This document shows positions 1-34,897 of a stretch of DNA of 34,897 bases, in pieces. Location: IMG/VR virus record IMGVR_UViG_3300045972_000076, positions 1 through 34,897 of that record; one strand, 5' to 3'. Origin of the DNA: a virus. How positions within the stretch are numbered: the stretch's first letter is position 1; each line of letters opens with the position of its first letter. A model generated the notes under the pieces. The model saw nothing but the letters and a program-made list of their open reading frames with translations. It was not told the origin of the DNA and did not search any database. The position numbers and the translations under genes are program-made.

Positions 1-1110
1 ATGGCCGCGGCCACAACGAGCGTAAGTGGTTATCTTACATCAACTGATTGGAATACATTCAATAACAAAGGAAGTGGAACTGTAACTGCGATTGGTGTTA
101 CTACCGCAAACGGTGTTAGTGGAACAAGTTCGGGTGGCGCTACACCAAATCTTACATTAACCTTAGGTGCTATTACACCAAGTTCTGTTGCTGCAACTGG
201 TACGGTTACAGGCGGTAATTTAAGTGGCACAAACACCGGTGATCAAACAACTGTAAGTGGTAATGCAGGAACTGCAACAACGTTACAAACTGCAAGAAAT
301 ATTAACGGTGTAAGTTTTAATGGATCTGCAGATATTACAGTTACGGCAGCAGCAGGCACATTAACAGGTGCGACTTTAGCATCTGGTGTTACAGCATCTA
401 GTTTAACAAGTGTTGGTACTTTAACTGGATTAACAATTAGTGATGTATTAAGTTATAGCGACACTGGTTTGTTAGCATCTGCAGCATCAACTACAGCTGG
501 TTATAATCAAATTATTGTGCAAAACAAGAGCAGTGCAACAAATGCTTCTGTTAATTTTAATGTAAGTAATAACTTAGGTTCGGCAACTACAAACTTTGGC
601 GAGTTTGGTATGAACTCAAGCACATTTACTGGCGCTGGATCGTTTAATGCGGCAGGTGCGGTTTATTTGGCCTCTGGTTCAACAGATTTAGTAATTGGAA
701 CTTATAGCGCCAATGCGATTAGATTTGTAACAAATAGCAGTGCAACAGATGCAATGTCTATTAGTGGTGCAGGATTAGTTACCGCGTTTATTCAACCAAA
801 TGTACAATCAGCGTCTGTAACAGGAACAACTACTATTAACTGGGCATCAAAGGATGTAACCACACTCACATTAACAGGCAACACAGCGATTACAAATAGT
901 GGTGCAGTCAATGGACAAAAGATGTTATTACAACTTGTACAGGGTGGTAGCGGAAGTTATACAGTGACATTTACAAGTGAAACTAAATTTGGTACTTCAT
1001 TCACATCTATTACATTGACAACAACTGTTGGTGCTATGGATATGGTTGGGCTTGTTTATTCGAGTGTAAATAGTAAGTACAACATCGTTTCGTTTGCAGC
1101 AGGATATTAA
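1..1110 (+). CDS. Tail fibre protein, C-terminal part (5' end cut by the window edge)
   Basis: This is the end of a long tail fibre, the part expected to touch the host surface. The frame is open from base 1, so the ATG there is probably an internal methionine. The protein is rich in Gly, Thr, Ser and Ala and carries motifs common in phage fibres: GYLTSTDWNTFNNKG near residues 11-25, then LSGTNTGDQTTVSGNAGTA near residues 74-92, followed by a less repetitive C-terminal domain of about 170 residues ending in FAAGY. There are no catalytic motifs. Bases 64-190 are identical, in the same frame, to the last 127 bases of the window. The gene starting at 33457 therefore probably continues here, giving a fibre of about 786 residues if the genome is circular. 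The stop is followed one base later by the next gene. Fibre identity is inferred from motifs and position; the receptor is unknown. Confidence 0.85.
   Translation: MAAATTSVSGYLTSTDWNTFNNKGSGTVTAIGVTTANGVSGTSSGGATPNLTLTLGAITPSSVAATGTVTGGNLSGTNTGDQTTVSGNAGTATTLQTARNINGVSFNGSADITVTAAAGTLTGATLASGVTASSLTSVGTLTGLTISDVLSYSDTGLLASAASTTAGYNQIIVQNKSSATNASVNFNVSNNLGSATTNFGEFGMNSSTFTGAGSFNAAGAVYLASGSTDLVIGTYSANAIRFVTNSSATDAMSISGAGLVTAFIQPNVQSASVTGTTTINWASKDVTTLTLTGNTAITNSGAVNGQKMLLQLVQGGSGSYTVTFTSETKFGTSFTSITLTTTVGAMDMVGLVYSSVNSKYNIVSFAAGY
64..190 (+). repeat. 127-bp exact direct repeat, copy 1 (pairs with 34771-34897)
   Basis: This stretch is identical to the last 127 bases of the window and is in the same reading frame. 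The bases just before it (1-63) differ from those before the other copy (34708-34770) but encode a similar peptide. A repeat of exactly 127 bases is a typical assembly k-mer overlap, so it more likely marks circular closure than a biological terminal repeat. Confidence 0.9.
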
Positions 1111-1111
1111 T

Positions 1112-1300
1112 ATGACAGCAACAGATTTATTTAATGCAATGGTAGCAAGTGGCACAAGCACAAGAGAGAACATTGACACTTTCTTTTACTTGTTAAGTCA
1201 AGATACACTTGCAAACCAAGAAGCAATGACATTAACACCCGATGACTTTGGTATAGTATATACTACAGTTGATAGTAAAACAATAAAGGTAAATGATTAA
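1112..1300 (+). CDS. Small protein downstream of the tail fibre, function unknown
   Basis: The protein has 62 residues, starting at ATG 1112 with AGGA eight bases upstream. An in-frame TTG at 1094 lies inside the fibre gene and has no better ribosome site. The product is soluble and slightly acidic, with one segment near residues 17-40 that looks helical (TSTRENIDTFFYLLSQDTLA). I recognise no domain and see no signal peptide or membrane span. It starts one base after the fibre stop, and its own stop overlaps the next start (TAATG), so it is translationally coupled within the fibre/spike operon. A fibre chaperone or small structural part is possible from position only. Confidence 0.7.
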   Translation: MTATDLFNAMVASGTSTRENIDTFFYLLSQDTLANQEAMTLTPDDFGIVYTTVDSKTIKVND

Positions 1301-3600
1301 TGACAACATGGTTTATTGACCCAACTGGTGGCAACGATGCAAGTGCAGGAACAAGTTTTGCAACTCGCCTTAAAAGTTTTACTGGTTATTCAGCAAAAAC
1401 TGTAGCAGCAGGTGATTCGGTTAGAGTTATTGCAAGTGCCGCGCCAACAGATACAGGGCAGACTGCAACCTGGACAGATGGTAGTAAAACTGTTACATTA
1501 ACTACAGCCGCAACAGCAGATATTGCACAAGCAACTACAGCGTGGACAGCAATGACTAACGTGACAACAACTACTTCAACAAGTAGAAAGATTGGCGCTA
1601 CAAGTTCAAGCATATCACCGGCTGCAGCATTCACAACTGGACTTGCTGCATATTTTGCAACGGGCACACTAAATCTTAGTGCATATCAACAAGTTAGTTT
1701 TTGGATTAAAATGACATCAGGTGTTACATCGGCAGATGGTGACATATCAATAGCATTATGTAGTGATACTGCTGGTGCAACGCCAGTTAATACAATAAGC
1801 ATACCGCAAATTAAGTCTACTAACCAATGGTGCTGCATAACAGTTAATACAGGCAGCGCTTTAGGTAGTGCAATTCAGAGTATTGGCTTTTATGTTAATG
1901 TTGATAGAGCAGCACAGACTTTCTTAATTAATAATATATTAGCGTGTAAAGCAAGTAGTTCAGTTGATTCTATTACATTGTCAAGTTTAATTAGTAAAAA
2001 TACAACTAACGAACCATGGTGGCAAATTGATAGTATTAGTGGAACAACTATATCACTAATGCAGATGATGAATGCAGATTTAAGTACTAATCAAATGCAA
2101 GGTTATTCGGGTATAACAGGTTCGGCAGAATTATACAAACGAGAGCCTATTATTTTACCATCATCCTTAACAGATAGTGTTTCGACAGGAACTACATTTG
2201 GATCAGTCGGGTGGGCGGGTACAGCAGGAAGCCCAATTACAATTAGTGGTGGATGGGATACTACAGCAATGAGTAGCCAAACAGGGCAAACCTATATTGC
2301 AAGTTACATTGGTAATGGCTACGGAATGTATATGCAGGCGATATATAATACTGTTTCAAATATCAATTTATATAAGTTTAGTTCATCGTTTGTAACAGTA
2401 GCATTAAATATAACTTTAACAGCAGATAATATGAGTAGCACCAATTATGCAGTATATATAGGTGCAACCGGTTATGTCAATAATCAAAATATTAATGTTA
2501 CTAACTTATTACAATCGACTTCGGCCGCTTATGCAATCAATGGCTTATCTAATTCAACAATTACTATAGTAAATGCTGTTATGTGTTATGCTCAAGTACT
2601 TTATATCTCGGGTAAGAACTCGGGTATACAAGGTACTTCGTTTTTATCGCCGTATAATACTATAACTGTAACAAATGTACGTCGTAATGGTACAGTCAGT
2701 GGTGCATCGATAACCAACTCAGCAATATTCTTAAATGGTTTACAGAATTCAACTGTTACTATTGACAAAGCGGAATATAATGGTGGACCAAATTTAGGCA
2801 TAAGCCCAACTACATCAGCAATTACATGTAATAATAATGTAATTAAATTCACATCAAGTTTAGGTAATCCAACTGTAGCAACTATGCCATCAATTTATGT
2901 TTATAATGGCATCAACAATATAATTAATTTAACTGGCGTATCAGTCTCGGGTAGTAACTTTGCAGTTATGGTTGACGGATCATCTATCACAAATATTGTG
3001 AATGGAACTATTGCAGGAACTACAGCAGCAATAGCAGTTTATAATAATGCACAACTTAGATTATTAAATACAGCATATACAGGTACTGCATATTCGTTTA
3101 TTAATGCATCTACTACTGTGCCGGATAGCGGCACAATATTTTGGCAAAACTATAATGGCACCGCAAACGATAATAGAATTTATTATGCAGCAAGTGTTGG
3201 ACAAATAGTAACAGATACAACAACACGCCACACTGCAAGTGGTGTTAGTTGGAAAATGACATTACCGACTACTGCTGGTGTTATTAGCCCAACTGCTAAT
3301 TTCCCCCTTAGTTTACCTGTGGCAACTATTGCGTGTAATAGTAGCACCTTAGTTACTGTAACTATTTGGATTTATAGAACATCTACTTCAGCAACCGTAA
3401 AACTATTTTGTGCTGGTGGACAAATATTAGGTGTTGCAAGCGATATATCTGTAAGTGCTGCCGGTAGTGCAAATACGTGGGAGCAATTAACTCTTACATT
3501 TACACCAACTCAGCAAGGTGTTGTTCAGTTACAAGTACAAACTTATGGAACTACATCAGCAAGTGTTTATGTTGATGACTTTTCAGTGAGCCAAGCATAA
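1300..3600 (+). CDS. Large spike-like tail or appendage protein with predicted beta-helix
   Basis: The protein has 766 residues. The N-terminus, MTTWFIDPTGGNDASAGTSF, resembles the start of parallel beta-helix (DUF1565-type) surface proteins found in many aquatic phages. Residues about 80-230 look like a jelly-roll, carbohydrate-binding-like insert (NLSAYQQVSFWIKM). Residues about 280-620 are rich in Asn, Thr, Ile and Val in short alternating strands, as in a beta-helix. The last roughly 130 residues look like a second carbohydrate-binding-like jelly roll (SGVSWKMTLP to YVDDFSVSQA). I see no convincing hydrolase active site, so binding is safer than depolymerase. The start overlaps the previous stop, and the stop overlaps the next start (TAATGA). 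It probably binds host or capsule glycans; this is inferred from fold-like patterns. Confidence 0.75.
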   Translation: MTTWFIDPTGGNDASAGTSFATRLKSFTGYSAKTVAAGDSVRVIASAAPTDTGQTATWTDGSKTVTLTTAATADIAQATTAWTAMTNVTTTTSTSRKIGATSSSISPAAAFTTGLAAYFATGTLNLSAYQQVSFWIKMTSGVTSADGDISIALCSDTAGATPVNTISIPQIKSTNQWCCITVNTGSALGSAIQSIGFYVNVDRAAQTFLINNILACKASSSVDSITLSSLISKNTTNEPWWQIDSISGTTISLMQMMNADLSTNQMQGYSGITGSAELYKREPIILPSSLTDSVSTGTTFGSVGWAGTAGSPITISGGWDTTAMSSQTGQTYIASYIGNGYGMYMQAIYNTVSNINLYKFSSSFVTVALNITLTADNMSSTNYAVYIGATGYVNNQNINVTNLLQSTSAAYAINGLSNSTITIVNAVMCYAQVLYISGKNSGIQGTSFLSPYNTITVTNVRRNGTVSGASITNSAIFLNGLQNSTVTIDKAEYNGGPNLGISPTTSAITCNNNVIKFTSSLGNPTVATMPSIYVYNGINNIINLTGVSVSGSNFAVMVDGSSITNIVNGTIAGTTAAIAVYNNAQLRLLNTAYTGTAYSFINASTTVPDSGTIFWQNYNGTANDNRIYYAASVGQIVTDTTTRHTASGVSWKMTLPTTAGVISPTANFPLSLPVATIACNSSTLVTVTIWIYRTSTSATVKLFCAGGQILGVASDISVSAAGSANTWEQLTLTFTPTQQGVVQLQVQTYGTTSASVYVDDFSVSQA

Positions 3601-3794
3601 TGACTACGCCAACAGCACCACAATTAGGTACACTAGATTATGCATACTTAGGTGTGCCGTTTAATAACGAAGAAAGTAAGAGTGGACAAAATACAAATAG
3701 TTTAGACTTTGCTTACTTAGGTTTACCTTTTGTTGCAGCGATACCAAGCGGTGGTGTTACTTACAACACAACTCAATTCTTTATGATATTTTAA
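3600..3794 (+). CDS. Small tail-associated protein with two repeated decapeptides
   Basis: The protein has 64 residues and is coupled to the spike gene by a TAATGA overlap. It carries the same motif twice: LDYAYLGVPF near residues 12-21 and LDFAYLGLPF near residues 35-44. The C-terminus (TTQFFMIF) is hydrophobic, but there is no true membrane span or signal peptide. I recognise no family. The internal repeat and its place directly after the spike suggest a small structural or docking piece, but that is inference. The stop is followed by the start of the coiled-coil membrane protein eight bases later. Confidence 0.65.
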   Translation: MTTPTAPQLGTLDYAYLGVPFNNEESKSGQNTNSLDFAYLGLPFVAAIPSGGVTYNTTQFFMIF

Positions 3795-3801
3795 GGATAC
3801 T

Positions 3802-4257
3802 ATGGAATATATTCAACAAGATAATCACGAACGTAGAAAGACAGATATGCCAGTTGAGATGGACCGTAGAATTGCGGAGCGAATTTCGTTGCTTGAGTAT
3901 CGCGTTGATAGTCACGGTACTCAACTAGATGATAACAAACAGTTACTTGAGAAGTTTCTAGATAAGTTTGAACATCACATTAGCGATGAGTCGGATGCAT
4001 CTAGGTCAATGCAGAGTACGATGGTTAAAGTAACAACAGTGGTTGATAGTTTAACAACAGAGATTAAGCGTACTAATGATACATTAACTACATTCAATGA
4101 GAAACTTGATGTTACACATACTAAAGTAACTGAGTGGGATAGTGCAGCAAAAGCAATAATTAAAGTTGCATTGGTATTGGCAACATTGGTAAGTGCAGGG
4201 TGGACAGTATTCGAGTTCTACGAAACACATCCTACACAACAGGTAGAAAGCAAATAA
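3802..4257 (+). CDS. Coiled-coil protein with a C-terminal membrane anchor, lysis-module type
   Basis: The protein has 151 residues. The N-terminal half is charged and heptad-like (about residues 25-115, including ISLLEYRVDSHGTQLDDNKQ), predicting a long coiled coil. One membrane span lies near residues 117-138 (AIIKVALVLATLVSAGW), followed by a short polar tail. This architecture matches XhlA/holin-accessory proteins rather than a signal-bearing enzyme. AAGGA lies just before ATG 3802. It precedes the holin-like gene and lysozyme, so a role in membrane disruption is reasonable. Its last 28 codons are duplicated, with a nonsense codon, at 4345-4434. A minus-strand terminator starts right after its stop. 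Function is inferred from architecture and context. Confidence 0.7.
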   Translation: MEYIQQDNHERRKTDMPVEMDRRIAERISLLEYRVDSHGTQLDDNKQLLEKFLDKFEHHISDESDASRSMQSTMVKVTTVVDSLTTEIKRTNDTLTTFNEKLDVTHTKVTEWDSAAKAIIKVALVLATLVSAGWTVFEFYETHPTQQVESK

Positions 4258-4285
4258 AAAAGCCCCAAGTATTTCTACAAGGGGC
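4256..4285 (-). terminator. Rho-independent terminator on the - strand
   Basis: Read on the - strand, a GCCCC/GGGGC stem (4281-4285 with 4262-4266) continues through a UU/UU mismatch into GUA/UAC closed by a GAAA tetraloop, then six U residues (4261-4256). On the + strand the A-tract is on the wrong side. It therefore ends a - strand transcript, although no - strand protein gene lies upstream. Confidence 0.75.
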
Positions 4286-4326
4286 ATCGTCGGCCAAGAC
4301 TAAAAGCGCACATATCTAAAAATGCG
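4256..4326 (-). ncRNA. Candidate small RNA, about 70 nt
   Basis: A CATAAATA motif on the - strand (4340-4333) is followed about 50 bases later by a strong terminator (4285-4256), with no open frame worth calling between them. A transcript starting near 4326 would be about 70 nt and end in the GAAA-capped hairpin. Upstream of it, CGCA and TGCG (about 4326-4323 with 4308-4305) could form a weaker stem. The unit sits between a gene and its displaced 3' end. It is supported only by the promoter-like motif and terminator. Confidence 0.35.
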
Positions 4327-4332
4327 TATTGT

Positions 4333-4340
4333 TATTTATG
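4333..4340 (-). promoter_or_regulatory. Late-promoter-like motif CATAAATA on the - strand
   Basis: The octamer fits the NATAAATA pattern of T4-like and cyanophage late promoters and differs from the GATAAATA copies on the + strand only in the first base. It points towards the terminator at 4285-4256. A single match of this size in AT-rich DNA can be chance. Confidence 0.3.
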
Positions 4341-4344
4341 CAGT

Positions 4345-4434
4345 ACCGTCGTGTTAACTGCTTTAATAAGTGCAGGGTAGACTGTATTTGAATTTTATGA
4401 AACACATCCAGCACAACAGGTAGAACAAAAATGA
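4345..4434 (+). pseudogene. Displaced, decayed copy of the 3' end of the 3802-4257 gene
   Basis: In one frame this stretch reads VLTALISAG, a TAG stop (4378-4380), then TVFEFYETHPAQQVEQK and TGA. The intact gene ends VLATLVSAGW TVFEFYETHPTQQVESK. By my count 64 of 84 aligned bases agree from 4351 on, and many differences are silent third-position changes. The final TGA overlaps the next start as ATGA (4431-4434), the usual coupling for such gene pairs. This suggests it was once the real end of the upstream gene, replaced by a related 3' end plus about 90 bases of new sequence. The TAG stands where the intact copy has TGG. Confidence 0.75.
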
Positions 4435-4691
4435 AGAAAGCATTAGTAACGATATTCAGTGATGCCACTAATACCGACTTAGATTATACAAAAGTATTAG
4501 GTGCTATTGCTTTCTTTATATTTTTAGGTTTATCAATACACGCATACGGATTTAAAGATAAAGATTGGGATCCAACAAGTTGGACAACTGCTTCCGCTAT
4601 ATTATTAGCGGCGGCAGGTGGGGTAAGTAAAATTAAAGACTATACAGGAGGCCAAAATGGCAACAAGATCGACGAGACCAACACCAAGTAA
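4431..4691 (+). CDS. Holin-like small membrane protein
   Basis: The protein has 86 residues. One clear membrane span lies near residues 23-42 (VLGAIAFFIFLGLSIHAYGF) and a second, weaker hydrophobic segment near residues 55-68 (ASAILLAAAGGVSKI), with a charged tail. Size, topology and position just before the lysozyme fit a phage holin, which makes holes in the inner membrane so that endolysin can leave. The start overlaps the TGA of the decayed gene end (ATGA), so any translational coupling to the upstream gene has been lost. The tail overlaps the next gene by 35 bases. No family-specific motif was recognised; function is by topology and context. Confidence 0.65.
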   Translation: MKKALVTIFSDATNTDLDYTKVLGAIAFFIFLGLSIHAYGFKDKDWDPTSWTTASAILLAAAGGVSKIKDYTGGQNGNKIDETNTK

Positions 4692-4839
4692 AGCACCAAT
4701 GAAGGCTGCAATACCAACACCAGCAGATGCGTGTGGAGCAAATTGTAAAATGGGTAGCAATGCAACACCTCTTAATAAGAATGGTATACCTGCTATGCCA
4801 GCAACACACCCAATGAATAGTGGTTCACCGTGCTGCTAA
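4657..4839 (+). CDS. Small Pro/Cys-rich protein of the lysis region, function unknown
   Basis: The protein has 60 residues. ATG 4657 sits inside the holin-like gene and has a strong AGGAGG seven bases upstream (4645-4650), so it is very likely translated. It is basic at the N-terminus, rich in Pro, Ala and Met, and has four cysteines (CGANC near residues 26-30 and a terminal CC). There is no hydrophobic signal or lipobox, so it is not a typical Rz1 spanin despite the overlapping position. After its TAA another frame encodes a Gly/Lys-rich tail with one more cysteine (4821-4898), so the true C-terminus may be longer. Function is unknown. Confidence 0.6.
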   Translation: MATRSTRPTPSKAPMKAAIPTPADACGANCKMGSNATPLNKNGIPAMPATHPMNSGSPCC

Positions 4840-4898
4840 ATGACGCCTGTAAAACAGGTGGTAAAAAGGGTAAGAGTGGCGGGGGTAAAAAGAAGTGA
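4821..4898 (+). other. Open -1 frame extension encoding a Gly/Lys-rich tail
   Basis: In the -1 frame relative to the Cys-rich gene, codons from 4821 read WFTVLLNDACKTGGKKGKSG and end GGKKK with TGA at 4896-4898. The Cys-Lys-Gly-rich composition looks coded and resembles a natural C-terminal tail of the preceding Cys-rich protein. There is no obvious slippery heptamer at the junction, so a base-level indel or an independent small ORF from GTG 4830 are alternatives. The TGA overlaps the lysozyme GTG. Confidence 0.4.
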
Positions 4899-5344
4899 AC
4901 CTCGCTTTACTTCGTGAAGAACTGTTGCGATATGAGGGGTGTAAGTATAACGTATACTTAGACTCTTTAGGTCTTAAAACCGCTGGAATTGGGCATCTTT
5001 TAATCGGTGTTGACAGAGACTTTGCAATTGGACAACCTATACCTGCTAATGCTGTAGAAATATGGTTTGCGGCAGATGTAACTCGCTCTACAAATATTGC
5101 AAAATCCTGTATAACTAACTTTGATAAACTCGACGATTGTAGACAAAGAGTATTAACTCAACTTGCATTCAATATGGGTAATAAGTTGCTTGGATTTAAG
5201 AATATGCTTGCTGAAATAGAAAGACAAGACTTTGTAGCAGCAGCAATTGAGTTGCAAAACTCTAAGTGGTTTGGGCAAGTAGGACGCAGAGGAATAGAAA
5301 CTTGTGTCGCATTGCAAACCGGTGCTTATAACTGGCGAAAATAG
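4895..5344 (+). CDS. Endolysin, T4-type lysozyme (GH24 muramidase)
   Basis: The protein has 149 residues and cuts the beta-1,4 bond between MurNAc and GlcNAc in peptidoglycan. The catalytic layout of T4 lysozyme is present: Glu14 in RYEGC, Asp23 in YLDSLG and Thr29 in KTAGIGHLL, with the same 9- and 6-residue spacings as E11/D20/T26. The C-terminal part also matches (LAFNMGNKLLGFKNML, then NSKWFGQVGRR). The start is GTG 4895, overlapping the preceding stop (GTGA), with a G-rich ribosome site at about 4877-4884. There is no signal peptide or SAR segment, so it should depend on the holin for export. It is the last + strand gene before a hairpin and the early promoter region. Confidence 0.93.
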   Translation: MNLALLREELLRYEGCKYNVYLDSLGLKTAGIGHLLIGVDRDFAIGQPIPANAVEIWFAADVTRSTNIAKSCITNFDKLDDCRQRVLTQLAFNMGNKLLGFKNMLAEIERQDFVAAAIELQNSKWFGQVGRRGIETCVALQTGAYNWRK

Positions 5345-5365
5345 TTAAGTCTTTTTAGACTTAAC
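5344..5365. terminator. Hairpin between convergent genes, candidate two-way terminator
   Basis: There is a perfect 9-bp stem (GTTAAGTCT with AGACTTAAC) around a TTTT loop, directly after the lysozyme stop and downstream of the - strand HNH-like gene. U-tracts on either side are weak, so termination may be incomplete or Rho-assisted. Confidence 0.5.
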
Positions 5366-5489
5366 CACTACGTTTGATCTATCGGATGTTTTTTGCTGAT
5401 GCCAACAATTATCGTATTTTGAGTAATTTATATATCCGTGACTCAATATGCGAGTAGGATTTAATTTAAGTTCGTAAAAGAACTTATCT

Positions 5490-5807
5490 TTATCGAGTTC
5501 TGTACCCACCTGGTCGTCTGTTGGCAATTGGGCGTGATCTGGTTCGATTGATTTTGTTCGTTGTGCAATAGATGTTGTCAATGTCCCAATCCTTTGTTTT
5601 ATCAATACGAGCCATACAAAACTCGTGGTCTAGTCTACCACGTTGATCGTACTTACCTGTACCCATCCACCAACAAAGCCATTCGCGAGCAGTTAACTTA
5701 ACTGGAATTTTAGTTTGACGCTGCCTAGCGCAAAAATTGTAATAATCATAGTATTTGCTATTTTTGTTTCCCATAAAAATATTTAGCATATGTACCACAT
5801 TTGACAC
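5490..5807 (-). CDS. HNH-like endonuclease family protein, free-standing
   Basis: The protein has 105 residues from GTG 5807; in-frame ATGs at 5789 and 5774 are alternatives. The later starts would avoid overlap with the early promoter's -35 box. Seen in the protein: YYNFCARQRQ, LTAREWLCWWMGTG, and a C-terminal CMARIDKTKDWDIDNIYCTT. The Arg-Ile-Asp...Asp-Asn-Ile-Tyr pattern is typical of small phage HNH-type proteins (R-D...L/I-x-NI). Such genes are often selfish homing nucleases that nick DNA. It is the only convincing - strand protein gene. An overlapping frame continues to 5345 with a different tail, so the C-terminus is uncertain. Bases 5366-5489 hold nothing else that I recognise. Confidence 0.6.
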   Translation of the reverse strand: MSNVVHMLNIFMGNKNSKYYDYYNFCARQRQTKIPVKLTAREWLCWWMGTGKYDQRGRLDHEFCMARIDKTKDWDIDNIYCTTNKINRTRSRPIANRRPGGYRTR

Positions 5808-5830
5808 GCTTTATCGAGATATGTTATAAA
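5801..5830 (+). promoter_or_regulatory. Sigma70-type early promoter
   Basis: A perfect -35 box TTGACA (5801-5806) and a TATAAA -10 box (5825-5830) are 18 bases apart, facing the replication block. The first start codon follows about 45 bases later (5875). The -10 region also reads TATAAATAC, the T4 late consensus, but the good -35 box argues for ordinary host sigma70. Confidence 0.75.
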
Positions 5831-5874
5831 TACATATGTAATAAAGCATTACTATTTTGGGAGAAATAAGAAGA

Positions 5875-6576
5875 ATGGAAAATATTTACACCTTATATTT
5901 TGGCGATAACGAATGCAAAGCGGTATTCTATGTAGGTCATACAGGTGATCCAAAGCGTAGATTAAGCGATCATAAGCGTGATTCAAAAACTGGTACGGAA
6001 GACAAGTACCGCTACATCCAACAAGAACTTGTACCAGCAGGTATAGATTGGGGTATGGAAGTTATTAAAGAAATACCCGCAGGCGAATACCCGGATGATT
6101 ACGAGCGTCACTATGTGATTAAGTATATTTTAGCTGGTCATCCTATTCAGAATATGAAGCACGGCGATTTAAGTAAGAAGCAGGAATTAGCAGAGCAACT
6201 TGCAGATGATAGAGTTCGTACAGTAGAAGAAGTTCGTGCAGATCGAGTTAGACGAGCAAGCATTATTGCTGCTAAAAATTTAGAGAGAGCAGCAAAGTTT
6301 CGTATGAAAGTCGAAGCCGAAGATCGTGCCAAACAAGAGCGTGCTGCTTGGGAGTCAAAAATAGAGCACATACGCCAAAAGCAAATCGAGTTTGAAAAAG
6401 GGCACGAGATGCGTCAACAAGAAATTCGCGCATACAAGCTTGTTAAAGAAAGAGAAGCTGCTGAAAAGTTAGCACTTAAAAAGATTCTCGAAGATAAGCG
6501 TAATATGGAACTTGCCGAGTTACGTAAAGAACAAGAGCGTAAATGGAGAGAAGATAATGATCGTAACTCTCTTTAA
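5875..6576 (+). CDS. GIY-YIG nuclease-domain protein with long charged helical tail
   Basis: The protein has 233 residues. The N-terminal about 85 residues form a GIY-YIG-like nuclease core: IYTLYF, then VFYVGHTGDPKRRLSDH with the conserved Gly and Arg, and a later Glu-rich strand region. The remaining 130 residues are mostly Arg, Lys, Glu and Ala in a long predicted helix or coiled coil (about residues 95-230). I chose ATG 5875, which has GGGAG about 11 bases upstream; an in-frame TTG at 5857 gives six extra residues but has no ribosome site. It is first in the early operon. GIY-YIG proteins cut or nick DNA in homing, repair or host DNA breakdown; which applies here is not clear. The 3' end overlaps the next gene by 20 bases. 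Confidence 0.7.
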   Translation: MENIYTLYFGDNECKAVFYVGHTGDPKRRLSDHKRDSKTGTEDKYRYIQQELVPAGIDWGMEVIKEIPAGEYPDDYERHYVIKYILAGHPIQNMKHGDLSKKQELAEQLADDRVRTVEEVRADRVRRASIIAAKNLERAAKFRMKVEAEDRAKQERAAWESKIEHIRQKQIEFEKGHEMRQQEIRAYKLVKEREAAEKLALKKILEDKRNMELAELRKEQERKWREDNDRNSL

Positions 6577-7579
6577 ATCAGTACAAAAAGCATACACCAC
6601 TAAAGATTGGATTATTGACGCCGATTGGCCTACCATTGCAACTTTCTTAACTACATTTAATCAATGCAGTAAGAAGGAAGATATGCAATTATTTAATCTA
6701 TGGCAATTTGATGTAAACGGCGAACCTGGCAGGAGACGAATATATGAGAACGGCGTGGCAACGGAAAATTATGAAACGATTCCGAATACTATTCAGCGGA
6801 GTAAAAAGAATGCACAGGCTTGTTGGGGACTCGTCCTCGACTATGACGGAGAAGCAAGGATTGATGAAACCATTGCGGATCTTACTAGGATTGGATGTGC
6901 GTTTGCGATTTACACAACATTTAGGCACACGGAAGAGACGCACAAATATCGTATTGTTCTCCCTTTCCGAAGTGCCGCCACGCCTAACCAACTTAAAAAG
7001 AAAGAAGCTTCGATATCAGAAACATTCCAAAAGGTAGATCACGCAAGTTTTAGTCAATCACAAAGTTTTTACTTACATAGTGGACCGTGTCCGTTAGTTG
7101 CATACTCTGCTATTTTTGACGGAGAGTTTTTAGATGTTGATTGGTTTGAAGACGAACCTGAAGTAGAGATTGAAAAGCGCGAAATGCCTAAAAGTGAATT
7201 TACAGGTGATCGCAATGTTTATAAAGAAATGTTGATTGATAGCTTGGCTACCTGTAGTGGTTTGCATTATGCTAACGAGGCAAGTAAACACGGTGTGTTA
7301 ACTTTAGTTGCTTTATGTAAAAGTGCAGACTTCACGTTTGCTGAATTTGATACGATTTGCCAAAATATGGCTGATCCAACAAGTAGTTTACAAAATCCAA
7401 ACTTAAGAAAATCAGCGTGGTACGGATGGACACCTTTTAGCGGTATAACTGCTAAGGTTAGAGAGGAGTTTATAAGTGCTTATGGCGGCACGAGTAAGTT
7501 TGGTATCAATGGTGATACCTTATCTAGAAGAGTAAAAATGTTAAAAGAGAAACTAAAGAAAAGGAGTTACAATGACTGA
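6557..7579 (+). CDS. Primase-like protein (AEP/PrimPol-type core likely)
   Basis: The protein has 340 residues from ATG 6557, with GGAGAG six bases upstream. The core has a Gly-Leu-Val-Leu-Asp-Tyr-Asp segment (Asp95 and Asp97) followed by FAIYTTFRHTEETHKYRIVLPF (about 116-137). This spacing is characteristic of the D-x-D and Arg/His strand motifs of small archaeo-eukaryotic primase-type replication proteins. The C-terminal about 130 residues are helical and may be a linker to the helicase. It lies directly before an SF3/DUF5906-type helicase, the usual partner, so together they probably prime and unwind phage DNA. I do not see a zinc finger. Catalytic activity is inferred from motif and neighbour, not shown. 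Confidence 0.65.
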   Translation: MIVTLFKSVQKAYTTKDWIIDADWPTIATFLTTFNQCSKKEDMQLFNLWQFDVNGEPGRRRIYENGVATENYETIPNTIQRSKKNAQACWGLVLDYDGEARIDETIADLTRIGCAFAIYTTFRHTEETHKYRIVLPFRSAATPNQLKKKEASISETFQKVDHASFSQSQSFYLHSGPCPLVAYSAIFDGEFLDVDWFEDEPEVEIEKREMPKSEFTGDRNVYKEMLIDSLATCSGLHYANEASKHGVLTLVALCKSADFTFAEFDTICQNMADPTSSLQNPNLRKSAWYGWTPFSGITAKVREEFISAYGGTSKFGINGDTLSRRVKMLKEKLKKRSYND

Positions 7580-7757
7580 GTTTGAAGAAAGATTATTGGG
7601 TATTTTAGGTAATATCTCTGATGAATTGAATAATATTGGCGGCCAATTAAGTAATATTAATACTGCGGTTGAAGGTATCGAGCTTAAAACTATGCACGAT
7701 GCATATGGCTTAGGTGATGTATGCAACCGATTAGACGAAATAGTAGGGAAATTATAA
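7572..7757 (+). CDS. Small acidic coiled-coil protein between primase and helicase
   Basis: The protein has 61 residues. AAAGGAG lies well placed before ATG 7572, and the gene overlaps the primase stop by eight bases. The sequence is a single amphipathic, heptad-like run (LGILGNISDELNNIGGQLSN) with few aromatic residues, suggesting a small oligomerising helix. It is sandwiched between primase and helicase with one base before the next ATG, so it is probably co-expressed with them. I recognise no family; a bridging or regulatory role is speculation. Confidence 0.6.
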   Translation: MTEFEERLLGILGNISDELNNIGGQLSNINTAVEGIELKTMHDAYGLGDVCNRLDEIVGKL

Positions 7758-7758
7758 A

Positions 7759-9531
7759 ATGTTAGATAAGTTAAAAAAGGGTGTAGATTTAGCAAAAATC
7801 GAAGAACAAAGCGCGGTTAAAAAATTACAAATTAACCCAACAGCCGATAATTCACTATTAGTCGAAGAAGCACGCAGGAATGTTGAGATTGCAAAATTAG
7901 CATACGAAGATGAAAAGAAGCGTGCAGCCGACGAAGAGAGTGAGCGTCGAGCCGGCGAGAAGGAAGAGTTAACCGAATTACAAAAGTATGAAAAGTATTG
8001 CGATGCTCGTGATATGTATAAAGAATATAATTTTGGATTCTTAAGGCGTAGCGGTGAATTCTTTATTACAAAAGTGTTTTGCGATAAAGATAAAAACGAT
8101 CCCGAACTAGAGCGTTATACAACTGAGTTAGAAAACTATAACTATCCGCTTCTTAGTAAGGCGTTTATTGAGTTAAATCATAAAGTAGCAATTGGGTTTT
8201 TAAGAAAGATGGTTGAAGGTAAACCATTTAAAGTTAAAAATGCTGAAGGTGTTTACGAAGAGTGGATAGGTCCACGAAGGATCTATCATAAACTTGTTAA
8301 TACAATACATATACCGGATGCTGATACTTATAATATCATTGATCTATCTAAAACTATAAAACCGAATGCTAAAGAAGATGTATGCCCGTGGGTACTAAAA
8401 AGTCTATTTAATTCGTTAGGTGCGGGCAAAACGGAAAACATCGAGTATGTTGAAAAATGGTTATACTCGGTAGCAGTAGCCGATATCGGCAATAATCAAA
8501 CACCGTTTCCTGTATTTTATGGTAAAGGTAAAGTTGGTAAAAATGCATTAATGGAACTTGTAATACCTGCAATACTTGGTAAAGAACTTACTTTTAGTGG
8601 TGTGTGGGATGTTATTGGCGAAAGCGGATTTACACAATTTAAATTGGGCAAGGTTGTAATGTTTATCGATGAAATACCGGAGCGCAGTGAATGGACTAAA
8701 ATTAAGAATTGGACGGGTAGTGTAACTGAGTATATTAAGATTAAGTATGGTCCCGAATATAGTATTGATAATGTTATTGCATTAGCATTTGGTAGTAACG
8801 AAGCTAATTTTCCACTTCCGTTTGAGGATGGTGAACAAATGCAACGTGTGAGCCCGCTTAAAGCAGGTAATAAAACTTTTGCTGAATATGTAGTTGAGAA
8901 TGCAAATATAATAGTAGGTGCAGACGAATTTAAACAACTTGTAAAAGATAAGATTGGTTATGTGCCGGATACACCGCATATGTTAGGCGATAAGTTTTTG
9001 CGTAATTTTAAGCCGCTTTGGTTAGGCAAGGATGAAATTCAACAGCTTGTAAACTATTTGCATACCAAGTATAGCCCGGGCGAAGATAAGAGGTTTGTAC
9101 TAACACCTTTACGCGGTGAAGATTGGGAAGAACTTGTTGCAAGCAAAACTGATTTGGTTAAAAAGTCGTTAGTGTGGGCTCAGGAAAAGAACACAGAGTA
9201 TCTAATTCCACACGAGTTGTATCGCGTATACGAGCATATGAATAAGAGCATTGGTAAGAAGATGTATAAAGGGCCGGATGCGTATTTTAAGCAATTAGCC
9301 GAATTACTTAAGGAACAAAATTGGGTAAAGAATCCACAATGTTTTGTAAATTATACAAATACGACGCATCAATTTTATACAGATCAAGGCGAAAAGAAGT
9401 CATCAACTAAAAGTGTTGTATATTTTGTAAACGAGGATGCCAAAAAAGGTAAAGTTGACAGCCTATTAGAGACTTACTTTAAGCGTGTGTTAGTTAATCT
9501 TAAGGAAGAATTAATTTTAAACGATGAGTGA
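7759..9531 (+). CDS. Replicative helicase, SF3/DUF5906-type (primase-helicase partner)
   Basis: The protein has 590 residues. A Walker A motif is seen as YGKGKVGKNA (residues about 254-263), a Walker B as VVMFIDEIPE (about 299-308), and a sensor-like Asn in AFGSNEANF (about 345). This order and the family-like GKxxxGK(N/S) loop match phage D5-N/DUF5906 superfamily 3 helicases. The first 120 residues are charged and helical; the C-terminal 130 residues look like a winged-helix DNA-binding region. Such hexameric ATPases unwind DNA at an origin. A striking inverted array of 9-base repeats begins three bases after its stop codon and is a candidate binding site. There is no phage DNA polymerase in the window, so host polymerase is presumably recruited. 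Confidence 0.85.
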   Translation: MLDKLKKGVDLAKIEEQSAVKKLQINPTADNSLLVEEARRNVEIAKLAYEDEKKRAADEESERRAGEKEELTELQKYEKYCDARDMYKEYNFGFLRRSGEFFITKVFCDKDKNDPELERYTTELENYNYPLLSKAFIELNHKVAIGFLRKMVEGKPFKVKNAEGVYEEWIGPRRIYHKLVNTIHIPDADTYNIIDLSKTIKPNAKEDVCPWVLKSLFNSLGAGKTENIEYVEKWLYSVAVADIGNNQTPFPVFYGKGKVGKNALMELVIPAILGKELTFSGVWDVIGESGFTQFKLGKVVMFIDEIPERSEWTKIKNWTGSVTEYIKIKYGPEYSIDNVIALAFGSNEANFPLPFEDGEQMQRVSPLKAGNKTFAEYVVENANIIVGADEFKQLVKDKIGYVPDTPHMLGDKFLRNFKPLWLGKDEIQQLVNYLHTKYSPGEDKRFVLTPLRGEDWEELVASKTDLVKKSLVWAQEKNTEYLIPHELYRVYEHMNKSIGKKMYKGPDAYFKQLAELLKEQNWVKNPQCFVNYTNTTHQFYTDQGEKKSSTKSVVYFVNEDAKKGKVDSLLETYFKRVLVNLKEELILNDE

Positions 9532-9533
9532 AA

Positions 9534-9669
9534 TTACGAGGGTTACGGGGGTTACGACGGTGTTTTGTGCTAAAACTAGAGTAACGATTTTAGTGAGAGC
9601 GAGAGATGGCTAGATCACCGAAGTTCAAAAACCGCTAAAACACCGTCGTAACCGTCGTAACCGTCGTAA
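9534..9669. repeat. Large inverted array of 9-bp repeats, candidate replication origin
   Basis: The left arm (9534-9566) holds three tandem copies of TTACGNNGG followed by TGTTTT. The right arm (9637-9669) holds AAAACA followed by three perfect copies of CCGTCGTAA. The arms are inverse complements over 33 bases with three mismatches; the inner 16 bases (9551-9566 with 9637-9652) pair perfectly. The 70-base centre contains a smaller CTAAAA/TTTTAG dyad (9570-9593). There is no gene in 9532-9704. Iteron-like repeats beside a replicative helicase gene suggest an origin or operator; an RNA role is an alternative. Confidence 0.8.
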
Positions 9670-9704
9670 AAGATTAAGATAGAAAACTTATTAAAGGATA
9701 AAAT

Positions 9705-9914
9705 ATGCCAAAATTAAGTAGAATAGAATTAGAATCTTTATGTACTAGACTTAAACCAAAGTTTAGTGATAATAGTCTTACAGAGGAAGAAAGAACGTGG
9801 GCAAAACTACGTGGAGTAAGTGAGCAACATTTTCAAACAGAAAAGTTGTTAGAAAGATTAGGATTTGGAAGTTTACATCAACCGCCCAAAGAAGATAAAA
9901 GGGATTTAATATGA
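9705..9914 (+). CDS. Small hypothetical protein
   Basis: The protein has 69 residues, starting at ATG 9705 with AAAGGA eight bases upstream. It is basic and acidic in alternating helices (RIELESLCTRLKPKFSDNSL), with no membrane span or signal. Its end overlaps the next start by four bases (ATGA). It is the first gene after the repeat array, and so could be controlled by it. I recognise no family. Confidence 0.65.
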   Translation: MPKLSRIELESLCTRLKPKFSDNSLTEEERTWAKLRGVSEQHFQTEKLLERLGFGSLHQPPKEDKRDLI

Positions 9915-10252
9915 AAAGAAGAAATAGAGATTCTATAGTTAAAGAATTGTACTACGGTAGTGGTTGCCCATATAATCCGAAACATATCATCGAAGGTGAA
10001 ACTTTACGTGTTAGGCGTGGAGGCGGTTGTATTAGATGCACTACTACAAAATATAGTGAGATGACAAATAGTGAGATTGAAGAAACTTATGTGAAACGTA
10101 TGAAGTATATTGATCACGCAGATAAAAGCGCCGAGGCTAAAAGACTTAGGAAAATAGAGACATCACGTATCTACAATGAAACTCATAGAGAAGAATTAGC
10201 AGCCTATTATAGAAATAAAAGATTAAAGGAGAAAGACAATGGAACTAAATGA
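9911..10252 (+). CDS. Cys-containing, endonuclease VII-like or zinc-finger small protein
   Basis: The protein has 113 residues. Near the N-terminus are YYGSGCPYNPKHIIEGETLR and then RRGGGCIRCTTTK, a pattern like the Cys/His zinc-binding half of phage proteins related to recombination endonuclease VII. The rest is a long basic helix with Arg/Glu/Tyr repeats (YNETHREELAAYYRNKRLKE) also seen in those proteins. One expected cysteine or histidine position is uncertain, so metal binding is not assured. It overlaps both neighbours, in the early operon. A DNA-binding or DNA-cutting role is probable by family resemblance only. Confidence 0.55.
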   Translation: MKRRNRDSIVKELYYGSGCPYNPKHIIEGETLRVRRGGGCIRCTTTKYSEMTNSEIEETYVKRMKYIDHADKSAEAKRLRKIETSRIYNETHREELAAYYRNKRLKEKDNGTK

Positions 10253-10412
10253 AGCCGATTACCTTAAAAGAACTAACGATATGTTTGAAGCAGTATGGAA
10301 TGCATTAAACAAAGAAGAAAAAGAACAAGTCGATAAAGATATTTTAGATAGAATAGATAGAATAAACAAACTAAAGAATACAGGAGACCGCAAAGGTAAG
10401 GAGACAGAATGA
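10239..10412 (+). CDS. Very small charged protein, 57 residues
   Basis: ATG 10239 has AAAGGAG eight bases upstream. The gene overlaps the upstream stop by 14 bases and its TGA overlaps the next start as ATGA. The sequence is strongly acidic and basic (ADYLKRTNDMFEAVWNALNK), predicting one or two helices, with a Lys/Asp-rich tail. Good ribosome site and overlaps on both sides support it as real. No family is recognised. Confidence 0.65.
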   Translation: MELNEADYLKRTNDMFEAVWNALNKEEKEQVDKDILDRIDRINKLKNTGDRKGKETE

Positions 10413-10723
10413 ACTACAACGATGCGCCACCTAAGATTAAAGAAAGAATTAGCGAAGCATTCTGTTTTCATAAACTACAGGACTCTTTAAATATGTATTT
10501 TCGCAGTTCTAATTCACGTGATCCCGCATATCGCAACTGGATGATACTTCACAGAGATGTAGATTTAAGTTTTGGTTCACTACAAGAGCAATTAAAGTCA
10601 GTAGAAGCAGAAACTCGCCTCGAAACATTAGAAGAATTTGGCGATAGGTGGATTAGAGATAAACTTTGGCAGTCAGAAGACCGCAAACAAAATAAAAACA
10701 AGGAGAAAACAAATGTTGAATAA
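10409..10723 (+). CDS. Hypothetical early protein
   Basis: The protein has 104 residues. GTAAGGAG precedes ATG 10409, and the start overlaps the previous TGA. The product is polar and helical, with Trp/Arg-rich stretches (SRDPAYRNWMILHRDVDLSF) and a Lys-rich end. There is no membrane span, signal or recognisable catalytic motif. It sits in the run of small overlapping early genes whose products commonly act on host processes; nothing in the sequence says which. Confidence 0.65.
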   Translation: MNYNDAPPKIKERISEAFCFHKLQDSLNMYFRSSNSRDPAYRNWMILHRDVDLSFGSLQEQLKSVEAETRLETLEEFGDRWIRDKLWQSEDRKQNKNKEKTNVE

Positions 10724-10901
10724 GCAAGGTGGAGAAAGCGATGGAGGCAAAGGTGATGGGACTCGCCCAACTAATAAACAACTCTATGATGAAAACTACG
10801 ATAAGATATTTGGGAAGAAAAAAATGCCCCTAGAATCTTTATCAACGGAGTCACAAGGGGCAAGTAACCTAGGAGAAATTGAACAAGGAACTAGGTCGTA
10901 A
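10713..10901 (+). CDS. Small polar protein, gene overlaps a - strand terminator
   Basis: The protein has 62 residues from ATG 10713, preceded by AAGGAG eight bases upstream and overlapping the previous stop. An in-frame TTG at 10638 lies deep in the upstream gene and has no ribosome site. The protein is low in hydrophobics: a Gly/Lys/Asp-rich start (GGESDGGKGDG), then DENYDKIFGKKK and a Ser/Glu-rich tail. It is probably largely disordered. Its coding sequence contains an A7 tract and a hairpin that form a good terminator on the opposite strand. Function unknown. Confidence 0.55.
   Translation: MLNKQGGESDGGKGDGTRPTNKQLYDENYDKIFGKKKMPLESLSTESQGASNLGEIEQGTRS
10818..10862 (-). terminator. Rho-independent terminator on the - strand, inside a + strand gene
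   Basis: On the - strand, TGCCCCT (10862-10856) pairs with AGGGGCA (10831-10825) around a 24-base loop and is followed by seven U residues (10824-10818). It shares GCCCCTTGT with the - strand terminator at 4285-4256. No - strand protein gene is seen upstream. Confidence 0.45.
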
Positions 10902-10950
10902 TATTTAGTAAATTCTTACGGTAAATATGTTAAACTAACTGGAGTGTAAA

Positions 10951-11259
10951 ATGCCTACTAAAGGTTATACTTGGAATGACGAATACCGTAAGAAGTTCTA
11001 TGAATCCGATAAGGTAAAGGATCACTTAGAGAAATTCATAGAACAAGCATCTAAGCCAAAGACTGAGCAACAGAAAGCCAAGATGTCTGCCGCTAAATTA
11101 GGTAGAAAGTTTTCAGATGAGCATAAACAAAATATGAGCGAGGCTCAAAAGTTTCGTAATGCTTTAAGAAAAGAAATATTAGAACAAGAGCCACAACTTG
11201 CAAAGAGCGAAGTGTGGATTAAAGTAAGAGAGATTAAAGAGAATGATAGAACTATATAA
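10951..11259 (+). CDS. NUMOD3-motif DNA-binding protein, homing-nuclease associated
   Basis: The protein has 102 residues. The central region reads KAKMSAAKLGRKFSDEHKQN followed by MSEAQKFR, the Ser/Gly/Lys pattern of NUMOD3, a short DNA-binding helix module usually joined to GIY-YIG or HNH homing nucleases. No nuclease domain is present, so it may be a remnant or a stand-alone binder. TGGAG precedes ATG 10951. A 49-base gap upstream is AT-rich and could hold a promoter in either direction. It overlaps the next gene by 17 bases. Confidence 0.6.
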   Translation: MPTKGYTWNDEYRKKFYESDKVKDHLEKFIEQASKPKTEQQKAKMSAAKLGRKFSDEHKQNMSEAQKFRNALRKEILEQEPQLAKSEVWIKVREIKENDRTI

Positions 11260-11470
11260 GACAACGGATAATGCTGGTCATATTCATACTATTAACAATC
11301 CTGGTAGTGGGTTTACTGATCCTGGTCCGGATGGTCATTTCCACGGATTAGTTAAAGGATGTAACACTTGTGCTAAGATACGTGCCGCATTGCATGTCGA
11401 AACTATTCCAACTACATTCGTACAAGGGCATCTTCACTTTCTTAACAGTGGATCTCTAGTTCCACGATAA
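11243..11470 (+). CDS. Small His/Cys-rich protein with three GHxH motifs
   Basis: The protein has 75 residues. Three Gly-His-x-His motifs occur: GHIHT near residue 12, GHFHG near 31 and GHLHF near 62. Between them lie CNTC (about 40-43) and further His. Spaced His pairs and a CxxC strongly suggest metal binding, probably zinc. A Gly/Pro-rich loop (NNPGSGFTDPGPDG) separates the first two motifs. It overlaps the NUMOD3 gene and precedes the methyltransferase. GHxH modules occur in assorted phage proteins, some structural; I do not recognise this as a named family. Confidence 0.6.
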   Translation: MIELYKTTDNAGHIHTINNPGSGFTDPGPDGHFHGLVKGCNTCAKIRAALHVETIPTTFVQGHLHFLNSGSLVPR

Positions 11471-11473
11471 GTA

Positions 11474-11495
11474 TTCTTTGTATTGCTACAAAGGA
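11474..11495 (+). promoter_or_regulatory. Hairpin covering the methyltransferase ribosome site
   Basis: CTTTGTA (11476-11482) and TACAAAG (11487-11493) form a perfect 7-bp stem around TTGC, extended by a T:G and a T:A pair (11475:11494, 11474:11495). The stem contains the AAGGA ribosome site (11491-11495) of the gene starting at 11502, so it should lower or regulate its translation. Confidence 0.55.
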
Positions 11496-11501
11496 AACTA
11501 A

Positions 11502-12797
11502 ATGAATACAAATCAAAATATCACTGCGGGTGATAACTTCACCCTACATCTCGGCGACAACCTCGCAACACTTAAAAACTATCCAGCAGACACATTCGAC
11601 TCTATCGTCACTGATCCGCCATATGGCATTGACTTCTTAGGTAAGGAGTGGGATACACATACTGGCACCGTGGAACTTTACAAAGAATGCTTACGAGTAT
11701 TAAAGCCGGGTGGATACTTACTTGCGTTTAGTGCAGCACGAACATATCACAAACTTGCTTATTCAGTTGAGTTAGCAGGATTTGAGATACGCGATCAACT
11801 AATGTGGCTTTACAGCAGTGGCTTTCCTAAAGCACAAGACATTGGTAAGGCTATTGATAAACGTGGTAACGATGGCAGCGAATGGGAAGGATACAAGACC
11901 GCACTCAAACCTGCACATGAGCCAATCGTTATGGCACGTAAGCCATACAAAGGTAGCACGATAGATCAAGTATTAAAGAACGGTTTGGGTGCTTTGAATA
12001 TTGATGCTACGAGAGTGCCGTGGGCGGATGCAAAGGATGTAGAAACTCATGTAAAGTGGACTGAAGCATATCTGGAAGCAGGTCGCGGTGAAACAAAGTA
12101 TGACAACTATTTTGCTGCCGAAGGTCAAAATAGAGAAAGCGAAGCCAAAGAGTTATTGAAGAAAAAGAAGAGTGATAGACCAAAGCCGCAACCACTTAAT
12201 GGTAACGGTGGCGTAATATTCCAAGGCACAGATTATGTTCCAGCAGCCGATGACGCAGAGATGAGTGTAGTAAGTGACGCCGGTCGCTATCCATCAAATG
12301 TCATCGGTGAAGTTGCTGAAGGTTATCAGAAGTATTTCTACTGCCCAAAGGTTAGCAGGAAAGAGCGGCATGTGGGGTTTACTGAACTGCCACCAGCAAC
12401 TACAAGTGGTATGTTAGGAACAGATGGTGATTGGAAGAACAATGATTCACTTACAGAGGGTGGCAAAAACAACCGCAGTTCAATCGGTAACAACCACCCA
12501 ACAGTTAAGCCAGTGGCACTTATGGAATATCTAATCAAATTAGTAACACCACCATCGACACCCACATTACAGCGTAAGGTCTTAGACCCATTTATGGGAA
12601 GCGGAAGTACTGGTATGGCAGCAGTCAAATTAGGACACCACTTTACCGGATGCGAGTTAGATCCAAAGTATGTCGCAATAGCATCCACACGCATTGAAGC
12701 GTGGCAAGTAAAGGATATCGATGAAGAACACGATATTGATCCCGATAACCCCGATGAAGATCTACCTATTAATACTTTGTTCACAGTTAGTGCGTGA
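11502..12797 (+). CDS. DNA methyltransferase, amino-group type (N6-adenine or N4-cytosine), beta-class order
   Basis: The protein has 431 residues and transfers a methyl group from S-adenosylmethionine to an exocyclic amine in DNA. The catalytic DPPY motif is near the N-terminus (SIVTDPPYGIDFLGKEWD, about 34-51). The AdoMet-binding motif is near the C-terminus (VLDPFMGSGSTGMAAVKLG, about 362-380), followed by FTGCELDPKYV. This order marks the beta class. A roughly 110-residue insert (about 170-280) may be the target-recognition domain. No restriction partner is seen, so it probably protects phage DNA or alters promoters. A ribosome-site hairpin lies just upstream. The stop overlaps a GATAAATA motif. 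Confidence 0.92.
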   Translation: MNTNQNITAGDNFTLHLGDNLATLKNYPADTFDSIVTDPPYGIDFLGKEWDTHTGTVELYKECLRVLKPGGYLLAFSAARTYHKLAYSVELAGFEIRDQLMWLYSSGFPKAQDIGKAIDKRGNDGSEWEGYKTALKPAHEPIVMARKPYKGSTIDQVLKNGLGALNIDATRVPWADAKDVETHVKWTEAYLEAGRGETKYDNYFAAEGQNRESEAKELLKKKKSDRPKPQPLNGNGGVIFQGTDYVPAADDAEMSVVSDAGRYPSNVIGEVAEGYQKYFYCPKVSRKERHVGFTELPPATTSGMLGTDGDWKNNDSLTEGGKNNRSSIGNNHPTVKPVALMEYLIKLVTPPSTPTLQRKVLDPFMGSGSTGMAAVKLGHHFTGCELDPKYVAIASTRIEAWQVKDIDEEHDIDPDNPDEDLPINTLFTVSA

Positions 12798-12803
12798 TAA
12801 ATA
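12796..12803 (+). promoter_or_regulatory. Late-promoter-like motif GATAAATA (copy 1)
   Basis: It overlaps the methyltransferase stop codon. No protein gene starts within 160 bases; instead a structured region and a terminator follow, so this copy would drive a short RNA. Compare copies at 12915, 16057, 17755, 19675, 20738, 30486 and 33087. Confidence 0.5.
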
Positions 12804-12909
12804 ATAGTACAACGAACGCCATTTGTTGTAACTCCCAAGATTGGTAATAAGTGACATTATTACAACTCGATAAACCCCGACAGCTTCTGTACAGTCGGGG
12901 TTTATTTTT
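12804..12909 (+). ncRNA. Candidate structured small RNA or leader ending in a terminator
   Basis: There is no coding frame between the methyltransferase and terminase genes. Three segments can form competing stems: TACAAC (12808-12813) with GTTGTA (12825-12830); GTAATAA (12844-12850) with TTATTAC (12857-12863); or GTTGTAA (12825-12831) with TTACAAC (12860-12866). A strong terminator follows (12870-12909). Preceded by a GATAAATA motif, this forms a promoter-RNA-terminator unit of about 100 nt. The pairing is by eye. Confidence 0.4.
12870..12909 (+). terminator. Rho-independent terminator ending the early block
   Basis: AAACCCCGAC (12872-12881) pairs perfectly with GTCGGGGTTT (12894-12903), followed by a T-rich run ATTTTTG. 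It separates the early/methyltransferase operon from the terminase operon. Confidence 0.9.
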
Positions 12910-12914
12910 GACTA

Positions 12915-12922
12915 GATAAATA
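12915..12922 (+). promoter_or_regulatory. Late-promoter-like motif GATAAATA (copy 2), terminase operon
   Basis: It lies 51 bases before the small terminase start and just after a terminator. The surrounding 14-mer TGACTAGATAAATA (12909-12922) recurs exactly at 20732-20745, also just after a terminator. Confidence 0.6.
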
Positions 12923-12965
12923 CTCTAAAGAGTTTCGGTGAAACTATTATAAAGGAGTCCACGGC

Positions 12966-13478
12966 GTGGCAAAAAATAAGATTCAAAGTGAAGATCTACC
13001 GTCCCCAATTCCCGGCGATGATGAAATACGAATGCTTGACGAGATTGCAGAGAATTGCATCCCAAATCGTTCCGAGATACTTTCGTTCCACTCAGATAGA
13101 CTAGGCAGAACTGTTACAGTTTCTCGCGATGATGTCTATAAGATGGCCGCAGTAATGTCATCTAACAATCAAATTGCAAATGTACTTGGTTTAGATAACG
13201 ATACCATATCTAAGAATTTTAAACGCGAGGTTAGTATGGCCCGTGCGTTTGCGAGGCAGCGGCTAATAACTCGCTTCTATCACCTAGCTATGAATAACTC
13301 TAATCCAGCCTATGTTATCTTTGCTCTTAAGAATTGGGCAAATATGAGTGATACAGGTTTAACAGAAGATCTAAGTGAGATGGAAGAAGGTGTTGAGTTT
13401 AAGATTAGACGCCCAACTAAACCAATCGAAACTTTATCGGCATTAGAATCAAACGCTAAACAAAATGAAAGCGATTAA
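12966..13478 (+). CDS. terS: Terminase small subunit
   Basis: The protein has 170 residues. The start is GTG 12966, chosen because AAAGGAG (12951-12957) is well spaced and no ATG competes. It binds packaging sites on phage DNA and loads the large subunit. The central part contains a helix-turn-helix-like segment (MSSNNQIANVLGLDNDTISK, about 63-82), as expected for small terminases, then a helical oligomerisation region. The C-terminal tail is polar and may contact the large subunit. The 3' end overlaps the large terminase start by 14 bases. Identity rests on the helix-turn-helix and on the neighbour; sequence alone is only moderately diagnostic. Confidence 0.82.
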   Translation: MAKNKIQSEDLPSPIPGDDEIRMLDEIAENCIPNRSEILSFHSDRLGRTVTVSRDDVYKMAAVMSSNNQIANVLGLDNDTISKNFKREVSMARAFARQRLITRFYHLAMNNSNPAYVIFALKNWANMSDTGLTEDLSEMEEGVEFKIRRPTKPIETLSALESNAKQNESD

Positions 13479-14769
13479 CTTTGAACTTATGCCTTATCAA
13501 GAGGATTTCGTATTCGACACCGAACACGCCGAACAAGGCTTTACAGGTGGCTTCCGAACGGGCAAAAGTGTTGCCGCAGTACATAAAGCCATATACCTTA
13601 GCGCATTGCATACAGGAAAAGCAGGCGCACTATTATCGCCCACTTACGGAATGTCAAAGCGAAACCTATTGCCCATCTTTAGAAAAGTTAGAGACCAATA
13701 TAACCTCGCTATTAGCGGCCTATCAACAGCCAACCCAAGTTCTTTAGAAATTAAGTGGGGCAATAAGACTTCCACTATCTACTTAGATATTAGTGCAGAG
13801 AACCACGATCGATTGAACGGTGTGAGCCTCGCGTGGGCAGGATTGGATGAAGCCGATAAGTGTAATACGCCCGAAGTTGCAGAGTTAGCGTGGATGCAAA
13901 TGGGCTCACGTTTGAGCGATCCTATTAGTGGAGAGCAAGGTATTCGCTTTGCAACATCCACACCGGAGGGTTTCGGCTTTATGTATACCACGTTTGCGGA
14001 GAAGCAGGAAGACCATAAGAAACTTACAATGGTATCGATGCTCGAGAACTATATGTTACCCGAATCGTATGTTGAGAATCAGTTACGTAGCCTGCCTAAG
14101 CACCTGCATAAACCATACATTTTAGGCGAATTTACCAACATAAACAAGAACGTCGTATACGTTGAGTACAATCGTGATTTAAGCGATACTAAGTTGACTC
14201 TAAACGATATGAAACCGGGTGAAGTTTTACACGTAGGTATCGACTTTAACAACAACGGTATGAGTGCAGTGGGCTTTATTATCCGCGAGGGTAAGGCATA
14301 TGTTATCTATGAATGTATTGGATCAATGAATACTAAGGCATTAGCAACCAAGATGAAAGCCGACTTAGACGGTAAGAGTTTCGTATGTTATCCCGACCCT
14401 GCTTGCATCCAACAGAAGTCCTCTAGTGATAATACAGATTTGGTTATCTTAAGACAGTTTCAATTTAAGATACAATTAATGAATATTCATCCCGAAGTTC
14501 AAGATAGAGTTAATAGTGTTAATGCGAGATTTAACAATATTAAAGAAGAAAGACGATTATTTGTAAATAAAGCAGCTTGTCCATTAACAGTGAAAGCCTT
14601 ATTGCAACAAGTTTACGATAGTAGTGGTGTGCCGCAAAAGAAAACTAAGCTCGCAGGCACAGTTGCTACACAAGTGGATGGACCACTCGATGCCCTAGGT
14701 TATGCGGTGTTTACCCTTTGGCCACTACAGAACCAGCGAGCAAAGAAAATAACTATTCAAGGATTTTAA
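13465..14769 (+). CDS. terL: Terminase large subunit
   Basis: The protein has 434 residues: the packaging motor ATPase with a nuclease domain. Walker A is GGFRTGKS (28-35), Walker B is LAWAGLDEAD (about 122-131), and the RNase H-like nuclease begins at HVGIDFNNNGMSAV with Asp260. A late acidic residue lies in VDGPLDALGYAVF near the C-terminus. A likely coupling motif follows the Walker B (FATSTPEG, about 154-161). Length and order match phage terminases of the Terminase_6/GpA-like type. It acts at the capsid portal to pump and cut DNA concatemers. The next gene, the portal, starts two bases after the stop. Confidence 0.94.
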   Translation: MKAINFELMPYQEDFVFDTEHAEQGFTGGFRTGKSVAAVHKAIYLSALHTGKAGALLSPTYGMSKRNLLPIFRKVRDQYNLAISGLSTANPSSLEIKWGNKTSTIYLDISAENHDRLNGVSLAWAGLDEADKCNTPEVAELAWMQMGSRLSDPISGEQGIRFATSTPEGFGFMYTTFAEKQEDHKKLTMVSMLENYMLPESYVENQLRSLPKHLHKPYILGEFTNINKNVVYVEYNRDLSDTKLTLNDMKPGEVLHVGIDFNNNGMSAVGFIIREGKAYVIYECIGSMNTKALATKMKADLDGKSFVCYPDPACIQQKSSSDNTDLVILRQFQFKIQLMNIHPEVQDRVNSVNARFNNIKEERRLFVNKAACPLTVKALLQQVYDSSGVPQKKTKLAGTVATQVDGPLDALGYAVFTLWPLQNQRAKKITIQGF

Positions 14770-14771
14770 TT

Positions 14772-16058
14772 ATGGCAAAGAAAATAGACCCAAGCGTAGA
14801 ACACCCCGACTATCCCGAGTTGGAACGCAAGTATGATTTAACAGAAGATGCATTCGAAGGTGATGTATGCGAATTTGTTCCTAAACTTGTTAATCAATCA
14901 CAGAAAGAATATGAAGCATATGTGAGCCGTGCCGCATATTTTAATATGGTGGAACGAACTGTTACTGCACTAACCGGTGCTCTTACTAGAAAACCTTATG
15001 TACTAACAGGATATGATACTTTCCCCGAAAATGAATATGGTGATGGCACAACATTTATCCAAGCCTGTTACCGTGATATTCTATTAGGTTCGCGAGTTTC
15101 GTTACTTGTTGACGTATGTGAGGATGGTAGTTCGTGTATTATTCCTTATGACGCCGATGATGTTATTAATTGGTATGGTGATGGCACTAATATCGGCGAT
15201 TTTATTATGATCGAGGAAGAGACATTGGTACGCGACCCACAAAATCCATACTCACAGATCGAGGTTTGCACCTATCGTGAATTATATATTGACGAATCGG
15301 GGTTCTACGCCGTACGTGTTTGGAGCCAAACACAAAAGAACATCTGGATATCGAAAGATTTACCACCTATGCTTGTTAATGGTAACCGTATTAACTATAT
15401 TCCTCTTTGGTTTGTAACACAGTTTGATAATACTTGCGAGGTTTATAACCCACCTTTGTTTACACAGGCAAGTCTAAATATCCAACACTTTAGACAAGCA
15501 ACCGATTTAGCACATTATGCACACTTTATGGCATTACCTACATTTACTATTGTAGGTGATCTATTTACATATACAGACGACACAGGTAATCAGACACAAG
15601 CCCAAATTAAAATGGGTTCCACACAGGAAGCACTTCACCTTACACAAGGGTCAAGTGCTCAATACACAGAAGTAAGTGGTGCAAGTTTTGCAATGTTGCA
15701 GACAGAAATGAAAGCCACAGAAGATCGTATCTTTATTGCAGGATCTAGATTGTTATCCTCGAAGAAAGGAATCGAGTCTGCCGAAGCTCTACAACTTCGT
15801 AGCGGAAGTGAAAGTGCCGTATTAGACACAATGGTCCACGCATTTAGTTCAGCGTTAAACGCTGTATTAGAGTTGTGTGGACAAATAGATAACGTACCAA
15901 ATGCAAGCATTGAGTTGAACACCGACTTTACTGCTGCAACGTTAGATCCAGCAGTAACGAAGTCCTTATTAGAACTTTATACAGCCGGAACCATTACTTT
16001 AGACCAACTTTTAGGTCAATTGTATGCAGGTGAAGTGGTGGCACCACCCACCGTATGA
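14772..16058 (+). CDS. Portal protein, DUF4055-like
   Basis: The protein has 428 residues from ATG 14772, with AAGGA eight bases upstream; an in-frame TTG at 14718 lies in the terminase gene. It forms the dodecameric ring at one capsid vertex through which DNA passes. The N-terminus (HPDYPELERKYDLTEDAFEG, then EYEAYVSRAAYFNMVERTV and ALTRKPY) matches the DUF4055 type of portal. Later parts show the mixed alpha/beta and long helix expected of the wing and stem (about residues 300-380). It is placed between terminase and scaffold. The stop overlaps a GATAAATA motif. Confidence 0.88.
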   Translation: MAKKIDPSVEHPDYPELERKYDLTEDAFEGDVCEFVPKLVNQSQKEYEAYVSRAAYFNMVERTVTALTGALTRKPYVLTGYDTFPENEYGDGTTFIQACYRDILLGSRVSLLVDVCEDGSSCIIPYDADDVINWYGDGTNIGDFIMIEEETLVRDPQNPYSQIEVCTYRELYIDESGFYAVRVWSQTQKNIWISKDLPPMLVNGNRINYIPLWFVTQFDNTCEVYNPPLFTQASLNIQHFRQATDLAHYAHFMALPTFTIVGDLFTYTDDTGNQTQAQIKMGSTQEALHLTQGSSAQYTEVSGASFAMLQTEMKATEDRIFIAGSRLLSSKKGIESAEALQLRSGSESAVLDTMVHAFSSALNAVLELCGQIDNVPNASIELNTDFTAATLDPAVTKSLLELYTAGTITLDQLLGQLYAGEVVAPPTV

Positions 16059-16064
16059 TAAATA
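16057..16064 (+). promoter_or_regulatory. Late-promoter-like motif GATAAATA (copy 3), scaffold/capsid genes
   Basis: It overlaps the portal stop codon (TGATAAATA) and lies 36 bases before the scaffold start. No -35 box is apparent. Confidence 0.55.
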
Positions 16065-16092
16065 ACCAGTAACATATTACGGAGTAATATTG

Positions 16093-16806
16093 ATGTTAAA
16101 AATGATAGAACAAGCAGTTCCGGCGGGACTAGAGACTTATTATGAACCAACCGATAACGGTGCTTTCCGATTAAAGGTTGTTGACGCAGTTCCAGTAGCA
16201 GAAGTAGAAATACTCAAGCAAAAGAACAAAGAGTTTAGAGACAATAATATTGCTCTACTAAAAGACAATGAGAAGTATAAAGGCTTCTCGCAAGTATTTG
16301 GTAGTGAAAATGTTAGCGCCGATAAACTTCAGGAAAGAATTGATGCATTAGCGGCAGCGAGAGTTGGAAGTCTAACAGAAAATCTTAAGACGACTTACGA
16401 AACTAAAGTTAGTGAATTGAGCGACAAGTATTCAAAAGCAAGTGCCAAATTAGCGGACCTTACTTTAGGAAGCGAAGTCGTAAAGGCTGCAACTGATCAC
16501 GGCGTGATTACGTCTGCCTTAGAAGATGTATTGTTTAGAGCGAAGAATGCGTTCGACGTTACCGAGGAAGGTGTTGTTAAGTTCAAAGAAGAAAAGTTGG
16601 ACTCAACTGGTAAACCTTATACAGTAAGTGGTTGGATGCAGGAAGTCAAATCAAAAGCACCACATCTATTTGCACCATCTCAGGGAACTGGTGCGACGAA
16701 GCCAAAAGGATCGGGTGTTATACGTAATGAAAATCGTACAGCATTTGATAAGATTGCTTCGGGGCTTTCTCAATTACAAAGTGGGCCGTCCAAACGACTT
16801 ACTTAA
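16093..16806 (+). CDS. Capsid scaffolding protein
   Basis: The protein has 237 residues from ATG 16093, with GGAG eight bases upstream. It is strongly charged and predicted to be mostly coiled coil (about residues 40-125, for example KQKNKEFRDNNIALLKDNEK), with a short basic C-terminus (SGPSKRLT). This composition, low aromatic content and position directly before the major capsid gene fit an internal scaffold that guides procapsid assembly and then leaves. I see no serine-protease triad, so it is not obviously a maturation protease. Identity is by context and composition. Confidence 0.75.
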   Translation: MLKMIEQAVPAGLETYYEPTDNGAFRLKVVDAVPVAEVEILKQKNKEFRDNNIALLKDNEKYKGFSQVFGSENVSADKLQERIDALAAARVGSLTENLKTTYETKVSELSDKYSKASAKLADLTLGSEVVKAATDHGVITSALEDVLFRAKNAFDVTEEGVVKFKEEKLDSTGKPYTVSGWMQEVKSKAPHLFAPSQGTGATKPKGSGVIRNENRTAFDKIASGLSQLQSGPSKRLT

Positions 16807-16832
16807 TTTTATAACTTAAAGGAAATTTTAAA

Positions 16833-17741
16833 ATGGCATCATTTACACTTGCTGATAATAAGAACTTAGGTCTAGATGACCTACAAGCCGGCATTGCCGA
16901 AACAATCGTAACAGTAGCACCTGGTTTGGGTCTTATCCCATTCAATACAGTTGCTGGTAATGCATATGCATTCAACCGTGAAAAGACATTAGTTGACGGT
17001 CAATTGATCGCAGCTGACGGTACTATCACAGACAGTTCCGAAATGACAACAGATCTTATTCAGATCGCACTTAAGGGTATCAGTGGTCAAGCAGATATAG
17101 CCAACTTGCAATTACACCAACAAATTGGTGCTAATGCTGGTAACAACACATTGTCCTTACTTGTAGCATCCGCTGCAAAGGGCGTTGCTCGTAAGTATCA
17201 AGATATGCTTATCAATGGTACTACAGGTGCAAACGGTTGGGATGGTTTGGCTGCTATTATGGCATCCACAGCATTTGCTAACCAAGTTGAAGATGCTGCT
17301 AATGCTGCATTCTCGTTCGACTTGTTAGACAACGCATTAGCACGCAACGGTGTTCGTCCACAGTGGATTATGGGCAATGCTAAAGCAGAAAATGCTTTCA
17401 AGAAATTGCTACGTGCTGCTGGTGGTGTTACAATGACAGAATTGAATGGTGTTCAGTTCGTATCTTACGAAAACATTCCATTCATCCGTAACGATTATAT
17501 CGCTGCAGATAACGTTGGTGGCACTGCTGGTAACCAAACAAACATCTATACAGGTACTTGGGACGATGGTACTGCATCGGGTGGTTTAGCTGGTCTTACA
17601 ACTGCTGGATCTATGTTCCGCGTTGACCAGTTCGACAAGTTGGAAGGCAAAGACGCAACTCGCGTTCGTGTCGTAATGTACGGTGCTGCTGCTGCATTTA
17701 GTCCAGTACAAATGTCGGTTCTTAAGAACGTAACAGTCTAA
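16833..17741 (+). CDS. Major capsid protein (HK97 fold expected)
   Basis: The protein has 302 residues with a good ribosome site (AAGGAAA). It forms the icosahedral head. Seen: an N-terminal arm, a long helix region (NNTLSLLVASAAKGVARKYQ, about 105-124), then the P-domain-like part with WIMGNAKAENAFKKLLR, and a beta-rich end (FRVDQFDKLEGKD to FSPVQMSVL). This matches the pattern of small HK97-fold capsid proteins. Codons end in C more often than in neighbouring genes (many GGT, AAC, TTC), consistent with high expression. A GATAAATA motif and a hairpin follow the stop. Confidence 0.88.
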   Translation: MASFTLADNKNLGLDDLQAGIAETIVTVAPGLGLIPFNTVAGNAYAFNREKTLVDGQLIAADGTITDSSEMTTDLIQIALKGISGQADIANLQLHQQIGANAGNNTLSLLVASAAKGVARKYQDMLINGTTGANGWDGLAAIMASTAFANQVEDAANAAFSFDLLDNALARNGVRPQWIMGNAKAENAFKKLLRAAGGVTMTELNGVQFVSYENIPFIRNDYIAADNVGGTAGNQTNIYTGTWDDGTASGGLAGLTTAGSMFRVDQFDKLEGKDATRVRVVMYGAAAAFSPVQMSVLKNVTV

Positions 17742-17754
17742 GAAATTGTAGTTA

Positions 17755-17762
17755 GATAAATA
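17755..17762 (+). promoter_or_regulatory. Late-promoter-like motif GATAAATA (copy 4), connector genes
   Basis: It is 51 bases before the next start. Its last base is the first base of the hairpin stem at 17762-17784, so promoter-like and terminator-like elements are fused here. Confidence 0.5.
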
Positions 17763-17789
17763 AAGGGTACCTAGTGTACCCTTTATCCT
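17759..17789 (+). terminator. Hairpin terminator after the capsid gene
   Basis: AAAGGGTAC (17762-17770) pairs perfectly with GTACCCTTT (17776-17784) around CTAGT, followed by ATCCTTTTG. The stem is strong but the U-tract is broken by CC, so termination may be partial, which would leave capsid mRNA in excess over connector mRNA. Confidence 0.65.
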
Positions 17790-17805
17790 TTTGTGGAGTG
17801 TAATT

Positions 17806-18342
17806 ATGACAATAACAGTAGGCGTTGACACCTATATTTCTTTAGCAGATGCTAGATCCTACGCTACTGCAAACGGATTAACTTTACCAGCAAGTAATAC
17901 AGATGCAGAAAATGCATTAAAACAAGCAACTCAAACATTGGATCGGTTGTATGCAGGCAAATACTTAGGTATGAAAGCCACTATTGCACAAACTTTACAG
18001 TGGCCGCGTACATTCGCAGGTATGGTACCGCACGGTGTTGGTGAATGGCCATATATCTATGTAGATAGTGACGGTAATCCACGAGATTTTACCAACTTAC
18101 AACCCGAAACTGGATTTGCTGAAGTTGAATTAGCGGCATCTACCACAGCAGGTAGTAATCCATATGCACAGCCCAGTCCGAGAGTTAACTTCGATCGTAG
18201 TTTAGTCGGTAGTTTAGAGAAAGAAATTCGTACAACAGACGACAACTCATATAGAGTAGATCCGTTATTCAAAGTAAATGTTATTTTACGTCCAATACTT
18301 AAAAATACAACTGGATCTGTTCCAATCACTAGAGGTGCATAA
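17806..18342 (+). CDS. Head-tail adaptor-like protein (DnaT-like family)
   Basis: The protein has 178 residues from ATG 17806, with GTGGAG before it; an in-frame TTG at 17791 falls in the hairpin tail. The N-terminus (VGVDTYISLADARSYATANG, then ENALKQATQTLDRLY and LQWPRT) matches the DnaT-like family often annotated in phage head genes, which structurally are head-tail adaptors lying under the portal. The C-terminal part is polar with a beta-rich segment (YRVDPLFKVNVILRPIL). Its place as the first gene after the capsid fits adaptor 1. The DNA-binding name of the family is probably misleading here. Confidence 0.72.
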   Translation: MTITVGVDTYISLADARSYATANGLTLPASNTDAENALKQATQTLDRLYAGKYLGMKATIAQTLQWPRTFAGMVPHGVGEWPYIYVDSDGNPRDFTNLQPETGFAEVELAASTTAGSNPYAQPSPRVNFDRSLVGSLEKEIRTTDDNSYRVDPLFKVNVILRPILKNTTGSVPITRGA

Positions 18343-18734
18343 TGAACCTTAAAGATATGTTTCAACAATTAGCGACACAATTAATAAGTGATACGTTTGG
18401 ATCTGTTGCACAAACACTTATTATTAGACGTCCAGTATATGTGAGCTATGATGAAGAAACAGGTGCCCAAATTTCGTCACATAATGATTACACTGTTCAA
18501 GCAATTATTGGACCGTGGGTCGATGATAATAGAGGTTATGCTAATAACTCTAATTATATTCGTAGTGATGATCTTAGTGCTATTATTTCCAAACAAACAT
18601 TAGAGATTAATCCCGAGATGGACTTTGATATTGCAATAACAGCCGATGGAACAGAGTGGGCAATATTATTCTCCCAAGTTGATGAAGCAGAGGCAACATT
18701 AACTCTAAAATTATCCAAGGGGTTAGAGGATTAA
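18342..18734 (+). CDS. Head completion / head-closure protein, probable
   Basis: The protein has 130 residues, starting in the previous stop (TAATG). It is predicted to be largely beta: VYVSYDEETGAQISSHNDYT, then QTLEINPEMDFDI and EWAILFSQVDEAEATLTLKL. Size, beta content and place between the adaptor and the gp10-like protein match connector (stopper) proteins that plug the portal after packaging. No motif is decisive, so the call is by order and fold pattern. It is followed by another small gene after one base. Confidence 0.55.
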   Translation: MNLKDMFQQLATQLISDTFGSVAQTLIIRRPVYVSYDEETGAQISSHNDYTVQAIIGPWVDDNRGYANNSNYIRSDDLSAIISKQTLEINPEMDFDIAITADGTEWAILFSQVDEAEATLTLKLSKGLED

Positions 18735-18735
18735 T

Positions 18736-18954
18736 ATGCGTGAATTAATTACTATTCAACTTTTAAGACCGGATTTTGATGATATATCCGAAGAGATGAA
18801 AACTAAATTAATTGAGCAAATGGCAAAGAATATTGCCTACCAAATATATACACAAGAAAACTTAAGATTACTTAACGAGAATATGCAGTTCTGGCAACAA
18901 TATTTTCTTAAGTGGGAAGTAGAAGATACTGTAAGAAGGATGAATGGCGAGTAA
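18736..18954 (+). CDS. Small helical protein in the connector block
   Basis: The protein has 72 residues, mostly amphipathic helix (FDDISEEMKTKLIEQMAKNI, then LRLLNENMQFWQQYFLKWEV), acidic and without a membrane span. It lies one base after the preceding stop and overlaps the gp10-like gene by 11 bases, so it is co-expressed with connector genes. Function unknown; an assembly chaperone or minor connector is possible from position only. Confidence 0.6.
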   Translation: MRELITIQLLRPDFDDISEEMKTKLIEQMAKNIAYQIYTQENLRLLNENMQFWQQYFLKWEVEDTVRRMNGE

Positions 18955-19222
18955 CTTAGATCAGATTAACCAATCAATAAGAGATTGGGCGCTTAACTCA
19001 ACAAAGAAAATGCAGACTAATCTGTATGAAGGTATTCGTGCTGACACACCAGTTAAGACTGGTAGAGCACAAGCAGGTTGGGAGAGTATCGATATTGCTA
19101 AGTTAGGCGATACAGGCATAATTAAAAATGATGTAGAATATATTGGGTGGTTAGAGTTCGGTAGTGATACTGTAGCACCACATTCAATGGTTCGTACAAA
19201 TATTAAAAGGGTGGCAAAATAA
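18944..19222 (+). CDS. HK97 gp10-like tail completion protein
   Basis: The protein has 92 residues, with AAGGA before ATG 18944. It shows the gp10 signature: DTPVKTGRAQAGW (about 34-46), then NDVEYIGWLEFGSDTVAP (about 66-83) and MVRTNI near the end. Members of this family (HK97 gp10, lambda Z-like) prepare the tail end for joining to the head. It overlaps the tail terminator start (AATAATG), as usual in siphophages. At 92 residues it is shorter than many relatives, but the conserved core is complete. Confidence 0.82.
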   Translation: MASNLDQINQSIRDWALNSTKKMQTNLYEGIRADTPVKTGRAQAGWESIDIAKLGDTGIIKNDVEYIGWLEFGSDTVAPHSMVRTNIKRVAK

Positions 19223-19674
19223 TGTTAGACACAGCACAACCAGTAAGAAGTTTCAGTGAAGAACGAGAAGCAATCGAAACTCGCTTTGGAACTATGTTCG
19301 ATACATTTTTAACACCTGTCCAATATGGAAATGTTACAACTTTAAAGAAAGGTAATGTTTCTTTACCTACACCCTACAAAGGTGTACAATTTGTAAGATT
19401 ATCACTTATGGGTGGTAATTCTGTACAACAAGAAGTTGGTAGAAACATTACTACAATTAATGGAATTATCAATATCAATGTGTTTGTATCGCAAGATGTA
19501 GGCACCCAACCTGCAAGAGCATTGGTGGATCAAATCTTTCCAATATTCAATGCAGTAACATTTAACGGTATTCGCACTGGAACAGCCACAGTACGAGAAT
19601 TACCCCCTGTCAACGGCTGGTATCAAATGAATATTTCAATTCCGTACGTATGGTATTACTGTAATGTTGGATGA
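19222..19674 (+). CDS. Tail terminator protein, lambda gpU-like position
   Basis: The protein has 150 residues. It is expected to form a hexameric ring that stops tube growth and attaches to the head. The sequence shows an N-terminal helix (EEREAIETRFGTMFDTFL), strands (VQFVRLSLMGGNSVQQEVG, IINVFVSQDVG) and a C-terminal WYQMNISIPYVWYY, matching DUF4128/terminator-like proteins. It follows the gp10-like gene with a 1-base overlap and precedes the tube protein. A GATAAATA motif begins one base after its stop. Confidence 0.72.
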   Translation: MLDTAQPVRSFSEEREAIETRFGTMFDTFLTPVQYGNVTTLKKGNVSLPTPYKGVQFVRLSLMGGNSVQQEVGRNITTINGIININVFVSQDVGTQPARALVDQIFPIFNAVTFNGIRTGTATVRELPPVNGWYQMNISIPYVWYYCNVG

Positions 19675-19682
19675 GATAAATA
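19675..19682 (+). promoter_or_regulatory. Late-promoter-like motif GATAAATA (copy 5), tail tube gene
   Basis: It starts immediately after the tail terminator stop and lies 35 bases before the tail tube start. With the terminator at 20691-20729 it would give a separate tube-protein mRNA. Confidence 0.6.
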
Positions 19683-19709
19683 ACTAATAATAACCTGGAG
19701 TCTTAAACT

Positions 19710-20675
19710 ATGTCCTGTCAAAACTTTGCATCCACATCAGAAGGCACACTCGCATATGGCGTGCAAAGTGCGTGTGGCACTGTACAAACAACCTTAAAAG
19801 AATTACGTTTCGTAAGTGAAACAATCGGCTTAACTGCTGCTGTTACACAGTCAAATGAAATTCGCCCAAACCGTAACGTAGCCGATAGTATTCGTACTTC
19901 GACAAGTATCGGTGGCAATCTTAATATGGAACTTTCGTATGCAACATACAATGATTTCCTACAAGGATTGCTACAATCCGCAACTGCCCTAGATGGTGCA
20001 GGCACTGAAATCAAGAACGGAACTACTAAGAAGTATTTCACAATTGAGAAGAATACACCACTTGCTGATGGCACTGGTGAATACACTCAATTTATGGATA
20101 TGCAAGTTGGTGGTATGACACTTAACATTGCACAAGGTGCTGTTGTCGCTGGTGATTTTACTTTAATGGGTTCTGCCAATCCAACTAATAGTTCTACTTC
20201 GTTAGATACGGTTGGTGGATACACAGCAGCTAACGTAAATCCAGTATATAACTCTTTAGCAAACGTTTCTGCAGTTCTTATCGACGGAACTACAGCAGGT
20301 AACGTCGAATCGGTTGTGTTTACTGTTACAAATAACCTACGTGAACAACGTGCTATTGGATCTGTTGCACCAGCAGGGGTTGCATCCGGTTACTTCTCAG
20401 TATCTGGTACTGTTAAGATCTACTTTGCATCTAATACACTTTACAACAAGTTCTTAGCAGATCAGACATTCTCTTTATCTGTTACATTAGATGACTTGAC
20501 AGGTGCTACACACGGTAACCAATATACAATTCGTTTACCAAAATGCAAGTTTACTAACATCACAAAGAACATTACTGGTAACAACCAAGACGTATTGTTA
20601 GAAGGTGGTTTCTCTGCATTGTTAGATTCTACACTTAGTGGAACAATGGCTCTTTCCAGCCTAGCAGCAGTTTAA
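19710..20675 (+). CDS. Major tail tube protein
   Basis: The protein has 321 residues; stacked hexamers form the tail tube. The N-terminal segment reads GTLAYGVQSACGTVQTTLKE, then ETIGLTAAVTQSNEIRPNRN, typical of large phage tube proteins of the Phage_tube_2 type. The middle is beta-rich (YTQFMDMQVGGMTLNIAQGA) and the C-terminal half looks like a second repeat of the tube fold (SVSGTVKIYFASNTLYNKFL), consistent with a two-domain tube subunit or an added Ig-like domain. TGGAG precedes the start. It is a single-gene transcription unit between a GATAAATA motif and a strong terminator, fitting the need for many copies. Confidence 0.88.
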   Translation: MSCQNFASTSEGTLAYGVQSACGTVQTTLKELRFVSETIGLTAAVTQSNEIRPNRNVADSIRTSTSIGGNLNMELSYATYNDFLQGLLQSATALDGAGTEIKNGTTKKYFTIEKNTPLADGTGEYTQFMDMQVGGMTLNIAQGAVVAGDFTLMGSANPTNSSTSLDTVGGYTAANVNPVYNSLANVSAVLIDGTTAGNVESVVFTVTNNLREQRAIGSVAPAGVASGYFSVSGTVKIYFASNTLYNKFLADQTFSLSVTLDDLTGATHGNQYTIRLPKCKFTNITKNITGNNQDVLLEGGFSALLDSTLSGTMALSSLAAV

Positions 20676-20690
20676 TTCTTAAATAGAAAT

Positions 20691-20729
20691 ATAAAAGCCC
20701 TAGTTGCTAATATGCGCTAGGGCTTTTAT
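20691..20729 (+). terminator. Strong hairpin terminator after the tail tube gene
   Basis: ATAAAAGCCCTAG (20691-20703) pairs over 13 bp with CTAGGGCTTTTAT (20717-20729) around a 13-base loop; the T-run lies within the 3' arm. The near-perfect symmetry makes it likely to work in both directions. Confidence 0.88.
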
Positions 20730-20737
20730 TATGACTA

Positions 20738-20745
20738 GATAAATA
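20738..20745 (+). promoter_or_regulatory. Late-promoter-like motif GATAAATA (copy 6), tail chaperone/tape measure operon
   Basis: It lies 34 bases before the chaperone start and directly after a terminator. It shares TGACTAGATAAATA (20732-20745) with copy 2. Confidence 0.6.
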
Positions 20746-20771
20746 ACTGTAACTGAACAAGGAGATTTAAA

Positions 20772-21182
20772 ATGAACATTAACGAAATTTTTAAGAAGTA
20801 CGACCCAAAGAGCGAATGTGTTTGGAAAGAGTGGAATGGTGGTAAATTCTTTATCGCACCGCAAGGTAATAAGGCTCAACAAAAAGAAATGTTGAACCAA
20901 TTTACCCTACAAGAAGCAAACGACTTTGAAACTAAAGGTCCAATGGTATTTGGTGCAATGATGGCCGGTAAGGCACTTGAAAAGATTTACAATCTATATG
21001 CATCGACTATTATTTTTGATTGGGAATTAGAAGCCGATGATGGCAAGAAGATTCCTTTTAGTGTAAAGAAGTGTGCAGAACTAATGAGTGAGCACTTAGA
21101 TTTTGGTAATTGGGTGTTAGTTGCTGCACAGGAAGTTGCTGAAGAAAAATCTAAAAAAGAAGAAGAATTAGAAAAAAAATAA
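20772..21182 (+). CDS. Tail assembly chaperone, G-like part
   Basis: The protein has 136 residues. It is helical and acidic with a Lys/Glu-rich C-terminus (EEKSKKEEELEKK) ending on an A8 tract. In lambda-like tails protein G, and a frameshifted GT fusion, coat the tape measure during assembly. This gene lies directly before the tape measure with a second small frame in between, and its last codons GAA AAA AAA provide an A_AAA_AAA slippery site. The N-terminal half (NEIFKKYDPKSECVWKEWNG) fits chaperones that bind the tube or tape measure. There is little sequence conservation in this family, so order plus frameshift are the main evidence. Confidence 0.82.
   Translation: MNINEIFKKYDPKSECVWKEWNGGKFFIAPQGNKAQQKEMLNQFTLQEANDFETKGPMVFGAMMAGKALEKIYNLYASTIIFDWELEADDGKKIPFSVKKCAELMSEHLDFGNWVLVAAQEVAEEKSKKEEELEKK
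21172..21179 (+). promoter_or_regulatory. Programmed -1 frameshift site (A_AAA_AAA)
   Basis: Eight A residues occupy the last two sense codons before the TAA of the chaperone gene. Slipping back one base at 21179 reads ATA ATT GCC TAT..., with no stop before the T-like frame (ATG 21209), giving a fusion of about 236 residues. This is the usual G/GT arrangement. Confidence 0.8.
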
Positions 21183-21208
21183 TTGCCTATGTTCGGTGGG
21201 AGGCTAAG

Positions 21209-21481
21209 ATGACAAATGCAGGAAGTGAATTATTTAGAAAGAATAATCCTGCACCGGAAATTAGTTCTCCCATTAGATTATTTGTGCAAGCATTCTTTAC
21301 TTTAAGTTCGGAACGAAGCATAGGCCAAGGTGGTATAGGACTTATTCCATATTCTAAAATAGTTGAATACGGTGATTGGATTAATTATAGAGACATAACA
21401 CAGTTTCTAAGAGTTATCCAAAGAATAGATCAAACTTATGTAAGCGATTATTATAAGAATTTGGAACAAAATAGGAAGTAA
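21209..21481 (+). CDS. Tail assembly chaperone, T-like part (made by -1 frameshift)
   Basis: From its own ATG this is 90 residues, but the frame is open upstream to 21179 and adds IIAYVRWEAK when ribosomes slip on the A8 tract. The T part of lambda GT contacts the tube subunits. The sequence is mixed, with aromatic-rich segments (SPIRLFVQAFFTLSSERSIG, then YGDWINYRDITQFLRVIQ). A ribosome site GGGAGG (21198-21203) near ATG 21209 means some independent expression is also possible. It ends five bases before the tape measure. The WEAK-type entry and location support the T role; the family has no catalytic motif. Confidence 0.75.
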   Translation: MTNAGSELFRKNNPAPEISSPIRLFVQAFFTLSSERSIGQGGIGLIPYSKIVEYGDWINYRDITQFLRVIQRIDQTYVSDYYKNLEQNRK

Positions 21482-21486
21482 AGAAT

Positions 21487-24294
21487 ATGACAAAAGAAGT
21501 ATTCCAGTTAGAGGTACAGGTAACAACTGCACCTGCACTTACCGGTCTTAATCTAGTTGATAAAAAACTTAAAGATATTAAGGATTCATCAGAAAAGATA
21601 GGTAAAGGTGCAAGTGCATCTGGTATTAACTCGTTAACGACTGCAACAAAAGGATTAACATCCGCATTATCTGGTCTAGGCTCAATTATTGCTCTGGTTG
21701 GGTTTGGCAAGATAGTATCAGAGACAGTTCAATCAATTGCGGCATTTGAGACACTGAATACTATTTTAGATACTGTTACAGGCAGTTCAAAGGGTGCAGC
21801 AGATGCACTTGCATTAATTCAAACGGTATCTAAGCAAACATCTTTTAGCATACAAGAGATTGGTGCATCATTTATCAATTTACAGGCTAATGGTATAAAG
21901 CCAACCGAATCTCAATTAAAATTATTTGCCGATGTAGCATCAGTTACAGGTAACAAAGTACAAGCTCTTACAGCAATTACTAATCTATTTGCTCGTAATA
22001 TGCAGGGTGGTTTAGGCATTGAAGATCTTAACATACTTGCAAATCAAGGTATTCCTGTTTATGATATTCTAGCAAAGAAACTAGGTGTTGCTCGTTTACA
22101 AATTGCACAATTAGGACAAACAGCAGAAGGTGCAAGATTAATTTTAGGTACTCTACAATCCGAATTAGGATCTAGGTTTGGTGGCCAATCAGAAAAGAAT
22201 CTACAAACACTTAGTGGACAATTTGATTTACTAAAGAATAACTTAATTGGGCTAGGTGTTGCAGTCGGTGAAGGCGGCACTAAACAAGGGTTAACAGATT
22301 TAGTAAAGAGTATCAATGATCTAACGGTCGCTCTTAAACCACTTGCTACTGCACTTGGAGGAGAATTAGGTACTGCTCTTAAAGGTATCGGAACTGCGGT
22401 AACAGCTACAGGTAATACTTTTAGGTGGCTAAATGATCATTTACTAATGATTGCATCTACACTTGCAGTTGTTGCAGCAGCATTCTTTATGCCGGAAATA
22501 GCAGCATTTGTAGTTTCAATAAGAGTATTAATTACTGGTATAGGTCTATTAATACGCAATTGGGCGGCATTGATGGAAGGATTATCAGTAAGTAGAGCCA
22601 TATGGGTTGCAATAACAGAGGTAATTGAAACATTAGGTGGTATATTCAGCCGAGCTGGTGGAAAAGCCATTTATGATTGGATAGCAAAATCTGGAGAGGC
22701 TATTGCTGCCGCAACACCAAAATGGCTACAATGGGCAGCGGCCATATTAGGCGTAGGTTATGCTTTAGAGAAGAGTGGAATTGGTAAAGCAGAACCTGGT
22801 AAGACTATTTTACCACCAACTGGTGCAGGCGGCGGCCGTGGTAATGGTGCAGCACAATTAGCAGACTACCAAAAGCAGCAAGAAGACTCGCGCCTGTTAG
22901 CATTACAGCTATTGACCAATCGTGATCAAATTATTAGCAAAATTGTAAAGAATTTGCAGCAAGAAACAGCAGTTATAGGGCTGAATAAGCAAAAGGCAGA
23001 AGAGCAGAATAAGATCTATGAAGCACAAGCACAAATCCGTGATACACTTTCTAAAGGTATTAAACGTGATGGTGAAACTCAATTAGATTTTGAGAAACGT
23101 ATTGATGCTGAAGCAAGTTCTTTAGTACAAGCAAAAGCCGGAGAGATCCGCGCAGCAGTTGCAGCAAAGTATACAAAAGAACTTCAGTGGCAATTAAAGC
23201 AATTAAAAGAGAATGCAGACTTTGAATTAGGAATGATCGGCAAGTCATCTAACGAAATTGAACGCCAAACAAAATTACGTGAACAATTAGTTGCCTTAGG
23301 TATAAAAGATACTGCAACAACTAAACAAAAGGCTGATTTGCTCGCACAAATTGTTACCCTACAGGATGCTCGCATTAATGAATCACTTTCTAAGAACTTA
23401 ATCGGCATTCAAAAGGAAACAGAGTACTTAAAATTAGGTAATGAAGAGCGCGAAAAACGTATTGCTCTAGATCAAGCAGCATCCGACGCAGGATTTAAGA
23501 ATGCAGAAGAACTCAATAAGTCGCGCCCACAACAAGCAACTCAAATTAGAGAAGCAATCGGTGTTAAGGTTCAAACTGGTATTGATGTTGAGGGTAGAAA
23601 ACAAATTGATCAACTTAAAGAAGAAAGTGGTTTATTAGCAATAACTAACGAACTAGATCGTGAAAGAGAGAAAAAGAAATTAGATATCTATAAAGCTATT
23701 GATCCAGAAGGTAAGGGCAAAAAAGTTAATGAAGCACAAAAGGCGGAAATTGATATTCTACTTGCTCAGATAGAGGCTCAGAATAGACTGTTAGATGTTA
23801 ATAAGAAAATTGAAGATAGTTTCTCAAGTTTAGGTGATGCTGTAAGTAAGTGGGCATTAGGCTCTACTAATGGCATTCAACAAGTTAAGTTGGAATTACT
23901 AAAACTTATTACACTAGAAGCATTTAAATATGTATCAGGTGGTATGCCTACAGGTGCATCGGGTAGTTTTATTAATGGTATATTAGGTGGGTTAAGTGGT
24001 GCAAGAGCCGAAGGCGGCCCTGTTAGTTCTGGTAAATCTTATTTGGTTGGAGAAAAGCGCCCCGAGGTGTTTGTACCATCGACTAACGGTTATATAGTTC
24101 CAAATACGGCTATGTTAAGTACAACAACAGGCGCAACTCACGTGACAATGAGCCCGAATCTGATTATACACGGATCCGTAACTGGACAGACCGAACTGGA
24201 GAATATGTTTGATCAATTTGCAACAGCAATGGCACAAGAAACAAAGAACTTCGTTATTAGCCAACGTGGCCAAAACGGTATTTTAGCGAGATAA
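21487..24294 (+). CDS. Tail tape measure protein
   Basis: The protein has 935 residues. It sets tail length and is later ejected. By the usual 0.15 nm per residue the tail should be about 140 nm. Seen: an N-terminal tape-measure domain (FETLNTILDTVTGSSKGAAD, then QTSFSIQEIGASFINLQANG and LNILANQGIPVYDILAKKLG). A hydrophobic region lies near residues 318-358 (LLMIASTLAVVAAAFFMPEI), able to enter the host membrane, followed by a long Lys/Glu/Gln coiled-coil region (about 460-790). The C-terminus carries GGPVSSGKSYLVGEKRPEVF, a lambda gpH-type ending. The start is six bases after the T-like stop. Confidence 0.95.
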   Translation: MTKEVFQLEVQVTTAPALTGLNLVDKKLKDIKDSSEKIGKGASASGINSLTTATKGLTSALSGLGSIIALVGFGKIVSETVQSIAAFETLNTILDTVTGSSKGAADALALIQTVSKQTSFSIQEIGASFINLQANGIKPTESQLKLFADVASVTGNKVQALTAITNLFARNMQGGLGIEDLNILANQGIPVYDILAKKLGVARLQIAQLGQTAEGARLILGTLQSELGSRFGGQSEKNLQTLSGQFDLLKNNLIGLGVAVGEGGTKQGLTDLVKSINDLTVALKPLATALGGELGTALKGIGTAVTATGNTFRWLNDHLLMIASTLAVVAAAFFMPEIAAFVVSIRVLITGIGLLIRNWAALMEGLSVSRAIWVAITEVIETLGGIFSRAGGKAIYDWIAKSGEAIAAATPKWLQWAAAILGVGYALEKSGIGKAEPGKTILPPTGAGGGRGNGAAQLADYQKQQEDSRLLALQLLTNRDQIISKIVKNLQQETAVIGLNKQKAEEQNKIYEAQAQIRDTLSKGIKRDGETQLDFEKRIDAEASSLVQAKAGEIRAAVAAKYTKELQWQLKQLKENADFELGMIGKSSNEIERQTKLREQLVALGIKDTATTKQKADLLAQIVTLQDARINESLSKNLIGIQKETEYLKLGNEEREKRIALDQAASDAGFKNAEELNKSRPQQATQIREAIGVKVQTGIDVEGRKQIDQLKEESGLLAITNELDREREKKKLDIYKAIDPEGKGKKVNEAQKAEIDILLAQIEAQNRLLDVNKKIEDSFSSLGDAVSKWALGSTNGIQQVKLELLKLITLEAFKYVSGGMPTGASGSFINGILGGLSGARAEGGPVSSGKSYLVGEKRPEVFVPSTNGYIVPNTAMLSTTTGATHVTMSPNLIIHGSVTGQTELENMFDQFATAMAQETKNFVISQRGQNGILAR

Positions 24295-24295
24295 T

Positions 24296-24649
24296 ATGGC
24301 AACAACATACCCAACAATTATATACGGACAAGGTAGTAGAATAGATACTAACCCAAGACTTATTGATACACCATATGGTGATGGATATCAGCAAGTAACA
24401 GCCGATGGTATTAACTATTTGCCACGTAGCGGATCTCTAGAGCATCCGCTAATCGATAATACTACAGCAGCAACTTTACTTGCATTCATAAAAGCAAATA
24501 GTGGTGGCCAAATTGTTACAATAATAGACTATATGGAAGATCCAACAGGTGCAACAACACTCAATGTTAGAATTAGAAGTTGGTCTAAAACAACAGATGG
24601 TATTGCAAATACATATACAGTAAACTTTGTAGAGGCGTTTGGATCATAA
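24296..24649 (+). CDS. Minor tail protein, lambda gpM-like
   Basis: The protein has 117 residues, starting one base after the tape measure stop. The N-terminus (PTIIYGQGSRIDTNPRLIDT, then PYGDGYQQVTADGINYLPRS) matches the Phage_min_tail family (gpM), which sits at the tail tip near the tube start. The remainder is short strands (GQIVTIIDYMEDPTGATTLN). Its stop overlaps the L-like gene start (ATAATGG). The M-L-J order is as in lambda. Confidence 0.82.
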   Translation: MATTYPTIIYGQGSRIDTNPRLIDTPYGDGYQQVTADGINYLPRSGSLEHPLIDNTTAATLLAFIKANSGGQIVTIIDYMEDPTGATTLNVRIRSWSKTTDGIANTYTVNFVEAFGS

Positions 24650-25446
24650 TGGTAACACAAGCATCAAAATTAGCAGTTGGTTCACTAACCACAATGATGA
24701 GTATCGATTTTTCGAGATGCATTAGTTTTACACCAACTGGAACAACTACTTTAAACTTTAGTTCGAATAGAAATGGCGGATCGAATATCACTTATAATGG
24801 AACTACATATGAATATGTAGGTTTTGACACAAGTGGCTTCTCGAGTGAGTTAAATGGAAAAGCACCGGCGCCAGTTATCACATTTGATAAGGCAAGTTTG
24901 TTATCTAATACAAATTACACAACATTGTGGGATCAATTTACAGCACAAACAGGTGAAGAATATTTCGACTGGCGTGGCGCGATTGTACAAATATTTCGTA
25001 CAATCAATTTAGATACTACTCAACAATTAAGTCTACAAGAATATGTAGTTGCACAAGTTAATAAAGTTACATCATCTGTAGTCGAAGTGCAATTAGCAGT
25101 TAGTTTAGGTATTGATAGAATTAGTGGAAATAGTATTCAAACTTTATCAATGAACCGCTGTGCATTGCGTTACAGAACTTGGAACGGAACTGGATTTGAT
25201 TATACAGCCGAATCTGCCGGTGGTTGCCCATATGGTAATCCTACAACGGTAAGTAATTGGAGTGCAGTACCTAGTTTTGGTGTTTTGTATTTTACAAACA
25301 CCGATCAGCAGTTAGCAGACGCTAATAAAAACTTAGATAAATGTAGTTACAGTGTTAAAGGTTGTCAATCAAGATTTGATCCAAATAAAGATGGATTAAC
25401 ATTACCATTTGTGGGTCTATACAGCCCATCAACAATAGGAAAATAA
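24649..25446 (+). CDS. Minor tail protein, lambda gpL-like, with four-cysteine cluster
   Basis: The protein has 265 residues. In lambda gpL, a tail-tip hub protein, four cysteines in the C-terminal domain bind a 4Fe-4S cluster. Here four cysteines occur at 171 (NRCALRYR), 193 (GGCPYG), 232 (DKCSYS) and 239 (KGCQSRFD); the last pair has the same 7-residue spacing. The N-terminal domain is beta-rich (SIDFSRCISFTPTGTTTLNF, then YEYVGFDTSGFSSELNGKAP), typical of the family. An earlier cysteine (in FSRC) also exists. It is followed directly by the J-like gene. A K-like peptidase normally next to L is missing, so the tail tip is simplified. Confidence 0.85.
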   Translation: MVTQASKLAVGSLTTMMSIDFSRCISFTPTGTTTLNFSSNRNGGSNITYNGTTYEYVGFDTSGFSSELNGKAPAPVITFDKASLLSNTNYTTLWDQFTAQTGEEYFDWRGAIVQIFRTINLDTTQQLSLQEYVVAQVNKVTSSVVEVQLAVSLGIDRISGNSIQTLSMNRCALRYRTWNGTGFDYTAESAGGCPYGNPTTVSNWSAVPSFGVLYFTNTDQQLADANKNLDKCSYSVKGCQSRFDPNKDGLTLPFVGLYSPSTIGK

Positions 25447-28400
25447 ATGGCAGATATTCTAAAATCAGTTTCAAGTGCTTTTGCGAACACAAGTGACGCA
25501 AGAATCGATTACCACGTAGTTGAAAAAGGATCTGCAAGTTTAATTACTGGCGTTTATGATCAAACCGACCCATTTACACAGGGCTTCTATCGTAAACCCG
25601 ATATAACAGGTACGGGTGACACAACTAAATTAGCTTTGATCTATGGTCAAGCGATGATTACACCATTCTTAGTTGATGCAGGTGTATCTAGTTCTACAAA
25701 CGACCCATCGAGCATCTTAACAACATATCGTTTCATTACAGGTGATGGAACTAATAGTGGTATCCCAAATGGCCCAAATGGCTCACCATTAGAAAATATA
25801 TATATTAAAGATCCAAATGGTATTCCACAGCCGGTTGTCAATGACTCTGGTCAACCAAGTTTAGGTAATGTAATTTTAGCAAGTGCTTTGGGTGCTGCAA
25901 TTAGTTCTGCACCAAAGTTATGGAATGCTCTTACAAGTTCATCTACTGCTAAGACAGGAACTGTAGATCCTATTACAGGTAAGCCTATTTTAAGTGCTGA
26001 AGCACAAAAGGCAGCAGCAACAGCAGCACAAATATCAATTGGACAATTATCAGATGTAAGTGACGCCGGTAAAGGTCAAGATTATGTTTTAACATATGAT
26101 GCAACACAATTAAAATGGGTACCAAAATCGTTTAATGAGTTAACAGGCGGAGTATTTGGATCTAGTACAATCTGTGGCGGAGCGGGTGGTACGGGTGGTA
26201 GTGGCGGCGCCGGAGGTAGTGGCGGCACTGGAGGTACGGGTGGTAGTGGCGGAGCAGGATCATCGCCACCTGTTACAGTTGACCCGTGTTATCCAACTGT
26301 AAGTTTTGTTAACTATCCGTGTGTTACAGCATCTACAACAACTTTAGGAAGTATGGTATTGTTACCGACACTTGCTAATACCGCATCAAACGAATATACA
26401 CAAAGTATCCCGGTTGTTGGAACAAAAGGTGTCGAACTTCACTTTAATGCACAAGGTAACGGTAAGAAAGCAGTATGGAAAATGGCAGCAGGTAGTGCAA
26501 ATAGCTGTGATGTTACGAGTGATTTTGCTTGCTTTACCGATCCAAATAAAACAACAGTTGAGAGCCCTGGTGGCACGACAGAGATTGATTATTTAGATCC
26601 ATCGGAGTTTGATATTCAAATATGCTTAACAGCAAACATCTGCGGAAGTGAATATCTAATTTATAAGACTACATTAGTTGAAGCAGCATTAAGTAAAGCA
26701 CCTTATACATTTTCTACAACAATTAATTGGGCGGACACTAAGATTGCCAATCTGCTTGTAAAATATCCTGGTCAAGTTTTTAATGCAACAACACCAAATG
26801 TAAAACTTTATCTATCACGTACAGATACCTGTGGTAGTGAGTTTGGTCTATACTTTGAAGGTTATAAAAGAATATTAGGTGATACATATTTCTCGCCTGT
26901 AAGAGTCCCACAAACATCATCGTCAACAACACCAAAGCCTACACCAATTATTGTTAAAGCAGACGATGGCAAACAGCCGGATACACCACCAAGTGGAGGC
27001 GGTATGAGTGCACCATCGTGCCCTGTCGAAGTTGTTATACCCGGGACATTACCAACGACAGGTAGCCCTGGTGCAGCAGGTGGTAGTGGTAGTGCAGGTA
27101 CTTCAGGGGTGGCAGGCACAGCAGGTAGTTGTACAACAATTAATACCACACCGGTGCCGCAACCATCTATTTCGTTATCTAATCCGTGTACAAAACAATA
27201 CGGTACTCAAACTGTTGCCGGTATCTATGATGCAGTAGCAATGCCTGCGTTAACATTATCATCTGGCATTGCATCAACTACAGTTACAGTTGAATACTCG
27301 ATTGAGACAGGTAGTGGAACTTTTAGTTTAAGTGGTGCTATTCCTGGAACAGTAAGTTCTGCAATTACAATTTCGACTTTAACATTTACTGGTCCTACAG
27401 CCGATATTCAAACTGCATCTGCATTAGTTAGATTCGTGCCCGATGCCGTAAATAAAGATGAAATTGCTTATACAGTTATTATTACAAATGCAGATGGAAC
27501 AAATGCGGGTACTGGTTGTACAATAGTTCCAATAACATTAGTTACAAATACCAACCAAGCAGCATCTGCACAATTAGTGATTAGTTCATCCTCAACAGGT
27601 GGTACTGCATTAGTACACTTAACATTTAACGGAAAGACTGTTAATTTAACAAGTGGTGCAGTAGCATATACTACATCGCCGACTGTAACAGCAGCAAATA
27701 TTGCATCTAATATTAATGCTAATGTTGCATTTCAAACTGCTTTAGATCCAACTGATCCTGCTTGGTTGCCAAATGTAAAAGCGACATCTAATGCAGGAAC
27801 AATCACTGTAACTGCACCAGCAGCAGGCGGTAGTGATTTTAACGGAATGACTTTAACAGCCGACTTAACAAGTGGATTTGTTTTAGGTACTTCTAACACA
27901 ACATTCTTAGGTGGTATTACTAAATCTATTAATGACTTTTTAGCAAATAATATTCCAAATTGGGATAAAGTATCAGATGTACTTTTAGGTATTGCTGGTA
28001 ATGTATTAGGTGCAGTAGCAGCTAATATGATTATGAATAATGCAAGTCAATTACAGATTAGTATTCCAGCAACTGTAAATCCTACAGATGTTGCATTCCT
28101 ATATCGTGGTAGAATTGTTGCTGTGCCAAATGAATATGATGCAGTTAATAGAAGTGGCCACCCAGCATCTTATGCTGCATTTAGCGGTGTTTGGAAGCAA
28201 AGTTGGACACAAAATCCAATTTGGTGCCTATATGACTTCATTACAAATAAGAAATACGGCTTAGGTAATGATATTATTTTAACCACTGCTCAAAATACAG
28301 CATTGATGAATGACATCTTTACAATAGGTGCGTACTGCGACACAATTACAACCACGAGTAGTGGTGTAAATCAGCCTTTATTCAGCCTAAATACTGTTAT

Positions 28401-30483
28401 TACAGATGGTACGAAGCTTCAGATATTACAGCAACTTTGCTCGGTGTTCTATGGCGCCTATATTTTCAATAATGGCGGCTTAAGAATTACTTGCGATAAG
28501 CAATCAACGAATATTAAACTTTTAGTAAATCAAGCCAATGCAGGTGAGTTTACAAAAGCGTTAACATCCTCTAAGAACTTTGTTAATAAAGTAAGACTTT
28601 CTTATGTTGAACCAAGTAATTTTTATACAGAAGAAATTATTGTTGCAGAAAACTCTGTAGCGATATCTAAGTGGGGTGAGAAAGTATCAGATGTAATTAG
28701 TTTTGGTTGTACAGATGTGGATCAAGCAACTCGATATGCAACTTGGATACTTAACAGCGAAATTCAAAACTCGATTAATGTTTCTTATACCGGTGGATTA
28801 GATCATTATAACTTAGTGCCCGGTGATTTAGTTGAGTTTTACGATAGTAACGAACGTGGCAAACGCCGCTCAGGTAGAATTGTCTCTCAATCGGGTACGA
28901 CTGTGGTAGTTGACTCACCTATTGTAAGCGTTGCAGGTGATTATTTTAGTTTGATGTTGAGTGATGGCACAGTTCATCAAACTACTATCGCATCTAAATC
29001 AGGAACTACTATTACTTTAACAGCAGCACCATCGGTTGCGGCAGATCCGTATGCAACATTTATTGCAGCCGCATCTGCACAAGGTAGAAAACTATATAAA
29101 GTAATTAAGATTAACGAAACATCGAATAGTAAGTTTGCAATCAACTTGCAATATTACAATCCAAATAAGTTTGTATCGCTTGCTACAAGTACAGTCCCTA
29201 GTGTTCCAACAAATACTAGAGTGTCGCGTAGAAACTCATCTCAGATTTACTTAGAGTGGGATGCATCTACACAAACATCTGGCCCTGGTGTTGCTGGTTA
29301 TAAAGTTTATGCAAATCACAACTATACAACACCAGTTGCTACTGTGACGACTAATAAGGCAACTATTAGTGGGTTATCTACTGCTACAAATTATGATTTA
29401 CAAATTGCTGCATACTCGTTAGATAGTACACCAATCACTTCGGTACCAAGTACAGATTTTTATACATTTACTAGAGCAAATTATTATAGTATATCGGCAT
29501 TCGGTGGCGGTTCGATTGCATATTCTTTTGATTCACTTGCAACTTTAACAGCAGGTGGAACAACTATAGTCGATAATTGGTTTGCTATAGCTGCAGGTAA
29601 AAATGTTGCCGTAACTTTTGCAGCATCATCTAATATAATGGCATACAAGATAATAGCCGGGACAGGTGGAACAGTTTGGATATCACAAACATTAGCACAC
29701 ACCACAACAAGTGCAGGTTGGGTTTATACATACTCTGCTCTAGCAAGTGGTGGTGCAGGTCAGTGGGTAGCAATATCACAAAATGAAACATATGCTCTAT
29801 ATTCTGCAGATGGTGTAACTTGGACACCATCTACTATGCCAGTTGCTGCAACTTGGCAAACACCAACATTTATTAATGGTATTTGGTTAACAATCGGTAG
29901 TGGTAGTTCGATTGCTGCAACATCTACAGATGGTATTACTTGGACGCAACGTGCAATGCCGGCAACAGCAGTGTGGAATGCACCAAGTGCAGGTTATGAT
30001 AGATTTGTCGTTATGTCGAATTCATCGTCAAATGTTGCACTTATGACACAAGATGGTATTAACTGGACACAAGCAACTATGCCATCCACTCAAAGTTGGA
30101 GATTTCCAACGTTCTTTGGTGGTAAGTGGGTTTCTATGTCAAATGCAAGTACAGCAGGTGCATATTCATATGATGGTATTACTTGGAGTACAATTACATT
30201 ACCAGTATCTAACTTAAACCGTCCAAGTTATGGTAACGGAATTTGGGTTGCATTAAGTAATACATCCGGAACTGCATATGCAACATCTACAGATGGTATT
30301 TCGTGGACATCTAGAACACTACCAGTGAGCGGGTTGTGGAGAAATACATCGTTTGGTGATGGTGTGTTTATGACAGTCATTAATGGTAGTGATAATAAGT
30401 TTATGAAATCAACAGATGGTATTTCGTGGACATCTATGACATTACCGTCAACAGCTAATTGGCAATCACCAAACTATGCTTAA
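25447..30483 (+). CDS. Tail tip attachment / receptor-binding protein, lambda gpJ-like
   Basis: The protein has 1678 residues, the largest here. Order: an N-terminal hub part (1-240, LKSVSSAFANTSDARIDYHV); a Gly-rich collagen-like run (about 244-275); a beta domain with many Cys; a second Gly-rich run (about 539-562); an Ig-like region (about 570-690); a gpJ central domain (about 870-1250, with VAFLYRGRIVAVPNEYDAVN and LVPGDLVEFYDSNERGKRR); a fibronectin type III domain (about 1252-1340); and a C-terminal propeller-like repeat region (about 1431-1678) with six Ser/Thr-x-Asp-Gly-x-x-Trp units. It should recognise the receptor and open the tail. The repeats replace the variable end of lambda J. 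Confidence 0.9.
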   Translation: MADILKSVSSAFANTSDARIDYHVVEKGSASLITGVYDQTDPFTQGFYRKPDITGTGDTTKLALIYGQAMITPFLVDAGVSSSTNDPSSILTTYRFITGDGTNSGIPNGPNGSPLENIYIKDPNGIPQPVVNDSGQPSLGNVILASALGAAISSAPKLWNALTSSSTAKTGTVDPITGKPILSAEAQKAAATAAQISIGQLSDVSDAGKGQDYVLTYDATQLKWVPKSFNELTGGVFGSSTICGGAGGTGGSGGAGGSGGTGGTGGSGGAGSSPPVTVDPCYPTVSFVNYPCVTASTTTLGSMVLLPTLANTASNEYTQSIPVVGTKGVELHFNAQGNGKKAVWKMAAGSANSCDVTSDFACFTDPNKTTVESPGGTTEIDYLDPSEFDIQICLTANICGSEYLIYKTTLVEAALSKAPYTFSTTINWADTKIANLLVKYPGQVFNATTPNVKLYLSRTDTCGSEFGLYFEGYKRILGDTYFSPVRVPQTSSSTTPKPTPIIVKADDGKQPDTPPSGGGMSAPSCPVEVVIPGTLPTTGSPGAAGGSGSAGTSGVAGTAGSCTTINTTPVPQPSISLSNPCTKQYGTQTVAGIYDAVAMPALTLSSGIASTTVTVEYSIETGSGTFSLSGAIPGTVSSAITISTLTFTGPTADIQTASALVRFVPDAVNKDEIAYTVIITNADGTNAGTGCTIVPITLVTNTNQAASAQLVISSSSTGGTALVHLTFNGKTVNLTSGAVAYTTSPTVTAANIASNINANVAFQTALDPTDPAWLPNVKATSNAGTITVTAPAAGGSDFNGMTLTADLTSGFVLGTSNTTFLGGITKSINDFLANNIPNWDKVSDVLLGIAGNVLGAVAANMIMNNASQLQISIPATVNPTDVAFLYRGRIVAVPNEYDAVNRSGHPASYAAFSGVWKQSWTQNPIWCLYDFITNKKYGLGNDIILTTAQNTALMNDIFTIGAYCDTITTTSSGVNQPLFSLNTVITDGTKLQILQQLCSVFYGAYIFNNGGLRITCDKQSTNIKLLVNQANAGEFTKALTSSKNFVNKVRLSYVEPSNFYTEEIIVAENSVAISKWGEKVSDVISFGCTDVDQATRYATWILNSEIQNSINVSYTGGLDHYNLVPGDLVEFYDSNERGKRRSGRIVSQSGTTVVVDSPIVSVAGDYFSLMLSDGTVHQTTIASKSGTTITLTAAPSVAADPYATFIAAASAQGRKLYKVIKINETSNSKFAINLQYYNPNKFVSLATSTVPSVPTNTRVSRRNSSQIYLEWDASTQTSGPGVAGYKVYANHNYTTPVATVTTNKATISGLSTATNYDLQIAAYSLDSTPITSVPSTDFYTFTRANYYSISAFGGGSIAYSFDSLATLTAGGTTIVDNWFAIAAGKNVAVTFAASSNIMAYKIIAGTGGTVWISQTLAHTTTSAGWVYTYSALASGGAGQWVAISQNETYALYSADGVTWTPSTMPVAATWQTPTFINGIWLTIGSGSSIAATSTDGITWTQRAMPATAVWNAPSAGYDRFVVMSNSSSNVALMTQDGINWTQATMPSTQSWRFPTFFGGKWVSMSNASTAGAYSYDGITWSTITLPVSNLNRPSYGNGIWVALSNTSGTAYATSTDGISWTSRTLPVSGLWRNTSFGDGVFMTVINGSDNKFMKSTDGISWTSMTLPSTANWQSPNYA
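26178..26265 (+). repeat. Gly-rich, collagen-like coding repeat in the J-like gene
   Basis: Short units of GGNGGTNNTGGNGG encode GGAGGTGGSGGAGGSGG and similar. This gives a flexible linker between the hub and a Cys-containing beta domain; a second, shorter run lies at about 27060-27130. Confidence 0.75.
29796..30435 (+). repeat. Six tandem 120-123-bp coding repeats (Asp-box-like) in the J-like gene
   Basis: Units share the core GATGGTATTNNTTGGAC, encoding (S/T)xDG(I/V)xWT, near 29814, 29934, 30054, 30174, 30294 and 30417. Period 40-41 residues fits blades of a beta-propeller, a common glycan-binding fold; a degenerate seventh unit may precede them (about 29580-29720). Confidence 0.75.
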
Positions 30484-30485
30484 TA

Positions 30486-30493
30486 GATAAATA
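30486..30493 (+). promoter_or_regulatory. Late-promoter-like motif GATAAATA (copy 7), distal tail genes
   Basis: It lies 25 bases before the next start, just after the J-like stop. The 19-base stretch AGATAAATATTGAATAAGG (30485-30503) recurs exactly at 33086-33104. Confidence 0.6.
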
Positions 30494-30510
30494 TTGAATA
30501 AGGGGACACT

Positions 30511-31776
30511 ATGGCTATTACACGGACAATTAATTACACTCAGAATGTCCCTATTACATTAGGGTTTAGTAATTACCTATCGAATGCAACAACAGCATCG
30601 GTTGAGTTTTTATTCTCAAACTCAAGTAAGGCGCAGATGGGGTATATTTCTACAACTGCTACAGCTGGTGTATCAGTTGTTAATAAGACATTTTCAACAT
30701 CAACATCAAGTCCATATTTTACATCGACTACATTATATGGAACAATGGCTAATTTGAATACTGCTCTTAACACAGCATTATATCAAAATCACTTCTATGA
30801 AGCAGATACGACTACACAAGACTTCTTAAGTCAAAATAGAACTTTACCATCAGATTGGCGTGGTGAATTTCAGATACAAATTAACCCAAATATAGCACAC
30901 GGTTTAAGTGTTGGTAGTTTATGTCAATTATCTAGTTCTTTAGGATACGATTATACAGTCACAAAGATTGATTCAAGTAATAGTGCAACAAGAATTTGGT
31001 TTATATATGCAAATAACTATGATTTATCAACTGTAAATTATAATAATGCACATTCGTTGGTAGGTATTAGCAATGATGCAGCAGGCAATGCACCACAAAC
31101 TGGAACAGTTACTAAGACATATAATTCATATTACTTGCAAACAAGTACTGGAACAAATATTGCACCAATAAATGATATTTCTTATAATAACCCACACGGT
31201 GATTATTCAATTACGATGAACATTAAGGATGGATCGGGTACAGTATTAGAAACCGGTACTATCTCGCTTAGTGGTACGTTCTTTATTGCAGAGCCAACAT
31301 TCTCAAGTTTACCACCTACAAGTATTTCGGCGACATCTTTAGATACAGTTGCAATATGTAATTTTGGTCAGATAGCACAGACAAACAGTAACTATCAATC
31401 AGTACAAGTATTAATGAAGTATGCAATGAATGACCCACAATATTTAAATGTCAGTTCATATTCATTATTAAATGGGTATAATGGAACATTACAGTTTATT
31501 GGAGATGCAATAAATGCTAAGGCAAGTCTAGATGTTCCTCGATATATCATTGATGAATCATATGGAACTTTTACAACAGTTAATATTAATAATTCTGTTT
31601 CTGTATCACCACCAACTGGTATAATTAGTTGGTACTTTTATGGTACGCCGGCAGATTGTAATTATGCATTAACAAATGTTTATTATTACAGACCACCGGC
31701 GATGTCAAAAGATTTTAATGTCGAAATTAGAATAGTTAATGGAAGAACAAGGATCTATGGATCGAGAGGAAGATAA
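30511..31776 (+). CDS. Distal tail protein, beta-rich, function unknown
   Basis: The protein has 421 residues. It is rich in Ser, Thr, Asn and Tyr with many short strands and no charged enzyme-like motifs. The N-terminal segment (ITRTINYTQNVPITLGFSNY) and a central part (SDWRGEFQIQINPNIAHGLS) recur in style in the next gene, which suggests related surface domains. There is a good ribosome site (AAGGGG) seven bases before ATG 30511. It lies between the receptor-binding J-like protein and a fibronectin-repeat protein, so an accessory host-contact or tail-tip decoration role is likely. No family is recognised. Confidence 0.65.
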   Translation: MAITRTINYTQNVPITLGFSNYLSNATTASVEFLFSNSSKAQMGYISTTATAGVSVVNKTFSTSTSSPYFTSTTLYGTMANLNTALNTALYQNHFYEADTTTQDFLSQNRTLPSDWRGEFQIQINPNIAHGLSVGSLCQLSSSLGYDYTVTKIDSSNSATRIWFIYANNYDLSTVNYNNAHSLVGISNDAAGNAPQTGTVTKTYNSYYLQTSTGTNIAPINDISYNNPHGDYSITMNIKDGSGTVLETGTISLSGTFFIAEPTFSSLPPTSISATSLDTVAICNFGQIAQTNSNYQSVQVLMKYAMNDPQYLNVSSYSLLNGYNGTLQFIGDAINAKASLDVPRYIIDESYGTFTTVNINNSVSVSPPTGIISWYFYGTPADCNYALTNVYYYRPPAMSKDFNVEIRIVNGRTRIYGSRGR

Positions 31777-33086
31777 TGAGTAATACATCAATTCAGGGAC
31801 CATATACTGCCCATACAGCAACCAACTTAACACAGACAATTACACGTATTTCAAGTGCACAAGCCATCTCGTCAATTATTTTAACACCTAGTCCAAATAA
31901 TTATACAAGGGTATATACATTAACTTTTACAATTAGTGGATTGGCTACGCCATCAAATATTTCAATTGATAGTACAATAGCAAATGGTATTCCTTTTACG
32001 CGAGTATCATCTACTGTAATTACAGTGTCCAGCCAATATAATTTACCAAACGGTGTTACAGTTAATAATTGGCCATATTTTCAATTATTATTACAAAATT
32101 TAAGAATCATTACCTCGGGGTCAACTTGGCCAAATCCGGCATTTACGATATCTACAAGTTTATCCGACGGAACAACATCGCTAACTGGCAGTATTTCGGT
32201 AGGTTCGCTAAATGCTGTATCGCCTACTACACCAACACTTTCAGCAACTAGACCAAGTGCATCGTCGGTTGCTTTAACCTGGACGTTATCAACACAGTCA
32301 ACTGGTACTGGTGTTACCGGCTATTACATATATAAGAATGGTAGTTCGACACCTACAGTAGATGTTACATCGGGTTTAACTTGGACTGATAGTTCGGCTG
32401 GAACTGGTGTTACTACATATATGGTTAGAGCGCACGATGGCGCATCTACAATAACCGTCTCGGCCGATTCAAATGTTATTACTACACAACCGTTAGTTTA
32501 TGCACCGACTATTACATTTACAAGAAATTGGTCGGCTAATACAATTTCATTATCGTGGCCTGCTGCTACAAATAATTATGGAAGTAGTAGTGCTATTTCT
32601 TATAATATATATAAAGGCGATTTATCAACATTATTAACAACAACAACATCGCTCTCTTATAACGATCCAAGCACAACCAATGCAGATACAATTGGATATG
32701 TATATTTTATTCGTGCAACTCAAGATGGTATAGTAGGAACTAGTTCAGCTCAGATAGCATTACCCGCAACTGTTCCGACATCACCGACTATAGTTGGTGG
32801 TTGGGATTCGGGTACTAGTTCGGTACAGGTTACAATATCTGTACCATCGACGCAAACATCCGGTCCGGGTATAAGTGGTTATACTTTGTACGGTGGTTAT
32901 TATACTGGATCTACTGCTGGAGTTCCTAACTATAATTGGACACAAATAGGATCGTGGTCTGGTGTAAGCACTCATTATTTCTATTGGTCTTTAATACCCG
33001 GGTATACAAACGAATATATGGTTAAGGCATATGATCTATCAACGCCAACGCCACAATTTTCGGCCGCATCAAATCACTTGTATTAA
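31776..33086 (+). CDS. Distal tail protein with fibronectin type III repeats
   Basis: The protein has 436 residues, and its start overlaps the previous stop (TAATGAG). The N-terminal about 140 residues resemble the preceding protein in composition. Then come about three fibronectin type III-like domains: PTTPTLSATRPSASSVALTW with TGVTGYYIYKNG (about 150-235), APTITFTRNWSANTISLSWP (about 240-325), and PTSPTIVGGW with TSGPGISGYTLYGG (about 330-435). The phrase TSGPGxxGYxxY also occurs in the J-like protein, so domains were probably shared within this genome. Fibronectin domains in virions usually bind cell-surface sugars weakly. A GATAAATA motif starts right after the stop. Confidence 0.78.
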   Translation: MSNTSIQGPYTAHTATNLTQTITRISSAQAISSIILTPSPNNYTRVYTLTFTISGLATPSNISIDSTIANGIPFTRVSSTVITVSSQYNLPNGVTVNNWPYFQLLLQNLRIITSGSTWPNPAFTISTSLSDGTTSLTGSISVGSLNAVSPTTPTLSATRPSASSVALTWTLSTQSTGTGVTGYYIYKNGSSTPTVDVTSGLTWTDSSAGTGVTTYMVRAHDGASTITVSADSNVITTQPLVYAPTITFTRNWSANTISLSWPAATNNYGSSSAISYNIYKGDLSTLLTTTTSLSYNDPSTTNADTIGYVYFIRATQDGIVGTSSAQIALPATVPTSPTIVGGWDSGTSSVQVTISVPSTQTSGPGISGYTLYGGYYTGSTAGVPNYNWTQIGSWSGVSTHYFYWSLIPGYTNEYMVKAYDLSTPTPQFSAASNHLY

Positions 33087-33094
33087 GATAAATA
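33087..33094 (+). promoter_or_regulatory. Late-promoter-like motif GATAAATA (copy 8), fibre operon
   Basis: It lies 24 bases before the next start and is within a 19-base sequence identical to copy 7 (33086-33104). Confidence 0.6.
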
Positions 33095-33110
33095 TTGAAT
33101 AAGGAGCCCT

Positions 33111-33455
33111 ATGACAACCTACGCAGCAGATAAATTTACACTAAAAACAGTTCAGGGTGATGATTGGGAGTACCCTGTCACATTCTCTACAAGTCTAGCA
33201 GGTATTAAGACACCCATCGACTTAACTGGAGTAACATATATTGCCGAAATACGCCCAACCTATTCATCTGGAACAGTTACAGTAATGTCTGCAACACCAG
33301 TTGATTTAGTAAATGGGAAAGTTACTTTTAGTTTAACCGACACACAGACAAGTGCTCTACCAAGTGGGTCACTTGTCTACCAAATATCAATCACAATTTC
33401 GGGTTCTACAAAGACTTATCTACAAGGTAGTTTTATTGTAAAACCAAAGGTATAA
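33111..33455 (+). CDS. Small tail fibre adaptor-like protein (BppU-like N-domain)
   Basis: The protein has 114 residues with ribosome site AAGGAG. The sequence TLKTVQGDDWEYPVTFSTSL, then PIDLTGVTYIAEIRPTYSSG and VTFSLTDTQTSALPSGSLVY, matches the small beta-sandwich found in baseplate upper-type and fibre-linker proteins, which anchor fibres to the tail. The stop is one base before the fibre gene start, and both follow a GATAAATA motif, so the adaptor and fibre are co-made. The family link is by pattern; I could not confirm it. Confidence 0.65.
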   Translation: MTTYAADKFTLKTVQGDDWEYPVTFSTSLAGIKTPIDLTGVTYIAEIRPTYSSGTVTVMSATPVDLVNGKVTFSLTDTQTSALPSGSLVYQISITISGSTKTYLQGSFIVKPKV

Positions 33456-33456
33456 T

Positions 33457-34897
33457 ATGAGCAATATCATTGTAGAAGTAACTGAGTCAAATATAGTTGT
33501 TGATGCTCAGGTTACAGAAGTAATTGTTGAGTTAAACGGGGAAACTGGTGCTAAAGGTGACACTGGTGCAGGTGTTATAACTGGTGGTACTGCTGGCCAA
33601 GTATTAGCTAAGATTGATGCAACCGACTATAATACGCACTGGATTGATTCTGCAAGTTCTAGTGTATTATCATTTAACACACGTATAGGCGATATTGTTT
33701 TAACATCGGGTGATGTAACTGGTGCACTTACATATACACCTTATAACGCCACAAACCCAGCAGGTTATATCACTGGTATCACATCTGGTAACGTGACATC
33801 CGCATTGGGATATACACCTTATAATGCAACCAACCCAAGTGGATATATTTCGGGTATTACTTCGGGCAATGTAACAACTGCTTTAGGTTATACACCACTG
33901 TCTAATTCAACTACTCTAGTTAATACTTTTAACACAAGAAGTGGTTCGGTTACATTAACAAGTTTAGATGTTACTACCGCGCTTACATATATCCCTTACA
34001 ATGCCACAAATCCAGCTGGTTTTACGTCGAATTTAGGCACTGTCACAGCAGTGAGCGGCACTAGTGGCAGAGTATCGAGCACAGGTGGCACAACACCTGT
34101 TTTAGACTTAGTAACAACAGCAGTTACAGCAGGATCTTACACGGCGGCAAATATTACAGTTGATGCATATGGTAGAATCACCGCGGCAGCAAATGGATCT
34201 GGTGGTTCGAGCGGTGTAAGTAGTTTCAATACTCGTACAGGTGCGGTAACTTTAACAAGCGGCGATGTTACAACTGCATTGACATTCACGCCTTATAATG
34301 CTACAAATCCTGCAGGTTATATTACATCAAGCGGAACAGCAGCAAATATTAGTGGAACATATTCTGGTTCTTTAACTTCATTACAAGTTACAAATGCGTT
34401 AACCTATACGCCATATAATGCAACTAACCCAAGTGGTTATACATCTAATGCTGGCACAGTCACATCGGTTGGTGTTACAACAACTTCAAGTAGATTAACA
34501 GTAAGTGGAAGTCCTGTAACTGTAAGTGGTAATATTGCTTTAGACTTAGCAACAACAGCAGTTACAGCCGGGAGTTATACAAATTCCTCAATCACAGTCG
34601 ATGCATATGGACGAATTACTGCGGCAAGTAGCGGAACAGCACCGGTTACTTCAGTTGGCGGAACTGGAGTTATTAGCAGCACAGGCGGAACTACACCAAC
34701 TATTAGTATTAGTCAAGCAACAGGTGCTACAAGCGGCTATCTTAGCAGCACAGACTGGACAACCTTTAACAACAAAGGAAGTGGAACTGTAACTGCGATT
34801 GGTGTTACTACCGCAAACGGTGTTAGTGGAACAAGTTCGGGTGGCGCTACACCAAATCTTACATTAACCTTAGGTGCTATTACACCAAGTTCTGTTG
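33457..34897 (+). CDS. Tail fibre protein, N-terminal part (3' end cut by the window edge)
   Basis: It starts at ATG 33457 with AAAGG six bases before it. The first about 50 residues (IIVEVTESNIVVDAQVTEVI, then a short collagen-like GETGAKGDTGAG) look like an anchor. The rest is repeats of AL(T/G)(Y/F)TPYNATNP(A/S)GY, found five times plus degenerate copies, and two long units ending in TAVTAGSYT and ITVDAYGRITAA. It then reads GYLSSTDWTTFNNKGSGTVT and runs off the window without a stop. The last 127 bases equal 64-190 in frame, so the gene most likely continues at base 64 and ends at 1110. Such repeats make long trimeric shafts. Confidence 0.88.
   Translation, partial: MSNIIVEVTESNIVVDAQVTEVIVELNGETGAKGDTGAGVITGGTAGQVLAKIDATDYNTHWIDSASSSVLSFNTRIGDIVLTSGDVTGALTYTPYNATNPAGYITGITSGNVTSALGYTPYNATNPSGYISGITSGNVTTALGYTPLSNSTTLVNTFNTRSGSVTLTSLDVTTALTYIPYNATNPAGFTSNLGTVTAVSGTSGRVSSTGGTTPVLDLVTTAVTAGSYTAANITVDAYGRITAAANGSGGSSGVSSFNTRTGAVTLTSGDVTTALTFTPYNATNPAGYITSSGTAANISGTYSGSLTSLQVTNALTYTPYNATNPSGYTSNAGTVTSVGVTTTSSRLTVSGSPVTVSGNIALDLATTAVTAGSYTNSSITVDAYGRITAASSGTAPVTSVGGTGVISSTGGTTPTISISQATGATSGYLSSTDWTTFNNKGSGTVTAIGVTTANGVSGTSSGGATPNLTLTLGAITPSSV
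33720..34640 (+). repeat. Coding repeats of the fibre shaft
   Basis: The unit encoding YTPYNATNPAGY recurs near 33736, 33811, 33985, 34288 and 34411 with small changes. A longer unit of about 230 bases (about 33978-34200 and 34399-34625) ends in ACAGTYGATGCATATGG. Such repeats recombine easily and can confuse assembly at the window edge. Confidence 0.8.
34771..34897 (+). repeat. 127-bp exact direct repeat, copy 2 (pairs with 64-190)
   Basis: It is identical to 64-190, and the codon phase is also identical (both start on AAC). Joining the copies gives a 34,707-base circle and one uninterrupted fibre gene. Confidence 0.9.

Follow-up and report, generated by a model that had tools for sequence, protein, structure and literature searches.

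The inverted repeat that follows the helicase gene of this phage is very probably a replication origin, or a cis site at which the initiator is loaded, that would be bound by the product of the adjacent helicase gene. We favor this reading because annotated or published origins have this anatomy too, as do sites beside D5-type genes in unrelated loci. The window (the whole stretch of DNA analysed) corresponds to a virus record 34,897 bp long, and the features needed to follow the argument are these:

6512..7579, + strand: primase-like gene belonging to this replication module (matches to PHROG families of DNA primase/helicase at E 1e-7 to 7e-6; syntenic homologue in the relative L010)
7759..9531, + strand: gene for a D5-type helicase (DUF5906, SF3 AAA+) that presumably acts as initiator (residues 253-360 match Pfam PF19263, E=2.2e-8; weak PHROG primase/helicase match)
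9534..9560, + strand: left iteron array, units TTACGAGGG TTACGGGGG TTACGACGG, consensus GGTTACGNN, reading inward
9561..9566, + strand: inner extension of the left arm, TGTTTT, pairing with 9637-9642
9567..9636, no strand: spacer of 70 bp, 43% GC, not AT-rich, without a long purine-pyrimidine tract
9637..9642, - strand: inner extension of the right arm, AAAACA
9643..9669, - strand: right iteron array of three inverted CCGTCGTAA units, all perfect
9670..9739, no strand: 70 bp with the lowest stability in the window by nearest-neighbour energy (lowest 0.03% of windows), candidate unwinding region

The initial annotation had described an inverted triple array of 9-base repeats directly after a helicase gene, with all three right-hand units perfect, and our analysis confirmed both points. 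Six 9-bp units are present, three TTACGNNGG at 9534-9560 and three inverted at 9643-9669; those on the right are mutually identical (ACCGTCGTAA three times), and these six are the only occurrences of TTACGNNGG in the window. The arms (9534-9566 and 9637-9669) measure 33 nt each, lie 70 nt apart and are 91% complementary, with three mismatches. All three mismatches fall at the NN positions of TTACGNNGG (chance 0.004), as expected if the conserved thing is the 7-bp core GGTTACG. The smaller dyad that had been noticed in the centre (CTAAAAC/GATTTTAG) is visible in the predicted fold, and is weak. When the whole window was scanned for inverted repeats within 300 bp, none was as long or as good as this element. 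The whole window was also dinucleotide-shuffled 60 times; the best shuffle scored 15, as compared to 24 for the real element, and 0/60 yielded an inverted repeat with periodic arms.

The array begins 2 nt past the helicase stop, between the end of the helicase ORF (9531) and the next gene (from 9705), and no ORF of at least 50 aa covers the element. A 29-codon ORF (9524-9613, MSEITRVTGVTTVF...), whose ATG overlaps the helicase stop, reads the left array as a VTT-type repeat; a clear ribosome site was not seen for it. A mobile repeat (MITE) was ruled out, as there is one copy in the record and the unit varies between genomes. A nucleotide search of known phages with the region gave chance matches only.

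An inverted repeat of this kind could instead act as RNA: the helicase mRNA would have a long hairpin at its 3' end, either protecting the message or terminating transcription. The predicted fold is indeed strong (-64.6 kcal/mol, z -8.2), but any long inverted repeat gives a low energy, and we consider this explanation quite improbable. After 9669 comes AAGATTAAGAT, with no T-run and no terminator call, and an Rfam match is absent from the window. The restriction of the arm mismatches to non-conserved NN positions also speaks against a role at the RNA level, as do arrays in other genomes. At locus L057, each of the three units has a T/A difference between the arms, one arm reading GGTTACG and the other GGTAACG, so that the hairpin pairing is broken while the GGTNACG site is kept, and several other arrays lie upstream of the helicase gene.

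The initial annotation had also proposed a looping operator. On such a reading, a repressor on both arrays would control the genes from 9705 onward. The element does lie in the gap ahead of the next gene, and symmetric arrays can loop, but promoter-like sites in or near the array are not above chance, and in unrelated genomes such arrays associate with D5 helicase genes and not with a regulator. Having found no specific support for it, we regard an operator as highly improbable.

The upstream gene had been called a helicase, and it proved to be of the D5 type: its product of 590 aa carries DUF5906, the AAA+ core of D5-type SF3 helicases. The AlphaFold model, from an alignment with five divergent sequences, has a pLDDT of 37, and the DNA-binding domain is putative. 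A tblastn search with this helicase gave no match among GenBank phages and none in IMG/VR, while an IMG/VR search with the primase alignment returned the contig of L010 again and nothing further. The window encodes terminase, portal, major head, tail and tape-measure proteins, and L010 is its only long close relative, with ~73% DNA identity across the late genes. The primase is kept in L010 at 58% identity (L010 2000-8000 as compared to window 6500-11000), together with a different DUF5906 helicase that has two 18-bp direct repeats at its stop. The inverted array is absent from L010, which counts against an origin; judged from the sequence comparison, the two genomes differ by a replication module swap. 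The window also carries, at 11502-12797, a gene for an N6/N4 DNA methyltransferase whose motifs are separated by a long insertion, the profile match spanning residues 33-394.

The same motif recurs beside D5-type genes in unrelated loci. We searched 2.9 million viral contigs of IMG/VR for inverted GGTTACG arrays 45-105 bp apart, using a pattern blind to genes, and only two contigs (L096 and L097) contained them; a D5_N gene adjoins both. In contigs of bacterial genomes, direct-array matches are mostly apparent Gly-Tyr-rich coding repeats and are not evidence alone, and they were followed only where inverted copies were clear (L051, L057 and L025). In L051, the DUF5906 gene stops at 1980 and the array starts from 1987; in L057, the array begins about 5 nt past the DUF5906 gene. 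The third case, an inverted GGTTACG array in a Terriglobia genome (L025, about 4880-5010), has no D5 helicase beside it; the DUF5906 gene of that genome sits on a separate contig, and L025 counts against an origin. A strict inverted pattern gave 0 matches in 369 genomes, a result usable only as a low background estimate, as its gap range of 50-80 excluded the L051 element. Among named phages, iterons of sequence GGTGACGG immediately follow the DUF5906 gene of Escherichia phage vB_EcoM-683R1 and occur there in both orientations, and inverted 9-mers lie 3' of the D5 genes of Mycobacterium phage ZoeJ and Gordonia phage GMA4. Bacterial genomes also yielded long tandem arrays with other 9-bp units, among them GTTGCGTGG and GTTCCGGGG, in L089, L071, L069, L034 and contig-end matches, several of them at contig ends.

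The association extends beyond this particular motif. We surveyed 44 DUF5906 loci with their flanks (434 kb), from genomes sampled from two classes, and 40 control regions (432 kb) taken from the same genomes, scanning for inverted repeats with arms of at least 17, a spacer of 20-130 and a tandem period of 8-12 in both arms. The scan was designed post hoc, with examples already seen, and it found 24 arrays in 22 of the 44 DUF5906 loci vs none in the 40 controls (Fisher p=2e-8). When proteins were clustered at 40% identity, 15/30 clusters had an array. Four cases call for caution, one being the seed locus (L142) and three overlapping the ORF (L184, L185 and L200); with these excluded, the count is 18/43 (p=1e-6). 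The iterons are 8-10 bp long, mostly with a period of 9, the spacers are mostly 44-100 bp, and the arrays lie at or near the helicase gene: many 0-25 nt past its stop, others some hundred bp ahead of the helicase gene or at a greater distance downstream. The unit sequence varies by locus (GGTGTCCGG, GGGACTGAA, GGGTGCCGC, GGACCAGAA and others). About half of the DUF5906 loci have no array at the scan thresholds, which weighs against the origin reading.

If the element is an origin, a possible sequence of events would be that the C-terminal DNA-binding domain of the helicase binds the iterons, that the two opposed arrays seed two face-to-face hexamers, as reported for SaPI Rep, that these hexamers melt DNA, either within the spacer or at 9670-9739, the very unstable right flank, and that the neighbouring primase then primes synthesis. 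Binding, melting and initiation at the element are inferred. The spacer has a GC content of 43%, as compared to 39% window-wide, and is more stable than 72% of the window. A non-AT-rich spacer is unlike most family members and weighs against an origin, although an AT-rich centre is common in the class and not universal, L096 and L097 also being without one. The segment 9670-9739, which adjoins the right array, may be the melting site; it also contains the RBS and the start of the next gene. GC skew over the window is one-sided, without a switch at 9.5 kb, and was counted against an origin, though it is uninformative. Many other loci have AT-rich spacers, and others have alternating purine-pyrimidine runs. 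Such Z-DNA-prone tracts, of 12-38 nt, were observed in the spacers of L146, L151, L184, L187, L195-L199, L157 and L211, and they rank in the top 1-2% among same-length windows of their locus.

Taken more broadly, we lean towards the idea that inverted ~9-bp iterons, 44-115 bp apart near the initiator gene, are a general origin design of D5/SF3 primase-helicase replicons (phages, satellites and integrated elements), in which the iteron sequence is free, the spacing and symmetry are kept, and the published "stem-loop" and "iteron" origins form one class. As an extra result beyond the known kind, such iterons seem to mark D5-helicase replicons in general. This offers a sequence rule for finding origins in phages known only from metagenomes: inverted 9-mers beside a D5-type helicase gene.

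Among known systems, the closest in layout include the origin of Streptococcus thermophilus phage Sfi21 (NC_000872), whose status is a GenBank annotation. It is a 302-bp non-coding origin directly after a Pox_D5/DUF5906 gene, with inverted GTTAC-containing iterons arranged as CTTTAGTTACTTAGTTAC-71 bp-GTAACTAAGTAACTAAAG, and its spacer of 71 bp is close to the 70 bp of the window. The two differ in period (8 in Sfi21, 9 in the window), in units per arm (two and three) and in spacer composition (11% and 43% GC). The layout of pRN1, as described in PMC4234260, is also similar: a stem-loop of 100 bp, 3' of the primase/SF3-helicase gene orf904, is necessary for replication, and is sufficient together with the rep operon, its binding motifs being "not yet identified" (PMC4234260). 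The same paper proposes an origin at a stem-loop of Bordetella phages BPP-1/BIP-1, likewise of ~100 bp and 3' of a primase/SF3-helicase gene. We found that the BPP-1 stem consists of 2+2 inverted nine-mers, TTGCCTCGT twice and its inverse. Unlike in pRN1 and BPP-1, primase and helicase are separate genes in the window.

P4 offers another likeness, and with it another explanation. The type-1 repeats of its crr (GGTGAACA) are 9 bp apart and in both orientations, right after the D5-type alpha gene, and crr is some 4.5 kb distant from the origin annotated in P4. The window element could thus be an accessory cis site of the crr type, bound by the helicase for replication or copy control, with synthesis starting elsewhere. 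We think this unlikely. No second iteron cluster and no further TTACGNNGG were found in the window, a record that may be incomplete, and the element 3' of the gene serves as the origin in Sfi21 and, according to PMC4234260, in pRN1. P4 differs in having a separate ori, two 120-bp copies of crr, and an alpha with a Toprim primase in the same protein.

The origins of PICIs, including SaPIs, resemble the window by their published layout: they lie immediately 3' of the initiator-helicase gene, with two iteron sets around an AT-rich region (PMC6092414), an arrangement that one paper described as unique to PICIs. SaPI Rep appears to engage the iterons as two hexamers, and Cch2, which is of the D5 type, uses its C-terminal domain to bind repeats that lie downstream of its gene (PMC7581432). 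The window spacer is not AT-rich like the PICI centre, and PICIs are small satellites without a full virion gene set, whereas the window, with its terminase, portal, capsid and tail genes, is the genome of a tailed phage.

In conclusion, the symmetrical iteron origin suggested by the initial annotation is the favored reading, its anatomy being shared with Sfi21, the BPP-1 stem-loop, P4 crr and about half of the surveyed DUF5906 loci. As in D5-helicase iteron origins, the element adjoins a gene of the D5_N/DUF5906/Pox_D5 type (the PF19263 gene at 7759-9531) and has two iteron sets, 3+3 inverted 9-mers, around a 70-bp centre; our claim is that it probably works like these origins, the lack of an AT-rich, easily melted centre being the stated difference. 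It belongs to a known kind, together with SaPI/PICI, P4, Sfi21 and pRN1. The element is ordinary in kind and well supported, and is useful as a pointer to a general, testable rule for D5-helicase replicons.
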